Shown here: piece by piece, positions 1 to 64,000 of the stretch
Numbering within the stretch: the stretch's first letter is position 1
How the letters are laid out: every line of letters begins with the position of its first letter
Assembly: GCA_020853525.1 (NCBI GenBank)
Contig: JADYYS010000053.1
Location: 1-64,000, forward strand
From: Ardenticatenales bacterium
GTDB lineage: Bacteria; Chloroflexota; Anaerolineae; Epilineales; Epilineaceae
Reading direction: 5' to 3'
Length of the DNA stretch: 64,000 nt
Notes under the pieces: generated by a model
What the model was told of the DNA's origin: nothing
The model's database searches: none
The model's input: the letters and a program-made list of their open reading frames with translations, nothing else
Position numbers and translations under genes: made by a program

Positions 1-1
1 C

Positions 2-115
2 GAAGGCGAGTACCCCGGCGACGACTGGACGCTCCGCATCACCGACAACGGCGCCGGCGACCAGGGCAAGCTCCTGAACTGGACGATCCAACTCCGAACC
101 CGCACGAACTACTAA
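2..115 (+). CDS. C-terminal end of a P-domain (proprotein convertase P/Homo B) protein, partial
   Basis: Only the last 37 codons are in the window; the frame is open from base 2 to a TAA. The residues DWTLRITDNGAGDQGKLLNW followed by TIQL and a short polar tail match the final two strands of a P/Homo B domain, where W-L-x-V/I-x-D-x-x-x-G-D-x-G-x-L-x-x-W is the usual signature. Such domains sit at the C-terminus of secreted subtilases and other exported proteins of environmental bacteria. The catalytic or other upstream part lies outside the window, so the full protein cannot be named. There is no hYLP tail here, unlike several other exported proteins of this window. Confidence 0.75.
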   Translation, partial: EGEYPGDDWTLRITDNGAGDQGKLLNWTIQLRTRTNY

Positions 116-278
116 CCCCAGCGACGAGAGCCCCAGCGACGAGAGCCCCGACGCCGCCACCGCCGCCGAACGGGAACGGCACGCGCACTCTCACGCACCA
201 TACGACGACACGGACGACACGACGCGACAACATCGCACGGTTTGACCGATCGACCTCCGACACCTGATTCGATCGACC

Positions 279-315
279 ACCGCGGCCCCCTCGACACCAA
301 CGAGGGGGCCGCGGT
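279..315 (+). terminator. Strong stem-loop after the P-domain gene
   Basis: A perfect 15-bp inverted repeat (arms 279-293 and 301-315, 7-nt loop) lies 164 bases after the stop codon. It is very GC rich. No T-run follows, so it is either a terminator without a U-tract or a site that works with Rho. It also lies upstream of the next gene, so a leader role is possible. Confidence 0.5.
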
Positions 316-418
316 GCATTGGAGGCGACGCCCATCCCTCACATGGATCGTTGTCATGTCCACGGCGGCCCGGCATCATGTTGGCTTCCGCGTTATCGAC
401 CGCTCTGGAGCCACGCCG

Positions 419-1288
419 ATGCCTCGTGCCTACCCCGTTTGCCCCCGCCATCCACGCGCCGCCGTACTCGTCGGCCTGGCCACCGCCCTCGCCCTCGCAG
501 CATGCCAGGGCACGCCCTCACCTTCCGATGTCGCGGTCGACGCACCGGCGATGCCGCCGAAGGAAGGGGCATCCGCACTGCCCCCGCCCGTCGCCGAGCG
601 CGGGCCCACCGCGGCGCCCGCGGCCGGCGTGACGTTCGCGGACGGCGACAACGCGTCGTTCCAAGGGGTGACGATCGCATGGCCGGAGGGGTTGGCGACC
701 GGTGCGGGGGTCAAGGCCGAGCCGGCGACGGCCGACGCGCCGGACGCCGCGCCGCCGGCGACGACGTTCGTGCTGGACGGCTACGCCGACGCCGAGGCGC
801 AGTTCCCGGCGACCATCAGGGTCTACGCGCTCGGCCAAGGCGGGCCGGACCTGACGGACGCCGTCGCGTCGCTCACGTCGATTCTCGCCGAACAGCCCGC
901 CGAACCGAAGGTTCCGATGCCGGCGACGCCGGCCGGTCGCGTGTTCATGGGCCACGTCCATTATGTCGACGGCGCCGGCTACCGCGGGGTGCGGTTCGTC
1001 ACACAGCTCGCCCAGGACATCCAGCCCATCAACAACACCTCGCTCGTCTACGCCTTCGAGGGCTTGACCGCAGACGGCACGCGCTGGATCCAGGCCCGCC
1101 TGCCGATCGACGCCCGCAGCGACGCCGTGCTGCCGAATGCCAACATCGACGACTACGCCGGCTTCGCGCAGCGATTCGACAGCTACCTCGTCGCGACGAC
1201 CGCCGCCGTGAACGCGCTCGCGCCGACGGACTTCACGCCGACGTTGGACGCGCTGGATGCGCTCGTGGGGGGGATGCTGTTCCGCTGA
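419..1288 (+). CDS. Predicted lipoprotein, unknown function
   Basis: The 289-residue product starts with a basic n-region and a hydrophobic stretch ending in a lipobox-like LALAAC at about residues 25-30, followed by a Ser/Pro/Ala-rich linker. The frame is open further upstream, but the signal peptide only makes sense from this ATG, so it was chosen. The mature part (about residues 60-289) is a mixed alpha/beta sequence with no motif that I recognise. It contains stretches such as FMGHVHYVDGAGYRGVRFVT and FEGLTADGTRWIQARLPI, which resemble small PsbP/LpqN-type lipid- or surface-associated folds, but this is only an impression. It ends tail-to-tail with the DUF1501 gene, 52 bases away. Confidence 0.75.
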   Translation: MPRAYPVCPRHPRAAVLVGLATALALAACQGTPSPSDVAVDAPAMPPKEGASALPPPVAERGPTAAPAAGVTFADGDNASFQGVTIAWPEGLATGAGVKAEPATADAPDAAPPATTFVLDGYADAEAQFPATIRVYALGQGGPDLTDAVASLTSILAEQPAEPKVPMPATPAGRVFMGHVHYVDGAGYRGVRFVTQLAQDIQPINNTSLVYAFEGLTADGTRWIQARLPIDARSDAVLPNANIDDYAGFAQRFDSYLVATTAAVNALAPTDFTPTLDALDALVGGMLFR

Positions 1289-1340
1289 TCACCGCAAGGG
1301 TACCCGCACCCCCTCTTGTGCCGCCGCCCCAATCACCGGC

Positions 1341-2681
1341 CTACGCCGGCCGCCCCGCCCACGGAAAGTACTGCCGTCGGCTCGCGCCCCCCGGCACCGG
1401 CGTCGCCGGCACGCTCGGCGCATCGGCGCGCGCGCGCACGACGCCGTGCAGCGTCGGCATGAAGCCGGGGAAGACGCTGGGCAGCGCGGCGTTCGCGAGG
1501 CGCTTCAGGACGATCTCGCCGAGGACATCGCGGTAGTCGATCGTCACCGCCAGGTCTTCGCCGCCGGACAGCGCGTCCGGCTCGAGGCCGGGCCAGATCG
1601 TGTGGACGCCCTTCACGACGCCACCGCCTAGAACGAACATGCAGTTGCCGTGGCCGTGGTCCGTGCCGTTTCCGCCGTTCTGGGCGACGCGCCTCCCGAA
1701 CTCGCTCATCGTGACCACCGTGACGCCCGGATCGTCGAGTCGCCGGCCCATGTCGGCGGCGAAGGCGGCCAGGGCCGCGTCGAATGAGGCGAGCAGGCGG
1801 GACATCAGTCCTTCCGTCGGATCGCTCGAGCCTTGCCAGACCTGTATGGCGTGCGTATCCCACTCCCCGATGTCCACGCACGCCACCTCGAGGCCGATGT
1901 CGGCCTTGATGAGCTGCGCGATCTGCGCCAGCGCTTGGCCGAACGACGTCTGGGGGTAGGCGGCGCCACTCTCGGGCCGGTACTGCTGCGGGTCGGCGCG
2001 CTCGAGGATTGCGAGCGCCTCGAACGCCCCGAGTGCGTTCTCGTCGAACCAGTCGCCCGAGCCGTAGAGCGCACGCAGGCGCGTCTGGAAGGCGGCCAGG
2101 TCGAGGTCGGCGTCCAGATGAAAGTCGGCGATGCTGCGCAGCGCGGCGGCCGAGACCGGGCCGTACAGGCTGAGCGGGAGCATGTCCCCCATCCCGACCG
2201 CCCGGAACGGCGAAGCGTTGCGCGCCGCGGTGACCTCGAGGTGGCGGCCGATCCAGCCTGTGCTCACGCTCCGCTCGCCGGGCGTCCCGCGCTCCATGTA
2301 GTCCATCGCGTCGAAATGGCTGCGCGAATCGTCCGGCGAGCCGACGGCATGGACGATCGCCAGCCGCCCGTCGTCCCACAGGCGCCCCAATCCGGGCATG
2401 GCCGGGTTCAGCGCGAACCGATCGTCCAGCCGCCGGCCGCTCTTGGCGTCCCCCACGCGCGGCGCCTTGATCGCCAGCGCCGGGCGAACGTCGTAGTAAC
2501 GGCGCTCTTCGTAGGGGATCACGGCCGACAGGCCGTCCATCCCGCCCCGCTGGAACACACACACCAGCACGTCGCCGCGCGGCGGGGCGTCCGCGGCGCG
2601 GAACGCGAGGCGCGGCATCCACGCGGGGAGGGCGCGAGCGGCGGCGGACCATAGATGGCGGCGGTGCAAATCGGTGTGCAT
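1341..2681 (-). CDS. DUF1501 family exported protein
   Basis: The product (446 residues) has an RR-containing n-region (LHRRHLWSAAARAL) like a Tat signal, then VLVCVFQRGGMDGLSAVIPY, the usual N-terminal motif of DUF1501. Near the C-terminus come TMSEFGRRVAQNGGNGTDHG and a Gly-rich stretch, the family's most conserved region; the fold is related to sulfatases and alkaline phosphatases. The start at 2681 was chosen because GGGGGAAG lies six bases upstream; an earlier in-frame start at 2774 would overlap the upstream gene and has no signal. It follows the DUF1800 gene in the same orientation, the standard pairing for these families. The biochemical role of the pair is not established. The ends and start are clear. 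Confidence 0.9.
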   Translation of the reverse strand: MHTDLHRRHLWSAAARALPAWMPRLAFRAADAPPRGDVLVCVFQRGGMDGLSAVIPYEERRYYDVRPALAIKAPRVGDAKSGRRLDDRFALNPAMPGLGRLWDDGRLAIVHAVGSPDDSRSHFDAMDYMERGTPGERSVSTGWIGRHLEVTAARNASPFRAVGMGDMLPLSLYGPVSAAALRSIADFHLDADLDLAAFQTRLRALYGSGDWFDENALGAFEALAILERADPQQYRPESGAAYPQTSFGQALAQIAQLIKADIGLEVACVDIGEWDTHAIQVWQGSSDPTEGLMSRLLASFDAALAAFAADMGRRLDDPGVTVVTMSEFGRRVAQNGGNGTDHGHGNCMFVLGGGVVKGVHTIWPGLEPDALSGGEDLAVTIDYRDVLGEIVLKRLANAALPSVFPGFMPTLHGVVRARADAPSVPATPVPGGASRRQYFPWAGRPA

Positions 2682-2716
2682 ATCGACTTCCCCCATCACA
2701 TGAGTCGTGTCCCGCA

Positions 2717-2741
2717 GGGGGCACCCCTCGTGGGTGCCCTC
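2717..2741 (-). other. Intercistronic stem-loop between DUF1800 and DUF1501 genes
   Basis: GGGCACCC and GGGTGCCC face each other over a 5-nt loop, with a G-T and a G-C pair extending the stem. It lies in the 83-base spacer of the pair, so it may stabilise or partly terminate the mRNA. Only the inverted repeat is seen; the role is inferred. Confidence 0.4.
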
Positions 2742-2764
2742 CCCCGCCAACGAACACCACCCGC

Positions 2765-4345
2765 TCAACGCCACATGAAATACGGGCTGTCGAACAGCAA
2801 CGCCACCGCCATCGGCACCCGCTCCGCGGCCTCGTCCGCCGTGACCCGCCCCGTGCCGCCCCCGGCGACGACCTCGACGAGCATCGCCCGGTCGCTGTCG
2901 ATGAGCGGCCGCGGCAGCAGCCGATCGGCCCAGTAGTCGACGATCGCGCCGGCCTCGCCCGGCACCGCGTCACCCGCCATCTGCTCGACGAGGTCGATAT
3001 CGATGCCGCCCAATCGGTTCTCGGCGGCGGCGAGGCCGAAGTTCCAGCGGGAGAGCATGATGTGCGCCCCCTTCCAGCGCGTGCCGACGTCCGGGTAGCC
3101 GTCCGGCGAACGCCAGCGGAAGGGCATGTGGGCCATCAGCTGGAGGTAGCGTTCAGGGCGACCGCTGTAGTCGCCGTCCTTGGGGATCGTGAGCACGCAC
3201 GACGCGTCGACGCCGAGGCAGCGCAGCACGGCCGCCCAGAACTCCATCGGCCGCCGGATCTTGGCCGGCCCGCCGCCGCTCGGCTCGATGACGGCGGCGG
3301 CGAACTCGGGCGAAGAGAACAGGGCGCGAACCATCGCCCGGATGTCGCCGTCCGCGCCGAACGCCGCGGCGACGCGCTCGACGAGGGCCGCGGGCGGCTC
3401 GTCGGCGACGAGGCGGGCGCAGAGGCGGCGGGCGACGTGCCGGCGGCAGCTCGGATGGTCGACGAGCCGGTCGAGGATCTCGTGGCCCGCATCGACGCCG
3501 GTCGCGCGAATGGGCAGGCCGAGGACGGTCTTGGCGCTGCTGTCGTGGTCGGCGGCACGGAATTCGAAGCGCCACGTCGCGTCGCTCCGGTTCCAGCCGG
3601 TGAAGCCGCGCGCGACCGCCTTGACGTCCGCCTCGCCGTAGCCGCCGCCGACGCCGAGCGTGTGGAGCTCCATCACCTCGCGAGCGTAGTTCTCGTTCGG
3701 TCCGCGGCGCGTGTTCGTCAACGTGCTCAGGTACTGCATCATCGCCACGTCGGCGGCGTCGGCGTGCAGGAGGCCGCGGAATGTGAGGAGGGCGTGGCGG
3801 CGCAGGACGTCGCGGTCGGCGACGGTCTGCATCATCATGTGGTAGTCGTCCATGTAGACGCTGAAGTGGTTTGCCCAGTGGTCGACGAGCACCTCGAACA
3901 GCTGGTGGCGACCGTGCACCGCGCGGTACAGCGTCGCGGCGACGAGCTCATCGCGGATCCGGGCGCGCTGGACGAGGTCGGCCGAGGCGTCGTGGATCCT
4001 CTCGGCCGTCCAGCCGAGCGTCTCGAGCGGCGCGAGCGCGGCCTCGACCGCCGGATCGCTTCCCGCCGCCCCGACATCGGCCGCGAGCTGCGCATCCAAC
4101 CATCCGGACGTGCCCATCGCCTCGACGCGCGCGACATCGCCCCTGCCCTGCCCGAACGTGGCGCGAGACAGGAGGTGGCGCGCGGCGCCGGGCGGCGGCA
4201 TCGCCCGCGTCCGCCCCGCGGCGAAAGCGACGCTCGGGCGGCGCAGCCAGTCGGCGACGTCATCGCCGCGGAACGCCGGGCCGAGCGCGGCGGCGGCGGC
4301 GGCGGCGGAGCTGCCGGCGATCAGGCGGCGGCGGGTGATGGGCAT
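2765..4345 (-). CDS. DUF1800 family exported protein
   Basis: The 526-residue protein begins with a Tat-type signal (ITRRRLIAGSSAAAAAAALG). It then carries the DUF1800 hallmarks: AARHLLSRATFGQG near residue 54, LVDHWANHFSVYMDD near 155, RGPNENYAREVMELHTLGVG near 215, and AVARGFTGWN. Length is typical. DUF1800 proteins are exported and almost always encoded beside DUF1501, as here, with the spacer containing a stem-loop. No catalytic function is proven for the family. The ATG at 4345 directly precedes the Tat motif, so the start is good. The 153 bases between this gene and the lipoprotein gene upstream on the same strand may hold the promoter; I see no clear -10/-35 pair. Confidence 0.92.
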   Translation of the reverse strand: MPITRRRLIAGSSAAAAAAALGPAFRGDDVADWLRRPSVAFAAGRTRAMPPPGAARHLLSRATFGQGRGDVARVEAMGTSGWLDAQLAADVGAAGSDPAVEAALAPLETLGWTAERIHDASADLVQRARIRDELVAATLYRAVHGRHQLFEVLVDHWANHFSVYMDDYHMMMQTVADRDVLRRHALLTFRGLLHADAADVAMMQYLSTLTNTRRGPNENYAREVMELHTLGVGGGYGEADVKAVARGFTGWNRSDATWRFEFRAADHDSSAKTVLGLPIRATGVDAGHEILDRLVDHPSCRRHVARRLCARLVADEPPAALVERVAAAFGADGDIRAMVRALFSSPEFAAAVIEPSGGGPAKIRRPMEFWAAVLRCLGVDASCVLTIPKDGDYSGRPERYLQLMAHMPFRWRSPDGYPDVGTRWKGAHIMLSRWNFGLAAAENRLGGIDIDLVEQMAGDAVPGEAGAIVDYWADRLLPRPLIDSDRAMLVEVVAGGGTGRVTADEAAERVPMAVALLFDSPYFMWR

Positions 4346-4498
4346 GGCTGTGCTCCCGGGGACGATGTGGGGCGAATGGGTGAAGGGGCAGCGGGGGTCA
4401 CATCGTCGTCGAGAACGGGGTACGATCGGGCGGACGGGATTGGGGGAGATCGCGACGTTTCGGTGAAGGAGAGTTTGCGGGTGGTGCGGCCGGCTCGG

Positions 4499-5068
4499 CT
4501 ACTGCACCCCGTCGAACCGCCACACCCCGTCCTCCTTCACAAACACCTCAACCCAGTCCTTCCCGTCCTTCGTGATCGTCAACGTCGCCCGATCGCCCTC
4601 CACGGCCTCGGACTTCACGGCGGTCCCCTCCCAAATCGCCAGGAACGCCTCGGGGCCGATGCCTTCCAGGCTCTGCGCGCCGAGGTCGGCCATCATCTTC
4701 TCCATGCCCGCGATGAACTTCTCGCGCGGCGAGAGCGACGGGTCGAGGTCGGCGTGCGACGGGTCGGCGGCATCCGCTGCGCGCATCTTTGGGCCCATGC
4801 CGTCGTAGAACGCGCCCCAGTCCTTGGACACGGCGGCATCGCGGAGGCGGTGGTATGCCTCCGTCGGCGAGCCGCGCTTCGCAGCGTCGGAGCCGGCGCC
4901 CGGGGCGCCCGCGCTCCCGGACTGGGCCGCGGCGGAGGTGACGCCGGCGGCGAGCGCGTCGGCACCGCTCGACAGCGGCGCCGGAGCCTTCTTGGGGCCG
5001 CAGCCGGCGGCCAGCGCGGCGACGAGGGTGACGGCGAGCGTGAGCGACGGGAGTCTTCGCGAGGACAT
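4499..5068 (-). CDS. Small lipoprotein, DUF4878-like
   Basis: The 189-residue product has a signal peptide ending in the lipobox ALAAGC, then a Lys/Ala/Pro-rich linker. The C-terminal half (SPTEAYHRLRDAAVSKDWGA onward, ending in GKDWVEVFVKEDGVWRF) has the helix-plus-sheet pattern of NTF2-like DUF4878 lipoproteins, in which a cone-shaped fold ends in a Trp-containing strand. The assignment is by pattern only. The start at 5068 has GGAG about nine bases upstream and directly precedes the signal peptide; longer in-frame starts lack both. It lies upstream of the DUF1800-DUF1501 pair on the same strand and may be co-transcribed. Confidence 0.8.
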   Translation of the reverse strand: MSSRRLPSLTLAVTLVAALAAGCGPKKAPAPLSSGADALAAGVTSAAAQSGSAGAPGAGSDAAKRGSPTEAYHRLRDAAVSKDWGAFYDGMGPKMRAADAADPSHADLDPSLSPREKFIAGMEKMMADLGAQSLEGIGPEAFLAIWEGTAVKSEAVEGDRATLTITKDGKDWVEVFVKEDGVWRFDGVQ

Positions 5069-5341
5069 CGACGTATCTCCTGTGTGCGGTCGTGAACCGG
5101 CGCTGCGGCAGTATACGTTCTTCCGCGTCGAGCCGCTCGTACAGCGCCAGCAGCCGCGGCCGAAGTCATATCCGCTGTCCGGCACGTGCAGGTCGCGGCC
5201 CGCCGGCAGCGCGGCCGATGAACTGCAGGTGGGATCGCGGGTCGAATCACCGGGGATCGGCGCCAAGATCACCGTGATGTTGGAGGATTTCCCCAGGGAT
5301 CTGCGATAGGATCACGCTCAACCCGGCCAAGGAGCGAATCG

Positions 5342-5383
5342 ATGACCTTTGGCATTCCCGTCCTGTCGATCACCGCATCATGA
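5342..5383 (+). CDS. 13-codon leader ORF coupled to the next small gene
   Basis: A minute ORF, MTFGIPVLSITAS, has a strong Shine-Dalgarno (AAGGAG, 5330-5335, six bases before the ATG). Its stop overlaps the next start as ATGA (5380-5383). The following ORF has no ribosome site of its own, so translation of this leader would be expected to feed it. The peptide is hydrophobic with no obvious attenuation codons. It could also simply mark a frameshifted start. Confidence 0.45.
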   Translation: MTFGIPVLSITAS

Positions 5384-5571
5384 CCCTGCATTCCACCGCC
5401 GCCAATCGCCTCGGCCTCTGGGGCGCCGGCATCACTCTCCCCGGCATCGTCCTCTCGAGCCCCGTGGCCGTCGTGCTCATCGTCGCGATCTCGATCCTGA
5501 TGTGGTGGGTGTTCAGGGCGCGGTTGGCGGCGGCGGATCGGGTGAACGTCGCGCACGCGGAAGGAACGTGA
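5380..5571 (+). CDS. Small membrane protein, unknown
   Basis: A 63-residue product with a hydrophobic stretch from about residue 12 to 45 (GITLPGIVLSSPVAVVLIVA then ISILMWWVF), predicted to make one or two membrane helices, and a short charged tail. It overlaps the leader ORF by ATGA and is followed 16 bases later by another small membrane ORF. I recognise no family. The case for coding rests on the hydrophobic pattern and the translational coupling. Confidence 0.5.
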   Translation: MTLHSTAANRLGLWGAGITLPGIVLSSPVAVVLIVAISILMWWVFRARLAAADRVNVAHAEGT

Positions 5572-5587
5572 CATCCTAACGCTCCGG

Positions 5588-5791
5588 GTGATCTGGCCCA
5601 TCGCCTGGCGCTCCGCCCTCGTTTCCCTCGCCTATGTCGGCGGCGTCGAGGCGATCGTGCTCGGGAACGAGCCGGCACCCGTCTCGCAGGGTTGGTCCGT
5701 CCGGCACCTGGGCTGGGGGCTGCTGGCGTTCGTCCTTGCCCTGAGCGACGCGAAGAGGCTCGCTTGGCCGCGATCGGAAGGGAGGCATTGA
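5588..5791 (+). CDS. Small hydrophobic protein, unknown
   Basis: A 67-residue product read from a GTG. It has two moderately hydrophobic segments (RSALVSLAYVGGVEAIVL and LGWGLLAFVLAL). Its TGA shares a base with the ATG of the beta-helix gene (TGATG at 5789-5793), which is the best argument that it is translated. There is no good ribosome site, so the true start is uncertain. No family is recognised. Confidence 0.4.
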   Translation: MIWPIAWRSALVSLAYVGGVEAIVLGNEPAPVSQGWSVRHLGWGLLAFVLALSDAKRLAWPRSEGRH

Positions 5792-7332
5792 TGCAACGTC
5801 CCGCCCTCGCCAACATCTCGCCGCAACCCGCCTCGCCGCACCCCGCCCGGCGCGCCGCCACGCTGGCGTTTGGCCTCGCGGCGCTGATCGTCGCCGGCCC
5901 GTGGCTCGTCCGCCGGGGCGCCGACGTCCGTCCGTCCGCCGTGGCATCGGCCGCACCCGCCGTCGTCACGGTCTTCACAATTACGCTCGCCACCGACGCC
6001 CCCGACGCCCGGCCCGGCGACGGCACGTGCGCAACGGCGGACGGCGGCTGCGCGATCCGCGCGGCGGTACAGGAGGCCAACGCGCGGCCGGGCGCCGGAC
6101 CGTATCGCCTCGTCGTGCCGTCGGGCGCCTACACGCTCTCGATCCCCGGCGACAGCGAGGACGCGGCGGTCGGCGGCGACGTCGACATCCGTACATCGCT
6201 CGAGGTGCGCGGGGACGGCGCGGGCCGGACCGTCATTCACGGCCCGAACGAGCCGCTCGACCACGCCTTCGAGGTCTTCCCGCCGGCGGTGGTCACGTTC
6301 CGCGGCCTGACGATCCGCGATAGCGCCGGCGGCGGCATCAAGAACCGCCGCGGGCAAGTCGCCATCACGGACAGCTCGATCCGCGAGAACCGCGCGCACT
6401 TCGGCGGCGGGATCGCCAACGACGGCGTGATGACGATCACGTTCAGCACCGTCGTCTCGAACACGGCCGGCCAGGGCGGCGGCATCGTCCACTTCGGTGA
6501 CGGGCGGCTGACGATGGTCCGTACGACGGTGCAGGGCAACGGCAACGCGCAGGGCGGCGGCCTCAAGGTGCACGGCGCGCTGGACATGGTCGAGTGCACC
6601 GTCATCGACAACCTGGGGGGCCACGGCGGCGGCCTGAACCTCGTCGGCGCCGAGACCAAGGTGATCCGCGACTCGACGATCGCCCGCAACCTCGCCGGCG
6701 GCCGGGTCGAGCCGCCGTGGCACGGCTATGGCGGCGGCATCTGGAGCCAAGCGGACGACGTCCGGCTGATCAACGTCACGCTCAGCGACAACTGGGGTCA
6801 GGGCGGCGGGATCTTCAACCTCGGGCGGATCACGATGACGAACAGCACGCTGGCATTCAACGGCACGTACAGCTGGGGGGCGGCGATCAGCAACCTCGGC
6901 GCGTTGCGGCTCGTGAACAGCGTGATCGGACCATCGCCGCAAGGCGCGGCGTGTGACGCATCCCGCGTGCGGCTCACTTCCGGCGGACACAATCTGGACG
7001 GGGACGGAACGTGCATGCTCTTCGAGCCCACCGACCTGCGGTCCGTCGACCCGCGCGTCGGCCCGTTGGCCGACAACGGCGGCAGCACGTGGACGCACGC
7101 CCTCCTCCCGGGCAGCCCGGCGATCGACGCCGGCGACGACGATCTCGCCCCGCCGCTCGACCAACGCGGTGGGCGGCGGCCGGCCGGCTCCGCCAGCGAC
7201 ATCGGCGCATTCGAGTACGGCGCGACGCCCGGCGCGCCGACGCCCGGCGCGTCCCCCACGCCGACGCCGACCCCGATGCCTCGCGTCTTCCTGCCGACCG
7301 TGATCCGAGACGCCGCAAGGAGTGCGCCGTGA
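5791..7332 (+). CDS. Secreted beta-helix protein with CSLREA-type start, choice-of-anchor Q domain and hYLP tail
   Basis: The 513-residue product has a signal peptide (about residues 1-55). Then comes a CSLREA-type opening ([20 protein letters not shown], with [12 protein letters not shown]) and many right-handed parallel beta-helix turns rich in N-x-A, GGGI and NSTL-type steps. Near residue 440 the motif SPAIDAG...LDQRGG...DIGAFEY is the choice-of-anchor Q signature, a domain found just before various sorting signals. A Pro/Thr linker and the tail [13 protein letters not shown] follow. GGGAGG lies a few bases before the ATG. The next gene starts within its stop codon (GTGA). It is probably a surface adhesin or polysaccharide-binding protein; the ligand is unknown. 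Confidence 0.88.
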
Positions 7333-8918
7333 TCCGTCGCCGAACGACACGCCATGCCGATCGGGTGGGCCTGGGCTTCGTCGCGACCGTCACTACCGTC
7401 ACTACCGTTAGAACCGTCACGACCGTTGGGACCGTCACGACCGTCGCGGTCCTGACGGCGATCCTGTTCGCCGGCGCCACCACGTGGCCCGCCACCGCAC
7501 AGGATCGCGACACCGCACCGACATCGCGCATCCACCTCCCCCTCGTCGCCCGCGCCGTCGACCGCCGCGACCTGCCGGGCGCGGTCGAGGCCCCACCCAC
7601 CCCACCCGCGACGGCGACGTCCGATGCCGCCCCGTCGCCCACCGTGCCCGCGGAGCCGACGCCGACCGGCCCCCTGCCGTCGCCGACGGTGCGCGCGTGC
7701 GCCGGCACGTCGCTGCCGGAGCGCGTGGGGATCACCCGCTCGCCCATCGACAACCCCCTGCGCGCCAGCGACGAGTACTTCCCGCTGCCCGTCGCCCCGC
7801 GCGCGGACGGCGGCGCGCTCGTCGCATGGCGGGAGCAGCGATCGGCCACGGTTCGCGTCGGGACGTTCAGCGCCGCGACCGGCGGCTTCGTGCCGCCGGC
7901 GCTCTCGTTCCCGGCCGAGGAAGTGCACGCCCTCGTGGCGCACGACGACGGCGGCGGGGCGCTGGCGGTCGTCGACGGCGATCCCGACATCTACAGCCCG
8001 AAGTACTGCCGGGGCGCATCGACGCCCGACAAGGCGTTGTGCGGCAAGATGGACGTCTGGCGCTTCGACGCGGCCGGCGAGACGGTCTGGCGGCGGACCG
8101 TCACCGGCAAGACGAACGTCGACCGCGACGGCGCGGAGTTCGTCTGGTGGTACCAACACACGGCGCGGCTGGTCTGGACGGGCGACGCCTACGGCCTGTA
8201 CTACCGCAACGCCAGCTCATCGCCCCGCCCCGGCGTGGCCGGGGAGATCGACATCCACGCGGCCGACGCGTTCCGCGTCCTGTCGCCCGAAGGCGGCCTC
8301 CTGACACACGCTTGGCGCTGGGGCTGCTCGCACAGCTGGGCGGTCCGGCTGGCGTTCAACGGCGCGTTCGGCACCGCGTGCCACGGCGACGGCTTCCCGA
8401 ACGCCTTCCACGTCGTCGTCGCCGACCGGACGGCGCAGCTCGGTGAGGCGACGCTGCAGGCGAACGTGGACCCGACGAAGCGCGCGCTCGGCGGCCTCGT
8501 GGCCGACGGCGACGGGTTCTGGCTGCTGTACCAGGCGCCGGATGGCGGCACGACGGGCGGATCATCAGGCGCCGGGACGATGCGGCTGCACCTCGCGCGG
8601 ATCGACAACGCCGGCCGCATCGCCGCGGACGACGTCCTCGCCGCCGCGACGAACCTGCCCACGCAGTACCCGTTCCGGCCCTACCTGGCCGCGTACGGCG
8701 GCGATCGGCTCCTGGCGGGCTGGCACAGCGGCGGCCAACTGCAGCTCGCCGTCATGGACGGCCGGACGGGCGATCTCGTCGAAGGCCCCGCAGGGGTGGA
8801 CGCGCAGATCGACGCGTGGAATGACTTCGTCGCCTTCCCGAACGGGAACGTAGGCTGGGCGTATGCAGCGGATCGGGCGTCGACGATCGACTTCGTGCGC
8901 GTGGGCGGGTGCCGGTAA
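7329..8918 (+). CDS. Exported protein with repeat-bearing signal peptide and internal hYLP motif, function unknown
   Basis: The GTG start overlaps the upstream stop (GTGA) and has AAGGAG eight bases upstream. The 529-residue product has an Arg-rich n-region, a hydrophobic core built of seven TVx triplets, and a probable cleavage after ATAQ near residue 58. Just after it is [14 protein letters not shown], the same hYLP-like motif found at the C-terminus of other exported proteins here, followed by a Pro/Thr linker. The rest (about residues 135-529) reads as repeated beta strands with sequence like [21 protein letters not shown] and [14 protein letters not shown], suggesting a beta-propeller. 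There are seven or so Cys but no known active site. It probably works with the preceding surface protein. Confidence 0.75.
7386..7448 (+). repeat. 9-bp tandem repeat (7 units) inside a signal peptide
   Basis: Seven units beginning ACCGT lie in register, coding [21 protein letters not shown]. Because the unit is three codons, copy-number change would lengthen or shorten the hydrophobic core without a frameshift. Confidence 0.9.
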
Positions 8919-9171
8919 TGCCAATCCGGGGTAATTGGGCCGCGCGTCCGGTCCAGTTGGCGGTTGTCGTGGCGGGAGATCTTCAAGCAAGGCGGCGCCG
9001 AGGCAGGCCAAGAGGTCGTCGTCCCGCTGGCGATGGTCAAGTACCTCGGCATGACGTCGCTCATCACCCTGCAGAACCCGGACGCCGGTCAGGTGGCGAC
9101 GATGCCCGAGCTGACGCGCGGCCTGTGGCGTACGGATCCACCTGCCGTTCGCCCATCGCGGCCAGGCGCCG
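8919..9171. other. Convergent intergenic stretch
   Basis: This 253-base stretch lies between two converging genes. A short open frame (8964-9188) encodes PLAMVKYLGMTSLITLQNPD and similar, but it starts with TTG, has no ribosome site and runs into the opposite gene. It may be a remnant of a gene. No clear terminator hairpin was found. Confidence 0.3.
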
Positions 9172-9852
9172 TTAACGCACAACCTTGAAGTTGAACATCG
9201 GCGTCCCGAGCGCGCCCATCAGCCGCAGCCAGAGCGGCAGGACCATTTCCGTCCCGCGCGCCGCCGTAACGTCGCCGACATCGACGACGTCCCGCCAGCC
9301 GAAGCTGCGGGCGAGCTCGGCGACGATGGACTTGGCGGCGGCGTCGTTGCCGCAGATCAGCAGGCTGTGGTCGCCGCCGCCGACGGCGGTCGGATTCACC
9401 ATGACGGCGGCCGTGACCGTGTTGAACGCCTTTACGACATGGGCCGCCGGCGCGGCGCGCTGGATCCGCTCGGCCAGCGAGTCCGTGTCCTTGACGAACA
9501 GCGTCGGCGGGAAGCCGGCCGAAAAGTCGAGCGGGTTCGTGATGTCGACGAGCGGCTTGCCCGCCAGGGAGTCTGCGCCGGCCTGCTCCACCGCTGCCAC
9601 CGCGGCCTGCCCGCTCGTCGCGAGCGCGACGACCTCGCCGTGCGCGGCGGCCCGCGCGAGCGTGTCGAGGCGGACGGCCGGGTAGGCGGCCAGCCAGTCG
9701 GCCAGCGGGCCGTTGCCCATCTGATCCGTCTCGCGACTGGCGAGCGAGCGCGATACGTCGCGCGTGCCCATGACGACGTCGTGGCCGCGGTCCGCGAAGC
9801 CGGCGGCCAGCGTGCGACCGACGATACCGGTGCCGAGGATGCCGATGCGCAT
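9172..9852 (-). CDS. NADP oxidoreductase, coenzyme F420-dependent type (NpdG-like)
   Basis: The 226-residue protein opens with RIGILGTGIVGRTLAAGFAD, a dinucleotide-binding Rossmann motif, followed by GHDVVMGTRD. It then has LVDITNPLDFSAGFPPTLFV and KAFNTV, all typical of the family that includes F420:NADP oxidoreductases and related imine/ketone reductases. Length fits NpdG-type proteins (about 210-230). AAGGAG lies eight bases before the ATG at 9852; the longer frame lacks a signal. It is divergent from the multicopper oxidase operon. Whether the cell uses F420 cannot be told from this window, so an F420-independent reductase remains possible. Confidence 0.85.
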   Translation of the reverse strand: MRIGILGTGIVGRTLAAGFADRGHDVVMGTRDVSRSLASRETDQMGNGPLADWLAAYPAVRLDTLARAAAHGEVVALATSGQAAVAAVEQAGADSLAGKPLVDITNPLDFSAGFPPTLFVKDTDSLAERIQRAAPAAHVVKAFNTVTAAVMVNPTAVGGGDHSLLICGNDAAAKSIVAELARSFGWRDVVDVGDVTAARGTEMVLPLWLRLMGALGTPMFNFKVVR

Positions 9853-9942
9853 GTTGGGGCTCCTTGGGTGGGGGTGGTCGGTAACCTCACGGCGGCGTCG
9901 AGGTGCCGGCCGGGCCATGACACGGGCGGCAATCATAGGCGC

Positions 9943-9986
9943 TTGACGTCGGTCCGGACATCTGACAATATTTAGTCCAGCCTAAA
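9943..9986 (+). promoter_or_regulatory. Promoter with metalloregulator-like inverted repeat for the MCO-ZIP operon
   Basis: TTGACG (9943-9948) is followed by AT-rich -10 candidates: GACAAT at 9964-9969 (15-bp spacing) or CAATAT at 9966-9971 (17-bp spacing). Just downstream is TTTAGtccagcCTAAA (9971-9986), a perfect 5-bp inverted repeat with a 6-base centre. It resembles operators of the DtxR/MntR/IdeR family, which have TTAG/CTAA half sites. The position at the transcription start suits repression. The regulator itself is not in the window. Confidence 0.55.
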
Positions 9987-10075
9987 CCCGAGCACGAGCC
10001 ATCGGGGCCATGTCTGATCCGCACGGGCGCCCGTCGCCGGCCAGCGACGACGCTCACCCCATCGGAGCAAACCCC

Positions 10076-11281
10076 ATGCGCCACCTTACCCGTCGCGCCT
10101 TCGTCCGCGAATCCGCCATCGGCGCCGCCGCGGTCGCCGGTGGCGCGCTGGCCCTCGGTGCGTCGCCCGGGCCGGTCGCCGACGCGTATACCGGTACAAC
10201 TGCCGACGCCCGTTCCGACGGCCGTTCCGACGCCGCAGCCGACGCCAACGTCGACGCTGCGGCCGAAGCCCACGGCGGCCACATGGTCCAGTCCACCGTC
10301 GGCGACGTCGGCCCGGACGCGATCGGCATCGACCCGACGCGGTTCCTCGAGACGTTCGACACCGGCACGGTCAGCACGCTGCCGGACGGGCGGACGCTGC
10401 GCGAGTGGGACATCCTGGCCTTCGACAAGCAGATCGAGGTCGCACCGGGCGTGTTCTTCCCGGCCTGGACGTACAACGGCCAGGTGCCGGGTCCGACGCT
10501 GAGGTGCACCGAGGGCGATCTGCTCCGGATCCGCTTCAAGAACGCCGGCACCCACCCGCACACGATCCACTTCCACGGCTTCCACCCGCCGAGCATGGAC
10601 GGGTTCGCGCCCGTCGTGGAGCAGGGCGGGACGTTCACGTACGAGTTCACCGCCCGGCCGTTCGGCCTCCACCCGTATCACTGCCACGCCGTGCCGCTGA
10701 AGAAGCACCTCCACAAGGGGCTGTACGGCGCGCTGATCATCGACCCGCCCGGCGGCCGGCCGCCGGCGCGCGAGATGGTCATGGTCATGAACGGCTTCGA
10801 CACGAACTTCGACGGCGCGAACGAGATCTACGCCGTGAACTCGGTGGCCTTCCACTACCAGCGCCACCCGATCCGCGTCCGCCGCGGCGATCCGCTGCGC
10901 GTCTACCTCGTGAACCTGACGGAGTTCGACCCCATCAACTCGTTCCACCTCCACGCCGGCATGTTCAAGCTCTTCAAGACCGGTACGCGGCTGGACTTCC
11001 ACGAGTTCACCGACATCGTCATGCTCTGCCAGGGCGAGCGCGCCGTGCTCGACTTCACGCTGGACGATCCGGGGATGTACATGTTCCACGCCCACCAGAG
11101 CGAGCTGGCGGAGTTGGGGTGGATGGGGTTCTTCGAGAGCGTGGATGAGGCGGTGTGGGATGCGGAAGCGGGTGCGGGTGCCGTCGTCGCGGGGAACGAG
11201 GTCGGCGCGACGATCGCGGGCAGCACGTTTGCGACGGCCGCCGAACGAACAGCGTTCTGCAACGTCGGAGGCGCCTCATGA
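10076..11281 (+). CDS. Two-domain multicopper oxidase with type 1 copper in domain 1
   Basis: The 401-residue product starts with a Tat signal (LTRRAFVRESAIGAAAVAGG), a short linker, then two cupredoxin domains. All four His pairs of a trinuclear copper site are present: H165-F-H167, H202-C-H204, H291-L-H293 and H338-A-H340. The type 1 Cys is C203 in domain 1 with H211 or H213 nearby and Leu or Met in the axial area; domain 2 has Ala in the matching position (HAH), so it lacks type 1 copper. This is the layout of type C two-domain laccases rather than of nitrite reductase. Likely roles are oxidation of Cu(I), Mn(II) or Fe(II), or of phenols, outside the membrane. ATG at 10076 has GGAG upstream. 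The next gene overlaps by ATGA. Confidence 0.9.
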   Translation: MRHLTRRAFVRESAIGAAAVAGGALALGASPGPVADAYTGTTADARSDGRSDAAADANVDAAAEAHGGHMVQSTVGDVGPDAIGIDPTRFLETFDTGTVSTLPDGRTLREWDILAFDKQIEVAPGVFFPAWTYNGQVPGPTLRCTEGDLLRIRFKNAGTHPHTIHFHGFHPPSMDGFAPVVEQGGTFTYEFTARPFGLHPYHCHAVPLKKHLHKGLYGALIIDPPGGRPPAREMVMVMNGFDTNFDGANEIYAVNSVAFHYQRHPIRVRRGDPLRVYLVNLTEFDPINSFHLHAGMFKLFKTGTRLDFHEFTDIVMLCQGERAVLDFTLDDPGMYMFHAHQSELAELGWMGFFESVDEAVWDAEAGAGAVVAGNEVGATIAGSTFATAAERTAFCNVGGAS

Positions 11282-12498
11282 ACACTGCAGTCGACACCGT
11301 AGATTCCGCCGCGACGAACCGATCGCACGGTCGAACCCTCGGCCGTGTCGGCCTCGTCGCCCTCGCCGCGCTGCCCGTCCTCCTCCTGGCCGCGTTCATC
11401 GCCTACCTGCTCTTCGACCGCACGGGCCTGCCCGCTTCGAGCGCGCCGCCCCTCGAGGATCTCACGGTCCAACGCGTCGACCTGCCGCGGCCCGGCGAGA
11501 TGGAGGTCCGCGTGATGAACGGCGGCCCGTCGCCGGTGACGATTGCCCAGGTAGCCGTCGACGACGCGTTCTGGTCGTTCGCGATCACGCCGGGCACGAC
11601 GATCCCGCGGCTCGGCAGCGCGGTCATCGAGATCCCGTACCCGTGGGTGCGCGACGAGCCGCACGAGGTGATGCTCATCACGAGCACCGGCGTGACGTTC
11701 GGCGGGGCGGTGGACGTTTCGCTGCCGCGGCCGGCGCGGGACTGGGGGGCGTTCTGGCGATTCTTGCTCCTCGGCTTCTACGTCGGCGTCGTCCCAGTCG
11801 CGCTCGGCATGCTCTGGTTCCCGGTCGTGAAGCGGATGGGCACGCGCGGCATGGCGTTCGTGCTGAGCCTGACGGTCGGGCTCCTGGTATTCCTCTTCGT
11901 CGACACGCTGCTCGAGGCGCTCGAGACGGCGGCGCGCCTGCCCGGCGGCCTGCACGGCACGCCGCTCGTCTGGCTGGCAGCGCTGCTCACCGTCGGCCTG
12001 ATCGAGGCCGTCGGGTCCGGCCGGCGCGGCGCGCGGTCGCCGCTGGCCGTCGCCGCGCTCATCGCGCTCGGCATCGGCCTGCACAACTTCGGCGAGGGGC
12101 TCGCGATCGGCGCGGCCTACACGCTGGGGGAGGTGGCGCTCGGCGCGTTCCTGATCATCGGGTTCACGCTCCACAACATCACCGAGGGCTTGGCCGTCGC
12201 GACGCCGCTGACGAAGGCGGCGCCGCGGGCGGTGCACTTCATCGCCCTGACGCTCGTGGCCGGCGCCCCGGCGATGCTCGGCACGCTCGTCGGCGCCTAC
12301 GCCTACTCGGACCTCGGCGCGACGCTCTTCATGGCCGTCGGCGCGGGCGCGATCGCCCAGGTGGTCTACGCCGTCTCGAAGTACTTGCTCGGGCTGATGA
12401 AGAAGGACGAGCTGCCGGGGCTGAGCTGGGTCACGGTGGGCGGGTTCGCGGCGGGGGTGGCGATTATGTATGCGACGGCGTTGGTGGTGGCGGCGTGA
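11278..12498 (+). CDS. ZIP family divalent metal transporter with N-terminal extension
   Basis: The 406-residue membrane protein has an N-terminal helix (about residues 24-44), an extracytoplasmic domain of some 110 residues rich in beta strands (about 50-155), and then at least seven membrane helices. The ZIP signatures GLHNFGEGLAIG and LHNITEGLAV contain the paired His/Asn/Glu metal ligands of transmembrane helices 4 and 5. ZIP proteins move Zn, Fe or Mn toward the cytoplasm. Its start overlaps the stop of the multicopper oxidase (ATGA), so the two are made together. The ectodomain is unusual and might dock the oxidase or bind metal. Substrate is not predictable from sequence. Confidence 0.9.
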   Translation: MNTAVDTVDSAATNRSHGRTLGRVGLVALAALPVLLLAAFIAYLLFDRTGLPASSAPPLEDLTVQRVDLPRPGEMEVRVMNGGPSPVTIAQVAVDDAFWSFAITPGTTIPRLGSAVIEIPYPWVRDEPHEVMLITSTGVTFGGAVDVSLPRPARDWGAFWRFLLLGFYVGVVPVALGMLWFPVVKRMGTRGMAFVLSLTVGLLVFLFVDTLLEALETAARLPGGLHGTPLVWLAALLTVGLIEAVGSGRRGARSPLAVAALIALGIGLHNFGEGLAIGAAYTLGEVALGAFLIIGFTLHNITEGLAVATPLTKAAPRAVHFIALTLVAGAPAMLGTLVGAYAYSDLGATLFMAVGAGAIAQVVYAVSKYLLGLMKKDELPGLSWVTVGGFAAGVAIMYATALVVAA

Positions 12499-12544
12499 GG
12501 CGGGGCTAGTAGATCGTCACGTCTCGACTTGCGGACGACGAACC

Positions 12545-12688
12545 ACCGGCGGCTGAAGCCGGCCGGCTGGTGGCCTTCGGCCATTGCGCCCGCCTCCGCG
12601 GGCGCTTCGGACTTCTGGGTGCCCGCGAAGGCGGGCACCATGGCGGCCCGTCGGGGACGCCTGCAGCCGGCCAGCTTCAGCTGCCGGT
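12545..12688. repeat. 144-bp dispersed repeat, copy 1
   Basis: Its ends form an imperfect 25-bp inverted repeat (beginning ACCGGCGGCTGAAGCCGG on one side and, read from the other strand, ACCGGCAGCTGAAGCTGG). Inside are further GC-rich inverted repeats, including GTGCCCGC...GCGGGCAC. A second copy, in reverse orientation and of equal length, lies at 34043-34186. It codes for no transposase, so it is a MITE- or REP/BIME-like element. It sits 46 bases after the ZIP stop codon and may act as a terminator. Confidence 0.85.
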
Positions 12689-12733
12689 GGATTGCGACTC
12701 GCCGTCATCCGCAGATCGTCTCATGACGGCATA

Positions 12734-13339
12734 CTAGCGCCAGACGTCGTCCAGCGGCAGGACGAAACCGGGAAGCTCGGGATCGCCCGCCATCTGCGCG
12801 GGGCCGACGACGACCTCCACCGGCCTCGTCGGTCGATAGACGTACACCGTGCGGTCGATCGGGTCGAACAGCCATCCCAGACGCGCTCCGTTGGCGATGT
12901 ACTCGTCCATCTTGGCCTGCACGGCGGTGAGGCGATCGGACGACGAGCGCAGCTCGACGACGAAGTCGGGGCAGAGGGGAGCGAAGCCTTCCTCGGCCCC
13001 GGGTGGCAGCGCGGCGAGCCGGTCGTTTGTCACCCAAGCGGCGTCCGGCGACCGGATGGCGCCGTTGGGGAGCTTGAAGCCGGCGGATGAGTCATAGCTA
13101 GTGCCGGTGCCGTCGGCGCGCGCCCATAGATAGAGCAACGCACCGATCGCAAGATTGCGACGGCCAGAAGTACTGCCCGCGGGTGCCATGATGATGACGG
13201 CTCCTTCGGCTGTCCGTTCGATGCGCAGGTCTGGGTTCTGGCGACAGAGATCGGCGAACGACGCGTCGTCGACGGACAGAGCCGGGCTCAATTGGAGATG
13301 GATGGCGGAGCCGGGCTCGGCTAGGCGGGGTTCGATCAT
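12734..13339 (-). CDS. Uma2 family (DUF820) putative PD-(D/E)xK nuclease
   Basis: The 201-residue protein shows the Uma2 pattern: FADLCRQNPDLRIERTAEG near the N-terminus, NLAIGALLYLW, then SPDAAWVT (D99) and CPDFVVELRSSSD (E129-x-R131), ending with KMDEYIANGARLGWLFDP. D99 and E129 match the restriction-like active site; the usual ExK is ExR here, while K142 of the following helix may replace it. Family members are abundant in Chloroflexota and Cyanobacteria and tend to be solitary, with unknown biology. It stands alone between a repeat element and a surface-protein cluster. Confidence 0.88.
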   Translation of the reverse strand: MIEPRLAEPGSAIHLQLSPALSVDDASFADLCRQNPDLRIERTAEGAVIIMAPAGSTSGRRNLAIGALLYLWARADGTGTSYDSSAGFKLPNGAIRSPDAAWVTNDRLAALPPGAEEGFAPLCPDFVVELRSSSDRLTAVQAKMDEYIANGARLGWLFDPIDRTVYVYRPTRPVEVVVGPAQMAGDPELPGFVLPLDDVWR

Positions 13340-13432
13340 GGGGGACTCCCGTTCGAGTGAATTCTAGCGGTCACTCAACGCTTCAACCATCGACGGTCAC
13401 GGGTGGTGCTCAATGGCGCCAGCGCGGTGAAG

Positions 13433-15781
13433 TTACCTCATGCCCGGCGGCGGCCCCGGAACGAACGCATCGAGCGACACCGTCCGCACCCCCGCCGACT
13501 GTCCACCGCCAATCACCACACGGCCGCCGGGCTGCACGGCGAGCACTGGCGCGCGCGGATCGTCGCCCAGGTGGTGCTGCTGCCACGTCAACCCACCATC
13601 GCGCGATAGCAATGTGCCGGTCACCCGGTTCGTTCGAAGGACCCACGTACCGGCCGTTTCGCCGAGCAGCTCCGCATCGAACGAGAAGTACTCGGGCTCA
13701 TCCCATGACAGATCGGTCGGATAGACCCGCTCCCACGTCGCCCCATCGTCCGTGGACCGAGACAGCCCCATGCCGGATTCGGGCCAATGCGCGCCGCCAC
13801 CGACGGTCGTGCCGCCGGTAGCCATCGTCAACACGACGCGCGGCCGCCCGTCAGCGGCCGGGATGATCCAGGACTCGCCTGCGAAAGGACCATCGTCATC
13901 GTCGGCTCCCAGCCGCCCACGAGCGGTCCAGTGGTCGCCGCCATCCGTCGAGATGAAGCAGCGCGGGCCCAAGTGCTCGAACGCGATGACCGTCCGGTCG
14001 TGCGCAAAATCGGGCGATAGGGCCAGCGCTGCGTAGCGTCCGACGGCCTCCCAGCGATTGCCTCCGTCACGTGACCGCCAGGCGGAAGCCGTTGGATCGT
14101 CGTCGTCGCTATCGGCCGGCACTGTCGTGTAGCTCGTGGCGAACAGCGTGTGATCGCGCGCGAAGTCGGGCGAGACGTCGACATCCATCACCTTAAGCGC
14201 GTCGATGCCGGTGCTAGCCGGCTGCCACGAGCGGCCTTCGTCGGTGCTGCGCACGACGCCGACGCCGCCGGCCGGGGCGAACCACGCGTCGGTCGAGGCC
14301 GTGTCGAGCGGTGATTTCGGCGCGGCGACGATGCCGTACGGCCAGGCCCGTTCGAGTACAGTCCAGCTCGTGCCGCCGTCCCTGGAAACAGTGTCTAGCC
14401 ACATCGCCTCTCCGCCTCCCGGTGTCGAGGTTCCAGCACCCAGAGTCACCGACACTTGGCCCGTAATGGCCAGTGGGCCTCCGCCCCTTCCGGCCGGCGG
14501 CTGGACCACGACCGCCCTGTTCACGTGGATCTTCCCCGTTGGCGCAGGCGCTTCGTGCGGCGCCTGCGCCGGCGCGAGTGCGTCGGCAGGGACGCGCTGG
14601 AGCCGACCTGCGTCGTCCGATCGACCGAAGATCGCATCGGACGCTGCGTCGTACGTGGTCAGCGGCAAGTCGGATGCGGATCTGGACCGGAAATGCAGAT
14701 CGAGCGATGTCGGATCAGCCACCGCAAGCATCCGCGGGTCGCCGTCGCCGAAGCTCGAGCTGCCGCCGACGCCGACAAGTCGTCCGCGCCGCGCATCGAA
14801 CGCCTTCCAGCGCACGCCGGCCGCGGTGACCCGGCGCCGTTCATGCCCATCGATCCACAAGCTGTTGGTCAGGCCGATATCCTTGTAGACGTCCCCCTCC
14901 ACCACAAGGGATCGATCCCACGCCAGCCAGCCGCTGATCGTGGCTCGCAGGTTGCGCCGCTCGATGACCTGCTGTGTGCGCAGGTCGACGGCCACCAGAA
15001 TCGATCCCGTCGGCGCATCCCAGGGTGCAAGGTCGCCGTCTGCCACCGCCAAGTAGAGCAGCTGCCCATCGGCGCTGAACGACGCGTTCGTGATCGGGCC
15101 GGCTTCACCGTCCAGCGGCACCGTCAGCACGTCGACCTCGGCGCCTGTGACCTGGTCGTGCCAGCGCACGCGCATGCCGCCAATCGTGACCAGCTGGCCC
15201 GAAATCGGGTCGACGAGCGGTAGGCGCGGCAGTCGAGAGACGGGCACATACGCCAGCACTGCATCGTCCCCCGCCTCCGGCACCGGCAACCCCACCCGCC
15301 CCGTCTCCGTCAATGCCCCCGCGTCCAACATCCGCACGCCGAACGCCGGCCGGTACACGTACAACCGCCGCCCCTCGCGGTCGATGTCCAGCAGCCGTTC
15401 GTCACGTGCGATGGGCACCGCCTCCAGCAGCCGGCCGTCGCGCGTGTCGTAGACCGCGAGCTGCGCCGTGCCGGACACCGGTCCGCTGGCGTAGATACGG
15501 CCGGCGGGGCCGTCGACGAAGAGGGGGCTGGTGGGGATCGGCGCGGTGTGGGTCGGCCGCGGCGTTGGCGATGCGGTCGGGCGCGGGAACGGGAGACTTC
15601 CCGGCCCGGGCGTCGCCGCTCCGGATGCCATGGATATCGGGATCGGCGTCGACGTCGGCGGTGCGTCGTGAGGCGCCCGTGTGCAGCCGGCGGCGAAGGC
15701 GGAGGTGAGGACGACGGCCGCGAGAACTGCGCGAAGCGAGCGCTCGACCTTCGCCGTTGATGCTACTTCGATTCGCGGCAC
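13433..15781 (-). CDS. Lipoprotein with beta-propeller and BNR/Asp-box repeats
   Basis: A 782-residue product from a GTG start with AGGTGA five bases upstream. A signal peptide ends in a lipobox (AFAAGC), followed by a Thr/Pro-rich linker up to about residue 70. Residues 80-390 read as a YVTN/WD-like propeller (GRIYASGPVSGTAQLAVYDT, GRRLYVYRPAFGVRMLD). From about residue 455 on there are at least six Asp-boxes: SRDGGTSW, STDEGRSW, SRDGGNRW, STDGGDHW, STDDGATW and SRDGGLTW, typical of sialidase/Ycf48/sortilin-like propellers. The function may be glycan binding or hydrolysis, but no sialidase Arg triad is evident. It follows the long beta-helix gene by 15 bases, forming an operon. Confidence 0.88.
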   Translation of the reverse strand: MPRIEVASTAKVERSLRAVLAAVVLTSAFAAGCTRAPHDAPPTSTPIPISMASGAATPGPGSLPFPRPTASPTPRPTHTAPIPTSPLFVDGPAGRIYASGPVSGTAQLAVYDTRDGRLLEAVPIARDERLLDIDREGRRLYVYRPAFGVRMLDAGALTETGRVGLPVPEAGDDAVLAYVPVSRLPRLPLVDPISGQLVTIGGMRVRWHDQVTGAEVDVLTVPLDGEAGPITNASFSADGQLLYLAVADGDLAPWDAPTGSILVAVDLRTQQVIERRNLRATISGWLAWDRSLVVEGDVYKDIGLTNSLWIDGHERRRVTAAGVRWKAFDARRGRLVGVGGSSSFGDGDPRMLAVADPTSLDLHFRSRSASDLPLTTYDAASDAIFGRSDDAGRLQRVPADALAPAQAPHEAPAPTGKIHVNRAVVVQPPAGRGGGPLAITGQVSVTLGAGTSTPGGGEAMWLDTVSRDGGTSWTVLERAWPYGIVAAPKSPLDTASTDAWFAPAGGVGVVRSTDEGRSWQPASTGIDALKVMDVDVSPDFARDHTLFATSYTTVPADSDDDDPTASAWRSRDGGNRWEAVGRYAALALSPDFAHDRTVIAFEHLGPRCFISTDGGDHWTARGRLGADDDDGPFAGESWIIPAADGRPRVVLTMATGGTTVGGGAHWPESGMGLSRSTDDGATWERVYPTDLSWDEPEYFSFDAELLGETAGTWVLRTNRVTGTLLSRDGGLTWQQHHLGDDPRAPVLAVQPGGRVVIGGGQSAGVRTVSLDAFVPGPPPGMR

Positions 15782-15796
15782 GACGTCACCTGGCCG

Positions 15797-18700
15797 CTAC
15801 CGCTCCGCCCGCTTCAACACCGGCAGGTAGATCTTCGGCCCACCCGTCCCCGGCGTCCCCGTCCCCGGCGTCGGCGTCGGATCCCCCGGCCCCCCGCCCG
15901 GCGCCCGCTCGTACGCGCCGATGTCGCAGCGCGCGACGCCGTCGCGGTTGCCGTCGGCCGGGCGCGGGAGGCCGCGCTGGTCGATCGTCAGCGGCGTGCC
16001 GGACAGGCCGGGACAGCCGGCCGCGGCGCCGGCGTCGATGGCGGGGCTGCTGTCCAGGAGGGCGTGCGTCTCGGACGACCCGCCGTTCAAGGCCAGCGCG
16101 GCCAGCAGCGGCTGGGTGGACGGCTGGTCGCCGGCGGCGGTGAGCGCGCAGCTGGCGTCGCTGCCGATGTTGCGGCCGTCGGACGTCGTGGCGCCCTTGC
16201 AGGCGGGCGCCTGCTCACCGGCGGCGACGATCGTGTGGCCGAGACGCGTCGTCGCGCCGGCAGCGGTCAGGATCGCGCCGCCGCCATCGGCCTCGGGGTC
16301 GGTGTCGTTGGCGGCGAACGTGACGGAACGCAGCGTGACGGTGCCGAGCGCGTTGTGGATGCCGCCGCCGCCCACGTGCGCCTCGTTGGCCGAGAGCGTG
16401 ACGTTCTGGAGGCCGAACGTGCCCTTGTTGGCCACGCCGCCGCCGTGCAGCGCCTCGTTGTCCGCGATCAGCGACTCCGACGCCGTCCCGGTGCCCTCGT
16501 TGAGCAGCCCGCCGCCGTCGCCGCCGACGATCGGCAGCGGCTCCTCGTCCTCGCCGACCTCGGGTTCCGTGCCGGTTGCCTGGTTGCCGGTGATCCGCAG
16601 CGCCACGACGGTCAACGCGCCGAGGTTGCGCCCGCCGCCGCCGGAGGAGGCCGTGTTGTTCGCCAGGGCCGCGTCGCGCATCTGGCCCGTGACGCCCGTC
16701 TGGACGAACAGCCCACCGCCGTCGCGCACCGCCGTGTTCTCCGTGACCGACGTACCGTTCAGGCCGAGCTCGCCCTTGCCGGCGAACACGCCACCCCCGT
16801 CGCCATACGAGGCGTTGGCGGCGATCCGGCCGCCGTGCGTCGTCAGACGGCCGTCGAACACGTAGACCCCGCCGCCGGTCGACGCCTCGTTGCTCGTGTT
16901 CGCGACGTCCGTGACCGTGCCCGTCCCGCGAAGGTAGAGACCGCCGCCGAGCGCGGCCTGGTTGTCCGTCAGCGCGCCGCGGATCATCGTCAGCGTGCCC
17001 TCGTTGAGCATGACGCCGCCGCCGTAGCCGTACTCGCCGAAGGCGAAGTTCGAGAAGATCTGAGCGCCGGTCAGGTTCAGCTCGCCGGCGGCGTACACCC
17101 CGCCGCCCAGGTCGCCTTGGTTCCCGGAGATGACGACGTCCGTCAGCGTGGCCTTGCCGCGGCTGAACACCCCGGCGCCGTACGTGCCGAAGTTGTCGGC
17201 CACCGTACCGCCCGTCATGAAGAGCGGCACGGTGCTGGCGATGCCGCCGCCGTTCGCCGCCTCGTTGCCGCTGACCGTGACGCTCTCGAGCGTCAGCCCG
17301 GTACCGCCGCGGGCCACGATCCCGCCGCCGTAATCCCCGGCCGTATTGCCCTCGATGACGCTGCTGCGAATCGTCGCCTGCCCGCCGTCGACGGCGATAC
17401 CGCCGCCCGACGTCAGGCTGACATTGTCCGAGATGCGGCTGTTCTCGACGACGAGTGTGCCCGCCGACGACTGGATCCCGCCGCGTTCCGCGCTGTTCTG
17501 GTGGATGATCGTGCTCCGCCGCAGCGTCAGGCGACCCTGGCGGTTCAGGATGCCCTGCCCCCGCACGAAGCCGACGTCCGTCACCGTCACGGCCACGTCG
17601 CCGACGATCGTCAGCACCGGGCCGCCGGCGGATCCTTCGATAAGGCTGACGGCCGAACCGGCGCCCTTGAGCGTCACCGGCTTGTCGATCGTCAGACGCT
17701 CCGCGAACGTCGCGGCGCAGACGCCCACCGTCCCGCCCGATGGGACGGCCGCGATGGCGGCGCCGATCGTCGTATGCGTACCGCCGGTCGGGCACGCGGT
17801 CACGTCGGCGCCCGTGATGGGGCCGGCGGTCGGCGTGGCGCCGCCGACGCCCGGATCGGCCGGATCGTATTCGAACGCTCCGACGTCGCACCGGATGTCG
17901 CCGTCCTTGTTGCCGTCGATGTCGCGGACGTAGCCGCGCTGGTCCGTCGCGAGGTAGTAACCGACGTAGTCGATGCACCCGACGAGGTCGCCCATGTCGA
18001 CGGCGGGGCTGTCGGCCGGCAGGGCGTGCGTCAGCGTGAAGCCGCCATTGAACGCCAACGGCCTGAGGCGCACATCCGTGCTCGACTGGTCGCCCGGCGC
18101 GACGAACGCGCACGTGACGCCGCTGTCGATGTTCGCACCCTCGCTGCGCAGCTCGCCGAAACAGTTCGAACCGTTCAGTGCGACGATCGTGTTCAGGATC
18201 GAGAGGCGCGCGTCGACCTGCACGTTGAGCGCCCCGCCGACGCTGCCCTTGTTGCCGGTCAGCGTGCTCGACGTGATCGCGCTCTCCCCTTGAAGCAGGT
18301 AGACGGCGCCGCCGCCGTACACGCCCTCGTTCCCCGAGAACGTCGTGTTCGTGATGTAGACGCCGCCGGTGTCCCCGAACACGGCGCCGCCGAACTCGGC
18401 CGAACGGTTGTCGGCAATCGTCGAGTTCGCGATGGCCATCGCCGAAGCGTTGAAGAACGCGCCGCCGCCGCGCGCCGCCGTGCTGTTGCCCATGACGATC
18501 GAATTGTTGACGATCACCGTGCCGTCGTAGTTGAAGATGGCCCCGCCGCCCTTGCGGGCACGGTTGTCACGGAGCGTCGAGCGGCTGATGACGAGCGTGC
18601 CCGCGTTGAGGATCGCACCGCCGTACGCAGCCTCGTTGTCCGAGATCGTCGCACCGCGGACGCTCAGCGAGCCGCCGTAGTTGTAGACGGCGCCGCCGAA

Positions 18701-19138
18701 CGACTCGATGTCGGCCGGTGCGGCGTTGCCGCGGATCGCGACGTCGCGGAGGCTCAGCGCCCCCTGGTTCAGGATCCCCGCTCCGGCATCGCGCATGCCC
18801 CCGGTGATCGCCAGATCGCTGACCGTGGCCACCGTTCCTGCGGTCACCCAGATGACGGCGCCCGCCCGCCCGCCATCGATGACCGTCGCCGCGCTGTCGA
18901 CGCCGCGCAGCCGGACGGCGCGGTCGAGGATGAGCGTCTCGGTGTACGTGCCGGCACCGACGAGGACGGTATCGCCGTCGGCGCTCGCCGCGAGGGCGGC
19001 CGCGATGGTCGTGTGGTCGCAGCCCCTTGCACAGACCGTGAGGGTGGCGGCCCTGGCGACGGCACCGCTGAACAGTGCGGCGAGCACCGCGCACAGCGTG
19101 GCGCACGCCACCGGACTCTGGACAATGCGTCGGTGCAT
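15797..19138 (-). CDS. Large secreted beta-helix protein, two-module, choice-of-anchor Q, hYLP tail
   Basis: From the ATG at 19138 (GAGGAG upstream) the product has 1113 residues and a signal peptide. It consists of two similar modules. Each opens with a pectate-lyase-like start (HTTIAAALAASADGDTVLVG and THTTIGAAIAAVPSGGTVGV). Each continues through beta-helix turns (NSTI, GGGI, GNEA and similar) and closes with a choice-of-anchor Q motif (DQRG...DIRCDVGAFEY near residue 420 and DQRG...VARCDIGAFER near 1075). The second is followed by a Thr/Pro/Gly linker and KIYLPVLKRAER at the very end. The duplication suggests an internal tandem gene duplication. The frame is open much further upstream, but nothing there looks like protein. 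It is probably a surface-exposed adhesin. Confidence 0.88.
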   Translation of the reverse strand: MHRRIVQSPVACATLCAVLAALFSGAVARAATLTVCARGCDHTTIAAALAASADGDTVLVGAGTYTETLILDRAVRLRGVDSAATVIDGGRAGAVIWVTAGTVATVSDLAITGGMRDAGAGILNQGALSLRDVAIRGNAAPADIESFGGAVYNYGGSLSVRGATISDNEAAYGGAILNAGTLVISRSTLRDNRARKGGGAIFNYDGTVIVNNSIVMGNSTAARGGGAFFNASAMAIANSTIADNRSAEFGGAVFGDTGGVYITNTTFSGNEGVYGGGAVYLLQGESAITSSTLTGNKGSVGGALNVQVDARLSILNTIVALNGSNCFGELRSEGANIDSGVTCAFVAPGDQSSTDVRLRPLAFNGGFTLTHALPADSPAVDMGDLVGCIDYVGYYLATDQRGYVRDIDGNKDGDIRCDVGAFEYDPADPGVGGATPTAGPITGADVTACPTGGTHTTIGAAIAAVPSGGTVGVCAATFAERLTIDKPVTLKGAGSAVSLIEGSAGGPVLTIVGDVAVTVTDVGFVRGQGILNRQGRLTLRRSTIIHQNSAERGGIQSSAGTLVVENSRISDNVSLTSGGGIAVDGGQATIRSSVIEGNTAGDYGGGIVARGGTGLTLESVTVSGNEAANGGGIASTVPLFMTGGTVADNFGTYGAGVFSRGKATLTDVVISGNQGDLGGGVYAAGELNLTGAQIFSNFAFGEYGYGGGVMLNEGTLTMIRGALTDNQAALGGGLYLRGTGTVTDVANTSNEASTGGGVYVFDGRLTTHGGRIAANASYGDGGGVFAGKGELGLNGTSVTENTAVRDGGGLFVQTGVTGQMRDAALANNTASSGGGGRNLGALTVVALRITGNQATGTEPEVGEDEEPLPIVGGDGGGLLNEGTGTASESLIADNEALHGGGVANKGTFGLQNVTLSANEAHVGGGGIHNALGTVTLRSVTFAANDTDPEADGGGAILTAAGATTRLGHTIVAAGEQAPACKGATTSDGRNIGSDASCALTAAGDQPSTQPLLAALALNGGSSETHALLDSSPAIDAGAAAGCPGLSGTPLTIDQRGLPRPADGNRDGVARCDIGAYERAPGGGPGDPTPTPGTGTPGTGGPKIYLPVLKRAER

Positions 19139-19457
19139 CTTTGAACCACTCCTCGATCGGCTGCGGCGGCACACGAGTGTAACAAACCCGATGACCGACC
19201 ACAAGCACGCCCCGGACCGGCTGACATTACTGACGACCGAGTCAGCGTTGGCAGGTTTTTTTTGCCTGTTGACTCGGCCTTGACCGGCGATTACCATCGA
19301 CGCCACGTATCCGGTCGGATTCCATCGATTTTTGCGCCGATGTGTCCACTTCGGCACATTCCGGTGTTTAAACGCCGATACGGACCAGTGCAGCTGCGTG
19401 CGGCCTTGGCGCAGGCGACGCGTGGCGCGAGACGTGCTCTTAACAGGAGGGGTGTTA

Positions 19458-21053
19458 GTGAACCGATCCCATTGGCGACGACCGATCGCCGCCCTCGTCC
19501 CCATCCTCATCGCGCTGTTGGCCTTCGGTGCCTTGCCCGCGATGCGGTTGGCGGCCCAGGGTGGTCCAAACCCGAACACAAGCGACTGCGATCCCAACCT
19601 GCTCTCGAGCGTCAACCCTGAGGCGTTCAGCCTCGGCCAGACGGCGCAGGTGCAGCTCACGATGAACATGAGCTGCCCCGACTATCGGCTGCCGATCGAC
19701 CTCGTCTTCCTGGTCGACGTCTCGAACTCGATGACGCGCGGCAAGGCGGGCCTGGGCTCCGCGCTGCCGACGACGAGCGCGCCCGGCGTGCCCGGGCCCG
19801 GGACGACGGCCAAGCCACCGGTCGAGCCACCGGTCGAGCCGCCGGTCGAACCGCCGGTTCAGCCGCTGCAGGCAGGTCCGATCCAGACCGGCGAGCCGGC
19901 CGAGCCGCCCGGCGTGCCCGTCCCGGGCGGTGCGAACGCCGGTCGCGGCAACGGGGACCCGCCCGGTTGTGAGCAGGCAGGCGGATCCACCCCCGGCGGC
20001 GCGGGCGGAGGCGGCTCGACGCTGCCGAAGCTGCCGACCGTCGAAGGGCCGAAGACGGCCATTCCTGAGAAGACCGCCGTCCAGAAGACGGCCGTTCCGG
20101 GCGAAGGGACGAGGCCCCCGGGGAGCTCGGCGACACCCGGCGGCCCCGGCGGCGCCGGCAACGACCAGGGCGGACAGGCCGCCGAGCCGGCCGGCACCGA
20201 GGATCTGATCCGGGAGGCCAAGGAGTTCATCCGCGACTTCGTCGATCAGCCGCAGATCCAGCAGGACCTGAGCGACGGCACGCTGCGTCTCGGCCTCGTC
20301 GCCTTCAGCGACCGCGGCCGGAGGCTCATGAGCCTGACGAACGAGGGCAATCGCGTCACGGGCCGCCTTAGCCTGCTGCGCGGCAGCGGCCGGACGCGCA
20401 TCGATCTCGGCATGCGCACGGCGGAGGCCGTCCTGCTCGATCGAAACAACGCGCGCCGCGCGGACAACGATGCCGACCGCACGAAGGTCGTGGTCGTGCT
20501 CAGCGACGGCGCGTTCTGCGCCCGCGATCTGCGCGTCAAAGTCGACAAGCGCATCGAGGTCATGACGCTTGGCGCTGGGCGCGGTCCGTACACGAAAAAC
20601 CTGCGGGCGATCGCCACCGACTTGGCGTACGCGCTCAAGTTGCAGGGTGGCCGGGCGCTCAAGGACACGCAGTACATCTACACCAAGGACTTCGTCCGGA
20701 CGCGCCCGGTGACGGTCTCGACGCTCGAGATGACGGCCGAGCTCGAGCCGTCCATGCAGATCGTCGACGGATCCGTCAACCCGGCGGGGACGATCGACAT
20801 GCAGATCATCAAGTGGACCGCGCCGGCCATCGACTGGACGACGCCGGTGACGCTGACCTACGGCATCCGCCCGCAGTCCGGCGGCCTCCAGAACGTCAAC
20901 CACTGGGCGCACGTCACGTGGAAGGACTCGGAGAAGCGCGACGGACAAGGCGTCTTCCCGGCGCTGTATGTCGACGTGGCCGGACCGACCGCGACGGCCA
21001 CGTCCGAGATCGTGCCGACAGCCACGCCTGAGCTGCCGCCAGAGCTGCGCTGA
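19458..21053 (+). CDS. Exported von Willebrand factor A domain protein with long insertion
   Basis: A GTG start with AGGAGG upstream gives 531 residues. A signal peptide (about 1-33) is followed by a short beta domain and a VWA domain whose metal site DVSNS (D87, S89, S91) is complete. Directly after it comes an insertion of about 150 residues rich in Pro, Gly and Thr, including three VEPP repeats, before the VWA fold resumes at TEDLIREAKEFIRDFVDQ. The later metal-site Thr (GRTRIDLGM) and Asp (VVVLSDG) are present. The C-terminus is a beta domain ending in a Thr/Pro-rich tail without hYLP. It probably binds a partner through Mg-dependent adhesion. It is divergent from the large beta-helix gene. 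Confidence 0.88.
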   Translation: MNRSHWRRPIAALVPILIALLAFGALPAMRLAAQGGPNPNTSDCDPNLLSSVNPEAFSLGQTAQVQLTMNMSCPDYRLPIDLVFLVDVSNSMTRGKAGLGSALPTTSAPGVPGPGTTAKPPVEPPVEPPVEPPVQPLQAGPIQTGEPAEPPGVPVPGGANAGRGNGDPPGCEQAGGSTPGGAGGGGSTLPKLPTVEGPKTAIPEKTAVQKTAVPGEGTRPPGSSATPGGPGGAGNDQGGQAAEPAGTEDLIREAKEFIRDFVDQPQIQQDLSDGTLRLGLVAFSDRGRRLMSLTNEGNRVTGRLSLLRGSGRTRIDLGMRTAEAVLLDRNNARRADNDADRTKVVVVLSDGAFCARDLRVKVDKRIEVMTLGAGRGPYTKNLRAIATDLAYALKLQGGRALKDTQYIYTKDFVRTRPVTVSTLEMTAELEPSMQIVDGSVNPAGTIDMQIIKWTAPAIDWTTPVTLTYGIRPQSGGLQNVNHWAHVTWKDSEKRDGQGVFPALYVDVAGPTATATSEIVPTATPELPPELR

Positions 21054-21121
21054 CGCGCGCGCAGTCTCGGCGGACCACCTTCGCCGGGACCGCGGTCGAC
21101 AACCGTTCCGCGTGGCAGTCG

Positions 21122-21155
21122 CGCTGGGCGTGCTTCCTCGGAAGCACGCCCAGCG
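21122..21155 (+). terminator. Perfect hairpin after the VWA gene
   Basis: A perfect 15-bp stem (21122-21136 with 21141-21155) closes a CTCG tetraloop, 68 bases after the stop. No T-run follows. It probably ends the VWA transcript or protects its 3' end. Confidence 0.65.
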
Positions 21156-21241
21156 TGCGTCAGCCTATCCCCCGCCCTTCAAGCTGGTGTTTGGGTCGTT
21201 GCAGATCGGTCTGCTCCGGCCCAGCGTTCTGGAGGTTCTTC

Positions 21242-22951
21242 ATGTCGCATCCCGCTCTCCGGCGCACGCGGATGGCCGCCCTCACGTGCTGCGTCATCGG
21301 CACCCTTGTGGTCCTGCACGGCGCGGCGGCACCCCGCGCGGTGCACGCCCAGACCGTGATCTACATCAACGACACCGATGACCCGACGAACGCCATCGGT
21401 GAGTGCGAGACCCCCAACGACAAGTGCACGCTGCGCGGCGCGATCGCCCAAGCCGCGCAGCTCAGCGGCGGCCTGATCATCCGCGCCTGCTTCGATGCCG
21501 CGATCGTGCCCGGGGCCGATCCATGCCCGACCGGCATCCGCCCGCTCACCCGAACGACGCGCGGGTTCGACGCCGCCAAGGGCACCTGGACGATCCGCTT
21601 GACCCGTGACCGCGAACTCCTCCTGGCGCAGGGCGGCACGTTCGTCGACTTCCACATCGGGTTCCCGTGGGAGGGGCCGCAGGACAACCGGATCGTGATC
21701 GAGTCCAGCGGGCCGAACATGGAGTCGGCGTTCCGGATCGGCAGCCAGCGCAACGTGTTGGCCGGTTTCGAGCTGCGTGGGGCGTTCAAGGAGGCGGCGA
21801 TCTACATTCCGGGCGGGGTCATCGGCGATCCGGCGCGTCTGAACCAGATCGGGCCGGGGCTCATCTTCGCCGGCATGCCCAACGGCGCCGGCATCAAGCT
21901 GTCGAGCGAGCTGGCGTTCGGCAACACGGTCGTCGGCAACTGGTGCGGCATCACCGGCGACGGCACGGTCGTCGATCCGGTGTTCGAGGACTGCGTGATC
22001 GTCGATCAGGGTGCGCACGGCAACATCATCGGCGACCTCGATCCCTCGAACCGCAACGTGTTCGCCGCCAGCGTCAACGGCGGCGGCGTGATCGTCGAAG
22101 GGCCCGACGCGTATGAGAACGCGATCCAGGGCAACTGGTTCGGCATGCTGGCGACCGGGCAGGACACGCCGACGACGAAGCTGAACACCGGCGTGCAGCT
22201 CATCCTGGCGCCGCAGCGCACGAAGATCCAGCGCAACGTCATCAGCGGCAACGCGCTGGCCGGGATCTACATCTCGGACGAGGGCACCGGCACCGAGATC
22301 GACGACAACTGGATCGGCACCGACCCGTCCGGCGTGCGTTGTGTGGGCAACAAAGGCTACGGCATTCAGCTGCAGGGCGGCCCGATCGGCACGAAGATCC
22401 GCCGCAACACGATCCGCTGCAACCTCTCGGGCGGCATCCTCATGAGCGGAGCCAGCACGCGCGACAACCAGGCCAGCCAGAACAGCATCGCGGCCAACGG
22501 CGGCCCGAGGGCGATCAGCGTGATCCAGGGCGCGAACCGCGGCATCGCAGCGCCGCGGATCACCGAAGCGCTCCGAACGCGCGTGACCGGCACGGCCTGC
22601 CCGAACTGCGCGATCGAGGTCTTCTCCGATACCGACGGCGAGGCGGAGACGTACGAAGGCAGCGTCGTGTCCGGCGACGACGGCGCATGGACGTTCGAGA
22701 AGCCGGAGGGCGTCAAGGGCACGACCGTCACGGCCACGGCCACCGACGCGGACAACACGTCGAGCACGGCGGACGCCAAGTTCGTCGCCGGCGACGCCCC
22801 GACACCGCCGACCACCCCGTCCATCGACCCGACGCCGACCGAGACGGCGGCAACGCCGGAACCGACGACGCCGACCCCGGCGCCGACGACGCCCGGCACG
22901 GACGGCGGGCGCATCTACCTGCCGTGGAACGCGCGCGCAGCGATTCGGTGA
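21242..22951 (+). CDS. Secreted beta-helix protein with CSLREA-type start and hYLP tail
   Basis: A 569-residue product from an ATG with GGAGG seven bases upstream. A signal peptide ends near VHAQ (about residue 39). The opening YINDTDDPTNAIGECETPND with CTLRGAIAQAAQ is a CSLREA-like module. Right-handed beta-helix repeats follow (NVISGNALAGIYIS, NTIRCNLSGGILMSG). A bacterial Ig-like domain (about residues 435-520) carries a CPNC pair and ends in TDADNTSS. The tail is a Thr/Pro linker plus GGRIYLPWNARAAIR. It probably belongs with the VWA and other surface proteins of this region. The gene ends 18 bases from the converging UDP-glucose dehydrogenase gene. Confidence 0.87.
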   Translation: MSHPALRRTRMAALTCCVIGTLVVLHGAAAPRAVHAQTVIYINDTDDPTNAIGECETPNDKCTLRGAIAQAAQLSGGLIIRACFDAAIVPGADPCPTGIRPLTRTTRGFDAAKGTWTIRLTRDRELLLAQGGTFVDFHIGFPWEGPQDNRIVIESSGPNMESAFRIGSQRNVLAGFELRGAFKEAAIYIPGGVIGDPARLNQIGPGLIFAGMPNGAGIKLSSELAFGNTVVGNWCGITGDGTVVDPVFEDCVIVDQGAHGNIIGDLDPSNRNVFAASVNGGGVIVEGPDAYENAIQGNWFGMLATGQDTPTTKLNTGVQLILAPQRTKIQRNVISGNALAGIYISDEGTGTEIDDNWIGTDPSGVRCVGNKGYGIQLQGGPIGTKIRRNTIRCNLSGGILMSGASTRDNQASQNSIAANGGPRAISVIQGANRGIAAPRITEALRTRVTGTACPNCAIEVFSDTDGEAETYEGSVVSGDDGAWTFEKPEGVKGTTVTATATDADNTSSTADAKFVAGDAPTPPTTPSIDPTPTETAATPEPTTPTPAPTTPGTDGGRIYLPWNARAAIR

Positions 22952-22969
22952 CCGGGCGCGGAACCCTGT

Positions 22970-24349
22970 CTAGCGCAGCTTGCCGCCGACCGGGAGCACC
23001 TGGTAGCCCTTGGCGACGAGGCGATCGACATCGCCCAACATCCGGCGGCCGTCGACGATGAGGTAGGGCGGCGCGACGGTCCGGGCGATGACTTCGCCAA
23101 GGCCGCGGAATTCCTCCCAGTCCGTGGAGATGAACAGGGCATCCGTGCCCTGGATCGCTTCCACGGCCGATGGCCAGTAGGAGATGCGCTCGAACAGATG
23201 GTTGCGCGCCGGGTCGAACCAGCGCGCCGCCTCCGCGTTTGCCAACGGATCATAGGCACGCACCTCGCGTACCCCGCGCGCCAGCAAGCCTTCGACAACC
23301 TTCAGCGCGGAGCTGTCGCGCATGTCGTTGGTGTGCTTCTTGAAGGCAAGGCCGAGCAACGCGACGCTGCGGTTGTTGAAGTTGAACCCCGCCTCATGCA
23401 CCGCGCGGTCGAGCAGGTAGGACTTCTGGAACTCGTTGATGTCGTATACCGCCTGCAACAGGTGGTAGGGCTGGCCGTGGCTGCGGAACTGGTACATCAG
23501 CGACTGGATGTCCTTGCCGAAGCAGCTCCCGCCGGCGCCGTTGGAGACGTACGATCCCCAGGTGCTGATCCGATCGTCGGCCGTCACACCCCGCTTCAGG
23601 TCCTCCATGTCGATTTCACCGAACGTCTCACCGAGCCGCGCGCCAATGCCGTTCCAGAACGAGATGTAGGTCAACAGCAGCGTGTTGGCGACGTACTTGA
23701 TCGCCTCAGCCGTCTCGGGCGTGGTCTCGATGTAGCCGATGCGGACGTGGTGGTGGAACTGCGGGTAGACCCGGCGCAGGATCTCGAAGTCGGCCGCGTC
23801 GTCGGCGCCGACGACGATCCGATCGGGCCGCCTCGACTTCTCGACCGCATTGCCCTCCGGCAGGAACTCGGGATTCGACGCAGCGCCGACATTCGCCGCG
23901 CCGTGCTCGGTGAGGATGCCCTGCAGCATCCGCACGGTGCCGATCGGCACCGTGCTCTTGTTCACGATGACGACACGCTGACTCGGGTCGGCCCGCCGCG
24001 CCAGTCGCTCGGCCAGGAACGCCGCGACGGCGCGGTAGGCGGTCATGTCCGTCGAGCCGTCGAGGTTGGGCGGCGTCGGTGGCGCCATGAAGATCGCCTC
24101 GACGCCCTCGAGCGCCGCATCCACCGCGTCGGGACCGACGAAGAACAGGTACCGCCCGAGCGTCTCGCCGATGACCTCGACGAGACCCGGTTCGTTCACG
24201 TAGTGCTCGATGCGCTCCCGATCGCCGGACGCATACGCGCCGATCTTGGCCAAGTCGATGTCATAGGCATGGACCTCGTGGCCATTCTCCGCCAGCACAG
24301 CGGCATGAGTCAGGCCGACGAAGCCCGTTCCGGCCACCACGATCTTCAT
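22970..24349 (-). CDS. UDP-glucose/GDP-mannose dehydrogenase family protein
   Basis: The 459-residue protein has the Rossmann start MKIVVAGTGFVGLTHAAVLA, the conserved VNKSTVPIGTVRML and NPEFLPEGNAVE motifs and the catalytic Cys in GAGGSCFGKDI (C276). The C-terminal domain is also complete (LGLAFKKHTNDMRDSSALKV). These features place it among NAD-dependent dehydrogenases that oxidise UDP-glucose to UDP-glucuronate or a related nucleotide sugar. Substrate cannot be decided from the sequence; UDP-glucose is the usual one. It stands alone on its strand with its own promoter. It would supply precursors for surface polysaccharide, consistent with galE and a GT-C gene elsewhere in the window. Confidence 0.92.
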   Translation of the reverse strand: MKIVVAGTGFVGLTHAAVLAENGHEVHAYDIDLAKIGAYASGDRERIEHYVNEPGLVEVIGETLGRYLFFVGPDAVDAALEGVEAIFMAPPTPPNLDGSTDMTAYRAVAAFLAERLARRADPSQRVVIVNKSTVPIGTVRMLQGILTEHGAANVGAASNPEFLPEGNAVEKSRRPDRIVVGADDAADFEILRRVYPQFHHHVRIGYIETTPETAEAIKYVANTLLLTYISFWNGIGARLGETFGEIDMEDLKRGVTADDRISTWGSYVSNGAGGSCFGKDIQSLMYQFRSHGQPYHLLQAVYDINEFQKSYLLDRAVHEAGFNFNNRSVALLGLAFKKHTNDMRDSSALKVVEGLLARGVREVRAYDPLANAEAARWFDPARNHLFERISYWPSAVEAIQGTDALFISTDWEEFRGLGEVIARTVAPPYLIVDGRRMLGDVDRLVAKGYQVLPVGGKLR

Positions 24350-24391
24350 CGCTAGATCCTTCTCGACGCGGGGCTGCCCAGCGGGCGGCGC

Positions 24392-24397
24392 AGTATA
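24392..24397 (-). promoter_or_regulatory. -10 element of the nucleotide-sugar dehydrogenase gene
   Basis: Read on the minus strand, TGaTATACT is an extended -10 box about 43 bases before the ATG at 24349. No convincing -35 precedes it, as is usual for extended -10 promoters. Confidence 0.5.
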
Positions 24398-24669
24398 TCA
24401 CGGGGTCGACGCCCGGTGGTTACCGTTTCAGCCGCCATTGATGTTGCATATAGTGCATGATGTCTGCGACGTTGACACCGGTGTGGATTTCCGGCCGGAT
24501 CCGTTTGTGGCCCATCATGAACGAGGCGCGCAGATCAACTACTATGTTACCGTAATTTCAGACCAACCTACCCAAGCTGACCTACTTGATTCCATCTGGA
24601 ATTTCGTATACGCTATCGCTCGTTGCTGAGCGCTCCCCATCGCGCAGATCGCAAGCAGGTGACCCTCCC
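24398..24669. other. AT-richer intergenic region before the subtilase gene
   Basis: This divergent spacer is clearly poorer in GC than its surroundings. A possible + strand promoter is TTGATT (24586-24591) with TATACG (24607-24612), spacing 15 bp. A 63-codon open frame (24438-24629) has no ribosome site and no family, so I do not call it. No RNA gene was recognised. Confidence 0.35.
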
Positions 24670-26073
24670 ATGATTCGAGCGGTTCGTGCGGTGGTTCTGG
24701 TGGGCGCCGTCGTCGCTCTCGGGATGACGCGCGGCGGTCGCGACGTCGCTGGAGCGCCCGCGGCGGCCTCGCAGCCGCCGGCGGTCGAGACGCACCTTGT
24801 CATCGGTTATCGTCCGGGCGCAAGCGCCGCCGAGCTCATCCCCGTTCATGCCCGGCTCGGCGCGCGCGTGGTCCGGAACATTGTGGCCGTGCACGCCGCG
24901 GTGGTGGCCCTGCCCCTTGACACCGCCGCGGCGGCTGGCCCGCTTCACACGACTCTCTTCGGCGACGAGGCGGCGGCCGCCGTGACGCCCGGGCTCAGGA
25001 CAGCGCATTCCACGTTGTCCCCCGGCGTCGCGGCGGCCGCACTTCTCTACGCCGCGCTGCCCGCCGTCGCCTACGTCGAGTCCGACGTGCCCGGCGGAAT
25101 CACCGCACCGTCCGAACCGTCGGCCCCGCCCCTCCTCCGGGCGGCGTCGAACGCCGACTCCTCCCTCGCCCGCACCGACCCCTTCGCCGCCGATCAATGG
25201 CACCTCGACGCCACGCGTCTGCCCGAGGCGTGGTCCCAGTCCGCCGCCGACGGCATCCGAATCGCCATCGTCGACACGGGCGTCCAAGGCGATCACCCCG
25301 ACCTCGACTCGGCACTGCAGCCCGGCTGGAATGTCCGCGACGGCTCGAACGACACGAACGACGACCACGGGCACGGCACCGCCGTGGCGGGCGTCGTCGC
25401 TGCCGGCGTCGGCAACGGCGTCGGCGTGGCCGGCGCCGCGCCCGGTGGACGGATCGTCCCCGTGAAGGCGCTCGGAGCGGACGGCACGGGCTGGATGTCG
25501 GACGTTGCCGCCGGGATCGTCTGGGCGGCCGATCATGACGCGAGAGTGATCGTCGTCGCCGCCGGCAGCCGACAGCCGCTGCGCCTGCTCGCCGACGCCG
25601 TCGCGTACGCCGGTCGGCGCGGCGCGCTCGTCGTCGCCGCCGCCGGTAACGCGGGCGCGCAAGCCCTCGATCACCCGGCGGCCGATGCCGGCGCGCTGGC
25701 CGTCGGAGCGGTCGACATCCACGGCGCGCTGACGGCTTGGTCGAACCGGGGGAACGGTCTGCGGTTGGTGGCACCGGGCGACGATATCCTCACGACGGCC
25801 CGCGATGGGTACGCGACCGCCAGCGGCACGAGCCTGTCGGCGGCGATCGTCGGCGGCGTGGCGGCGCTCATGATCGCCCAGCGGCCGGATGCCGGACCGG
25901 ACGAGATCGCCCGCCGGTTGATCGCGACCGCCAACGACGACGCGCCGGCGCCCGGCATCGTCGACGCCGGCGCCGCAACGGCAGTGGAGGCGGACGACCG
26001 GTCACCGGCGGCCCGGCTGCCCGGGTTCTGGCGGAAGTTGCCGCCCGCCTACCTGCCGGCCGTGCATCGGTAG
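24670..26073 (+). CDS. Secreted subtilisin-like serine protease (S8) with hYLP tail
   Basis: A 467-residue preproprotein: a signal peptide (about 1-33), an I9-like propeptide region (about 40-140, VETHLVIGYRPGASAAELIP), and the catalytic domain. The Asp is D202 (AIVDTGVQGDHPDLD), the His H235 (DDHGHGTAVAG), the oxyanion Asn N327 (AAAGNAG) and the Ser S388 (SGTSLSAAIVGG). The order and spacing are normal, so the enzyme should be active. The C-terminus is KLPPAYLPAVHR, the hYLP-type tail of this window, without a long linker. The start has AGGTGA upstream. It converges on the HEAT-like gene. Confidence 0.93.
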   Translation: MIRAVRAVVLVGAVVALGMTRGGRDVAGAPAAASQPPAVETHLVIGYRPGASAAELIPVHARLGARVVRNIVAVHAAVVALPLDTAAAAGPLHTTLFGDEAAAAVTPGLRTAHSTLSPGVAAAALLYAALPAVAYVESDVPGGITAPSEPSAPPLLRAASNADSSLARTDPFAADQWHLDATRLPEAWSQSAADGIRIAIVDTGVQGDHPDLDSALQPGWNVRDGSNDTNDDHGHGTAVAGVVAAGVGNGVGVAGAAPGGRIVPVKALGADGTGWMSDVAAGIVWAADHDARVIVVAAGSRQPLRLLADAVAYAGRRGALVVAAAGNAGAQALDHPAADAGALAVGAVDIHGALTAWSNRGNGLRLVAPGDDILTTARDGYATASGTSLSAAIVGGVAALMIAQRPDAGPDEIARRLIATANDDAPAPGIVDAGAATAVEADDRSPAARLPGFWRKLPPAYLPAVHR

Positions 26074-26106
26074 CGCGCACCGGCCGTCCGCCTCCGCGGC
26101 GTGCGG

Positions 26107-27285
26107 TCAGCCGACCATCCGCGCCAGCAGCGCCCGCGCCAACGCATCGTCCCGGTCGCAGCCGTCGCGGGCACACCACGTCTCGTAGACGGCCAGCCCT
26201 TCGGGCCCCAGCCGCTCGGCGCCCAGCACGAGGTCGGTCAGGATGACGTGGAGGCGGGCGTCGACGGGGCTGGCGGTGCGCAGGTAGCCCCACCAGCGGA
26301 GAACGGGCGCCACGCTGTGCGGCCCGGTGAACACCAGTCGGGCATCGAAGCGGGCCCGCGCGGGCGTGCTGAGGAGCGACAGGCCGGGCCAGGCGTCGGC
26401 CGGATCCGGCACCGGTCCGACGAGCACGACGCGCTTGCCGTAGGGCGCGGCCAGAGCGGCGGCGGCGCAAGCCTCGGCGAGGATCGCTGCCTGCTCGGCG
26501 ATGCTGTGGCGATCGGTGCTGAACAACAGCGTGCAGTGCGCCAGCCGCTTCGCGAACGTGGCGCGGTGGCGGTCGGCCAGCGGCCCGGACGCCGGGCCTG
26601 CCAGCAGCACAAGGGTCTCGGATGCCGTCTCGACGGCGCGCACGAGCCGGTCGATCACATCCGCCTCGCCGTCGAGGAGCAGCGGCAGCGCCGCCGTGAT
26701 ATCGGCCGGGATCGCCGCGCCGTCGGCCACGTACCGTTCCATGTGGCCGCGCTCGAGCGCGCGCGCAGCCGGCAGATCGAGACGCCGCAGCAGCCGGAGC
26801 GCCTGCGCCCGTTCCGCCGGCCGCGGGCTGAGCAGCGCCGCCTCGACCCCCTCCGCCGCGTTCCGCTGGTCGAGCGCCAGCAGCGCGACGTGCGCGGCGA
26901 TCCGCACCGTCGCATCGAGGTCCTTCGCGGCCTCCCGCAGCACGCGCACGGCGAACGGGTCGCGTGTTTCCCCCAGCACCTCGAGCAGACGGGCGCGGTG
27001 GCTCGGTCCGAGGCTGTGGTCCAGGACTTCACGCGCGACGACCGCCGTCAGTTGGTGTCCGAACGCGCGGGCGGCGTCGAGCAGGACGTCGTCGCCGTAG
27101 CGGACGATGGCGCGCACGAGCGCCGGCGCGACATCGGCCGGGCGCAGCGCCGCCACGAGCAGCGCGGCCGACCGACGGACGTCCGGCGACGGGTCGAGCA
27201 GTTGGCGGCCGAGGGCGTGGAACCCGATCGCCGGGCCTTCGTCCGACTGTGCGCGCAAGGGGGCTGGGAACATGGGCCCGGTCAT
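26107..27285 (-). CDS. HEAT-like repeat protein, unknown
   Basis: A 392-residue cytoplasmic protein. Residues 20-185 form short helical pairs of the HEAT/PBS lyase type (DPSPDVRRSAALLVAALRPA, LDATVRIAAHVALLALDQRN). The C-terminal half (about 200-392) is mixed alpha/beta with hydrophobic strands (KRVVLVGPVPDP, RFDARLVFTGPHS) and is not recognised. It has no signal or membrane segment. It is divergent from the ferrochelatase gene; the intergenic space carries a 10-bp tandem repeat. Role unknown; HEAT modules usually bind proteins. Confidence 0.65.
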   Translation of the reverse strand: MTGPMFPAPLRAQSDEGPAIGFHALGRQLLDPSPDVRRSAALLVAALRPADVAPALVRAIVRYGDDVLLDAARAFGHQLTAVVAREVLDHSLGPSHRARLLEVLGETRDPFAVRVLREAAKDLDATVRIAAHVALLALDQRNAAEGVEAALLSPRPAERAQALRLLRRLDLPAARALERGHMERYVADGAAIPADITAALPLLLDGEADVIDRLVRAVETASETLVLLAGPASGPLADRHRATFAKRLAHCTLLFSTDRHSIAEQAAILAEACAAAALAAPYGKRVVLVGPVPDPADAWPGLSLLSTPARARFDARLVFTGPHSVAPVLRWWGYLRTASPVDARLHVILTDLVLGAERLGPEGLAVYETWCARDGCDRDDALARALLARMVG

Positions 27286-27300
27286 CGCTCCTCGGCCGTC

Positions 27301-27350
27301 GGCTCAAGTCGGCTCAAGTCGGCGCAAGTCGGCGCAAGTCGGCGCATCGG
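27301..27350. repeat. 10-bp tandem repeat in a divergent promoter region
   Basis: Five exact 10-bp units stand in register: two GGCTCAAGTC, two GGCGCAAGTC and one degenerate GGCGCATCGG. They lie between the start of the HEAT-like gene (27285) and ferrochelatase (27467). One unit equals about one helical turn. Confidence 0.85.
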
Positions 27351-27466
27351 TCCGGCGGAGGTGCCCGCCCGGTGGGATTGGGCGGCCGACGGGCTACCAT
27401 TCTGGCGCATCCGATCCGCGTCGACCACTCGGTCGACCCTGCCGTCGATCACAGGACAGCGCCGAT

Positions 27467-28609
27467 ATGTCACCGTTGGCCGATTCGGGATCGCCCGAAG
27501 CAGGAACCGCCGACCCACTCGCCCCAACCAACGGTACGGGCGCGCCCCCGCGCCCGCACGACGCGATCGTCGTTGTCTCGTTCGGCGGTCCCGAGGGGAT
27601 GGCGGATGTCATGCCGTTTCTGGAGAACGTCACGCGCGGCCGCAACATTCCGCGTGAGCGCCTCGAGGACGTGGCGCACCACTACGCGCTGTTCGGCGGC
27701 GTGAGTCCGATCAACGCCCAGAACCGGGCGCTCGTCGCCGCGCTCGAGCATTTGCTCGCGGCCGAGGGGCCGCGCGTTCCGGTGTACTGGGGCAATCGCA
27801 ACTGGCAGCCGTTCCTGACGGACACCGTGCGGCAGATGGCCGCGGACGGGGTCCGCCATGCGGCGGCCTTCGTCACCTCCGCCTACAGTTCGTTCTCCGG
27901 CTGCCGCCAGTACCGCGCCGACATCGCTGCGGCGCAGGCAGCCGTCGGCCCGGGCGCGCCGAACATCGACAAGCTGCGCACGTTCTTCAACCACCCGGGC
28001 TTCGTCGAGCCGCAGGCCGAGCGCCTGCGCACGGCGCTCAACGGCCTCGACGAAGCGCGCCGGGCGGCAGCGGTCGTGGTCTTCTCGGCCCACAGCATCC
28101 CGCGGGCGATGGCGCAGTCCAGCCGCTACGTCGAGCAGCTCGGCGAGGCCAGCCGCCTGATCGCCGCCGCCGCCGGCCTCGAAGGGCCGACGCGCGTCGT
28201 CTTCCAGAGCCGGAGCGGCCCGCCCCACCAGCCGTGGCTCGAACCCGACGTCGGCGATGTCGCCGCCGAGCTGGCAGCACGCGGCGTCACGGATCTCGTC
28301 GTCGTGCCGATCGGCTTCATCTCGGACCATATCGAGGTCGTCTTCGACCTCGACACCGAGCTGGCCGAGCGGTGCCGGACGCTCGGCGTTCGCTTGACCC
28401 GTGTGCCCACCGTCGGCACCGATCCCGCGTTCGTCCGCATGATCCGCGACCTCGTCGTCGAACGGCAGACGCCCGGCGCAGCGCGGCCGGCGCTGGGCGA
28501 TCTCGGCGCGGGCCACGACGTGTGCCCGGCGTATTGCTGTTGGTACGAGCCGACGACGGGACGCCCATCGTCACCACCGACGTCCGCGAGCGAGGTTGCG
28601 TCGTCGTAA
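27467..28609 (+). CDS. hemH: Ferrochelatase (coproporphyrin type), with iron-sulfur Cys
   Basis: A 380-residue protein with the ferrochelatase pattern: DAIVVVSFGGPEGMADVMPF at the N-terminus, the catalytic His in VVFSAHSIPRAM (H209) and the conserved Glu in IGFISDHIEVVFDLDTE (E290). Four Cys (C146 in SGCRQY and C353, C357, C358 in DVCPAYCCW) correspond to the [2Fe-2S] ligands of actinobacterial and some other ferrochelatases. Those enzymes insert iron into coproporphyrin III in the coproporphyrin-dependent haem pathway (also named cpfC). The ATG at 27467 has a weak AGGA. The first 30 residues are Pro/Ala-rich and may be an extension. No other haem gene is nearby. Confidence 0.93.
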   Translation: MSPLADSGSPEAGTADPLAPTNGTGAPPRPHDAIVVVSFGGPEGMADVMPFLENVTRGRNIPRERLEDVAHHYALFGGVSPINAQNRALVAALEHLLAAEGPRVPVYWGNRNWQPFLTDTVRQMAADGVRHAAAFVTSAYSSFSGCRQYRADIAAAQAAVGPGAPNIDKLRTFFNHPGFVEPQAERLRTALNGLDEARRAAAVVVFSAHSIPRAMAQSSRYVEQLGEASRLIAAAAGLEGPTRVVFQSRSGPPHQPWLEPDVGDVAAELAARGVTDLVVVPIGFISDHIEVVFDLDTELAERCRTLGVRLTRVPTVGTDPAFVRMIRDLVVERQTPGAARPALGDLGAGHDVCPAYCCWYEPTTGRPSSPPTSASEVASS

Positions 28610-28629
28610 CGTCCTGCCAACCGCGCCGC

Positions 28630-28663
28630 AAAGGCGGTCGGGTATAAAAGGCGGTCGGGTATA
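28630..28663. repeat. Perfect tandem duplication of 17 bp
   Basis: AAAGGCGGTCGGGTATA occurs twice in direct succession, 20 bases after the ferrochelatase stop. Each copy contains a TATA-like end, so the junction reads TATAAA. Confidence 0.9.
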
Positions 28664-28720
28664 TCAGTTGTCGGCGTTCCGACCGCGAGGGTTGTGAGAG
28701 GGTTGTGAACGCAGGGAGGA

Positions 28721-28740
28721 GGGCACGGCATGCCGTGCCC
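28721..28740. repeat. Perfect 20-bp palindrome, REP-like
   Basis: GGGCACGGCATGCCGTGCCC is a perfect palindrome followed by CTAC. From memory, sequences of the form GTAGGGGCACGGC are common dispersed repeats in many environmental genomes. Here it lies in the leader of the next gene. Confidence 0.7.
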
Positions 28741-28839
28741 CTACACGTCGATCATCGTGAAGCCGTCGGTTGCGTAGGGTCGCCAACGCAGCGATCACCC
28801 GACGTGCGATTGCGAACGCATTCCACCCGGAGGACCCAC

Positions 28840-31800
28840 ATGCTGCACTTCTTCCACCGCACCCCGCGCGTCCGCGCGCTCGCCGCCGTGCTCGGCGCGC
28901 TCGTGCTCCTCGCCGGCCCCCGCCCACCCACCGCCGCACAGTCCACGCCGCCGCTCCGGCTCGAGGCGGATCTCTGGGCGTCCTGGGTCTCGGTCCCGGC
29001 CCTGCCCGGCCAGTTCGTCGAGGCCGAGGTCCGTCGCCCGAACGGAAGCCGGCTGATCGGCGTCGGCAGCGGGGACGCCGACGGGCGGGCGGTGCTCGAT
29101 CTCTTCAACCCCGAGGGCGGTCAGGGCGGTCCGGCGGCCGTTCAGCCGGGCGACACGGTGCGGATCGCCCAGAGCGGCCGTCGCCCGCTCGAGATCGTCG
29201 TGCCGGGGCTCTCGGCCCGTGTCGACGCGGCCGCCGATCGCCTGTCCGGGACGGCGCCGGCGGGCGCGAGCGTGTCGATCCTGGCGCAGCTCGAGTTGAC
29301 CGGTCCGGACGGCACCGTGCTGTGGCGCGACGTTCCGACGCAAGCCGTGGCCGGCCCGGACGGCGCCTGGAGCGTCGACCTCCGCGCCGAGGGCGTCGAT
29401 CTGCCGGCCGGGCGGACGCGCGGCCGCGCCTGGATCGAGACGGTCGACCACGACCGGTTCTTCGCGCGCTTCAACGACGTCCGCCTGGACGCCACGCTCG
29501 GCGCATACGAGGTCCGGGGGCTGGCAACGCCGGGTCACCGCGTGCGCGGCACCATCACCCACGCCGACGGTTCCACGACGGCGCTGCCCGAGCGCACCGT
29601 CATCGGCGACGGGGCGTTCAGCCTCGGCGCGGCGGGCTTCGGCCGCTTCGGCCCACCCCCGCCCGACGCGCGACCGCTGCGCATCGGCGACCGTATCGAG
29701 CTGACGGTGACCGGAACGGGCAGCGGTGAAGTGGCGGCCCTCACCCTGGTCCTGCCCGAAATCGCGGTGTCGATCGACGCTTCGGCCGACCTCGTCCGCG
29801 GCACGGCGCCGGCCGACACCGACGTGCGCGTCGAAGCCACATCGCTCGACGGCGTGCAGTCCGTTCGCGTCGCCCGCACCGACGCCGGCGGGGCGTTCGC
29901 GGCGGACTTCCGCGGAACGGTGGACCTCGGGCCGGGCTGGCTGGCCAAGGTCAGCGTCGAGCCGTCGCCCAGCACGTCGGCCGGCGCCGTGGCCGTCGTA
30001 CCGCAGGCACGCGTCGGCGTCGGGCTGACGTCCGTGCGCGGCTTGGCCGACCCGGGGACGCCGATCACCGTTACGCTGCGCGGGCCGAACGGGGCCCAGC
30101 GGCGGATGGAGCCGGCGCTGGCCGGCGCAACCGGGAGTTGGACAGTGAACCTGGCCGATTTCGTGCCCGGCGGCGGCGACGAGGTCGAGGTTCGTGCCGG
30201 CGACCGCATCGAGATCACCTCCATCGACGGGGACCCGGCGGTGGCCAATGTGCCGACGCTCACCGCGCTGGCGGATGCCGACGCGGACAGCGTGGGCGGG
30301 ACGGCGCCGCCCGGTGCGCGGCTACGCGTCGTCGCGGAGGGCCGGAGCGTGAACGCAACGGCCGACGGGTCGGGTCGCTGGACGGCCTCCTTCGCCGGCA
30401 CGCTCGACGTGGCGGCGCCCATGGGCGGCGAGGTCTGGCTGGAGGACGGCGCGTTCGCGTTCTACACAACGTGGTCGGTCGTGCGGCTGAACGTTGAGCT
30501 CGGCGGCAACTTCGTCACCGGCAACGGCCCGCGCGGCCGGGCGATCGACGCCGTGCTGCGCGACGCCGACGGCAAGGTCGTGGCCACGGCGCACGGCCGC
30601 GTCTTCGATCGGCTCGCGTTCGGCGGGGCCGAGGTGATCATCATCGGCGCCGAGCAAGACAGCTTCTACCTCGACTTCCTCGACCTGACCGGCGCGTCGG
30701 TAGCGATCGAAGCCGGCGACGTCCTGCAGGTGACGGCGGGCGATCAGACCGTCTCGTTCGTCGTCCCGGCGCTGGACGGCGCGGTGTTCGTGGCCGACGA
30801 CGTGATCAGCGGCCGCACGCGCGCCGGCGCCACCGTCCGCATCCGCGTCCAGCGCGACGATGCGCCGGCCGCCGAGGCGACGACCACGGCCGGTGCCGAC
30901 GGGACGTTCAGCCACCGCTTCGCGCCCGGCGTCGACCTCCTCTACAACGACTTCGTCCAGCTCGAAGCCGACGTGAGCGGCCACCGCGTCTCTCGCTACG
31001 TCGGCAGCCCGGGCATCCAGGTCGACCTCGACCGGAACACCGTCCAGGGCCAGATCGCGCCCGACGCCCGCGTCCGCATCGAGGCCAGGCGTGGCGGTAC
31101 CGTCTTGGCCGGCGTCGAGTCACAGACCGGTCCGCTCGGGTTCTACTTCGAGACGCTGAGCGGCGCAAGCGGACGCCCGCTGTCGCTGCAGCAAGGCGAC
31201 GTCGTGACCGTCACCACCATCGAACCGTCCGGCACGGCGCTGTCGATGACGCTGCCCGAGCTGACGGTCGACGCGGACGAGGCCACGAACACTGTCGGGG
31301 GGCGTGCGACGCCCGGCGGCTCGCTGGCCGTCCTGGCGAACGACCAGGTCGGCGACACCGCGCTCGGGTTCGGCCAGGCGTGGCCCGAGATCGTCCCGTC
31401 CGGAAGCTGGCAGGCCGACTTCGTGCCGGCGCTGCGCGTACGGCCCGGGCTTGCGGTGAACGCGCAGTATCGGACGCCCGAGGGGCACATCGCCCTTCGC
31501 ACCCGCATCGTGCCGCTCCTCAGCGCCGAGCACGGCGGCGCGAACGTCTGCGGCTGGTCTGCACCGTCCGGCGCCGTCCGCGCCGAACTGCGCGACGTCG
31601 CGGGGCGGGTGAAGGGCAACGGCGAGACGGAGGGCGCATGGTGGGACGGCGCGTTCCACGCCGTGCTGCGCGACGACGCGGGCGCCGCGGTCACATCCGC
31701 GACGAGCGAGACCGTCTCGGCCGATCTCAGCGGCACAGCCGTCCAGGTCGCGCTGCCCGGACTCGATGTTGCAATGGACTGGACGACGCGCCGGCTGACG

Positions 31801-32883
31801 GGCACCGTCCCGCGCGGTGTCGCGCCCGAGATCCAGTTCCCGGCGCTGCGCTGCGGCGGCAACCTGGACGTGAACGGCCCGAGCCTCCGCGTCGGCTTTC
31901 GCCTCCGCTTCGGCGCCTCGCCCGACGGCCGGGTCGACTCCGAGATCCCGCTCCCGATCGAGGCCGGCCAGGGCTTCGAGATCGCGATGCGCACCGCCGG
32001 CGGCCATCGCGTCTTCAAGCAGTTCTGGCGGAGCCAGATCGAGGTCTATCTGGACACGCCGCGCGCCGCCGGTACGACGAACAGCCAAGCGGCCGTCACG
32101 CTCACGCTGCGAGGCGCCGACGGCGCCGTGAAGGGCACGGCCGGCGGCACCGCCGACCCGTCCGGACGCTTCGACCTCGACATCGTCGATGCCGCCGGCG
32201 CGCCGGTCATGATCGCCGCCGGCGACACGCTGACGGCCGTCGGCGGCGGCGACAGCGCTGCGGTGCCGATCGACGCGCTCAGCTTCGACTGGAGCCCGGG
32301 CGGCCCGGTCTCCGGCCTCGCGCCCGCCGGCCGGGACCTCCGCCTCACGCTGCGCCTGACCGACGGCCGCCGCCTGTCGCTCCCGCGCACCGCCGACGCG
32401 AACGGCCGCTGGGCCTTCACCGCCGACGAGGTGCCGGTGCGCGGCGGGTGGACGCTCGACGACGTGACGGCCGTGCGCGCGGCGCTCTTGACGGCCGGAG
32501 GGCACAGCATCATCGACCAGTCGAGCGGGTTCGAGGCGCCGGACGAGCCGCCGGCGGAGCGGGGAGGGGTGATCTACTTGCCGGCGTTGCTGGCGAAGGC
32601 GACGCTGGGCGGGACGCGGGCGGTCGCCGGCAACCCGGCGGCAGCCCATCGATCGTCGGTTGTTCGGCCGAGCCGCCCGTGGGCAGACGGGCCGCCGTCC
32701 GTGCCCGACGTCGTCGCCGGCACACTCCTTGTGGTCGACGAGGCCGGCGGCCAAGCCGATCGACCGGATCGCCTGCTCATCGACGATCGTCGCCCCAGCG
32801 CGCGGCGGGGCGTATCATCGTCGCCTGAACTTGCGACGCGGCCGATGCTCGAACGTCAGGATTCCTCGCCGGCGCGTCCATGA
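28840..32883 (+). CDS. Giant secreted protein of repeated Ig-like modules with internal hYLP motif
   Basis: The 1347-residue product starts at an ATG with GGAGG six bases upstream and has a signal peptide ending near TAAQ (residue 35). It is built of about ten repeated beta modules of roughly 100-110 residues. Each has a strand like VDAAADRLSGTAPAGASVSI, IDASADLVRGTAPADTDVRV or ADADSVGGTAPPGARLRV, resembling bacterial Ig/adhesin folds. The motif GGVIYLPALLAKATLGG comes near residue 1247. Some 100 further residues of low-complexity sequence follow, unlike the other hYLP proteins, which end within a few to about 15 residues of the motif. This tail may be a read-through after loss of the original stop. 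The protein is probably cell-surface bound; no enzyme motif was seen. Confidence 0.82.
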   Translation: MLHFFHRTPRVRALAAVLGALVLLAGPRPPTAAQSTPPLRLEADLWASWVSVPALPGQFVEAEVRRPNGSRLIGVGSGDADGRAVLDLFNPEGGQGGPAAVQPGDTVRIAQSGRRPLEIVVPGLSARVDAAADRLSGTAPAGASVSILAQLELTGPDGTVLWRDVPTQAVAGPDGAWSVDLRAEGVDLPAGRTRGRAWIETVDHDRFFARFNDVRLDATLGAYEVRGLATPGHRVRGTITHADGSTTALPERTVIGDGAFSLGAAGFGRFGPPPPDARPLRIGDRIELTVTGTGSGEVAALTLVLPEIAVSIDASADLVRGTAPADTDVRVEATSLDGVQSVRVARTDAGGAFAADFRGTVDLGPGWLAKVSVEPSPSTSAGAVAVVPQARVGVGLTSVRGLADPGTPITVTLRGPNGAQRRMEPALAGATGSWTVNLADFVPGGGDEVEVRAGDRIEITSIDGDPAVANVPTLTALADADADSVGGTAPPGARLRVVAEGRSVNATADGSGRWTASFAGTLDVAAPMGGEVWLEDGAFAFYTTWSVVRLNVELGGNFVTGNGPRGRAIDAVLRDADGKVVATAHGRVFDRLAFGGAEVIIIGAEQDSFYLDFLDLTGASVAIEAGDVLQVTAGDQTVSFVVPALDGAVFVADDVISGRTRAGATVRIRVQRDDAPAAEATTTAGADGTFSHRFAPGVDLLYNDFVQLEADVSGHRVSRYVGSPGIQVDLDRNTVQGQIAPDARVRIEARRGGTVLAGVESQTGPLGFYFETLSGASGRPLSLQQGDVVTVTTIEPSGTALSMTLPELTVDADEATNTVGGRATPGGSLAVLANDQVGDTALGFGQAWPEIVPSGSWQADFVPALRVRPGLAVNAQYRTPEGHIALRTRIVPLLSAEHGGANVCGWSAPSGAVRAELRDVAGRVKGNGETEGAWWDGAFHAVLRDDAGAAVTSATSETVSADLSGTAVQVALPGLDVAMDWTTRRLTGTVPRGVAPEIQFPALRCGGNLDVNGPSLRVGFRLRFGASPDGRVDSEIPLPIEAGQGFEIAMRTAGGHRVFKQFWRSQIEVYLDTPRAAGTTNSQAAVTLTLRGADGAVKGTAGGTADPSGRFDLDIVDAAGAPVMIAAGDTLTAVGGGDSAAVPIDALSFDWSPGGPVSGLAPAGRDLRLTLRLTDGRRLSLPRTADANGRWAFTADEVPVRGGWTLDDVTAVRAALLTAGGHSIIDQSSGFEAPDEPPAERGGVIYLPALLAKATLGGTRAVAGNPAAAHRSSVVRPSRPWADGPPSVPDVVAGTLLVVDEAGGQADRPDRLLIDDRRPSARRGVSSSPELATRPMLERQDSSPARP

Positions 32884-32904
32884 CAGCCGACCCAGGAGAG
32901 CTTC

Positions 32905-33978
32905 ATGACGACGTCGGTGCGAGGGCTGGGTCGCGGGCTGCCGTGGCTCGGCATCTTCCATCTGCTCGTGTTGTACGTCGTCTGGAGCACGACCTATCTG
33001 GCGATCAAGGTGGCCGTCGAGCCGGGCAGCGGCTTCCCTCCGTGGTCGATGGCCGGCTCGCGTCTCGTCTGCGCCGGGCTCATGTTGCTGGTTATCGCCA
33101 AGGTCCGCCGCCACTCGTTGCGGCTGACGCGGCGCGATGTCGCGATCCTGGCGGCGACGGGTCTCCTGTTGTGGATCGGCGGCAACGGGCTCGTCACGTG
33201 GTCGGAGCAGTACGCGGACTCGAGCTACGCCGCGTTGCTCGTCGGCGCGATGCCGATCTGGGGCGCGGTGATGGAGGGTGTGCTCGACCGGCGGCGGCCG
33301 TCGCTGGCCCTCGCCGCGGCGCTCCTCGTCGGCTTCGCGGGGGTGGCGGTGCTGACGGTGCCGAAGCTGATGTCGTCCCACGGCGCCGACCTCGTCGCCG
33401 TCGTCGCGCTCCTGTTCGCCCCGCTCCTGTGGGGCAGCGGCGCGCTGCTGCAGAGCCGGCGGTCGGTGTCGGTGTCGTCGCTCGTCAGCGCCGGGTGGCA
33501 GCAGGTCTTCGGCGGGGCGATGTTCGTCGTGCTGTCGCTGGCGGCACGGGAGCCGCTGCCCCACCCGACGCCGACCGCGCTGGCCGGCTGGGCGTACCTC
33601 GTCGTCGTCGGCGGCCTGGCGTTCTTCTCGTTCGTCCTGGCGCTGCAGCTCCTGCCGGCGCGGCTCGTCTTCACGTACGCCTACGTGAACCCGGTCGGCG
33701 CGGCGCTGCTGGGATGGTGGCTGCTCTCCGAACCGATCACGTGGTGGACGGTGCTCGGCGCGGTGCTCGTGATCCTGGGGGTGGCGGGCGTGTTCCGCGA
33801 GCGCTACCGGGCACGGAAGGCGAGCGGGGCCGCGCACGACGTCGTCGCCGCAGCGGATCCGATGCCGACACCGTTAACGAGCACCGCCGAGGCCCTCGCG
33901 GACCTCGGCGGCGTGGCAGGCGGGACAGGAATCGAACCTGCAACCTCCGGTGTTGGAGACCAGCGCTCTGCCAATTGA
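32905..33978 (+). CDS. EamA (DMT) family transporter
   Basis: A 357-residue membrane protein with ten predicted helices in two five-helix EamA repeats (LLVLYVVWSTTYLAIKVAVE and LLFAPLLWGSGALLQSRRSV begin the two). These permeases export amino acids, purines or metabolites or import sugars; the substrate is unknown. AGGAGAG precedes the ATG. The last 20 or so codons (GTGIEPATSGVGDQRSAN) are antisense to the tRNA-Trp gene, and the TGA lies inside that tRNA. That stretch is unlikely to be part of the protein's original fold. Confidence 0.88.
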   Translation: MTTSVRGLGRGLPWLGIFHLLVLYVVWSTTYLAIKVAVEPGSGFPPWSMAGSRLVCAGLMLLVIAKVRRHSLRLTRRDVAILAATGLLLWIGGNGLVTWSEQYADSSYAALLVGAMPIWGAVMEGVLDRRRPSLALAAALLVGFAGVAVLTVPKLMSSHGADLVAVVALLFAPLLWGSGALLQSRRSVSVSSLVSAGWQQVFGGAMFVVLSLAAREPLPHPTPTALAGWAYLVVVGGLAFFSFVLALQLLPARLVFTYAYVNPVGAALLGWWLLSEPITWWTVLGAVLVILGVAGVFRERYRARKASGAAHDVVAAADPMPTPLTSTAEALADLGGVAGGTGIEPATSGVGDQRSAN

Positions 33979-33989
33979 GCTACCCGCCT
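33914..33989 (-). tRNA. tRNA-Trp (CCA)
   Basis: On the minus strand the sequence folds into a complete cloverleaf. The acceptor stem is AGGCGGG/CCCGCCT, the D-arm GCTC...GAGC and the anticodon stem CTGGT/ACCGG (one T-G pair), with loop CTCCAAC giving anticodon CCA. The T-arm is GCAGG TTCGATT CCTGT. Discriminator G and an encoded CCA end follow. A promoter with TATAAT lies 30 bases upstream. Confidence 0.97.
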
Positions 33990-34019
33990 ACATGTCGGGC
34001 TGGACCGACAGGGTTGCGA

Positions 34020-34025
34020 ATTATA
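34020..34025 (-). promoter_or_regulatory. -10 element of the tRNA-Trp promoter
   Basis: TGaTATAAT, a perfect extended -10 box on the minus strand, ends 30 bases before the tRNA. No -35 is visible; the area upstream is the 144-bp repeat. Confidence 0.7.
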
Positions 34026-34042
34026 TCACATTCGCGTGGTCT

Positions 34043-34186
34043 GCCGGCAGCTGAAGCTGGCCGGCTGGAGGCGACCCGGACGGGCCGCCATGGTGCCCGC
34101 CTGCGCGGGCACCCAGAAATCGGCAGCGCCCGCGCAGGCGGGCGCAATGGCCGAAGGCCCTCAGCCGGCCGGCTTCAGCCGCCGGT
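34043..34186. repeat. 144-bp dispersed repeat, copy 2 (inverted)
   Basis: The reverse complement matches copy 1 (12545-12688) over the full 144 bases with scattered differences. It begins directly after the stop codon of the AhpD-like gene (3 bases) and ends 17 bases before the tRNA-Trp -10 box, so it fills the spacer. Repeat ends are imperfect 25-bp inverted repeats. Confidence 0.85.
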
Positions 34187-34189
34187 TTT

Positions 34190-34729
34190 CTACGACGGCC
34201 GAACATACCCGTGGTCCGCCAGCCGTCGCCCGCTCTCGTCGAACGCCGACAGCTCGCGCGGCGTCCACGTGCCGAGGCCGTCGACGTAGCGGGTGAACAT
34301 GCTGAACGCGGCGGCGACGAGGACGGTGTCGTGGATCGCCTTGTCGTCCGCCCCTTCGGCCCGCGCCGCATCGATGTCGGCCGGCGCGACGGTCGTCGGG
34401 TCGCTGCGGACCTTGTCGGCGATGGCCAGCAGCGCGTGCAGCCGGGGGGTGATCGGGGCGGTCTCCCAGTCCTGGTTCACGAGATCGACGATCCCGCTGT
34501 CCGCGCCGAGCAGGTGCTTGGCGGCAGAGCCGTGGGAGGCCATTCAGAAGAAGCAGTTCTGCCGCGACGAGACGAAGCTGGCGATCAGCTCGCGCTCGCC
34601 CGGGCTGAGCGAACTCGGTCCGCGCAGCAGCGCCTGGGTGAAGGCGCCGAGAGGCGCGCCGGTCTCGGGATGGGCCGCGAGCAGCCCCGAGATGCCGGGC
34701 AGGCCGTCGGGGACGGGGATGTAGGCCAT
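34190..34729 (-). CDS. AhpD-like peroxidase-related protein, candidate selenoprotein (CxxU)
   Basis: The frame of 179 residues is interrupted only by a TGA at 34544-34546. Before it reads LSPGERELIASFVSSRQNCF-F, after it MASHGSAAKHLL. In AhpD/carboxymuconolactone decarboxylase-fold peroxidases this place is the redox motif E...CxxCxxxH; here C59-F-F-[UGA62]-M-A-S-H66, so the UGA stands exactly for the second catalytic Cys. Sequence on both sides is intact and fits the peroxidase-related family (start MAYIPVPDGLPGISGLLAAHP). The ATG at 34729 has AGGAG seven bases upstream. The simplest reading is selenocysteine. Alternatives are a nonsense mutation or a sequencing error. No selenocysteine machinery lies in the window. 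Confidence 0.8.
34505..34525 (-). promoter_or_regulatory. Possible bacterial SECIS stem-loop downstream of the UGA
   Basis: Starting 19 bases after the UGA, GCCG pairs with CGGC and AGC with GCU around an ACCU loop, with a 3-nt bulge. The apical loop is about 30 bases from the UGA, in the range of bacterial SECIS elements. The loop lacks the usual early G, so support is modest. A second, smaller hairpin (CGGC-UCU-GCCG) competes closer to the UGA. Confidence 0.3.
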
Positions 34730-34897
34730 CGGGTGACTCCTGTGATTCGAATGACCGCGAACGCGTTCGTGACTGCGACGACGCGCCGCCATGGGGACAA
34801 CGGCCGGTTGGGCGGGGGCGATACGGGCGCGACGGGATCACGACGGGAACACCTCACGGCCGGTGGGGTATGGGCGACGCCGGCTCGCCACGACATC

Positions 34898-34932
34898 GGC
34901 ACGTCACACGTGCCGCGAGCCCGTCGTATACT
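34898..34932 (+). promoter_or_regulatory. Promoter with inverted repeat over the -35 position
   Basis: TATACT (34927-34932) is a good -10 box. The -35 position (34904-34909) is covered by a perfect inverted repeat, GGCACGT-cac-ACGTGCC (34898-34914), and lacks a consensus -35. This suggests an activator or repressor site. It would drive the lipoprotein/glycosyltransferase operon starting at 35032. The rest of the 302-base spacer upstream shows nothing else. Confidence 0.45.
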
Positions 34933-35031
34933 GGCCCGTCGTCGCGGGACTCCCGCCGTCGCCCGCTCAACCGCGCCGCAGGCTCCGCCGACGCTTCTCG
35001 ATCACCGACTGAACCGCAGAAGGACTGCACG

Positions 35032-36099
35032 ATGACCACTCCTCGTCCGTCGTCCGGCCGCTCCCATCGCGCCGCCCTCGCCCTGCCGCTCGCCGTCGTC
35101 CTCGCGACGACGGCCGCCTGCTCGGCCACGCCGACGCCCGTCGTCGACGTGCCGCCGCCCGTTACGGTCGCCGCCGATGCCGGGTCGATGATCGATGCGG
35201 CCGCGCCGACCGCGCCAGCGGGCGCGCCAGCCGCCGGGGCGTCGGCCAGCGTCGCCGGCCTGCAGGCCGCCCTCGCGGCGCGCGACTACGACGTCCTCCA
35301 GGCGATGATGGGCGACGCGTTCGTCCTCGGCCTCTACCGCTCCGAGGGTATGACGCTCGACCCGGCCGCCGCACGCACCGCGCTCAAGACGCAGTACCTG
35401 CCGCCCGCCGAACACGCCGTCGACACCACGGACGACCGGAACGCCTTCCCGGCGATCGACCCGCCGCTGGAGACGATGTTCGACCCGGCGCTGATCGTGC
35501 ACCAGCTGCTGTTCAGCCGCGGCTGGGGCGCGGATGGACAGGGCGAGGCGGCGCTCGTGCTGGCGGAGCGGGCGGACGGATCGGTGTACTGGCACGGGAT
35601 GGTGCTGGCGCCGTCGGGGTTCGGCGGCGCGACGGGCGACGCGGCGGGCAGCGGGAGCGGCGACGGCAGCGATGTCGCAGCAGCTGCCGGCGGCCCCGTG
35701 AGCGGCGATGGCTTCGCCGTCGATGCGCCGGCCGGCTGGACCGCCACGGAGAGCGGCGGCGGCGTGATCCTGACGTCGTTCGCGATGGACACGGCCGGCC
35801 ACGGCGGGCTCGGGGCGGGGCAGACGAAGATCGACGTCCTCGAGCTCGTCGCCGACCCGGCGCCGGCGACGCTGGCCGAGGCCGTTGCCATCGTGAAGGC
35901 CGGCGACGCTGGTGCCACGTGGAGCGAGGGCCCGTTCACGCTCGCCAACGGCCTGACCGGCACACGCCTGATCAGCGCGGAGTCCACGGCGGCCATCGTC
36001 GACCTCGACGGGCGGTACCTCGTCGCCAGCTGTTACGGCGACGGCTGCGCGGCGGGCGGGGTGTTCGATGCGGTGGTGGCGTCGGTGCGGGCGGAGTGA
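35032..36099 (+). CDS. Lipoprotein with C-terminal PsbP/DUF1795-like domain
   Basis: A 355-residue product with a signal peptide ending in a lipobox (ATTAAC), then a Pro/Ala linker and two domains. The first (about residues 70-205) has an NTF2/DUF-like pattern (AALAARDYDVLQAMMGDAFV). The second (about 220-355: DGFAVDAPAGWTATESGGGV, ending LVASCYGDGC) resembles PsbP/LpqN-type lipoprotein folds. A Gly/Ser-rich linker joins them. AAGGA precedes the ATG. Its stop overlaps the GTG of the membrane glycosyltransferase (GTGA), so the two proteins are made together. No specific function is known. Confidence 0.75.
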   Translation: MTTPRPSSGRSHRAALALPLAVVLATTAACSATPTPVVDVPPPVTVAADAGSMIDAAAPTAPAGAPAAGASASVAGLQAALAARDYDVLQAMMGDAFVLGLYRSEGMTLDPAAARTALKTQYLPPAEHAVDTTDDRNAFPAIDPPLETMFDPALIVHQLLFSRGWGADGQGEAALVLAERADGSVYWHGMVLAPSGFGGATGDAAGSGSGDGSDVAAAAGGPVSGDGFAVDAPAGWTATESGGGVILTSFAMDTAGHGGLGAGQTKIDVLELVADPAPATLAEAVAIVKAGDAGATWSEGPFTLANGLTGTRLISAESTAAIVDLDGRYLVASCYGDGCAAGGVFDAVVASVRAE

Positions 36100-37784
36100 C
36101 GGATGGGCCGGCTTCGCGCCGATCGCTCGTCGCCCTCTGCACCCTCGCCCTCGCCATCCGCCTCTACGCGCTCGGCCGCCCGTCCCTGTGGTTCGACGAG
36201 CTGCTGGAGGTCGAGCGCGCCGCCGGTCCCTGGCAGTCGCTCCTCTTCGGCCGCCCGATCGACCACGACCCCCCGCTCTTCGCCCTCGCGCTCCGCGGCT
36301 GGATCGCCGTCGGGCGGCTCCTCGGCTGGCCGTGGATCGGCGCGACGGGCGGCGCGGCCCCAGATCCAGCGAACGCCGCGGTCGATGTCGCGGCGCACCC
36401 CGGCTGGGCCGAGGCCTGGCTGCGCCTGTCGTCCGTCGCGCTCGGCGTCGCCGCCGTCGCGTTAACCGCTGTTTGGGCATCGCACCGGTTCGGACGACGT
36501 GTCGGACTGCTCGCTGCGCTCCTGCTGACGATGTCGCCGCTGGCGATCTACCACAGCCAGGAGGTAAACCAGTACGCGGCGATGATCACGGCGACGCCGC
36601 TGCTGCTGCTCATGCACGATCGTCTGTCTGCCGGCGCACGTCGGCGCGACTGGCTGGCCTATGGCGCATTGTCGGCGGCGGCCATCGCGACGCACTACGG
36701 CCTCGTGTTCCCGCTGCTCGCCCTCGGCAGCCACCTGGCTTGGCGGTCGTGGCGCGATCCGACGGGCCGCACCGACCGCGGCCGCGTCGCCGCGTACGCC
36801 GCCGCGATGGCCGTCGTCGTCGCCGTGCTCTTCACGCTCGGTCTCGGCGACCGGATGGCGGTGTCGCACGTCCAGCCGCGGCTGTGGGGGACGCACCTTG
36901 CCAAGGAGCTGGCGTACATCGGCGACGTGGGCTGGCGCGAGATCGTCGTCTACTTCCCGTTCCCGTTCGCGGGCGGGCCGGCGCTCGTGATCGCGAACGC
37001 GCTCAGCGTGCTGGCGCTCGTCGGGGCGGTGCGGTTGTGGCGGGGGGGCGGCGGCGGGCGAGTGCTCGTCGGCTGGTTTGTCGCGGGGACGTTGGCGATG
37101 ACGTATGCGACGAGCGTGGTGGGGTGGTATCCGCTCGGGTATCGGTACGGGTTGTTCAACTTGGTGCCGTACGTGGTGTTGGTAGCGGCGGGGGTGGTCG
37201 CGATGGGCGACGGCCTACGGCCCTCTCCCCCCGACCCCCTCCCCAAAGTTTGGGGGAGGGGGAGGATGCTTGGCGGATGGATCAGCCGGATTGCACGCGC
37301 GGGTTCGGTTGTCGTTGCGGCGACGGCGCTTGTCGCATTCGTGGCGTACTGGCCTCACGCACCGTGGACTGCCGGGAACCCGTACATCCACGTTCCCCGC
37401 GAAGACATGCGGCCCGTGCTACGCAACGTGGCGGCGGCCTGGCGGGCGGGCGATCGGCTGCTCGTGTACGACGGGGCGGCGGCGGCGGTGCGGTTCTACT
37501 GGCGGGGCGACTCGAAAGACGTCATTGCCCTGCCACCGTTCAGCCCGGGCGATGCCGCGACGGTCGAACGCATGCGCACGGCGCTGGCCCGTGCAGCAGA
37601 TGACATGCGCAGGACACCGCGCGGCGACTCAGGCCGTGCCTGGCTTGTCCTCAGCCACGCCGATCCCGGCGATGAGCCGATCCTGCAGCGCCAACTCGCG
37701 GACTTCGGCGCGCCATCTGCCGTAATCGTCTCTGCTGACGGAGCATCCGCGTCGCGACTCGAACCCCTCCCCCCTCGCCCCTGA
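36096..37784 (+). CDS. Membrane glycosyltransferase (GT-C, GT39/ArnT-like), repeat inserted
   Basis: The GTG start overlaps the upstream stop. The 562-residue protein has about eleven membrane helices. The first extracytoplasmic loop carries LWFDELLEVERA (D34, E35) and later HDPPLFALAL, the acidic motif of GT-C enzymes that use lipid-linked sugars. A C-terminal soluble domain (about 420-562) follows the last helix. Around residues 371-391 the sequence GLRPSPPDPLPKVWGRGR is the translation of a palindromic GC-rich repeat (37220-37266) inserted in frame between two helices. The enzyme probably glycosylates a lipid or an exported protein. The partner lipoprotein may be a cofactor or substrate. 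Confidence 0.87.
   Translation: MTDGPASRRSLVALCTLALAIRLYALGRPSLWFDELLEVERAAGPWQSLLFGRPIDHDPPLFALALRGWIAVGRLLGWPWIGATGGAAPDPANAAVDVAAHPGWAEAWLRLSSVALGVAAVALTAVWASHRFGRRVGLLAALLLTMSPLAIYHSQEVNQYAAMITATPLLLLMHDRLSAGARRRDWLAYGALSAAAIATHYGLVFPLLALGSHLAWRSWRDPTGRTDRGRVAAYAAAMAVVVAVLFTLGLGDRMAVSHVQPRLWGTHLAKELAYIGDVGWREIVVYFPFPFAGGPALVIANALSVLALVGAVRLWRGGGGGRVLVGWFVAGTLAMTYATSVVGWYPLGYRYGLFNLVPYVVLVAAGVVAMGDGLRPSPPDPLPKVWGRGRMLGGWISRIARAGSVVVAATALVAFVAYWPHAPWTAGNPYIHVPREDMRPVLRNVAAAWRAGDRLLVYDGAAAAVRFYWRGDSKDVIALPPFSPGDAATVERMRTALARAADDMRRTPRGDSGRAWLVLSHADPGDEPILQRQLADFGAPSAVIVSADGASASRLEPLPPRP
37220..37266. repeat. Palindromic C/G-tract repeat inside the glycosyltransferase gene
   Basis: A run of CCCTC and CCCCC blocks ends in AAA-GTTT and returns as GGGGGAGGGGG, giving a near-perfect hairpin of about 13 bp per arm. 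From memory, elements of this form are widespread dispersed repeats. It is in frame and adds about 18 residues to the protein. Confidence 0.75.
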
Positions 37785-37831
37785 ACTTCCCCTACTGCGA
37801 CGAGTCGTTGGAGTCTCCGCCGCACCGGAGG

Positions 37832-37963
37832 TCCGTTACTTCAAGGAACGGGTCGTTGTTCTTCAAGAAACACGGCGTTGTTCTTCAAGAAACAGCGCGC
37901 GGTTCTTCAAGAAGCAGGGCGCGGTTCTTGAAGAAACGCGGCTTGGTTCTTCACGAAGCACGA
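37832..37963. repeat. Six-unit tandem array of a 22-bp palindromic sequence
   Basis: Cores begin at 37837, 37859, 37881, 37903, 37925 and 37947, exactly 22 bp apart. Units 2-4 have TTCTTCAAGAA, unit 5 TTCTTGAAGAA, units 1 and 6 are slightly degenerate. The core is a perfect 5+1+5 inverted repeat. The array lies between the 3' ends of two converging genes and is far less GC-rich than its flanks. Spacing equals two helical turns, so all sites face the same side of DNA. No CRISPR-like unique spacers are present. Confidence 0.95.
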
Positions 37964-37979
37964 ATGGGGCCCAAGGCTC

Positions 37980-38963
37980 TCAATCCCCATACCCCCCCGG
38001 ATGCCCCCGATGCCACTCCCACGCCGACCCCACGATCGCCTCCAACCCCGCGAACCGCGGCGCCCACCCCAGATCGCGCCGCAGCGCCTCCGATGACGCG
38101 ATGAGCGTCGCCGGGTCGCCCGCGCGGCGGGGCGCGACGGTGTGCGGGATGGGATGGCCGGTGATGCGGCGGGCGGTCTCGATCACCTCGAGGACGCTGA
38201 ATCCCTGGCCGTTGCCGAGGTTGTAGGTCAGGACGGGATGATCGGCGAGCGCTTCGAGGGCAAGGATGTGCGCCTGGGCCAGGTCGACAACGTGGATGTA
38301 GTCGCGGACGCACGTGCCGTCGGGCGTGGGGTAGTCATCGCCGAAGACGGCGATGGACGGGCGCTGGCCGAGGGCCACCTGCAGGACGAGCGGGATCAGG
38401 TGGGTTTCGGGGTCGTGATCCTCGCCGCGCTCGGGCGTGCAGCCGGCCGCATTGAAGTAGCGCAGGCAGGCGTAGCGCAGACCGTGCGTGACGTTCAGCC
38501 AGTGCAGCATCCGCTCGATCGCGTGCTTGCTCTCGCCGTACGGCGAACCGGGCACGATCGCCTCGGTCTCGGCGATCGGGATCCGCTCGGGCCGGTCGAA
38601 CAGGTTGGCGGTCGAAGAGAGGATGAACCGCCCGACGCCGCGTGCCACGGCCGCCTCGAGCACGTTGGCGGCAAGGACGACGTTGTCGCGCAGGTACTTC
38701 AGCGGCTGCTGCATGCTCTCGCCGACGAGCGTGTAGCTGGCGAAGTGGAGGATGCCGTCGATGCCCGGGTGCGCGTCGAACAGCGCGCCGACCGCCGCCC
38801 GATCCGCCAGATCGACCTGGACGAACGTCGCGGCGGGGTGGACGGCGGCACGGTGGCCTTGGTAGAGGTTGTCGAACACGACGACGTCGTGGCCGGCGGC
38901 GATGAGCTCGGCCGTGGTGATGCTGCCGATGTAGCCGGCACCGCCGGTGACGAGAACTTTCAT
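37980..38963 (-). CDS. galE: UDP-glucose 4-epimerase
   Basis: A 327-residue short-chain dehydrogenase/epimerase with the NAD motif VTGGAGYIG (residues 5-13), [22 protein letters not shown], the active-site [10 protein letters not shown] (S116, S117, T118) and Y142-x-x-x-K146 ([11 protein letters not shown]). [11 protein letters not shown] and the closing [16 protein letters not shown] are typical of GalE. It interconverts UDP-glucose and UDP-galactose for surface glycans. The start at 38963 has AGGAG upstream. The gene ends only a few bases past the 22-bp array. No other sugar gene is adjacent. Confidence 0.93.
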
Positions 38964-39281
38964 GCGGGCAGGCTCCTGGGGCGATCGGGAGCGATCAGGC
39001 GCGATGGACGGCGCTGGCATCCAACGGACGATGAGGTCGACGATGGGGGGCAACGGCGTCCGATCATCGCACGCCGCCGCCCGGGCGCAAAGAAAAAACC
39101 CGGGGTCCGTCGCTCCGCCCCAGTCGCGACAGTCCCCAGGTTTTGTTCGGCTCAGGTGTTATCCGTCTGCCGTGGCAACAGGATAGGGCTGTCGGATGAG
39201 GGCCGCGTGAACGGCGGACGAACGGTCGATGAGGGCGCGCGGCGCCTCGTCGGGCGCACCGTCGGGCGGGCGAAATGACCG
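38964..39281. other. Intergenic region between galE and the CNNM operon
   Basis: This 318-base region holds the terminator described at 39093-39140 and no protein gene on either strand that I can support. A galE promoter must lie in it (galE reads leftward from 38963), but no clear -10/-35 pair was found. The stretch 39150-39281 shows nothing recognisable. Confidence 0.5.
39093..39140 (-). terminator. Rho-independent terminator of the CNNM/CorC operon
   Basis: Read on the minus strand, CCTGGGG (39134-39140) pairs with CCCCGGG (39099-39105) with an inner GTCGCGAC-type stem, and TTTTTT then TTT follow. It is 142 bases past the stop at 39282. This is the clearest U-tract terminator in the window. 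Confidence 0.6.
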
Positions 39282-40574
39282 CTACGAAGGGACGATCCGC
39301 GCCCGCGCCACCCCATGTCCCGCGACGGCCGTCACGACGATCCGCAACCCACGCCACTCGACGACGTCACCGACGACCGGCGGCCGGTTGAGGCGGGCCA
39401 GGACCAGGCCGCTGACCGTGTCGACCTCGTCGTCGTCGAGGCTGCGCTCCAGCGCCTCACCGACTTCGTCCAGGCGCAACGTGCCCGCTACGTCCAGGCT
39501 GCCGTCATCGTCCCACACGACGTCCAGCGGCTCGTCGGCGCCCTCGGCCACCTCACCGACGGCCTCCTCGCACAGGTCCTCGATCGTCACGATGCCATCC
39601 GTGCCGCCGTGCTCGTCCATGACGACGACGAGCTGTGTGCGGGCCGCGCGCATGGCGGCGAGGACCTCATCGAGCTCGCTTTGGGCGCTGAGGAAGACCG
39701 TCGGCCGAACGGCGGCACGGGTCAGCGCGCGATCGTCGCGCACCAGCCGGAGCACGTCCTTGATGTGCACGATGCCAACGATGTGGTCGAGGTCGCGTTC
39801 GTACACGGGGTAGCGCGTGTGCGTGTCATCGGCCAGGAAGCGCCGCAGGGCATCGGGCGAGGCGCCGAGCGGAAGGCCGTCCACGCGGACGCGCGGCACC
39901 ATGATCTCCTCGGCCATTCGCTCGCCAAAGCTGAAGAGGTCGCGCAGCATCTGGCCGGCCTCGGCCCGCAGCAGGCCGCCGGCCTCGCTCTCCTCCACGA
40001 GGTACTGCAGATCGCCCGGCGAATAGAAGTGGCCCGTCGATCGCTCGCGGCGGATCCCGAGCAGGTACAGCACGCCGTTGCCCAGCCGGTTCAGTCCGAC
40101 GACGAGCGGCAGGAAGACGGTCTGGATGAGCAGCATCGGCCGGGTGACCCACAGCACCGTCTGCTCCGCTTGGATCAGCGCCAGGCTCTTGGGAACCATC
40201 TCGCCGATGACGATGTGCAGATAGGTCAGGACCGCCACCGCCACCACCACGGCCACGGCATGGGCCGTGATCGACGCCGGCAGCCACGTCAGCCCCTGGA
40301 ACACGGGCTCCAGCCGCTCGGCGAGCTGGTGTTCGCCGTACATCCCCAGTCCGAGGCTGGCAACCGTGATGCCGAGCTGCGCCGTGGCGATGTACCGGTC
40401 CTGTCGCACGGGATCGCGCAGGATGCCCTCGACCAGCCGGGCCACCCGGTGCCCCTGCGCCGCCCGGCGCTCGATCGCCGCGCGCGGTGCGCCGATGATC
40501 GCGAACTCGGCAGCCACGAACAGCGCGTTCAGCAGCAGCAACAGCGCGACGATCGCGATCGGGCCGAAGGTCAC
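39282..40574 (-). CDS. CNNM/CorC (hemolysin family) membrane protein, second copy
   Basis: The 430-residue protein starts at a GTG that overlaps the upstream stop (GTGA). It has the CNNM (DUF21) membrane domain (LLLLNALFVAAEFAIIGAPR and VIGEMVPKSLALIQAEQTVL), a CBS pair (AEEIMVPRVRVDGLPLGASP and VVVMDEHGGTDGIVTIEDL) and a CorC_HlyC domain (about 345-430) ending in VVTAVAGHGVARARIVPS. Such proteins are implicated in Mg or Na-coupled Mg export and in lipid/envelope homeostasis; the function of many is unproven. It is a paralogue of its upstream neighbour, so the pair arose by tandem duplication. Confidence 0.9.
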   Translation of the reverse strand: MTFGPIAIVALLLLLNALFVAAEFAIIGAPRAAIERRAAQGHRVARLVEGILRDPVRQDRYIATAQLGITVASLGLGMYGEHQLAERLEPVFQGLTWLPASITAHAVAVVVAVAVLTYLHIVIGEMVPKSLALIQAEQTVLWVTRPMLLIQTVFLPLVVGLNRLGNGVLYLLGIRRERSTGHFYSPGDLQYLVEESEAGGLLRAEAGQMLRDLFSFGERMAEEIMVPRVRVDGLPLGASPDALRRFLADDTHTRYPVYERDLDHIVGIVHIKDVLRLVRDDRALTRAAVRPTVFLSAQSELDEVLAAMRAARTQLVVVMDEHGGTDGIVTIEDLCEEAVGEVAEGADEPLDVVWDDDGSLDVAGTLRLDEVGEALERSLDDDEVDTVSGLVLARLNRPPVVGDVVEWRGLRIVVTAVAGHGVARARIVPS

Positions 40575-41890
40575 GCCGAACCCTCCGCACCCGGCCACGG
40601 CCGGACGAGGAGGGAACGAATCGCCGGCCCGTCCATCCGCTCGACCTCGACCTCGACGCCGTCGATCGTCAGCCGTTCGCCGCCGTCCGGCACCGTGCCG
40701 AGCGCGACGAGGACGCGGCCGCCCACGGTGTCGGCCTCGTCGTCGGCCCACTCGACGCCCAACCACTCGGCCGCCTCGTCGAGCCGCAGGGTGCCGGGCA
40801 GGCGAACCCGGCCATCGGGCAGCGGCTCGGGCCGCGCCTCATCGGCCTTGAACTCGTCGGCGACGCCGCCCACGAGCTCGGCGAGGATGTCCTCCAGCGT
40901 GACGATCCCGTCGACGCCACCGTACTCGTCCAGCACGACCGCCAGGCGCGCCCGACGGGCCCGCAGCTCGGCCACGATCCGGTCTGCGGTGAGCGTCGAC
41001 GGCACGATCGTGATCGGCTTGACGAGGTCCTGCCAGCCGTCGGCGTTGCCCTGCGCAGCAAATCGCGCCGCGACGTCCTTCGTCTGGATGAAGCCGATGC
41101 ATTCGTCGATCTGGCCGCGGTACACCGGCGCGCGCGTGAACGGGCTGTCGATCGCCCATGCCAGGATCGCCGCGCCGTCGCTGGACGCCTCGATCGCCTG
41201 GATGAAGCGGCGCGGGACCATCAGCTGTTTGGCCGTCCGACGGCCCAGCTGCAGCGCCTGGCTCAGGCGGTGCTCCTCCTCGGCGTCGAGCAGGCCGCCG
41301 TCCTTGCTCTCGGCGATGAGCATCGAGATCTCGTCCGGCGAATGGATGTGGCGGTGGCCGTCGGCGGACTGCACGCCCATCAGACGCAGGACCATGAGCC
41401 CGCTGCCGTTCAACAACCCGATGAACCACCGGAACACGGCCAGCGAGGCCGTCATCGGCCAGTACAGCCACAGCGATACCTGCGTCGGAAACTGCAGCGC
41501 CAATGACTTGGGCACGAGCTCGCCGAACACGACGTTGAACGCCGTCAGCGCCAGCAGCGTCACCACCGTGCCCGTCGATGCCGCAGCCGCGGCCGTCCAA
41601 CCGGTCCGCTCCAGCAACACGCCGAGCCCATCGCCCAATCGCGATTGGCCGTACGCGCCCAGGATCAGGCCCGAGAGCGTGATACCGATCTGGCTGGCGG
41701 CAATGTAGCGATCAAGGCGGTGGCTGTCGGAGATGATCGGCAACAGCCGGCGCGCCACCGGGTGGCCCTCATCGGCCAGCTGTGCGATGCGGCTCTGGCG
41801 GACGCCGACGGTGGCGAACTCGGCGGCCACGTAGAGCGCCGTGAAAGCGGTGAGGACGACGACGACGACGAGCGCGATGGCAACGCTCAC
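40571..41890 (-). CDS. CNNM/CorC (hemolysin family) membrane protein, first copy
   Basis: About 439 residues with the same order: DUF21 membrane domain (ALYVAAEFATVGVRQSRIAQ, FNVVFGELVPKSLALQFPTQ), CBS pair (AKQLMVPRRFIQAIEASSDG and LAVVLDEYGGVDGIVTLEDI) and a C-terminal CorC_HlyC domain. The start is uncertain: GTG at 41890 sits just before the first helix and has GGGGCGG upstream; GTG at 41908 is also possible. The stop overlaps the start of the next gene, so both copies are coupled. Two copies might form a heterodimer. Neighbouring pepA is divergent. Confidence 0.88.
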   Translation of the reverse strand: MSVAIALVVVVVLTAFTALYVAAEFATVGVRQSRIAQLADEGHPVARRLLPIISDSHRLDRYIAASQIGITLSGLILGAYGQSRLGDGLGVLLERTGWTAAAAASTGTVVTLLALTAFNVVFGELVPKSLALQFPTQVSLWLYWPMTASLAVFRWFIGLLNGSGLMVLRLMGVQSADGHRHIHSPDEISMLIAESKDGGLLDAEEEHRLSQALQLGRRTAKQLMVPRRFIQAIEASSDGAAILAWAIDSPFTRAPVYRGQIDECIGFIQTKDVAARFAAQGNADGWQDLVKPITIVPSTLTADRIVAELRARRARLAVVLDEYGGVDGIVTLEDILAELVGGVADEFKADEARPEPLPDGRVRLPGTLRLDEAAEWLGVEWADDEADTVGGRVLVALGTVPDGGERLTIDGVEVEVERMDGPAIRSLLVRPWPGAEGSA

Positions 41891-42070
41891 GCGCCCGCCC
41901 CGAAGCACCGCGCACGATCAGCGCGGGCAGGCGGCGTACGTGGGCCGGCGGGCGCAGCGGCGTGCATGGGCAGAGTTTGCCGTCGGCGGGCGGCAGAGGC
42001 AAGATCGGCCCCCAATCGCCCTCCCCCGCACCGGCCGTGCCCCACGGGCCGGTCCCCTTCGGAGCAACCG

Positions 42071-43579
42071 ATGCCCCTCCCTCCCATTTCCGTCCGCCAC
42101 GGCGCGATCCAGGATGCCGACGCCGACGCCCTGATCGTGAACCTGTTCGCCGGCGTCGCCGAGCCCGGCGGGGCAACGGTCGCCGTCGATACGGCACTTG
42201 GCGGGGCGATCCGCGACCTCATCCGGACCGGCGACCTCACCGGCGCCGCCGGCGAGGTGAAGGTGCTCTACCCGCGGGGCACGATCCCCGCCCGCCGTGT
42301 CCTCGTCGCCGGCCTCGGTCCGGCCGACGCCTTCGACGTTCACGCCGCCCGCCGCGCCGCCGCTGCCGCCGCACGCGCCGCGCGCGACCTCGGCGCCGCC
42401 TCGCTGGCGACGATCGTCCACGGCGCCGGCATCGGCGGCCTCGATGCCGAACGCGCGGCGCAGGCGACGGTCGAGGGGATGCTGGCGGCGCTCTATCGCT
42501 ACGACGCGCCCAAGCAGAAGAAGGACGAGAAGGCGGTCAAGACGATCGAAATCGTCACGCTTGACGGTGCACAGCTGTCGTCCGTCGAAGCCGGCGCAGC
42601 CGTCGGCGCGGCCGTCGCCGACGGTGTGGCGCTGGCACGCGATCTGGCGAACGGACCGCCGAACATCTGCACGCCCGGCCACATGGCCGACACCGCGCGC
42701 CGCATCGCCACCGACGTCGGACTCGACGTCGAGGTCGGCGACCGGGCGTGGGCGGCAGGGTACGGCATGGGCGCCTTCCTGGCCGTTGCGCAGGGCGCCG
42801 GACACGCACCGGCGTTCATCGTGCTCAGCCACAACGCGGACCGCACGGACGTGCCGACGCTCGTCCTCGTCGGCAAGGGCGTGACGTTCGACACCGGCGG
42901 GATCTCGATCAAGCCGTCCGAGGGCATGGAGGCGATGCGCGGCGACATGGCCGGCGCGGCGGCCGTGCTCGGCGCGATGCAGGCGATCGGACGGCTGAGG
43001 CTGCCGCTGCGCGTGATCGGCATCACGCCGTGCACGGAGAACATGCCCGACGCCAACGCCTACCGCCCGGCCGACGTGATCACGGCCTCCAACGGCAAGA
43101 CGATCGAGATCATCAGCACGGACGCCGAGGGCCGGATGATCCTGGCCGACGCGCTCGTCTACGCCGCCCGCTTCCAACCGGCCGCCGTCGTCGACCTGGC
43201 GACGCTGACCGGCGCGTGCGTCGTTGCGCTCGGCCAGAACATCGCCGCCGGCCTGTTCAGCAACGACGACGCGCTGGCCGGTCGGCTGCTGGCCGCCGGC
43301 GACGCCAGCCGCGAGCGCCTCTGGCGGCTGCCGCTGTGGCCCGAGTACCACGAAGCGATCGAAACGGAGCGGGCGGACATGAAGAACTCGGGCGGGCGGC
43401 AGGGCGGCGTCGCGACGTCGGCCGTGTTCCTTCAGGAGTTCACGAGCTATCCCTGGGCGCACCTCGACATCGCCGGCATGATGGAGCAGAAGAAGGTTTG
43501 GGACCTCGGGCCGGCGGGAGCCACGGGGTACGGGGTGCGGTTGTTGGTGGAGTTCGTGCGCGGATGGGCGGTCGCATAG
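42071..43579 (+). CDS. pepA: Leucyl aminopeptidase (M17)
   Basis: A 502-residue cytosolic enzyme that removes N-terminal residues from peptides. The metal and catalytic residues match M17 aminopeptidases one for one: K269, D274 (GKGVTFDTGGISIKPSEG), K281, D292, D351 and E353 (ISTDAEGRMILADAL, the family signature with NTDAEGR replaced by STDAEGR) and R355. An N-terminal domain of about 165 residues precedes the catalytic domain. GGAG lies seven bases before the ATG at 42071; the long upstream open frame is noise. It is divergent from the CNNM pair and followed by an acyltransferase gene 40 bases later, which may be in the same transcript. Confidence 0.95.
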   Translation: MPLPPISVRHGAIQDADADALIVNLFAGVAEPGGATVAVDTALGGAIRDLIRTGDLTGAAGEVKVLYPRGTIPARRVLVAGLGPADAFDVHAARRAAAAAARAARDLGAASLATIVHGAGIGGLDAERAAQATVEGMLAALYRYDAPKQKKDEKAVKTIEIVTLDGAQLSSVEAGAAVGAAVADGVALARDLANGPPNICTPGHMADTARRIATDVGLDVEVGDRAWAAGYGMGAFLAVAQGAGHAPAFIVLSHNADRTDVPTLVLVGKGVTFDTGGISIKPSEGMEAMRGDMAGAAAVLGAMQAIGRLRLPLRVIGITPCTENMPDANAYRPADVITASNGKTIEIISTDAEGRMILADALVYAARFQPAAVVDLATLTGACVVALGQNIAAGLFSNDDALAGRLLAAGDASRERLWRLPLWPEYHEAIETERADMKNSGGRQGGVATSAVFLQEFTSYPWAHLDIAGMMEQKKVWDLGPAGATGYGVRLLVEFVRGWAVA

Positions 43580-43619
43580 CGCGCGCGGCGGCGATCGTCT
43601 GTACCCGACAGGCCGTGCC

Positions 43620-44960
43620 ATGATCTATCGCATTCTCCGCGCCTACTTCCGCCTCGCGCTCAAGGTCTTCTACCGCTCGATCGAGGTCGAAGGGCTGGCG
43701 AGCGTCCCGGCGACGGGGCCGGTGATCTTCGCGCCGAACCACGCGAACGGCCTGCTCGACCCGATGTTCATCGCGCTGGCCGTCGAGCGGCCGGTCTGGC
43801 TGACGGCCAAGAGCACGCTGGCCCGGCACCCGCTCGTGGGCTGGCTCATGCGCGCCGGCAACGTCGTCGCGCTGCACCGCACCCAGGACGCGGGTCAGGG
43901 CGCCGACCCGCGGGCCAACCTCGCAGCGCTGGCGACCTTGGGCGAGCGGCTGAAAGCCGGCCGGGCGGTCATCATCTTCCCGGAAGGCCAGAGCCACAAC
44001 GACCCCGGCCTCCGCCCGTTCAAACGCGGCGTCGCCCGCCTGGCCTATGACCACGTGGCCGACGGCAACGCCGGGGGGCTGCGGATCGTGCCCGTCGGGA
44101 TGTGGTTCGAGGACAAGGACGGTTTCCGTTCGCGCGCGCTCGTCCGCTTCGGCCCGCCGATCGATGTCGGCGCCTGGCGGGCGGCGCGGCCCGACGCGCC
44201 GGCGCAGGCGCTGACGGCCGACCTCCAGGCGGCCGTCGACGGCGCGGCGGTGACGTTCGCCGATCGACGGGAGGCGCTCATGCTGGCCTACGCGGCCGAG
44301 ATCGCCGAGACGCGCGGCCGCAAGCCGGCACCGCTCGGCGCCGCCGGACCGCGGCTCGGCGATCGCGCACAGCTCGTCGAGCGGCTGCGCCGCGGCTACC
44401 GCCTCCTGTCGGCGGCCGCCGCGCATGAGCTCGATCCGCTCGTCGACCGCGTCGCCGACTATCGCCGTCAGCTGCGGCGCCTGGGGATCACGCCGGCGGA
44501 GGTCTATCTGCCGCTCGATCGGCCGCTGGCGGCGCGATTCGTCGTGCGCGAGGCCGTTGTCGGGCTGGCCGGGCTGCCGTTCGCGCTGTGGGGGGTCGTC
44601 ACACACGCGCTGCCGGCCGCCATCGTCTGGCTCGCCGCCCGCCTGCTGGCGCGCAAGAACGATCAGGTGGCGACGAGCGCCGTCTTCAGCGCGCTCGTCG
44701 TGTTCCCGCTGTGGTACGTCGTCACGACGCTCGTCTACTGGCTGCGCTGGTCGTGGCCGCTGGCGCTCGCCGCAACCGTGGCGACACCGCTGTGCGGGAT
44801 CGCGGCGCTCCTATGGCTCGATCGCTTGCAGGCGATGGCCCGGCGCGCCGGGACCTACCTGCGGTTCGTGCGGCAGCCCGAGATGCAGCGCGCGCTGGCG
44901 GACGAAGGACAGGAGATCCTGGAGACGCTGCGGGCGGTCGAGGCTCGGCTGGGTCGGTAG
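43620..44960 (+). CDS. PlsC-like acyltransferase with C-terminal membrane domain
   Basis: The 446-residue protein has an N-terminal acyltransferase domain with NHANGLLD (H41, D47) and IIFPEGQSHND (120-128), the motifs of glycerophosphate/lysophosphatidate acyltransferases of the NHxNxLxD subtype. A membrane domain of about three helices (around 290-400) and a helical tail follow. It probably acylates a glycerolipid precursor at the inner face of the membrane. The start has no clear Shine-Dalgarno. It lies 40 bases after pepA, in the same orientation, and converges on the sigma-factor partner gene. Confidence 0.87.
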   Translation: MIYRILRAYFRLALKVFYRSIEVEGLASVPATGPVIFAPNHANGLLDPMFIALAVERPVWLTAKSTLARHPLVGWLMRAGNVVALHRTQDAGQGADPRANLAALATLGERLKAGRAVIIFPEGQSHNDPGLRPFKRGVARLAYDHVADGNAGGLRIVPVGMWFEDKDGFRSRALVRFGPPIDVGAWRAARPDAPAQALTADLQAAVDGAAVTFADRREALMLAYAAEIAETRGRKPAPLGAAGPRLGDRAQLVERLRRGYRLLSAAAAHELDPLVDRVADYRRQLRRLGITPAEVYLPLDRPLAARFVVREAVVGLAGLPFALWGVVTHALPAAIVWLAARLLARKNDQVATSAVFSALVVFPLWYVVTTLVYWLRWSWPLALAATVATPLCGIAALLWLDRLQAMARRAGTYLRFVRQPEMQRALADEGQEILETLRAVEARLGR

Positions 44961-45052
44961 GTCGGGGCGGCAGGCAAAGCGCCGGCGATGCCCGGGCGGC
45001 CGCCGACTCCGGGTCGGACCGCGACCATGACCAGCGACGTCGGCACCCGACA

Positions 45053-45991
45053 TCACGGGGCCGGCGTAGGCTCGCACTCCGTGCGGATGCACTCCGCCCG
45101 CATCTCGTCCGCCTGCCGCCGGCAATCCTCGACGCTGCCCCCGCGGCCGACGCAGTCGCGGTACGCCCCGTTCGACTTCCGCGTGCACGCCTCCCGGCAG
45201 TCGCCCGCCCGCGGCGGTTCCTCGGACGTCGGGGTCGCGGTCGGCTCCCCGTGCGGCGTCGCCGTCGCCGGGCGGCCCTCGGGTGGCGGCGGCGTGGGCG
45301 ACGGTTCCGTCGGCGGCTTGGGCCGATCGGTGGGCGTGGGCGGTTCGGTGGGCGGCGGCGTCGAGGACGGCCGGAGGGTGTCCGTTGGAGGCGGGGGCGA
45401 CGTGCGCGTCGCGGTGGCGGTGCGGCGCCGGGTCGTCGAGGTGGCCGCAGCCGTCGGGGCGAGCGTTCGCGTCGGGGTCGGGGTCGCGATCGACGTCGCG
45501 TCGAGGTACCCCGCGGCTCGGACGGCGAGTGTCGGGTTCGACGCGGCGGTCGGTGTCGCGCTCGGCGTGGGCGTGACCGTGGCTGAGGACGTGACCGTGG
45601 CGGTGCGCGCCGGCGACGTCGCGCTCGCCGGCACCGTCGATGTCGGCTCTGCCACGGGCGGCGCGGTGGGCGGCCGGAAGATGCTGGCGATCAGGCCGTA
45701 GACGAGCGTGAGCGAGAGGATTCCTACGGCCACTTTGGCCCACAGCGGCGGCTGCGGCGTGCTGCCGCCGAGGTCATCGGGCGCGGTCATGCGTGCGTGG
45801 CCGGCCGAACTGGAGGGCGCGCCGGCGGAGGAGCCGAGCTCGCTTGCCAGCTGCCGGGCGAACGCCGCTCGCGGCACGAGACCCTGCGCATCGGCGACGA
45901 GGCGGCGGGCGATGTCGGCCAGCTCGGGGTCGAGGCCCTCGAGCACCGGCTCGCCGTTCGGGCGGCGCGTCACGTCGTCAGGGGCGCTCAT
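45053..45991 (-). CDS. Single-pass membrane protein, putative anti-sigma partner, Cys-rich ectodomain
   Basis: The 312-residue protein has a cytoplasmic region (about 1-85) with LDPELADIARRLVADAQGLV and PRAAFARQLASELG, one membrane helix (WAKVAVGILSLTLVYGLIAS) and a long Thr/Pro-rich extracytoplasmic linker. The last 50 residues contain six Cys (CREAC...C...C...C...C). Its start at 45991 lies inside the sigma-factor gene, 14 bases of overlap. The arrangement of sigma factor then single-pass partner is typical of ECF sigma/anti-sigma pairs. The Cys cluster could sense redox state or form disulfides. No classical zinc-binding anti-sigma motif (HxxxCxxC) is visible, so the role is inferred. Confidence 0.7.
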   Translation of the reverse strand: MSAPDDVTRRPNGEPVLEGLDPELADIARRLVADAQGLVPRAAFARQLASELGSSAGAPSSSAGHARMTAPDDLGGSTPQPPLWAKVAVGILSLTLVYGLIASIFRPPTAPPVAEPTSTVPASATSPARTATVTSSATVTPTPSATPTAASNPTLAVRAAGYLDATSIATPTPTRTLAPTAAATSTTRRRTATATRTSPPPPTDTLRPSSTPPPTEPPTPTDRPKPPTEPSPTPPPPEGRPATATPHGEPTATPTSEEPPRAGDCREACTRKSNGAYRDCVGRGGSVEDCRRQADEMRAECIRTECEPTPAP

Positions 45992-46649
45992 TCGAGCCTC
46001 CCGGCGACACGACACCCAGGCCGTCGCGCAGCTTGCGCAGCCCGCGGTGCAGGATCATCTTCACCGCGCTCTCGTCCTTGCCGAGGATCGCGCCGATCTC
46101 GAGGACGCGCAGGCCGCCGTAGAAGCGGAGCGTGATCGCCTCCTGCTGGTCGGCCGTCAGCGTCGCCAGCGCGATCCGGATGGCCTCGCGCGCCTCGAAG
46201 TGGGATGCGTCGGGCTCGGCTTCCGGCGCGGGCACGGCATGCGCATCGCCGTCGTCGAGGGCCTCCGGCGCGCCGTGCGCGTTCGCGCGGCGGTGGGCGA
46301 TGATCTGACGGCGGGCGATCGTGAACAGCCACGCCGCGAACAATCCCCGCTCCTCGTATCGTCCGATGGACTGCAGCGCGCTCAGGAAGGCCACCGACGT
46401 GATGTCCTCGGCGTCGTCGGCCGTGGCCACCCGCGCGCGGACATAGCGGTACACGGCCGGCAGGTAGCGGCGGTAGAGCGAGTCGAACGCGGTCGGATCG
46501 CTGCGCGCCGCCGCGGCGAGCTCGGCGTCAGTCGGCTCGGTCACGGATGACGGCTCGGTCACGTGCGGCGGCACGGCCGCGGCACGCGGCGCGCGCGGCG
46601 GAGCGGCAGGGAGTGGGATCGCTGGCCATGGCGGCAGGGTAGCATACAT
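45978..46649 (-). CDS. ECF-type RNA polymerase sigma factor
   Basis: The 223-residue protein has region 2 (about 45-115: DPTAFDSLYRRYLPAVYRYV, with ARVATADDAEDITSVAFLSA and FAAWLFTIARRQIIAHRR) and region 4 (about 155-210: LATLTADQQEAITLRFYGGL, then GKDESAVKMILHRGLRKLRD). It is thus a sigma-70 family ECF factor. The first 30-40 residues are Pro/Ala-rich and atypical; GTG codons near 46562 or 46544 might be the true start. It overlaps the gene of its putative anti-sigma partner. The target promoters cannot be named from this window. Confidence 0.9.
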   Translation of the reverse strand: MYATLPPWPAIPLPAAPPRAPRAAAVPPHVTEPSSVTEPTDAELAAAARSDPTAFDSLYRRYLPAVYRYVRARVATADDAEDITSVAFLSALQSIGRYEERGLFAAWLFTIARRQIIAHRRANAHGAPEALDDGDAHAVPAPEAEPDASHFEAREAIRIALATLTADQQEAITLRFYGGLRVLEIGAILGKDESAVKMILHRGLRKLRDGLGVVSPGGSNERP

Positions 46650-46682
46650 CGCCGTATCGAATCGCGTCAGGCCGCCAATCCG

Positions 46683-48740
46683 TCACGGTCGGCCGACGAA
46701 CTGCGCCACGGCCGCCGCCGCCGCGCGCGCCGCGTCCGACGCCCAGACCGCTTCGACCGCCGACCGCTCGGCCGGCGTGAGCTGCCACGACAGCGGCAGC
46801 TTGCCCGCTGCGTCGACGTGGAACACGGCTTCGTCGATGCCGATCCGCACACCCTCCCCCGCCCAGCGCGCCTGCAGCAGCGAGAGCGCTTGCGCGTTGC
46901 GCAGACCCTGTACGCTGCCGCGCGCGTTCAGCAGCGCCTCGATCGGGCCGGTAAGGGCGAAGGGCCAGCCGCGCCGAGGGATGGCCGCCTCCTTGGCACC
47001 CGCCGGCGATGTCCCGTCGGACGGCCTCGCGACCGCGTCGAACGCCACCCGGATCTGCACGACCAGCACGTCCCGCCCGCCCGCCGCGTGGAAGGCGGGC
47101 AGCGCCTCGTCGAGGAACGCGGTGAGGCCGGCGATGCCGTCGTTGTCGAAGTAGCCGCCGTCGGCGATGTGCCAGGCGGGCTCGCAGGCGCAGTCTGGGC
47201 GCGGCTGCGGGCTGATCCACGGGAACGCGGCCGAGAGGCGGGCGGCGGTGACGGCGCGCACGTCGCGCTCGGGGTACGTCCCGAAGAACGTGTCGAACGG
47301 CGCCCCGTCGCCCGCCGCGGCCAGGTCGAGCGGCGTGAGGAGCATCTGGCGGCCGGTCTCGACGGCCATCGCGTTGAAGATCGGCGCCGGCATCGCCCCC
47401 CGCCGCACCGCCGCGCGCCACGATCGCAGCGTGACGGCGTCGTCGTCGCGCGCCAGCGTCCGGCGCCAGACTTCACCCCATGCCTGCTCGGCCGCCCAGC
47501 CGCGGTCGTCCGCGCGCGGCAGCCATGTGCCCACCGCCGGCGCAAGCATCACCCGCCAGAGGTCCGGATAGGCAAGACCCCACGCCACCGGCCGGAGCGT
47601 CGGCTGGGCGGCTGCAGCGCGGATGGCGGCCAGCGTCGCGGGCGGCCGCGGCTGCCCGTCGGCCACGGGCGCCAGGTAGACGAGCGATCCGAAGCTGCCG
47701 CCCGATGCCGAGCTGACCGCCCCGAGCGCGCGCGTGAACGCCCCACCGTTCGCCTCCTCGAGCCGCGTCAGCACCGTGGCCGTCCAGAGCGCCGCTGCGC
47801 TCCCACCCCCGCTGGCCGCCACGACGACCAGTCGCGGCCGCCCGGCCTGCCGGGCAACCAACGCCGCCACGACGTCGGCCGCGGTCACCGCCGCCGTCCG
47901 ACGGATCGCTTCCGTCTCGTCGGCCGCGGTCGACCGGTCCATCCGATACACATGATCCGCATCCGCCCAGCGCAACGGCGCCAGCGCGACGAGCACCACC
48001 ACGAGCAGCGTCGGCACGCCGTAGCGGTCGAGCCAGAAAGCCGCGCCCGCCAGCGTCCAGCCGCACAGTGCGGCGACGACGAGCACGTAGCCGAGCGCCG
48101 GGAAACAAAGACCACCGTCCACGATCCGAACGCCCGTGAGGCAGCCGTCGGGCGAGCGCGCGGGGTGAAACGCGAAGCCGATCCCGGCGTAGCCGACACC
48201 GAACACGAGCGCGCTGCCGAGCGCCCCCCGGTGGCTGCCGACCCAGCGCTCGCCGACGAAGACCGCGGCGGCGGCGACGATAGCACCGAGCGCCAGCGCG
48301 ACGACGTGCGCTGCCAACCGCGCGGCGGCCACGGGCGGGTCGATCGACGATCGGGCGAGCGCCGTGACCACGATCGGGACCGAGAGCGCGGCGACGAGCG
48401 CGGCCGATCCGAGGGCCGGCCGACGCGCCGGCCACGGCCACGGCGGGATGCCGTTGCGTGCCGGCGCTTTCGCCAGCACGAGACGCGCGGTGCGAACCGC
48501 GGTCCAGGCGGTCAACGGCGTGAGGAGGCCGACGACGGCCAGCTCGGGCGTGCCGAGCACGAAGAGGTTGCCGAGGAACAGCCGCGCGGCGGGGGCGTCC
48601 GCGACGGCGGGCAGGGCGAGGAGCGCGGCGCCGAGGGTCATGGGATAGCGGAGCGGGATCAGCCAGCGGAGGGCGCGGGCCAGGGGAGCACGGGACTGGA
48701 GCGGGGAGCGAGCGCCGCCGCCGCCCGGCGGCAGGCTCAC
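46683..48740 (-). CDS. Membrane-anchored patatin-like phospholipase
   Basis: The GTG start overlaps the stop of the SCO gene (GTGA). The 685-residue protein has six or seven membrane helices (about 35-255) followed by a patatin-like domain: oxyanion loop AASGGGSAAALW (309-320), nucleophile in SSASGGS (S346, a G-x-S-x-G variant) and the dyad Asp in IADGGYFDNDGI (D527). It probably hydrolyses acyl esters of membrane lipids near the cytoplasmic face. The fused helical domain is unusual for bacterial patatins. The tail EAVFHVDAAGKLPLSWQLTP closes the domain. It is coupled to a SCO-like gene, whose link to lipid hydrolysis is unclear. Confidence 0.82.
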   Translation of the reverse strand: MSLPPGGGGARSPLQSRAPLARALRWLIPLRYPMTLGAALLALPAVADAPAARLFLGNLFVLGTPELAVVGLLTPLTAWTAVRTARLVLAKAPARNGIPPWPWPARRPALGSAALVAALSVPIVVTALARSSIDPPVAAARLAAHVVALALGAIVAAAAVFVGERWVGSHRGALGSALVFGVGYAGIGFAFHPARSPDGCLTGVRIVDGGLCFPALGYVLVVAALCGWTLAGAAFWLDRYGVPTLLVVVLVALAPLRWADADHVYRMDRSTAADETEAIRRTAAVTAADVVAALVARQAGRPRLVVVAASGGGSAAALWTATVLTRLEEANGGAFTRALGAVSSASGGSFGSLVYLAPVADGQPRPPATLAAIRAAAAQPTLRPVAWGLAYPDLWRVMLAPAVGTWLPRADDRGWAAEQAWGEVWRRTLARDDDAVTLRSWRAAVRRGAMPAPIFNAMAVETGRQMLLTPLDLAAAGDGAPFDTFFGTYPERDVRAVTAARLSAAFPWISPQPRPDCACEPAWHIADGGYFDNDGIAGLTAFLDEALPAFHAAGGRDVLVVQIRVAFDAVARPSDGTSPAGAKEAAIPRRGWPFALTGPIEALLNARGSVQGLRNAQALSLLQARWAGEGVRIGIDEAVFHVDAAGKLPLSWQLTPAERSAVEAVWASDAARAAAAAVAQFVGRP

Positions 48741-49540
48741 TCGCCCGACCGGAGCACCGCGCGTACGTCGTGGGCGATGTCGCCCGGCGACGCCTCCGCC
48801 CCGAGCACGACGCGCAGCCGGCCGGCCGGGTCGATGAGGAACACCGTGCTGGAGTGGGCGAGCTCGGGCGTGGCGTCGGGGGCCGGTGCGGCCGCCGATG
48901 CAGCCGTGGCGGGCATGGCGGACGGCGCGTCGTGATCGCCGTGCCCGTCCGGTGCGCCCGGCGGCATCAGCCCGGGCGCCGGCGTCGGTGCCGGTCCGTA
49001 CGCCACGTCGTACGACGCGGCCAGCGATGCGATCTCCGCCTCGCTGCCGACGAGCCCGACGATGCGCGGGTCGTGGTCGGTCAGATAGCGGCGGACGACG
49101 TCGGCGGTGTCGTGGGACGGGTCGACGGTCACGAAGACCGTCGTCACGTCCTCGGCACCATCGCCCATCTCCGCCAGTGCCGCGCTCAGTTTGGCCAGCG
49201 TCTGCGGGCAGACGTCCGGACAGCGGGTGTAACCGAAGAAGATCAGGACCGCCTTGCCGCGGGCATCGGACAGCCGGAACCGGCCGCCGTCGGCCGTGGC
49301 AAGGTCGATCGGCGCGGCGGCGAAGGGCTCGGGCAGCGCGAAGCCGCTGAACCGGGTGCTCGAGGGGTCGAACAGCCGCACGCGCGGCGTGCCGTCCGTC
49401 CGGAGTCGAACGGCGAGCAGCACGACCGCGGTGAAGACGACGGTCACGGCGACGCCGAGCACGACGATCCATCGCGCCTCGGCCGGCCGCCGGGTGGTCG
49501 GCCTGAGAGCGCCGGCGGGCGGCGGCAAGTCGGTGGACAT
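48737..49540 (-). CDS. SCO1/SenC family copper-binding thioredoxin-like protein
   Basis: A 267-residue protein with an N-terminal membrane anchor (about 24-46), then FFGYTRCPDVCPQTLAKL (C107, C111) and VFVTVDPSHDT, and the conserved His before the last strand (H229, ELAHSSTVFLIDP). The two Cys and the His are the copper ligands of Sco proteins, which metallate the CuA site of cytochrome oxidase. A Pro- and His-rich insertion (about 184-222, with HGDHD) sits before the last His. Start ATG at 49540 has GGAGC six bases upstream. No cytochrome oxidase gene is in view. Confidence 0.92.
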   Translation of the reverse strand: MSTDLPPPAGALRPTTRRPAEARWIVVLGVAVTVVFTAVVLLAVRLRTDGTPRVRLFDPSSTRFSGFALPEPFAAAPIDLATADGGRFRLSDARGKAVLIFFGYTRCPDVCPQTLAKLSAALAEMGDGAEDVTTVFVTVDPSHDTADVVRRYLTDHDPRIVGLVGSEAEIASLAASYDVAYGPAPTPAPGLMPPGAPDGHGDHDAPSAMPATAASAAAPAPDATPELAHSSTVFLIDPAGRLRVVLGAEASPGDIAHDVRAVLRSGE

Positions 49541-49678
49541 GACAGCTCCATGGGCGGGTTCGACGATCGATCGTCCGCCGTGGATTCTAAACCACACCCA
49601 GACCCGCATCCACGACCCGACCCCACCCATCCTTTCCGTCCTCACACCCAACTCTGCGGCCACGCGGCAGCCGGCCCG

Positions 49679-49684
49679 TATAAT
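49679..49684 (+). promoter_or_regulatory. -10 element giving a leaderless map transcript
   Basis: A perfect TATAAT ends 7 bases before the ATG of map at 49692, so transcription should begin at or next to the start codon. No ribosome site is present. This fits a leaderless mRNA. No -35 consensus was found at 17 bp. Confidence 0.6.
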
Positions 49685-49691
49685 GCGCGGC

Positions 49692-50519
49692 ATGAATACC
49701 GAACGCCGCGGCCTGCGCCGCCTCATCCAGCGCCGCCGCATGTCGGCACCTGCTCCACCCATCCTGAAGACCCCCGCCGAGATCGAGTCCCTTCGGCGCT
49801 CCGGCCACCTCGTCGCCGAGGCGTTCACCCTCCTCGGCAAGGCGATCGCGCCGGGCATGCGTTTGATCGACCTGGACGCGCAAGTCCGCGACTTCATCGT
49901 CGGCCGCGGCGCCGAACCGCTCTACCTGGGCTATCGCGGCTCGCCGCCGACCCACCCACCGTTCCCGGGCGTCATCTGCGCCTCGGTGAACGACGAGATC
50001 TGCCACGGCATCCCGGACGAGCGCGTCCTCGCGGACGGCGACATCGTCGGAATCGATATCGGCCTCAAGCTGGACGGGTGGTGCGGCGACAGCTGCGTCA
50101 CGTTCCCGGTCGGCACGATCACACCGCGCGCGCAGCAACTGCTCGACGTGGCCAAGACGTGCCTCGAGCTCGGCATCCGCGCCGCGCAGCCGGGCAAGCA
50201 CCTTGGCGACATCGGCCATGCCGTCCAGCGACATGCCGAGCGGCACGGCTACAGCGTCGTGACGGAGTGGGGCGGCCACGGCTTGGGCCGGAGCCTGCAC
50301 GAGCCGCCGTCCGTCGGGCACACCGGACGGCCCGGGGCCGGGCTCCCGCTCGTCGAGGGGATGGTCTTCACGATCGAGCCGATGATCAACGAGGGCAGTC
50401 CGACGTGCGTCCTGACGCCGGACGGCTGGACCGTCGTGACGGAGGACGGCGGGCTGTCCGCGCAGTTCGAGCACACCGTGGCGATCACGGCGCACGGGCC
50501 GCGCATCCTCTCCGCCTGA
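49692..50519 (+). CDS. map: Methionine aminopeptidase, type I
   Basis: A 275-residue metalloenzyme that removes the initiator Met. Conserved motifs are ICASVNDEICHGIPDER (His of the active site), VGIDIGLKLDGWCGDSCVTF (two metal Asp), GGHGLGRSLHEPP (metal His), FTIEPMINEG (metal Glu) and the final QFEHTVAIT (metal Glu). Length is normal for type I. The start at 49692 follows the -10 box; ATG 49740 is an alternative giving 259 residues. The N-terminal 16 residues are Arg-rich. An ATPase gene follows 9 bases later. Confidence 0.95.
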   Translation: MNTERRGLRRLIQRRRMSAPAPPILKTPAEIESLRRSGHLVAEAFTLLGKAIAPGMRLIDLDAQVRDFIVGRGAEPLYLGYRGSPPTHPPFPGVICASVNDEICHGIPDERVLADGDIVGIDIGLKLDGWCGDSCVTFPVGTITPRAQQLLDVAKTCLELGIRAAQPGKHLGDIGHAVQRHAERHGYSVVTEWGGHGLGRSLHEPPSVGHTGRPGAGLPLVEGMVFTIEPMINEGSPTCVLTPDGWTVVTEDGGLSAQFEHTVAITAHGPRILSA

Positions 50520-50528
50520 TCGGCGCCG

Positions 50529-51344
50529 ATGTCAGCCGCACCGACGATCCACCTCCGCGACCTCACCGTCCGGCCGCTGCCCGACGGCGTCGGCTACCCG
50601 TTCGACGTGCCGGCGGTGCGGACGCTCGGCACGCTGACGTTCGACGCGCCCGTGACGTGCTTCGTCGGAGAGAACGGCTCGGGCAAGTCGACGCTCCTCG
50701 AGGCGATCGCGTGCGCGGCCGGCATGATCGCCGTCGGCAGCGCAGGCGTCGGCGAGGACGGAACGCTCGGGCCGGCGCGGGCGCTGGCCAAGCACCTCAA
50801 GCTGGTCTGGAACGCGCGGACGCACCGCGGCTTCTTCCTGCGCGCCGAGGACTTCTTCGGCTACGCCAAACGGATGAGCGCGATCCGGCAGGAACTGCTC
50901 GACGACCTCGACGGGCTCGACACGTCGCTGCCCGGGGCATCCGACTACGCCAAGAGCCTGGCGCGCGTCCCGTATCGCCGCGAGCTGGCCGACCTCGAGC
51001 GCCGCTACGGTGAGGGGCTCGACCATCGCTCGCACGGCGAGAGCTTCCTCACGCTGTTCCAATCCCGCTTCGTCCCCGACGGCCTGTATCTGCTCGACGA
51101 GCCCGAGGCGCCGCTGTCGCCGGTTCGCCAACTGGCGCTGATCAGCGCGATCAAGGCGATGGTCGAGCAGCGCGGGCAGTTCATCGTCGCCACGCACTCC
51201 CCGATCCTGCTGGCCTATCCCGGCGCGGTGATCCTCGACTTCGACCAACTACCCATTGCGCGGGTAGCGTATGACGACTTGGCCCACGTGACGCTGACGC
51301 GGGACTTCCTGAGCAACCCGGAGTCGTTTCTCAAGCACCTGTAG
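50529..51344 (+). CDS. SMC/RecF-like AAA ATPase, ATP-binding subunit-type
   Basis: A 271-residue protein with Walker A GENGSGKST (47-55), an ABC-like signature SHGES (168-172), Walker B LYLLDEPEAPLS (187-198) and a switch His in ATHSP (H223). It is of the SMC/AAA_15 or OLD-like single-domain type that includes many housekeeping and defence ATPases, with no coiled-coil arm and no visible toprim domain. It starts 9 bases after map, in the same orientation. Its last 14 bases overlap the converging CBS gene. Function unknown. Confidence 0.85.
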   Translation: MSAAPTIHLRDLTVRPLPDGVGYPFDVPAVRTLGTLTFDAPVTCFVGENGSGKSTLLEAIACAAGMIAVGSAGVGEDGTLGPARALAKHLKLVWNARTHRGFFLRAEDFFGYAKRMSAIRQELLDDLDGLDTSLPGASDYAKSLARVPYRRELADLERRYGEGLDHRSHGESFLTLFQSRFVPDGLYLLDEPEAPLSPVRQLALISAIKAMVEQRGQFIVATHSPILLAYPGAVILDFDQLPIARVAYDDLAHVTLTRDFLSNPESFLKHL

Positions 51345-51765
51345 CGCCGTCCTCCTGAAACTGCTTGACGATGAACCGGAACAGATCGCTCTCGGTGATG
51401 ATGCCGGCGATCCGTCCGTCTTCGACGACCGGCAGGGCGCCGATCTTGTGATTGACCATCAGCTGCGCGGCCCGGCCGAGCGTTTCGGCGGGACCGATCA
51501 TGTACGGGTCATCCGTCATGACCTCCTTGATCTCGGGGATCTCCTCGGCCGCGCCCATGAAGTTCGCGCCGCGCGGCATCGCGGCCTCGGCGTCGGCCAG
51601 CGTGATGATGCCGATCACACGGTCGCCGACGCGGCTGACGACGGGCAGGCGCCGCACGTTGCTGCTGCGCATCGTCTCGATGGCGACGTCCACCTTGAGA
51701 TCGGCGGTGATCGTCGTGACGTCGCGGGTCATGTACTCGCCGACGGTGGTCTTGTTCATGGCCAA
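51331..51765 (-). CDS. CBS domain pair protein
   Basis: A 144-residue protein consisting of two CBS domains (VGEYMTRDVTTITADLKVDV with NVRRLPVVSRVGDRVIGIIT, and IKEVMTDDPYMIGPAETLGR with KIGALPVVEDGRIAGIITES). Such modules bind adenosine nucleotides and act as energy sensors. The start is a TTG at 51765, seven bases after AAGGAG; the ATG at 51759 lies too far (13 bases). The 3' end overlaps the converging ATPase gene. No fused effector domain. Confidence 0.92.
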   Translation of the reverse strand: MAMNKTTVGEYMTRDVTTITADLKVDVAIETMRSSNVRRLPVVSRVGDRVIGIITLADAEAAMPRGANFMGAAEEIPEIKEVMTDDPYMIGPAETLGRAAQLMVNHKIGALPVVEDGRIAGIITESDLFRFIVKQFQEDGATGA

Positions 51766-51799
51766 GGGGAGACTCCTTGCGGGTGGGGGTGGGGGTGTA

Positions 51800-54700
51800 C
51801 TAGCGGGTTGGGGGGGTCAGCTCGCCAAGCATACCGCGTACCGCCAGCGGCAGGTAGATCGCGCCTGAGCGCGTGTCCGGCGTTGCGGGCGGCATCGTCG
51901 ACGTCGGCGTGGCCCCGGGCGGTACGTCGAAGCCGATGCCCAGATGCGCCAGCGAGCGCTTGACGAGGTCGGCCCGCATCGCCTCGTCCTTCACCATCTC
52001 GAGGCCGAATCCAAACGTGATCGACATGCCGCCCACGACGATCGCGCCGTCCACGTCCAGCGGCAGCGCTTCGCGGCCGGCCACGACGAACTGGACGCTC
52101 GGGTCGCTCGGCGGCTCCGGCTGCGCCGGCGGCGTGGGGGCCCAGTTGCCGCCGGCCGGCAGGCCGGTGAACGCCCAGCCGCCGTCGCCGTCCTCGAACG
52201 TGGCCGTGCTCATCGCCTGGCCGTCCGCCGTCACGACGATGTCGTCGAGGGCGATGTACGTGTTGCCCTGCTGGCGGCGCGACCGGACGTAGGTGATCGC
52301 CACTTCGACCTGCTTGCCGGACCACGCCGAGAGGTCGGCCGTGAATGGCAGCCAGCGGTTCGACGTACCGCCGATCGCGTTCCAGCGGCCCGTCGTTCCC
52401 TGCGGCTCGCACGTGGCCATGTTGCCCTCCCCGACGCGCTTCATGTAATGGGGCAGGTGCGGGAAGAGGCCCCACCACGCGGCGCTGTTGCATGCGAGCG
52501 CCGTGCGCTCCGACGTCCGGCCGCCGGTATCGGGCAGCGTCGTCCAATCGTCCAAGCCGACGGTGTGCGCCTCGACGATGAGCGCCTCGAAGTTCGCGCG
52601 CAACTGGTGGGCCTCGAAGAAGCTCAACTCGGCCGTGCTCTTGCCCGTGAGGTCGATCGTTCGCTGGACGCGCTGCCATTCGTAGTCCCGCGCGTTGCCG
52701 TCCTCATCCTGCGGCAGGCCGGAGAAGGCCATCTTCTCGCCACCGTGCGGACCGAGGCCGACGCCCGCGTACGAGCCGGCGCTCAGCGCGGCAAACTGGG
52801 GGTATTCAGCGGGCGGGTGGCGGGCGCTCGTCAGGTCGAAATCCGTGACGCCGTTGACGGTGAGGCTGTCGTTCAGGTCGATCGTGAGCCCGGCGAAGGG
52901 CGCGACATCGGCGATGACCCGCCCCCCGGCCGCCGGCTCGACGAAGCCGCCGCCGTCGATGCCGAGCCAGTACTGGGCGAAGTCGTTCTGGAGCGCCTCG
53001 CAGTTCGGGTTCTGCTGGCCGCACGGCTGGTCGGGCTGGAACGCGTTGTAGCGCTGGTTGGTCAGGAACGGCCGCGCCGCGTACGGGCCGAGGTAGACCA
53101 CCTTGCCGCCCTCGTTCATGAAGTCGCGCATGGCCAGCATCATGTCCCGCTGCGCGGCGGACGACTCACCGTCCGGCCAGTCGGCTGGGTGCATCGCGCG
53201 GTCGTCCCCGGTGTACCACACCACGCCCTCGTAGTGGCCGAGGACACCGAGGAACGATGGGCTCGTGCGGGCGTGGGCATCAAAGTCGTAGACGTCGAAC
53301 GCGACGTCGATGCGGGTCAGCGCATCCGTGTAGGCCGCGAGGTGGCGCGGGCCGTCCGTCGCCGGGTAGACCGGATCGCCGCCGGTGTAGTCCTCGGCGG
53401 CGACGACGAGGACCGGGCGGTCGCTGTCGCGCTCGAGCGTATAGGTGAAGGACTCCGTCTGTTCGCCGCCGGCTTCGAACCAGACCGTCACCTTGTCGCC
53501 GGGCGCCGCGCCGCTGACCGTGCCGCGGACGCGGCGGTAGTAGACATCGCCGGTCGCGCCGTAGCGTTCGCCGCCGTCCCACTCGGCCGCGGTTACCGCC
53601 TGCGGTGCGCCGTCGTTGATCCGGAAGCGCATCGTCGCGTCGCCCAGGCGGCGCTGCACGGTGGCTTGGACGGGCTGGGGATCGCCGTAGCTCGTCGCGA
53701 ACGCGTCCACCGAGATCGGCGCGGCGGTGTTGCCGAGGTGGCTGACGACGTTCGTCGGATCGAGCGCGGTCCGGGCGACGTCGAGGGCGAAGGGCAGGTT
53801 CTTCTCGAACTCGGCCTGGATGAGCGCCTCATCGTCCGGGAACTCGAACGTGCCGCCCCCCGGCGGCGTCGACAGTTCGGGCGTGATGCAGAGCGCGTTC
53901 GTCACAGCGTGTGCGTAATCGCACGTCTCGCCGTTCGTGATGTACAGGCCCGACGAGAGGATCGGATCGAAGCCGGGAACGGCGGGGTTCGCGCGGGTGC
54001 CGGTCAGGGCGCGATAGATCGGGTCGTCGGCGGTCGGGGTCAGGTCCTGCCAACCGTCCGGGAAGAGGAGAAGCTCGGCCGCCGAGTGGTAGTTCAAAAT
54101 GATCCGGAACGGAATCCGCTTCATCAGATCCTGCGCGGCGACAACCTCCGGCTCCGACGCCGGCCCGGTGCCGCGGTACGTGTCGCTGTTCGGATTGCCG
54201 CTCGACCCGTCGTTGTCGTAGTTCCAGTGGCCTCCGAAGTTGCGGTTCATGTCGACGCCGTCACCTTGACCGTACTGGCCGTCCCCGTTGTTGTCGCGCA
54301 TGTTCCTGCGCCACAGCCGATTGCCCTCCGTGAATGTCTGCTGATAGCCGTCGGGGTTCGCGGCCACGACGAACCAAACCTCGGTCCCGTCGAGGATGCT
54401 GGTGACGGTCGGATCCTTGCCGTACTGCTCGATGAAGTAGCGCATGAGCCGCCGGTTCGTCTCGATCGCGATCCATTCGCGCGCATGCTGGAGGGAGTTG
54501 AACCACACCGCCGTCCGCGAGCCCTGCGGCACCGCTGCGCCGCCCTTCGTCACCCGCAACGCGACGAGCTCACGTCCCTGTACGGAGTGGCCGATGACGA
54601 CCTTCTCGACGATGTCGGGATGGGCCGCCGCCAGCGCATCGAGTTCGTCCTTGATCCCGCCCGGCTGATCCCACGAGCGGTAGACCTTGTAGCCCTGCTG

Positions 54701-55096
54701 GTCCTGGTAGGCGCTGAACATCCCGGCAGCCGTCTGGCCCGCATCGTTGCGCCACAGCACGGGCTCGAAGCCGGCGGCGAGCAGCTCGTCGCGCTCGAAG
54801 AGCGTCAGGCCGAGCGCCACGTGGATCCGATCCCCTTGGCGACGGATGTCCAGCACGCCGTAGCGTCCGAGGTTCAGATTCGCGAGCTCCCCATCGTCGA
54901 TCTCGATGGTGTAGGCGTCCACAACGCCGCGGTGTCCCGCGAGGAACCCCGACGCCCCGCGTACGCCGACGGCGTTCGCCAGCGCGAGGGCGGCCAGGGC
55001 CGCCGTGACGAGGATGGCGCGCCAACCACGCCCTTCGGCCGCTCGGTCACGCAATGCCCGCGTCACCCGTCGAGCTCGTTCCGCAAGAACCGTCAT
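51800..55096 (-). CDS. Large secreted M14 zinc carboxypeptidase with hYLP tail
   Basis: A 1098-residue product with a hydrophobic N-terminal segment (about 27-44) as signal or anchor. The catalytic domain (about 125-450) has the zinc ligands H204-x-x-E207 (NSLQHAREWIAIE) and H337 (ILNYHSAAELL), substrate residues in MNRNFGGHW and the catalytic Glu E407 (CITPELST). A long C-terminal part (about 470-1040) of beta domains includes an immune-inhibitor-A-like region (FEAHQLRANFEALIVEAHTV, YIALDDIVVTADG). A Pro/Thr linker and AIYLPLAVRGMLGELTPPTR end it. The start at 55096 has GGAG upstream. A secreted peptide scavenger is the likely role. Confidence 0.93.
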   Translation of the reverse strand: MTVLAERARRVTRALRDRAAEGRGWRAILVTAALAALALANAVGVRGASGFLAGHRGVVDAYTIEIDDGELANLNLGRYGVLDIRRQGDRIHVALGLTLFERDELLAAGFEPVLWRNDAGQTAAGMFSAYQDQQGYKVYRSWDQPGGIKDELDALAAAHPDIVEKVVIGHSVQGRELVALRVTKGGAAVPQGSRTAVWFNSLQHAREWIAIETNRRLMRYFIEQYGKDPTVTSILDGTEVWFVVAANPDGYQQTFTEGNRLWRRNMRDNNGDGQYGQGDGVDMNRNFGGHWNYDNDGSSGNPNSDTYRGTGPASEPEVVAAQDLMKRIPFRIILNYHSAAELLLFPDGWQDLTPTADDPIYRALTGTRANPAVPGFDPILSSGLYITNGETCDYAHAVTNALCITPELSTPPGGGTFEFPDDEALIQAEFEKNLPFALDVARTALDPTNVVSHLGNTAAPISVDAFATSYGDPQPVQATVQRRLGDATMRFRINDGAPQAVTAAEWDGGERYGATGDVYYRRVRGTVSGAAPGDKVTVWFEAGGEQTESFTYTLERDSDRPVLVVAAEDYTGGDPVYPATDGPRHLAAYTDALTRIDVAFDVYDFDAHARTSPSFLGVLGHYEGVVWYTGDDRAMHPADWPDGESSAAQRDMMLAMRDFMNEGGKVVYLGPYAARPFLTNQRYNAFQPDQPCGQQNPNCEALQNDFAQYWLGIDGGGFVEPAAGGRVIADVAPFAGLTIDLNDSLTVNGVTDFDLTSARHPPAEYPQFAALSAGSYAGVGLGPHGGEKMAFSGLPQDEDGNARDYEWQRVQRTIDLTGKSTAELSFFEAHQLRANFEALIVEAHTVGLDDWTTLPDTGGRTSERTALACNSAAWWGLFPHLPHYMKRVGEGNMATCEPQGTTGRWNAIGGTSNRWLPFTADLSAWSGKQVEVAITYVRSRRQQGNTYIALDDIVVTADGQAMSTATFEDGDGGWAFTGLPAGGNWAPTPPAQPEPPSDPSVQFVVAGREALPLDVDGAIVVGGMSITFGFGLEMVKDEAMRADLVKRSLAHLGIGFDVPPGATPTSTMPPATPDTRSGAIYLPLAVRGMLGELTPPTR

Positions 55097-55241
55097 CGTG
55101 CTCCACCCTCCGCTGCATGGCCGCAAGCCGCCTTGTAACCCCACCGTTATCCTACAGCGCCGTCGATCGTGCAACCGTGACCGTACCCGCGTGACGTGCG
55201 GGCGGTCGTCGGATCCGTCGCCAGGCGCCGCGATTCCCGTC

Positions 55242-56240
55242 CTACCCGATCGTCGCCACGAGCACCGCCTTGATCGTGTGCAGCCGATTCTCAGCCTGGT
55301 CGAAAACGATCGAGGCCGCCGACTCGAAGACCTCGTCCGTCACCTCCATCTCCGCAACCTCGAACGCCTGGAAGATGTCGCGGCCGACGCGCGTACCCTG
55401 GTCGTGAAAGGCCGGCAGGCAATGCATGAACTTGGCGCGCGGGTTGTGCGTGGCCGCCATGAGCGCGGCGTCCACCCGGTAAGGCTCGAGGAGCGCGATC
55501 CGCTCCGCCCAGACGCTCTCCGGCTCGCCCATCGACACCCAGACGTCCGTGTGCACGAAATCGGCGCCGTCGACGGCGACGAGCGGGTCCTCGGTCAGCG
55601 TGAGCCGGGCGCCCGACGCCGCCGCCCGGGCTCGTGCGGCGGCGACGATGTCCTCCCGCGGCCAGCACGCCTTCGGCGCGGCGATCCGGACGTCCATGCC
55701 CATGATGCACCCGCCCACCATGAGCGAATGGCCCATGTTGTTGCGCGCGTCCCCCACGTACGCATACCGGACGTGCGGCAGCGGCTTGTCGGCGTGCTCC
55801 TCCATCGTCAGCAGGTCGGCCAGGATCTGCGTCGGGTGGAACTCGGCCGTCAGCCCGTTGTAGACCGGGACGCCCGCCCACCGGGCCAGCTCCTCCACCA
55901 CCGTCTGCTCCGCGCCACGGTACTCGATCGCGTCGTACATCCGCCCCAGCACCCGCGCCGTGTCCTTGATCGATTCCTTGTGGCCGATCTGTGAGCTGGC
56001 CGGGTCAAGGTACGTGACGTGTGCCCCCTGATCGAAGCACGCCACTTCGAACGCGCAGCGGGTTCGGGTCGAGGTCTTCTCGAAGATCAGGCAGATCGCC
56101 TTGCCTCGCAGCGCCTGGGCCTCGGTGCCCGCTCGCTTCGCCGCCTTCAAGGTGTGGGCAAGGTCGAGCAAGTACCGGATCTCGGCTCCTTCGAAGTCGA
56201 GCAGCTTGAGAAAGTGGCGGTGGCGCAGGTTGAATCCCAA
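55242..56240 (-). CDS. argF: Ornithine carbamoyltransferase
   Basis: A 332-residue arginine-biosynthesis enzyme (ornithine plus carbamoyl phosphate to citrulline). Motifs: [12 protein letters not shown] (STRTR, 57-61), [14 protein letters not shown] (HPTQ, 135-138) and [10 protein letters not shown] (273-276). The start is a TTG at 56240 ([16 protein letters not shown], the usual N-terminus), with GGAG seven bases upstream; an earlier frame adds 83 residues of nonsense. A TTG start suggests weak translation. It is divergent from rho and converges with no other gene. A catabolic role is possible but the neighbours give no support. Confidence 0.95.
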
Positions 56241-56358
56241 GGTCCTTCTCCATCGGCGGGTTTCGGCGCGCGCGGCCGCGCAGTCGGCGCGGGACGGATT
56301 GTACGCGCGTGCCGACGGGAGGCCGCGCGATCCGGGCCGCACCGGTTTCACCGTCACG

Positions 56359-56387
56359 TTGACGGCTGCGTCTGCGTCTGGCATAGT
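56359..56387 (+). promoter_or_regulatory. Sigma-70 type promoter upstream of rho
   Basis: TTGACG (56359-56364) and CATAGT (56382-56387) with a 17-bp spacer, 5/6 and 4/6 matches to consensus. Transcription would start near 56394, leaving a leader of about 325 bases before the rho ATG at 56720. Confidence 0.6.
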
Positions 56388-56608
56388 GACGGTGCGCGAT
56401 TCTGAACCACCCGAATCCATCGCGGGTGCAGCTCGCCGCAGCCGTCGGCTGCCGCGGCCATCGCGCACGGCGCATCTTCCGAGCGCCAAGCCTTCTCCGG
56501 ATTGCGCAACATTCCCCGCCTCGGACCGGCTTGACGCCCCTGGCGCGTCGCTTGCGGCGCGTCAAGGACTCCTTGAACCGAGCGAGCAATCGCGGCTGCG
56601 TCGCCACC

Positions 56609-56638
56609 GGCGCGTCCGCGCCTTGGCGCCGACGCGCC
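56609..56638 (+). promoter_or_regulatory. Near-perfect palindrome in the rho leader
   Basis: GGCGCGTC pairs with GACGCGCC, and GCGCC with GGCGC inside, around a TT centre with one C-C mismatch. No T-run follows. rho genes of other bacteria are autoregulated through their leaders, so this stem may take part in such control. Role is inferred. Confidence 0.4.
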
Positions 56639-56719
56639 TCCCCACCGCGCACCCGTTCGGGCGCGGCATTCCACCGCACGTGGCATCACACACGATGACC
56701 CTACGCGAGATGAGGAAGC

Positions 56720-59044
56720 ATGACCTCGACAACTGATGCGGACGCCGCACCGCGCCCGCGGCGGCGGACCGCCGCCGCGCCGGCCTCCGACGCCGCACCG
56801 CCACCGCCACCGCCACCGCCATCCACAACCGACGCCGCCCCGCCCGTACGCAAGCGGCGCACCGTCGCCAAAGCGGCCGAAACCACGGCGCCCAGCGCCC
56901 CGGCGGCCGGCTCGGAGCCGACGCCGGCACCCCGTGTCCGCCGCGCCCGTGCCAAGAGCGACGAGAACACAACGGCCGCAACGCCGGCCCCAATGCCGAC
57001 GTCGATCCCGGCAGCCGCAGCTGCGGCGCCCCCCGCCGCCGCGTCGGCGGCATCCGAACCGACCACCGCCCGTCGCCCGCGCGCCCGCACGGCCAAGGCC
57101 GCTGACGGCCCACCGAGCGCCGTGCCCGCCGCACCACCGATTGCGGCCGCTGCGCCCCCATCCGACGCGCCGCCGCGGGTCGAGCGGACCGACGCTCGCG
57201 GGGCGGGCGACCGCTCGAACGACACGCCGAGCGACCGCCCCGTCGATGTCGACCGCCCGGTCGGCCCTGTCGACGGCAACGGTGACGGCCGGCGAGAAGG
57301 CTACCGAAACAACCGCCGGCGACGGCGTGGGCGCGGCGACGGCACGCGCGAGCCCGGCGGCTATGCCCGCGGCCCGGTGCCCCCGACCGGCGACGTCATT
57401 CGGCCGCGCGACACGACGAACGAGCCGCGCGCCCGCGACCCGCAGCAGCCGGGCGGCTGGCGGCGCGACGACGCGATCCGCGACACGCGCCGCACGGACA
57501 CCGGACGCGTCGGACCCCGGGACGGCGGCACACGCTACGGCAACACGGCGCGGGACGACCGGCGATCCGGCGGTCAGCCACAGGGTGGTCAGCCACAGGG
57601 CGGTCAGTCTCAGGGCGGTCAGTCTCAGGGCGGTCAGCGGCAAGGCGGACAGTCCCAGGGCGACAACCGTTACGGCGGGGGCCGAAGCGGTCAGCAGGGC
57701 GGCCAGCAGGGCACGGGCCAAGCCGGCGGCGGTCGCCATGACGGCGGCCGCAGCGGGGGACGGCAGGACAGCGCGCGCGGCGGCGGGCGAATCGAGGGGC
57801 GGGGGCGGCACACCGGCCCGTCCCGCGAACGCGACGCACAGCGCCCGCCGGCCGGTCCGCCCGAGGACTGGGACGCGCCGGCTCCGGGCGGCCTCGAGGT
57901 CGGAGGGCATGCCGGGGCGGACTGGGTGTCCTATGAAGACCGGATCGCTGCCGAGGAGGCGCGCCGGCCCGGCGGGCAGCAGGTGATCGGCTACATCGAG
58001 CTTTCCAAGAACGGTAACGGCATCCTGCGCGCCGGCGGCCTGGCCGGTCGAACGGACCCGGTCATGCCGATGCGGCTCCTGCGCCAGTACGGCCTGCGCA
58101 GCGGCGACCTCGTCGACGGCTTGGCGCGGGGCACGCAGGTGGTCGAGGTGAACCAGGTGAACGGCCACGATCCGGTCGATCTGGCCAAGCGGCCGCACTT
58201 CGATACGCTGACGGCCGTGCACCCGGACAAGGCGCTGCTCCTGGGCGCGACCGCCGACAACCTGACCGGGCGGCTGCTCGATCTCGTGGCGCCGGTCGGG
58301 CGCGGCCAGCGCGGGCTGATCGTCGCGCCGCCCAAGGCCGGCAAGACGACGCTCCTCAAGGACATGGCCAACGGGCTCGCGCACGACCCCAAGCTCACGC
58401 TGCTCATCTGCCTCGTCGGCGAGCGGCCGGAAGAGGTCACGGACATGCGGCGCAGCACGAACTGCACCGTCCTGGCGGCCGACATGGACCTGCCGACCGA
58501 GGACCACACCCGCGTGGCCGAGATTTGCGTCGAACACGCCAAGCGGCTCGTCGAGGAGGGCAAGCACGTCGTCATCCTGATGGACAGCCTGACGCGTCTC
58601 GCACGGGCCTACAACCTGTCGATCAAGGGCGGCGGCAGCCGGACGCTCTCCGGCGGCATGGACGCCGGGGCGCTGCAGCCCGTCCGCAAGTTCTTCGGCG
58701 CCGCGCGCTGCGCCGAGGGCGGCGGCAGCCTGACGATCCTGGCGACGTGCCTCGTCGACACCGGCAGCCGGCTGGACGACCTGGTGTACGAGGAGTTCAA
58801 GGGCACGGGCAACATGGAGGTCCACCTGGACCGCAAGCTGTCCGAGCTGCGCTTGTTCCCGGCCGTCGACATCCGCCGCTCCGGCACACGGCGCGAGGAG
58901 CTCCTGTTCGACGCCAAGATGCTCGAACAAGTCCACACGCTGCGCCGCCAGCTCGCCCCGCTCGAGCCCGCCGCCGCGCTGACGGCCATGCTGGACGCGC
59001 TGCGCAAGCAGGCGATGCCGGACGGGTCGCTGGCCGGCCGGTGA
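56720..59044 (+). CDS. rho: Transcription termination factor Rho with long disordered N-terminal region
   Basis: A 774-residue protein. Residues 1 to about 420 are low-complexity Ala/Pro/Arg/Gly/Gln-rich sequence with a six-fold GGQxQ repeat (284-313). From about 425 on it is a complete Rho: RNA-binding domain ([17 protein letters not shown]), the connector ([20 protein letters not shown]), Walker [14 protein letters not shown] (about 536-548), [11 protein letters not shown], the Walker B region [14 protein letters not shown], and the Q/R loops with the final [21 protein letters not shown]. coli Rho has about 419 residues in all, so this enzyme carries an extra domain of nearly the same size. 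The stop overlaps the next gene (GTGA). Confidence 0.96.
57569..57658 (+). repeat. 15-bp in-frame tandem repeat in rho (GGQxQ, six units)
   Basis: Six units of 15 bases code [30 protein letters not shown]. The repeat lies in the disordered part of Rho. The in-frame length means copy changes keep the protein intact. Confidence 0.9.
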
Positions 59045-60678
59045 GGCCGGGTCCAGGCGTGGGGGCGCGACGCCCGGGAACGGGCAGGGCGCGGCGGATC
59101 GCGCGCTGGCTGTTCGGCGCGGCCATCGCTTATGCGTGCGTGCGGGGCGCCGAGGGCGCGCTGCGGCCATTGCCGCCGGGCATGAACGTCGACGTCGCGC
59201 CGATGGCCGCGGACGATGTCGTGTTCCTGGCCGACACGACCGGGGTCGGTCCATCCGGGAACGCGCCCGCAACCGGCGCGCCCCTGCCCACCGATGCCGT
59301 CGGCGCAGATCGCGCGCGCGTCGTGGACCAGCACATTTTCGACGCCGTGTTCGAACTCATCACCGGCGCGCGCGAAGGCGTGTTGATCGACATGTTTCTC
59401 TACAACCGCTGGCAGGGCGCACAGCCGGAGCGCACGCGACCGCTGGCCGGCGAGTTGACCGAGACGATCCTGGCGCGGAAGGCCGCGTTGCCCGCCCTCG
59501 ACGTCATCCTCATCACCGACCCCATCAACACGGTCTACGGCAGCGTCCCGTCGCCCGACCTCGACGCGCTCCGTGCCGCCGGCGTGACCGTCGTCGTCAC
59601 GGACCTGACGCGCCTGCCGGACAGCAACCCCCTGTGGAGCGGCCCGTGGCGGGCGTTCGTCCAGCCCTTCGGCCGCCGCGGCACCGGTTGGCTCCCCAAC
59701 CCGTTCGATCCGCGCGGACCGCGGGTGACGGCGCGCGGCTGGCTGGAGCTGCTGAACTTCAAGGCGAACCACCGCAAGGTCGTCGCCGCCGACACGCCTG
59801 ACGGGCCGGCGGCCATCGTCACGAGCGCGAACCCGCACGACGGATCGAGCGCCCACGGCAACGTCGCGCTGCGTGTGCGTGGTCCGATCGTCGGCGCGAT
59901 CGTCGAGAGCGAGCGGGCGGTGGCGGAGATGTCGGGCGTGACGCTGCCGGCGATGGCGTGGTCCGTGGGCGGCCCGGCGTCGGCGGGTTCGACCGCGACG
60001 TCGACGATGGCGTCGTCGATGTCACCGGGGTCGTCGGCGCGTGCGACCGATGGCATCCGCGTCGGGCTGATCACCGAGCGCGCGATTCGCGATGCCGTCG
60101 TCGAAGCGCTCGATTCGGCGACCGCCGGTGACCGCATCGACATCGCCATGTTCTACCTGTCGGACCGGGCCGTCATCGGCGCGATGCGGCGCGCGGCCGA
60201 GCGCGGCGCGGCGCTGCGGGTGCTGCTCGACCCCAACAAGGACGCCTTCGGCCGTACGAAGAACGGCGTCCCGAACCGCCCCGTGGCCGCCGAGCTGCGC
60301 GGCACGGCCGGCATCGACGTCCGTTGGTGCGACACGCACGGCGAGCAGTGCCACACCAAGCTGGTGCTCCGGCGGCGGGCGGCGGGCGCAGGCGAACGCG
60401 CAGCGCCCGCCGGTGAACCGGCGACGCTGATCCTCGGCTCGGCCAACCTGACCCGCCGAAACATCGGCGGGCTGAACCTCGAGACGAACCTGGTGGTGAC
60501 CGCACCCGCCTCGACGCCCGCCCTTCTCGCCGCGACCGCGTACTTTGAGCGCGTCTGGGCGAATGCGGCGGGCGGGGCACAGGTCTTCAGCACCGACTAC
60601 GACGCCTACGCAGACGCGTCGTGGACGAAGCGCTGGCTGTATCGGTTCATGGAGGCGACGGGCGTCAGCACGTTCTGA
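59041..60678 (+). CDS. Phospholipase D-like protein, membrane anchored
   Basis: The GTG start overlaps the stop of rho (GTGA). The 545-residue protein has an N-terminal hydrophobic segment (about 18-32) as signal/anchor. Two PLD domains follow. The first has an HxK motif NHRKVVAAD (around residue 243) with ANPHDGSS, the second CHTKLVL (around 437) with [12 protein letters not shown]. Both HKD-type sites are complete. Such enzymes cleave or transfer phosphatidyl groups, as phospholipase D or cardiolipin synthase. Coupling to rho is not usual and may only be positional. A Ser/Thr-rich linker lies between the domains. Confidence 0.88.
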
Positions 60679-60752
60679 CGACACCGTTCCGCGATCATCG
60701 CTCCGACAGCGAGGTTGACGGCGTCGCCATGCGAACGAAGATGTGAACGAAG

Positions 60753-60786
60753 ACGGGCCCGCTGCGCCATGGCGCAGCGGGCCCGT
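60753..60786. terminator. Bidirectional hairpin between converging genes
   Basis: A perfect 34-bp palindrome, with arms ACGGGCCCGCTGCGCCA and its complement. It lies between the PLD gene (+) and the Thr-rich lipoprotein gene (-), so it can end both transcripts. No U-tract on either side. Confidence 0.65.
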
Positions 60787-60831
60787 TGCCGGCCGAACGC
60801 CCGAGCGGCGCTCAGCGGTCGCTAGCGGATG

Positions 60832-61125
60832 TTACGGGGTGACGACGCCGGTGTCCGTGATCGTGGTCGTCGTCGTCGTGCTCGTCGTCGTCGTCATCTC
60901 GGTGGTCGACGTCATCTCGGTGGTCGTCGTGATGCCGTCCGTGGCGGTGATCTCCGTCGTCGGCATGATGACCTCGATCGTCGGCAGCTCGACCGGGGCT
61001 TCGATGACGGCCTCCGTGGGGGCGGCGGCCGGCTCCGGCTCGCTCCCGCCACAGGCGGCCAGCGCAACGCTGCCACCCATGACCATGGCCAGGGCAAGCG
61101 CGCGCGCAGGGTGGGAAAGGTTCAT
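60832..61125 (-). CDS. Small Thr-rich lipoprotein
   Basis: A 97-residue product with a signal peptide ending in a lipobox (ALAACG), a short acidic linker and a C-terminal half almost entirely of Thr, Ser, Glu and Ile (TTTTEMTSTTEMTTTTS). There is no globular domain, so it is probably a heavily glycosylated or extended surface lipoprotein. GAGGAG precedes the ATG at 61125 by nine bases. The coding region has a GTC/GTG trinucleotide-rich DNA that may vary in length. Confidence 0.75.
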   Translation of the reverse strand: MNLSHPARALALAMVMGGSVALAACGGSEPEPAAAPTEAVIEAPVELPTIEVIMPTTEITATDGITTTTEMTSTTEMTTTTSTTTTTTITDTGVVTP

Positions 61126-61352
61126 GTGCGTTTTCTCCTCAGTGACCTGATAGTGCAACATGCGCGTCCTCACGAGTCGCGCACGAAGTGCTGAGAGTAT
61201 AGGTACGTCTTGCGGCGCGCAAGTTTTCTTCACGTTCGCGACGGTCACCGGGCCTCGACGGGGGCCGTGCGACTTGACGTGGCCGCGGCCGGCCAGCAAC
61301 ATCGCCCCCTGCCGGCCCGGCCGGTCGGATGATGCGGAGGGTCGACGAGAAG

Positions 61353-61868
61353 ATGGCGGCTGAACCCAAGGACTGCCCATGCGGCTCCGGTGCGCGCTAC
61401 AGCGCGTGCTGCAAGCCCTATCATACCGGCGCCGCCCAACCGCCGACCGCCGAAGCGCTCATGCGCGCCCGCTATAGCGCTTTCGCGACGTCCAATGCGG
61501 ACTATATTCGCGACACGCTCCATCCCAGGGCCCAGAAGGACCATGACGACGATGCCGTCCGTCGCTGGGCCAAGGAGTCGGAGTGGCTCGGCTTCGAGAT
61601 CGTCGAGACGCGCGCCGGCGGCGTGGACGACGCGCGCGGCACGGTCGAGTTCATCGCCCACTACAAGGTGAACGGCGAGGTCAACGACCACCACGAGCGG
61701 GCCGAGTTCGCCCGGGTCGACGGCCGTTGGACGTTCGTCGACGGGAAGCAGCTCGCCGGCCAGCCTGTCGTCAGGGAAGCGCCGAAGGTCGGGCGCAACG
61801 ACCCGTGTCCGTGCGGCAGCGGCAAGAAGTACAAGCAGTGCCACGGGCGTGCGGGAGCGGCCCCGTAG
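61353..61868 (+). CDS. ychJ: YchJ family SEC-C protein
   Basis: About 171 residues. It begins [13 protein letters not shown] (zinc-binding Cys motif), has the NTF2-like YchJ core ([49 protein letters not shown]) and closes with a SEC-C zinc motif [13 protein letters not shown]. The role of YchJ is unknown. The start could be ATG 61329; 61353 places the Cys motif at the normal N-terminal position. The TAG stop lies at the beginning of a palindromic repeat. Confidence 0.85.
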
Positions 61869-61890
61869 GGGCGGCCCCCCGTGGCCGCCC
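61865..61890. repeat. Palindromic repeat at the end of ychJ
   Basis: GGGCGGCC (61869-61876) pairs with GGCCGCCC (61883-61890), preceded by GTAG. It resembles the GTAGGGG-type dispersed repeats. The gene's stop codon (61866-61868) is part of it. Confidence 0.65.
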
Positions 61891-61937
61891 TGCTCGCACG
61901 ACGATCCGTCGATCCGACGCGCCGACGCCCCGCCCGA

Positions 61938-62276
61938 TCAGCCGGCGCTCTCCGACCGCTCGATCGCCCGCCCGAGCACGAGCAGCGTGCCGTCGCCCGC
62001 CGGCGCCAGCACGTAGCGGCCGGGACCAAGCGGCGGCGGCGCAACCGACATGCCTGCGCCGGCCAGCGCGATCCGGAGTGGGACGATCGGGATGATGCCC
62101 ATGTCCGTCAGGCTGGCGGCCGCGATCCGGAGCTGGCCGGTGTTGTCGCGCAGGAAGCGAATGGCAGGAGGGTTGCCGAGCGCGCGGCTCGTCGCCTCCG
62201 GCACGCTCAGCTGCAGGCCGGTGGCCAGGCCCTGCTTCACCGTCGAGATCGTGATGTCGAGATCGTCGTCTTCCAT
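61938..62276 (-). CDS. Small protein of unknown function
   Basis: A 112-residue product starting MEDDDLDITISTVKQGLATG, with LSVPEATSRALGNPPAIRFL and a C-terminal strand-rich part ending LVLGRAIERSESAG. No family is recognised. It is divergent from recC with 48 bases between the starts. The start ATG at 62276 has no ribosome site but TACCCT ends 8 bases upstream, so a leaderless transcript is possible. Confidence 0.5.
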   Translation of the reverse strand: MEDDDLDITISTVKQGLATGLQLSVPEATSRALGNPPAIRFLRDNTGQLRIAAASLTDMGIIPIVPLRIALAGAGMSVAPPPLGPGRYVLAPAGDGTLLVLGRAIERSESAG

Positions 62277-62324
62277 CGTCCGCCAGGGTAGCACGGATCC
62301 CCCGCCGATGGCACTATCGCCCCC

Positions 62325-64000
62325 ATGCTGCACGTTCACCTGAGCAACCGCGTCGAACACCTCGCCGAACGCTTGGTCGAGGTCGTGCGGCCGCCGCTCG
62401 ACAACCCGTTCGCCAACGACTGCATCGTCGTCCAGAGCCTCGGCATGCAGCGCTGGCTGGAGATGACGCTGGCCACGGCCACAGGCGTCTGGGCGAACGG
62501 CTGGTTCCCGTTCCCGGAGGCTCTCGCCCGCAAGCTGCGCCGCGACGTCCTCGACGAATCCGCCGCCGAGCACACCTTCGACCGCACCGGCCTCGCCTTC
62601 GCCGTCGCCGCCGCCATCGCCGCCGACCGCGACGCGCCCGCCTACGCCCCGCTCCGCCACTACCTCGGCGCCGAGACGGGGCCCGGCGAGCCGTCGGGCG
62701 CGTCGTCCACGCGCCTCATCGCGCTCGCCGAGCGCATCGCCGACGTGTTCGACGGCTATCAGCTCCATCGACCCGACGTGCTGCTGGCCTGGGAAGCGGA
62801 CCACGACGGGGGCGTTTCTCCCGCCGATCGCGTCGACCGCGGCATCGACCGCGGCCTCAATGTCGGACATGAAGTCGACGTCGACACGGGAATCGACGAT
62901 CCCGACGACGCTTGGCAGCCGTATCTCTGGCGGGCCGTCACGGCCGCCCATCCGGAACGCAGCCGCGGCGCGCGGCAGACCGAGCACTTGATCGCAGCAC
63001 TCGAGGCCGGGCGGAAGCCGAGCGACCCCGACTTCGCGCGGGTCAGCGTGTTCGGCTTGTCGGCCCTCTCGCCGTTGTACATCCGTCTGCTGTCCGCGCT
63101 CGCCCGCCATGTCGAGGTCAACGTCTTCGCGCTCGCGGCTTCGACGATCGGGGCGAAGTCGTTGCGCGCGCACCGCGCCGTCGGCGGCATGCCGGACGGG
63201 CGCGCGCCGGAAGCGCGCGCGATGGCCGACGTCCCCGCAGCCGGCCATCCGCTCCTGCGCTCGCTCGGCACCGTCGCGCGCGAGTTCCAGATCCTCGCCG
63301 GGTCCGTCGCGCACGAGGTCACGTTCGACGACCTCCCGGCGAGCGAGGGATCGGTCGACACACCCGATCATCCCGTTGCCCATCTCGCTGCGCTGCACGC
63401 GCTGCAAGCCGACATCGACGCCGACGTGCCCCGGACCCGCCCGAATGTCGTCGCCCGACTCATCGCCGGTCAGGACACGTCGGTCTCGGTCCACGCCTGC
63501 CACGGCCCGCTGAGGGAAGTCGAGGTGCTGCGCGACCAGCTCATCGCGGCGTTCGCGGCCGACGAAACGCTGGCACCGCATGACATCGCCGTGCTCACGC
63601 CCGATATTGCGGGCTACGCACCGTACATCGACGCGGTGTTCGGTGCCGTGCGCCTCGACGGTTGCCGGCTGCCGTTCGCCATTGCCGACCGACCCGGCCG
63701 GGAGTCGCTCGCCGTCGTCCAGGCGTTCGGCCAGCTGCTGCACGTCCTCCGCGGACGGTTCACCGCCGCCGAGGTCCTCGACCTGCTGGCGCTGCCGCCC
63801 GTCCGCAAGCGCTTCGGCTTGCCGGCGGCCGATCTCGAGGCCGTGCGCGACTGGGTGGCCGCCGCCGGCATCCGGTGGGCCGCGGACGCCGACCATCGCC
63901 GCAGCGTCGGCCAGCCCGCCGAGGACGCGAACACGTGGCGCTTCGGGCTCGACCGACTGCTGCTCGGCATCGCGGTCGGCGAAGACGACGACGACGGGGA
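62325..64000 (+). CDS. recC: RecC subunit of the RecBCD/exonuclease V complex, partial
   Basis: The frame is open from the ATG at 62325 to the end of the window (558 codons). The start LHVHLSNRVEHLAERLVEVV and VQSLGMQRWLEMTLA are typical of RecC (exodeoxyribonuclease V gamma chain). VSVFGLSALSPLYIRLLSAL, SVHACHGPLREVEVLRDQLI, VLTPDIAGYAPYIDAVFG and FAIADRPGRESLAVVQAFGQ follow in family order. RecC recognises Chi and binds the DNA end in the helicase-nuclease that repairs double-strand breaks. RecB and RecD genes would be expected to follow. A small Asp-rich insertion (about residues 158-200) is present. Confidence 0.93.
   Translation, partial: MLHVHLSNRVEHLAERLVEVVRPPLDNPFANDCIVVQSLGMQRWLEMTLATATGVWANGWFPFPEALARKLRRDVLDESAAEHTFDRTGLAFAVAAAIAADRDAPAYAPLRHYLGAETGPGEPSGASSTRLIALAERIADVFDGYQLHRPDVLLAWEADHDGGVSPADRVDRGIDRGLNVGHEVDVDTGIDDPDDAWQPYLWRAVTAAHPERSRGARQTEHLIAALEAGRKPSDPDFARVSVFGLSALSPLYIRLLSALARHVEVNVFALAASTIGAKSLRAHRAVGGMPDGRAPEARAMADVPAAGHPLLRSLGTVAREFQILAGSVAHEVTFDDLPASEGSVDTPDHPVAHLAALHALQADIDADVPRTRPNVVARLIAGQDTSVSVHACHGPLREVEVLRDQLIAAFAADETLAPHDIAVLTPDIAGYAPYIDAVFGAVRLDGCRLPFAIADRPGRESLAVVQAFGQLLHVLRGRFTAAEVLDLLALPPVRKRFGLPAADLEAVRDWVAAAGIRWAADADHRRSVGQPAEDANTWRFGLDRLLLGIAVGEDDDDG

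Follow-up and report, generated by a model that had tools for sequence, protein, structure and literature searches.

A multicopper oxidase and a ZIP transporter under a DtxR/MntR-type operator: a candidate manganese/iron-starvation operon

Why would a bacterium couple a two-domain multicopper oxidase (MCO) to a ZIP-family transporter, and which metal governs the pair? The question is raised by a locus of an Ardenticatenales bacterium (GenBank assembly GCA_020853525.1), found in the 64,000-nucleotide stretch of contig JADYYS010000053.1 that we analysed and call the window. The original prediction held that the two genes overlap by ATGA, and so they do (Table 1). It also placed a DtxR/MntR-like operator at the promoter, and TTTAGTCCAGCCTAAA indeed abuts the -10 element; with the promoter spanning 9943-9972, the operator begins on the last bases of the -10. 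The MCO open reading frame spans 10010-11281 (+), and translation probably starts at ATG 10076 rather than ATG 10010, judging by a GGAG upstream, an RR directly after the start and the near invariance of R6/R7. The window holds two palindromes with at most two mismatches, where shuffles predict 0.56; the whole 4.27-Mb genome holds only two exact copies of TTTAGN6CTAAA and no exact copy of the reversed palindrome. A divergent NADPH-dependent F420-reductase-like gene (9172-9936, - strand; TIGR01915 at 78 bits, under its cut-off of 149.8) shares the intergenic stretch with the operon.

Table 1. Features of the MCO-ZIP locus, in window coordinates.
Feature	Position	Strand	Remarks
Promoter TTGACG-18-AATATT	9943-9972	+	sigma-70-like; 9/12 matches vs 0.1 expected in shuffles
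Operator TTTAGTCCAGCCTAAA (TTTAG-N6-CTAAA)	9971-9986	+	0 mismatches to palindrome; kept upstream of relatives' operons
MCO, two-domain, Tat signal	10076-11281	+	alternative start ATG 10010; Cu-oxidase_2 and Cu-oxidase_3
Tat twin-arginine pair R6 R7 of MCO	10091-10096	+	nearly invariant in 40 aligned MCOs
MCO domain 1: type 1 His162, trinuclear His165/His167	10559-10576	+	invariant in 81/81 MCOs
MCO domain 1: H202-C203-H204, H211, axial Leu216	10679-10723	+	MCO alignment
MCO domain 2: H291-L-H293	10946-10954	+	MCO alignment
MCO domain 2: H338-A-H340, no type 1 Cys	11087-11095	+	MCO alignment
ATGA overlap, MCO stop / ZIP start	11278-11281	+	ZIP ATG 11278, MCO TGA 11279-11281
ZIP-family transporter, 406 aa	11278-12498	+	Pfam Zip, fold match
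ZIP N-terminal helix 23-46, presumed membrane-crossing	11344-11415	+	structure model
ZIP Ig-like beta sandwich, residues 62-145	11461-11712	+	structure model, Foldseek; no Pfam family
ZIP core, residues 156-405, HNFGEG (269), HNITEG (299)	11743-12492	+	structure model, Foldseek BbZIP

Failure of the gene pair or of the inverted repeat to recur in relatives had been named as evidence that would speak against the original prediction; both recurred. One scan of 84,980 species genomes returned 390 related stretches, of which we kept the best 80, mostly from MAGs; record titles name Chloroflexi, Gemmatimonadetes, Acidobacteria, Poribacteria, Dadabacteria, NC10, Actinomycetota and Proteobacteria among others, as well as Bacillus, Paenibacillus, Meiothermus and Calidithermus. 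ZIP adjoins MCO in 76 of these best 80 of 390, and the remaining four loci (L026, L034, L048, L064) stop at contig ends. Among the 76 pairs, L041 has only the N-terminal part of the transporter and L077 has one gene between; by automatic starts, 70 of the 76 lie within 60 bp of each other. In a set of 60 genomes (this one and relatives) the MCO was present in 9 and a ZIP with the N-terminal domain in 10, including all 9; ZIP adjoins MCO in all eight of the other MCO-bearing genomes, with the operator exact in four, at one mismatch in three and beyond a contig edge in one. The MCO also matched 144 plasmid records, and in all nine that we opened a gene annotated as 'ZIP family' or 'metal (cation) transporter' directly follows it, with a DtxR-type regulator near the pair in four of the nine.

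The inverted repeat is conserved at the same place. Among the best 80 of 390 stretches, the exact site lies upstream of the operon in 36 loci (37 sites in 61.8 kb) and a one-mismatch site in 15 more, while elsewhere in the same loci the exact site occurs twice in 667 kb, once before a linked DtxR-FeoB cluster (L029:281) and once about 110 bp before the ORF preceding the MCO (L044:3965). Spacings of N4, N5, N7 and N8 and permuted palindromes gave no match in the operon-upstream regions, and in 29 of the best 80 of 390 loci, some cut by contig ends, the scanned region held no site within one mismatch. In 19 of 51 loci 3-5 nt separate the start of the best -10 from the site, the placement that a repressor site should have. 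The Microvirga plasmid copy has only two-mismatch matches. The plasmid copies of Rhodococcus, Chroococcidiopsis, Pelagibacterium and Paenarthrobacter are without the site, and some plasmid copies have P-type ATPase and CDF genes for neighbours, a setting like that of a metal-resistance island. These observations, and the 29 loci without a site, argue against control by Mn or Fe starvation.

Does the site also mark other metal genes, as the original prediction had proposed to check? Across the 60 genomes we examined all 64 exact sites, with genes up to 1.3 kb downstream, and 30 of them precede MCO-ZIP, DtxR, ZnuA/TroA-like substrate-binding protein (SBP), NRAMP, Feo, ZIP or ICMT genes, as against 0 of 40 control sites (Fisher p 1.7e-8); the controls were reversed palindromes, of which 43 occur in 25 of the 60 genomes and 40 were fetched. 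The p value is somewhat flattering, because the query set was chosen after reading 20 of the site regions. For three of the 30 hits (L189 twice, L100) the sole basis is an ICMT or small-membrane-protein query. The other 34 sites precede no listed metal gene, which counts against a Mn/Fe-starvation reading. A weak MCO hit inside L194 (29%) is spurious. A separate sample comprised 20 genomes with such loci, selected mainly because they carry the site, and contained 33 exact sites. The MCO operon accounts for 18 of these; of the other 15, two stand before NRAMP, two before DtxR-SBP operons and one before a small membrane protein whose kind also occurs behind a ZIP, one is next to an outer-membrane barrel gene, and nine show no metal gene. 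Pfam scans of neighbours covered 67 of the 97 proteins downstream on the plus strand and 47 of the 116 upstream, and tallied Nramp 7, ZnuA 2 and FeoB_C 2 among the 114 scanned; the ORFs came from a crude caller and some are wrong-frame artefacts. In Deinococcus D7000, a DtxR-NRAMP unit diverges from MCO-ZIP with an exact site between them. As judged from these sequence patterns, the operator is common to MCO-ZIP and metal-uptake genes across relatives and marks a putative DtxR/MntR-type regulon. Outer-membrane barrel genes of the Phenol_MetA_deg type lie beside the operon or the site in L137, L077, L021 and L025 (only L137 scanned singly), and may provide an outer-membrane metal channel.

DtxR-family regulators were hit in 40 of the best 80 of 390 loci. 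The linked regulator of L003 has N-terminal DNA-binding, metal-binding and FeoA domains, and the linked regulators of TTTAG-site loci carry recognition helices such as VAPASVTGMIKKL, SVTGM-like. L048, L072 and L073 have a divergent DtxR gene with the helix TATTM and, at the same place before the MCO, the palindrome TTTTGAN4TCAAAA with 0 mismatches; the palindrome is also found in L081, a locus without a DtxR hit, and L071 and L075 have the TATTM helix with poorer sites. This altered palindrome paired with an altered helix in a divergent DtxR group is, by all appearances, a natural operator/regulator switch. The solved structures most similar to a linked regulator include ScaR, SloR and 8pvt, the last of which we take to be DR2539. 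Linked regulators have the Asp of 'EDYL', and at what we take, in DtxR numbering, to be the Cys102 position they usually have Glu, with His in the protein of our genome (C53). The available text on DR2539, a Deinococcus DtxR-family repressor of mntH, describes it as responding to Mn(II) and Fe(II) and as having Lys in place of MntR Glu11, and does not name MCO-ZIP among its targets (PMC3327659). At the MntR Glu11 position the linked regulators mostly have Lys, and the C53 protein has Arg.

Searching our own genome for DtxR/MntR genes, as also proposed, returned two of the DtxR family. One, at about C53:72,890-73,588 and 9 kb beyond the window end, carries VAPASVTGMVKRL and is likely the partner of the operator; the other (C33) has a different helix and diverges from an ABC operon that looks ferric-type on a reading of its proteins. 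The second exact site of the genome, C11:19187-19202 (L100:5188), precedes by 50 bp a gene for an ICMT/PEMT-like membrane methyltransferase. In L192 and L189, too, an ICMT gene accompanies DtxR or the site; the Deinococcus D7000 cluster includes one, and L042 has one after its ZIP (which member matched there is a reading). Given this recurrence, our ICMT gene is probably a second regulon member; the exact sites of this genome are those of MCO-ZIP and ICMT. We found no NRAMP gene in it. In the stretches fetched around its DtxR genes, its ABC-transporter genes and its two ZnuA-type genes there is no site at up to two mismatches, which again argues against starvation control; upstream of the C27 SBP gene and of both DtxR genes, at C53 and C33, there is none at up to three.

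The oxidase itself has both cupredoxin domains (Cu-oxidase_2 and Cu-oxidase_3 matches). In an alignment of 81 MCOs, our own and those of the best 80 of 390 related stretches, the eight trinuclear ligands H165, H167, H202, H204, H291, H293, H338 and H340 are invariant (81/81), as is the type 1 set H162/C203/H211 (81/81), ligands that we assign by analogy with NirK. In domain 2 of our MCO, Ala339 stands where the HCH-type motif would have its Cys, which leaves domain 1 as the sole possible seat of type 1 copper. The predicted layout of eight trinuclear His with a type 1 Cys in the first domain alone, the arrangement called type C, is thus upheld. The axial position, Leu216 in our MCO, is Leu in 75 and Met in 6 of the 81. 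Type 1 copper sites with axial Leu have a high potential, and ours probably does too. The best fold matches of the model, a monomer, were PDB 7rab (59% identity, Foldseek E 2.5e-42) and 3gdc (54%, E 3.4e-42); 7rab is a dodecameric MCO of M. hydrothermalis, presumably Marinithermus hydrothermalis. These proteins belong to the same MCO family but are known as structures, and our literature search found no operon role for either. Assignment as a CopA/CueO copper-resistance oxidase was rejected, the scores falling far under the model cut-offs (TIGR01480, 80.2 against 478.95; NF008205, 39.3 against 525). The pair of a Peribacillus plasmid has tatA and tatC behind it (L162:7068-8031), which fits a Tat-exported MCO; and in three of the nine opened plasmid loci (L159, L165, L166) a Rieske 2Fe-2S gene lies shortly downstream of ZIP, its product being a possible electron partner.

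The transporter barely clears the Pfam Zip cut-off (35.7 against 35.1 bits), and by this score together with its modelled eight-helix fold it is assigned to the ZIP family; against NCBIfam NF003243, the ZupT equivalog, it scored 45.4 where 252 bits are needed. In the model (pLDDT 88.6, 60-sequence alignment) one helix (23-46) precedes a beta sandwich of seven strands (62-145), and then comes a core of eight helices (156-405) whose best Foldseek match is BbZIP (E 5.5e-07). The metal-site motifs are HNxGEG and HNxTEG; H269, E273, N300, T302 and E303 are invariant (73/73), and G272 and H299 are kept in 70 and 72 of the 73. No Pfam family covers residues 62-145, and the sandwich weakly resembles the archaellum stator FlaG (Foldseek E 1.2e-03, TM 0.70 of target). 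At L041:6044-6511 a membrane-anchored helix-and-sandwich protein without the ZIP core comes after the MCO, the two genes sharing 4 bases; the beta domain is retained there without the transporter and so seems to go with the oxidase.

The gene pair and its shared repressor-type site suggest that the two proteins act together to import scarce iron or manganese. Our preferred reading, to which we give a probability of roughly 60%, is a starvation operon for Mn(II)/Fe(II) under DtxR/MntR-type control, whose oxidase conditions the metal for the ZIP or guards it. A DtxR-family repressor, in this genome likely the C53 protein, would bind TTTAG-N6-CTAAA on the -10/+1 region and shut the promoter while the cell is rich in Mn(II) or Fe(II); under metal shortage one mRNA would yield the Tat-exported MCO and the ZIP importer. 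The Ig-like domain, placed outside the membrane, would most likely hold the oxidase at the importer mouth, and the oxidase would oxidise metal at the expense of O2. Fe(II) is the first-choice substrate because of the axial-Leu type 1 site and the Fe/Mn regulon, and its oxidation could either be part of Fe acquisition or spare Mn(II) the competition of Fe(II) or Cu(I) at the ZIP. Oxidation of Mn is less likely, though one study reports that it raises cell Mn in Pseudomonas putida (PMC3798386). The best-supported part is the control logic, a repressor site on the -10 that is common to Mn/Fe importers; that the oxidase works with the ZIP is suggested by translational coupling, the linked domain and near-perfect co-occurrence. 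The sequence directly shows the pair, the operator and its place on the promoter, the regulon and its linked regulators, the copper ligands and the domain layout; binding by a repressor, the metal it senses, docking, the oxidised substrate and the direction of transport are inferred. The original idea of a metal oxidation and uptake unit thus gains support from the pair, the repeat and the regulon, which favours two of the three metals first proposed, Mn and Fe. Nothing points to the third, Zn, and nothing links the site to Zur/Fur save a Fur-family gene after the ZIP in the Microvirga plasmid locus.

A stronger version, a two-part importer of a new sort in which the MCO docks on the Ig-like domain outside the membrane, oxidation is a working step of transport and the ZIP takes up Fe or Mn in the redox state that the MCO has given it, as a bacterial, ZIP-based counterpart of Fet3p-Ftr1p run by Mn/Fe repressors, is tentative and in our view rather improbable. 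We think it unlikely that the ZIP imports Mn or Fe while the MCO merely guards, oxidising Cu(I) or Fe(II) that leaks through induced importers. The CueO-type cuprous oxidases are MCOs, the neighbours of some plasmid copies include genes for CopZ, P-type ATPase and CDF proteins, and coupling on one mRNA suits a guard as well as a feeder; yet our MCO falls far under the CopA and CueO cut-offs (80.2 vs 479 and 39.3 vs 525), and the site goes with metal-uptake genes.

Copper acquisition, with the MCO turning Cu(I) into Cu(II) for import by the ZIP, has been proposed for the archaeal MCO1-ZIP pair. There MCO1 adjoins a ZIP/zinc-iron permease and both rise modestly under Cu limitation in Nitrososphaera viennensis (PMC7785015, PMC7819960), with log2FC of 0.81 for MCO1 and 1.33 for the permease (PMC7785015), which speaks against a Mn/Fe reading. 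In bacteria, cupredoxins recur among the proteins encoded downstream of the pair (6 of 67). Copper acquisition is nevertheless quite unlikely here, since the operator and linked regulator are of the DtxR type and common to NRAMP, ZnuA/TroA-like ABC and Feo genes, and DR2539, a DtxR-family member, is described as responding to Mn(II)/Fe(II) (PMC3327659). We hold it very improbable that the pair is an oxidase unit for metal resistance or for non-metal substrates (phenol, ligand), with a ZIP that is just co-located and a palindrome serving another regulator: two-domain MCOs reportedly often oxidise phenols, and some loci lack DtxR or the site, but the regulon test (30/64 vs 0/40), the joint change of site and regulator and the presence of ZIP beside MCO wherever the contig runs on (best 80 of 390) all argue otherwise. 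Known DtxR-family members sense Mn or Fe, which likewise counts against the copper reading.

How does the pair compare with known systems? Fet3p-Ftr1p is a ferroxidase-permease system of iron uptake. Like the pair proposed here, it combines a copper oxidase with a metal permease and is induced by metal shortage (PMC12218971, PMC2631029). Ours differs in being bacterial, in its two-domain Tat-type MCO and in its permease, which is a ZIP and not Ftr1, and its ferroxidase role is only proposed. Compared by published description, the archaeal pair (NVIE_000600/NVIE_000590) is also a two-domain MCO with axial Leu adjoining a ZIP permease, but it is read as Cu uptake and the available text reports no DtxR operator (PMC7785015, PMC7819960), whereas our pair has a DtxR-type one. 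A haloarchaeal MCO-transmembrane protein-plastocyanin operon is reported to be strongly raised under denitrification (PMC11218638). In the literature searched, with subscription journals mostly outside it, we recognised no paper linking MCO-ZIP to a DtxR operator in bacteria. A comparative genomics study of archaeal DtxR regulons by Leyn and Rodionov, reportedly of 2015, may already list related operators or MCO-ZIP.

If the starvation reading is true, a large group of unexplained two-domain oxidases across many bacterial phyla would gain a clear role, and one that ties copper supply to Mn/Fe uptake. It would also call into question the role in copper uptake that has been ascribed to this pair in ammonia-oxidising archaea. 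Cultured hosts such as Meiothermus, Calidithermus and Deinococcus make this role directly testable.

Follow-up and report, generated by a model that had tools for sequence, protein, structure and literature searches.

The window analysed here, a stretch of 64,000 nucleotides, carries on the minus strand at 34190–34729 a gene of 179 codons with one in-frame TGA (34544–34546) that is read through in the full-length translation. Profile searches place the product in the AhpD/CMD family, with 34.6 bits against PF02627 (cut-off 23) and 87.2 bits against the peroxidase-related model TIGR01926, above its curated cut-off of 81.8. Translation of the minus strand gives the motif C59-F-F-U62-M-A-S-H66, in which the TGA, a predicted selenocysteine (Sec) codon, supplies residue 62 at the second position of C-x-x-[C/U]-x-x-x-H, and the Cys59 codon (34553–34555, minus strand) supplies its partner in CxxU. 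A sequence-only reading of this region had proposed an AhpD-like gene with this TGA as its sole interruption; the scores above cut-off confirm the first point, and the 179-residue translation, with its single in-frame stop, the second.

Upstream of the focal gene lies a divergent, unassigned gene, and downstream a tRNA-Trp gene followed by a convergent gene encoding an EamA transporter. No operon partner is evident within the window, and a glance at the unannotated open reading frames around five orthologues revealed no obvious shared partner gene. The EamA transporter frame (32905–33989, plus strand) extends approximately 65 bases into the opposite-strand tRNA-Trp gene and terminates there, so that its final residues are antisense tRNA sequence. 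The region at 28705–32883 encodes a large predicted protein that matches a bacterial Ig domain (PF17936).

To characterise the sequence on either side of the TGA, we compared the focal protein with orthologues from named genome contigs. This search yielded 80 sequences with 49–61% identity to the focal protein, nearly all of them full length (about residues 1–179). Since the alignments run through the TGA from one end of the protein to the other, the two halves constitute one gene. Among columns with a conservation of 90% or more in the orthologue alignment, the focal protein retains 18 of the 21 upstream of the UGA and 36 of the 42 from residue 62 (itself counted) onwards, and the GC content at third codon positions is 0.93 upstream and 0.94 downstream. 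In a truncated pseudogene, decay past the stop codon would be expected, whereas conservation and GC3 are even on both sides here; pseudogene decay is thus rejected, and the other damage to the gene that would have spoken against the earlier interpretation was not found.

The residue aligned with position 62 is Cys in 74 of the 80 orthologues and is encoded by TGA in the other six, a number that may be an undercount because a peptide with Cys was among the search patterns. This agrees with the earlier placement of the UGA at the second Cys of the CxxCxxxH motif. The complete C-x-x-C is present in 69 orthologues, where the second Cys is encoded by TGC in 58 and by TGT in 11. Cys59 is invariant in one alignment (A1) but is replaced in five of the 80 orthologues, all of which keep the second Cys; from their sequences, these five fit the view that the second residue would be the catalytic one. 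All six TGA orthologues are found in metagenome-assembled genomes of Planctomycetota, share the motif C-V-F-U-M-[QEH]-A-H, are 54–58% identical to the focal protein and reside in genomes that encode SelA (6/6). The same UGA in relatives, for which the sequence-only reading had advised a search, is therefore present as an identical codon in these orthologues, and also in many paralogues. The prevalence of Cys forms nevertheless lends weight to a different explanation, namely that the codon is in truth, or was until recently, TGC or TGT, and that the TGA arose through a mistake in metagenome assembly or sequencing or through a nonsense mutation of very recent date, so that the gene either encodes a Cys enzyme or has only just become a pseudogene. 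A single change converts TGC or TGT into TGA, and the closest match to the focal protein by identity (61%) is itself a Cys form. However, a random change would have to strike one codon in 179, precisely the one at which six orthologues and many paralogues carry UGA.

Further evidence on this point comes from the host genome (4.27 Mb, 96.85% complete), which is a draft of 76 contigs, a circumstance that again favours a Cys codon obscured by error. Against this, the genome encodes the entire Sec machinery, including each of the four components that the sequence-only reading had suggested seeking: a tRNA-Sec (selC; 68.3 bits) with the anticodon UCA and, as determined by profile searches, SelA (537 bits), SelB (325 bits) and SelD (362 bits). 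Since two other members of the host's taxonomic family have both SelA and SelB, contamination of the draft is an unlikely source of these genes. The host SelD gene (contig 30, 144400–145326, minus strand) carries a UGA of its own in the context CAG-U-ASK, the usual catalytic position, and is thus a selenoprotein candidate in its own right. Given this machinery, and a gene without other damage, we consider it improbable that the TGA stands in for a Cys codon.

The adjoining tRNA-Trp gene brings to mind another alternative, in which ribosomes pass the UGA by some means other than Sec, such as near-cognate insertion of Trp or Cys, or terminate there to deliver a deliberate 61-residue product. The anticodon of this tRNA-Trp is the ordinary CCA, however, and since a tRNA-Sec is also present, recoding of UGA as Trp is rejected. 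Moreover, the 117 codons past the UGA are conserved like those preceding it, and position 62 is either Cys or Sec in all 80 orthologues. Bypass or programmed termination is accordingly very hard to credit.

CxxU proteins of this type are not confined to the orthologue group. The host genome encodes a second AhpD selenoprotein candidate, a paralogue (L041; contig 36, 63301–63705, minus strand) with a TGA at the same site, in the motif CLYUTRAH, and more distant CxxU AhpD paralogues occur widely across the class and phylum of the host. A separate AhpD subfamily of the same phylum, represented by 13 sequences, is characterised by the motif C-x-[FY]-U-x-x-x-HGA[VM]A; a SECIS-like hairpin was present just past the UGA in all three members checked (L125, L128 and L153).

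We enumerated simple hairpins downstream of the focal UGA under a permissive bacterial SECIS rule that places the loop 16–37 nt past the UGA and calls for a G within the first two loop positions, limits that follow the published bacterial model. The best candidate (34493–34514, minus strand) consists of a 6-bp stem and a 10-nt loop that starts 35 nt after the UGA (CCUGCU-CGGCGCGGAC-AGCGGG), with a predicted stability of -5.9 kcal/mol. Synonymous-codon resampling of the focal sequence produces an equally good hairpin in 31% of cases, and in 15% of the Cys orthologues there is one of equal or greater stability. The hairpin is therefore no better than chance, and we regard the SECIS evidence for the focal gene as neutral rather than supportive. 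The stem-loop put forward in the sequence-only reading (34505–34525, minus strand) does exist, and its ACCU loop lacks the early G, as had been stated, but its stem is broken (3+3 bp with mismatches) and weak. In the Planctomycetota UGA orthologues a 7-bp hairpin (ACUGCUC-GGC-GAGCAGU) starts at the same offset as the focal one. Within the host, the L041 paralogue has the hairpin CGACCUC-CGUGCC-GAGGUCG, and SelD has GGCGCA-CGUGC-UGCGCC and GGGCC-CGGA-GGCCC; these look clearer than the focal hairpin, although the resampling figure is that of the focal sequence. The CGUG loop seen in L041 and SelD is absent from the focal hairpin.

Rfam SECIS_1 has no match in the host genome but equally none in 14 control genomes, which makes this result uninformative. 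Scanning the region against Rfam with a permissive E-value returned chance matches only. The want of a distinctive SECIS counts in favour of both a lost Cys codon and a UGA that is bypassed or terminates translation. Known bacterial SECIS elements vary. In a published comparison, the SECIS-based program bSECISearch missed at least 13% of the known selenoprotein genes in the genomes on which it was tested (PMC12013277). Tentatively, Sec might be inserted here by means of an atypical or very weak SECIS, with the host SelB tolerating departure from the CGUG-loop hairpins of the host's other selenoprotein genes, a possibility that we rate as rather doubtful.

Taken together, the position of the UGA in the motif, the complete Sec machinery, the orthologues with UGA at the same site and the undamaged reading frame support the candidate selenoprotein proposed by the sequence-only reading. 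We conclude that the focal gene is very probably a genuine selenoprotein gene in which Sec is actually incorporated at the UGA. Such doubt as persists concerns a sequencing error or recent mutation and the undistinguished SECIS.

An AlphaFold2 model of the focal protein (pLDDT 93.5, pTM 0.91, 33 aligned sequences) has the all-helical AhpD/CMD fold with an active site of the CxxCxxxH type, and U62 is located at the start of a helix spanning residues 60–77. The top Foldseek matches are AhpD-like; those in the PDB (2oyo, 6k40, 3c1l and 2prr), with TM-scores of about 0.7–0.8, are also found by sequence search. These solved peroxidase-related proteins resemble the focal protein in fold and are 25–32% identical to it across the active site, but the two for which the sequence is shown, 2oyo and 3c1l, have Cys at the second position in place of U62. 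In AhpD, peroxide is attacked by the second Cys of the CxxC motif. If the UGA is decoded as selenocysteine by SelA, SelB, SelC and SelD, the resulting active site would be C59-x-x-U62-x-x-x-H66. By analogy with AhpD, the U62 selenolate would attack peroxide or another oxidant, a selenenylsulfide between U62 and C59 would then form, and a cellular dithiol would reduce it. The focal protein is thus likely to be a thiol/selenol-dependent reductase of peroxide or a related oxidant, with U62 as the attacking residue and C59 as its partner.

Regarding the origin of the gene, the nearest relatives of the focal protein are found in Planctomycetota, Acidobacteriota and Bacteroidota. In the phylogenetic tree it branches close to the base of the orthologues on a long branch, with no clear grouping with the six Planctomycetota Sec forms, which counts against the selenoprotein reading. 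A search of 396 genomes of the host's class gave no orthologue, the matches there being paralogues with 39% identity or less. This absence suggests horizontal acquisition of the focal gene as the simplest reading.

In 2005, AhpD-like CxxU proteins, with 27 sequences, were already counted among the new selenoprotein families of the Sargasso Sea (PMC1088965); such proteins were also abundant in the Global Ocean Sampling data (PMC2398784), and a 2026 review gives them as TIGR01926, CxxU (PMC13188914). These reports are in line with the sequence-only reading, which had described AhpD-like Sec proteins as known in some bacteria. The focal protein resembles this family (TIGR01926/COG2128) in its score above the model cut-off, the predicted Sec at the second Cys, the Sec machinery of its host and the mixed distribution of Cys and Sec forms; it differs in its weak SECIS hairpin and in having its closest orthologues in Planctomycetota, Acidobacteriota and Bacteroidota. 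It also shares an AhpD core and CxxU with NF041238 (AhpD_rel_CFYUT (seleno)protein), to which its similarity is significant (41.7 bits), although this score is far under the 175-bit equivalog cut-off and covers only the second half of the 357-position model. Its N-terminus is shorter than that of the paralogue type in the same genome. The AhpD-like CxxU selenoprotein type has thus been known since 2005, and the focal gene adds one well-supported case. Standard gene callers would misannotate such a gene as truncated or broken. Furthermore, the occurrence of a weak SECIS beside clear ones in one genome offers a possible test case for the minimal structure that SelB needs.

Follow-up and report, generated by a model that had tools for sequence, protein, structure and literature searches.

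A 22-bp phased array of palindromes in an Epilineaceae genome and its predicted link to HU-HIG-type DNA-binding proteins

Introduction

Non-specific packaging of DNA is the main role for which HU proteins are known. One branch of the superfamily, HU-HIG (Pfam ID PF18291), has reportedly undergone an expansion in Bacteroidetes, and the function of the expanded branch, so far as is known, has only been predicted. As for repeats, the iterons of the R6K plasmid are 22 bp long; REPs are conserved over the whole unit and form hairpins; and CRISPR repeats come with unique spacers of about 30 nt and with cas genes. "Mosaic tandem repeats" of 21 to 22 bp have reportedly been noted in several phyla; a literature search returned no paper on them. 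The literature searched, which left out most subscription journals, likewise held no description of arrays such as those presented here or of HU-HIG-linked 22-bp phased sites, and phased 22-bp arrays next to the gene are not known to have been reported as HU-HIG sites.

Here, we describe an array of six palindromes in a stretch of 64,000 nucleotides (referred to as the window) from an Ardenticatenales bacterium, positions 1 to 64,000 of contig JADYYS010000053.1 in the GenBank assembly GCA_020853525.1, together with its counterparts elsewhere in the same genome and the association of such arrays with HU-HIG-type genes.

Results

Layout of the window array

The array consists of six 11-bp palindromic units with the core TTCTTSAAGAA and occupies positions 37837 to 37957 of the window. 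Its features and flanking genes are as follows.

36096 to 37784, plus strand: left flanking gene, coding for a PMT_2 (PF13231) glycosyltransferase-like protein (Pfam match on the open reading frame 35919 to 37781); its 3' end is 53 bp from the array
37837 to 37847, no strand: core of unit 1, TACTTCAAGGA, two mismatches
37859 to 37869, no strand: core of unit 2, TTCTTCAAGAA, perfect
37881 to 37891, no strand: core of unit 3, TTCTTCAAGAA, perfect
37903 to 37913, no strand: core of unit 4, TTCTTCAAGAA, perfect
37925 to 37935, no strand: core of unit 5, TTCTTGAAGAA, perfect, with G in the center
37947 to 37957, no strand: core of unit 6, TTCTTCACGAA, one mismatch
37848 to 37946, no strand: five GC-rich 11-bp spacers (37848 to 37858, 37870 to 37880, 37892 to 37902, 37914 to 37924, and 37936 to 37946) and the cores between them; weak spacer consensus RCGCGGSSCGG
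37980 to 38963, minus strand: right flanking gene, coding for an NAD-dependent epimerase (PF01370), which we take to be galE-like; its 3' end is 23 bp from the array

The unit starts (37837, 37859, 37881, 37903, 37925, and 37947) are separated by exactly 22 bp in all five intervals, and the six units, their strict spacing, and the converging neighbors are thus as stated in the preliminary description of this DNA, which had also correctly singled out units 2 to 5 as good and units 1 and 6 as degenerate. Its remark that the array is AT-richer than its surroundings holds as well, with a GC content of 50% in the array versus 71.5% in the whole window. At lag 22, 80 of 99 positions of the array are identical; dinucleotide shuffling of the window, repeated 200 times, yields 58 at most. 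The same description dismissed CRISPR on the grounds that there were no spacers; the dismissal stands, since the units are parted by 11-bp spacers with a weak consensus, and the grounds do not, as these spacers are variable and GC-rich.

Other tandem repeats in the window, at 57569 to 57662 (15 bp, 6.3 copies) and 27298 to 27346 (10 bp, 4.9 copies), are unrelated to the 22-bp array. There is also a dispersed GC-rich repeat: window segments 12612 to 12737 and 34044 to 34118 match the first 126 bp of contig C7 (95% identity over 126 bp and 93% over 75 bp, respectively), where the repeat copy (L196, 1 to 126) adjoins the array described below.

Four arrays with one core

The genome (4.27 Mb in 76 contigs) contains exactly four TTCTTSAAGAA arrays, located on contigs C53 (the window), C43, C28, and C7. 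A two-unit pattern allowing up to 3 mismatches has 16 matches on the plus strand and 12 on the minus strand of the whole genome, compared to none for the reversed control; a three-unit sequence profile gives 20 matches in the whole assembly, 18 of them in the four arrays and two weak ones elsewhere. Perfect cores number 14, of which 11 lie inside the arrays and the remaining three appear to be coding, as they form in-frame codon runs by eye (e.g., TTC TTC AAG AAx). The genome search for the same unit that the preliminary description had proposed thus yields three further arrays, and because of these other copies the window array does not stand as a solitary sequence absent from all relatives, the finding that would have counted against its being a binding array. 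The genes flanking the four arrays include fusA, epimerase, RibD-type, and HU-HIG genes, and the loci are chromosomal-looking. A MITE-like imperfect inverted repeat lies directly to the left of the C28 array (L194, 4867 to 5042), with a related copy 7 kb away, at about 12078 to 12154.

The 23 units of the four arrays are spaced at 22 bp in every within-array interval, with no indels. Between arrays, identity is 0.77 for the cores, 0.41 for the spacers, and 0.33 for shuffled spacers; with cores conserved and spacers near random, it is therefore the core and the phase that are retained. Adjacent spacers are 51% identical, compared to 41% for spacers of different arrays, which points to an old duplication. 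The idea of an aging tandem array, put forward in the preliminary description, is accordingly right about the duplication and wrong about the decay, the cores being undecayed while the spacers have drifted. In sum, the window array is a real, selected-looking, multi-copy element.

The likeness of adjacent spacers would also be expected of passive minisatellites, i.e., 22-bp repeats that arise by slippage or other copying and are tolerated without any dedicated protein, any link to HU genes marking merely the places where repeats survive. The frequent location of the arrays near 3' ends, where insertions are tolerated, fits this explanation too, as does the sporadic occurrence of two arrays elsewhere in the class (see below). 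We nevertheless consider it unlikely, given that cores are kept while spacers are randomized, that all intervals are 22 bp without indels, and that unlinked loci carry one common palindromic core.

All four arrays can be folded into one long hairpin, with DNA z-scores of -3.4 to -8.4, as would be the case if the mirror-image units paired in a structured nucleic acid, such as an RNA terminator or a cruciform. When the cores are fixed and the spacers shuffled, however, the real arrays fold no better, with z-scores on the two strands of +1.0 and +1.2 for C53 (the window array, which does worse than the average shuffle), -0.2 and +1.3 for C43, and -0.7 and -1.2 for C28; only C7 is suggestive (-2.2 and -2.8). 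Since shuffled-spacer arrays fold equally well, pairing is a by-product of the palindromic cores, and a long hairpin with compensating spacers was rejected, the mild C7 signal excepted. An intrinsic terminator or structured RNA was rejected likewise: the window array gives no match to an intrinsic terminator, window positions 36000 to 40000 give none in Rfam, and the hairpin is unselected. This makes a structured nucleic acid a very improbable explanation.

A 22-bp period and repeated dimer sites are also reminiscent of iterons and centromeres, and the preliminary description had suggested an iteron or a partition site. That suggestion fares poorly. Neither rep nor par genes are among the genes identified in the flanks of the four loci, the window array itself being flanked by a glycosyltransferase and an epimerase gene, and the genome has its single perfect canonical parS elsewhere (G000:C55:95471-95486, L223). 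Iteron origins were rejected for want of an adjacent Rep gene and ParB-parS because the arrays contain no parS palindrome; a plasmid or phage origin was rejected after a blastn search with 211 bp gave no match in plasmids or phages. We therefore give hardly any credence to a role of the array as a replication or partition site.

Convergent placement, as seen in the window, is no rule for the class of 22-bp arrays: among 10 arrays of this genome that have both neighbors called and overlap no gene, 3 lie between convergent, 1 between divergent, and 6 between tandem genes.

Distribution in other genomes

The TTCTTSAAGAA core is found in none of 59 other genomes. The search of relatives that the preliminary description called for had a divided outcome, as the two sampled members of the family and four of the order lack this core, and 22-bp arrays with other cores are present in both family members. 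In a sample of 396 genomes of the class (including this one), the two-unit pattern matches 4, of which this genome and G319 have arrays and two show chance matches, while a relaxed three-unit pattern matches 3. The single 22-bp arrays of two class members, G319 and G313, are absent from other genomes of their genera; for that reason they are not counted as support here, and they are the sporadic cases that favor passive minisatellites.

HU-HIG genes in the same genome and family

The C28 array, whose core is that of the window array, lies 224 bp upstream of an HU-superfamily gene. Its product, of 145 aa, matches the HU-HIG family (PF18291) with an E value of 2.7e-9 and 37.6 bits, against a curated cutoff of 26.2, and the HU-HIG profile in turn matches solved HU and IHF chains. 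A PADLOC search with five HU-HIG proteins gave no match. In a set of 41 genomes, PF18291 has 10 hits in this genome, 9 in G001, and 4 in G002, compared to 0 to 3 in each of the other 38; an eleventh member in this genome was found on C9. HU-HIG genes are thus expanded in this bacterial family. A local profile search (E up to 1e-3) detected no HU-HIG member in the window or in the examined pieces of C43 and C7, and the TTCTTSAAGAA core is tied to one protein by a single adjacency, at one of the four arrays.

Association of HU-HIG genes with 22-bp arrays

The adjacency of array and gene on C28 led to a test for 22-bp arrays at HU-HIG loci in general. From the 31 PF18291 hits in 41 genomes, the surroundings of 30 were taken, and 25 family-proper loci entered the flank test. 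The test omitted G001:C369 and G033:C1:390286 (neighbors another member in the same stretch), as well as sub-cutoff hits in G019, G004, G003, and G027 (short or ordinary HU-like), and the later-found C9 member is outside the 25 loci. Self-similarity was scored at lags 16 to 29 within 600 bp of the gene, blind to sequence, and an array was defined as at least 38 matches of 66.

By this measure, 12 of 25 HU-HIG-type loci have a lag-22 array within 600 bp, compared to 1.4% of 500 random windows from this genome, a conservative control because the presence of arrays was part of the reason for choosing the contigs that supplied these windows. At the same 25 loci, the nine remaining lags that are not multiples of 3 give 4 of 225. 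The binomial P value for the lag-22 excess (2e-16) is indicative and not strictly prospective, since an initial inspection of these loci preceded the choice of lag and of the cutoff of 38. The association of HU-HIG-type genes with 22-bp arrays is shown statistically, and the enrichment of lag 22 alone, as opposed to repeats generally, is a further point against passive minisatellites.

The arrays are distributed over 5 of 10 loci in this genome, 3 of 8 in G001, 4 of 4 in G002, and 0 of 3 in G033 and G012 together; at both G033 loci, which belong to a different family within the class, the array has a period of 21 bp (42 and 50 of 66; L309, 3165 to 3250, and L310, 2772 to 2877). HU-adjacent arrays may precede or, in most cases, follow the gene, and they lie no farther than about 400 bp from it. 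No lag-22 array reaching 38 lies within 600 bp of the HU-HIG genes on C49, C62, C3, C71, and C36 of this genome; there is a 23-bp array about 0.9 kb from the C49 gene, and the best lag-22 score at the C9 member is 37, below the threshold. In G001, L242, where the repeats are limited to a coding-like one of 21 bp and another of 16 bp, was counted as a miss, and so was L241, with a score of 36, although its GTCACGCCGTGAC array looks real.

Some other regulator or nucleoid protein could bind the TTCTTSAAGAA arrays, the position of the C28 HU-HIG gene being incidental for this core. The lone HU-HIG neighbor among the four arrays is compatible with that, as is the failure of core and protein similarity to track each other in all cases. 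On the other side, many HU-HIG loci with different cores show such an adjacency, so that C28 fits a pattern, and we regard a protein of another kind as a rather improbable ligand, ranking below even the minisatellite explanation.

Locus-specific cores and dispersed copies

The cores differ between HU-HIG loci: they include GATCACGGTGATC at L247, CCTTGCAAGG at L246, GTCACGCCGTGAC at L241 (the sub-threshold array), TTCCTTGCCTGT at C65, TGTCT-CGGTT-AGACA at C25, and CACAGTGAAT and CACNGTGAAT at C64. Many HU-adjacent cores are palindromic or are present both forward and inverted in a single array, as would suit a dimer; the arrays at L229, L248, and C65 are not evidently palindromic, and that at L230 is only partly so. 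Judging by sequence comparison, a simple one-protein-one-core rule does not appear to be followed. The arrays of G002 L248 and C65 of this genome have near-identical cores and proteins in different clades, while G002 L247 and L248 encode proteins that are 84% identical and have different cores.

The beginnings of 20 contigs, 291,512 bases chosen regardless of arrays, contain two lag-22 arrays with a score of at least 41 of 66, and a further 400,000 bases hold two more, C6:54726 and C24:39257. Altogether, about 1.56 Mb was scanned, the first 865 kb of which had been picked partly for holding arrays or HU-HIG genes; it contains 13 lag-22 loci scoring at least 41, whereas no other lag between 13 and 40, multiples of 3 aside, has more than 3. 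A run of N in one padded contig was discounted because it adds spurious matches to every lag in the pooled count. Some dispersed arrays can be assigned to an array beside an HU-HIG gene (a home array). Thus, the array at C8:9087 shares its core with the C64 home array (profile match at C8:9107, with a score of 68.9 versus a maximum of 24.6 for six column-permuted profiles), and the array at C19:286 shares its core with that of G002 L247 (39.4 versus a null maximum of 15.2). The cores of the dispersed arrays C62:827, C6:54726, C24:39257, and C26:3415 were matched to no home array here.

22-bp arrays in other phyla

A pattern scan of named genomes, in which at least 118 stretches were listed, led to Prevotella sp. 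Tb.RUG.460. This genome has 22-bp-period arrays with TTCTTGAAGAA half-units, one of the four located arrays lying between converging genes. They differ from the window array in that the other 11 bp are also conserved and invertible, giving longer palindromes. In 287,060 bases taken regardless of arrays, lag 22 is found at 7 loci, compared to 0 to 2 for other lags not divisible by 3. The single HU-HIG gene found there is preceded, just before its start codon, by a 22-bp array (42 of 66) that is not evidently palindromic; the link between HU-HIG and 22-bp arrays in Prevotella, based on this one locus, is suggestive only. The flanks of the HU-HIG gene of Bacteroides ihuae (L029, one locus) contain no 22-bp array.

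In the same Prevotella genome, 11-bp blocks that recur, also in inverted orientation, make up mosaic arrays of 22-bp period, several per 300 kb (L358, L361, L365, L367, and L198 to L201). The viral contig L166 has, at 4116 to 4230, an array of TTGAAGAAATCAGTGA-type units with a spacing of roughly 23 bp.

Discussion

The preliminary description regarded the window array as a multi-site protein-binding array. That is still the best reading, and binding is predicted from one palindromic core in four arrays, the strict phase, the free spacers, and the tie of 22-bp arrays to HU-HIG genes. On balance, we find it probable, by a slight degree, that the window array, one of four, serves as a multi-site DNA-binding array whose likely ligand is the HU-HIG-type protein encoded on C28. 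From these observations we infer binding by that protein, a stoichiometry of one dimer per core, bending of the DNA, and a role in the cell. The C28 array would be the home array of its HU-HIG protein, and one homodimer would occupy each 11-bp palindrome. With a period of 22 bp, the dimers would sit nearly on one face of the helix, two turns apart and side by side, an arrangement that could bend the DNA or wrap it over about 120 bp. Binding at the home array, which lies upstream of its gene, could be autoregulatory. At dispersed sites, such as the one between converging genes in the window, the array might act as an architectural or boundary element, or it might be a landing site that spread with its protein.

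More tentatively, and short of calling it probable, we can envisage a new genome system, in which lineage-expanded, sequence-specific HU-HIG proteins would each be paired, next to the gene, with a 22-bp phased palindromic array specific to it and be able to seed dispersed copies through the chromosome, with the window array as a dispersed member and similar pairs in Bacteroidota. The link between HU-HIG and phased arrays gives the expanded HU-HIG branch a concrete predicted target. If true, it would provide a natural set of related proteins with differing DNA specificities (e.g., those of G002 L247 and L248) and would explain puzzling 22-bp tandem repeats in distant bacteria.

Several known systems share parts of this organization. 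Dispersed intergenic palindromes are common to the arrays and to REP/RAYT and BIME elements; in the arrays, however, only the 11-bp core is kept, the phase is strict, and hairpin pairing is unselected. Plasmid iterons, such as those of R6K, are similarly direct repeats about two helical turns apart that are served by one binding protein, whereas the arrays described here have no Rep gene identified alongside, are dispersed and intergenic, and combine a palindromic core with free spacers. The centromeres of parABS systems resemble the arrays in having a dedicated DNA-binding protein and palindromic sites that cluster near its own gene, with other sites dispersed. They differ in the palindrome (going by the parS consensus), while a strict 22-bp phase, an HU-type protein, and many paralogue-specific cores set the arrays apart. 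As to the described HU-HIG (PF18291) proteins, the C28 protein and its paralogues match the family, and a lineage-specific expansion is common to both.
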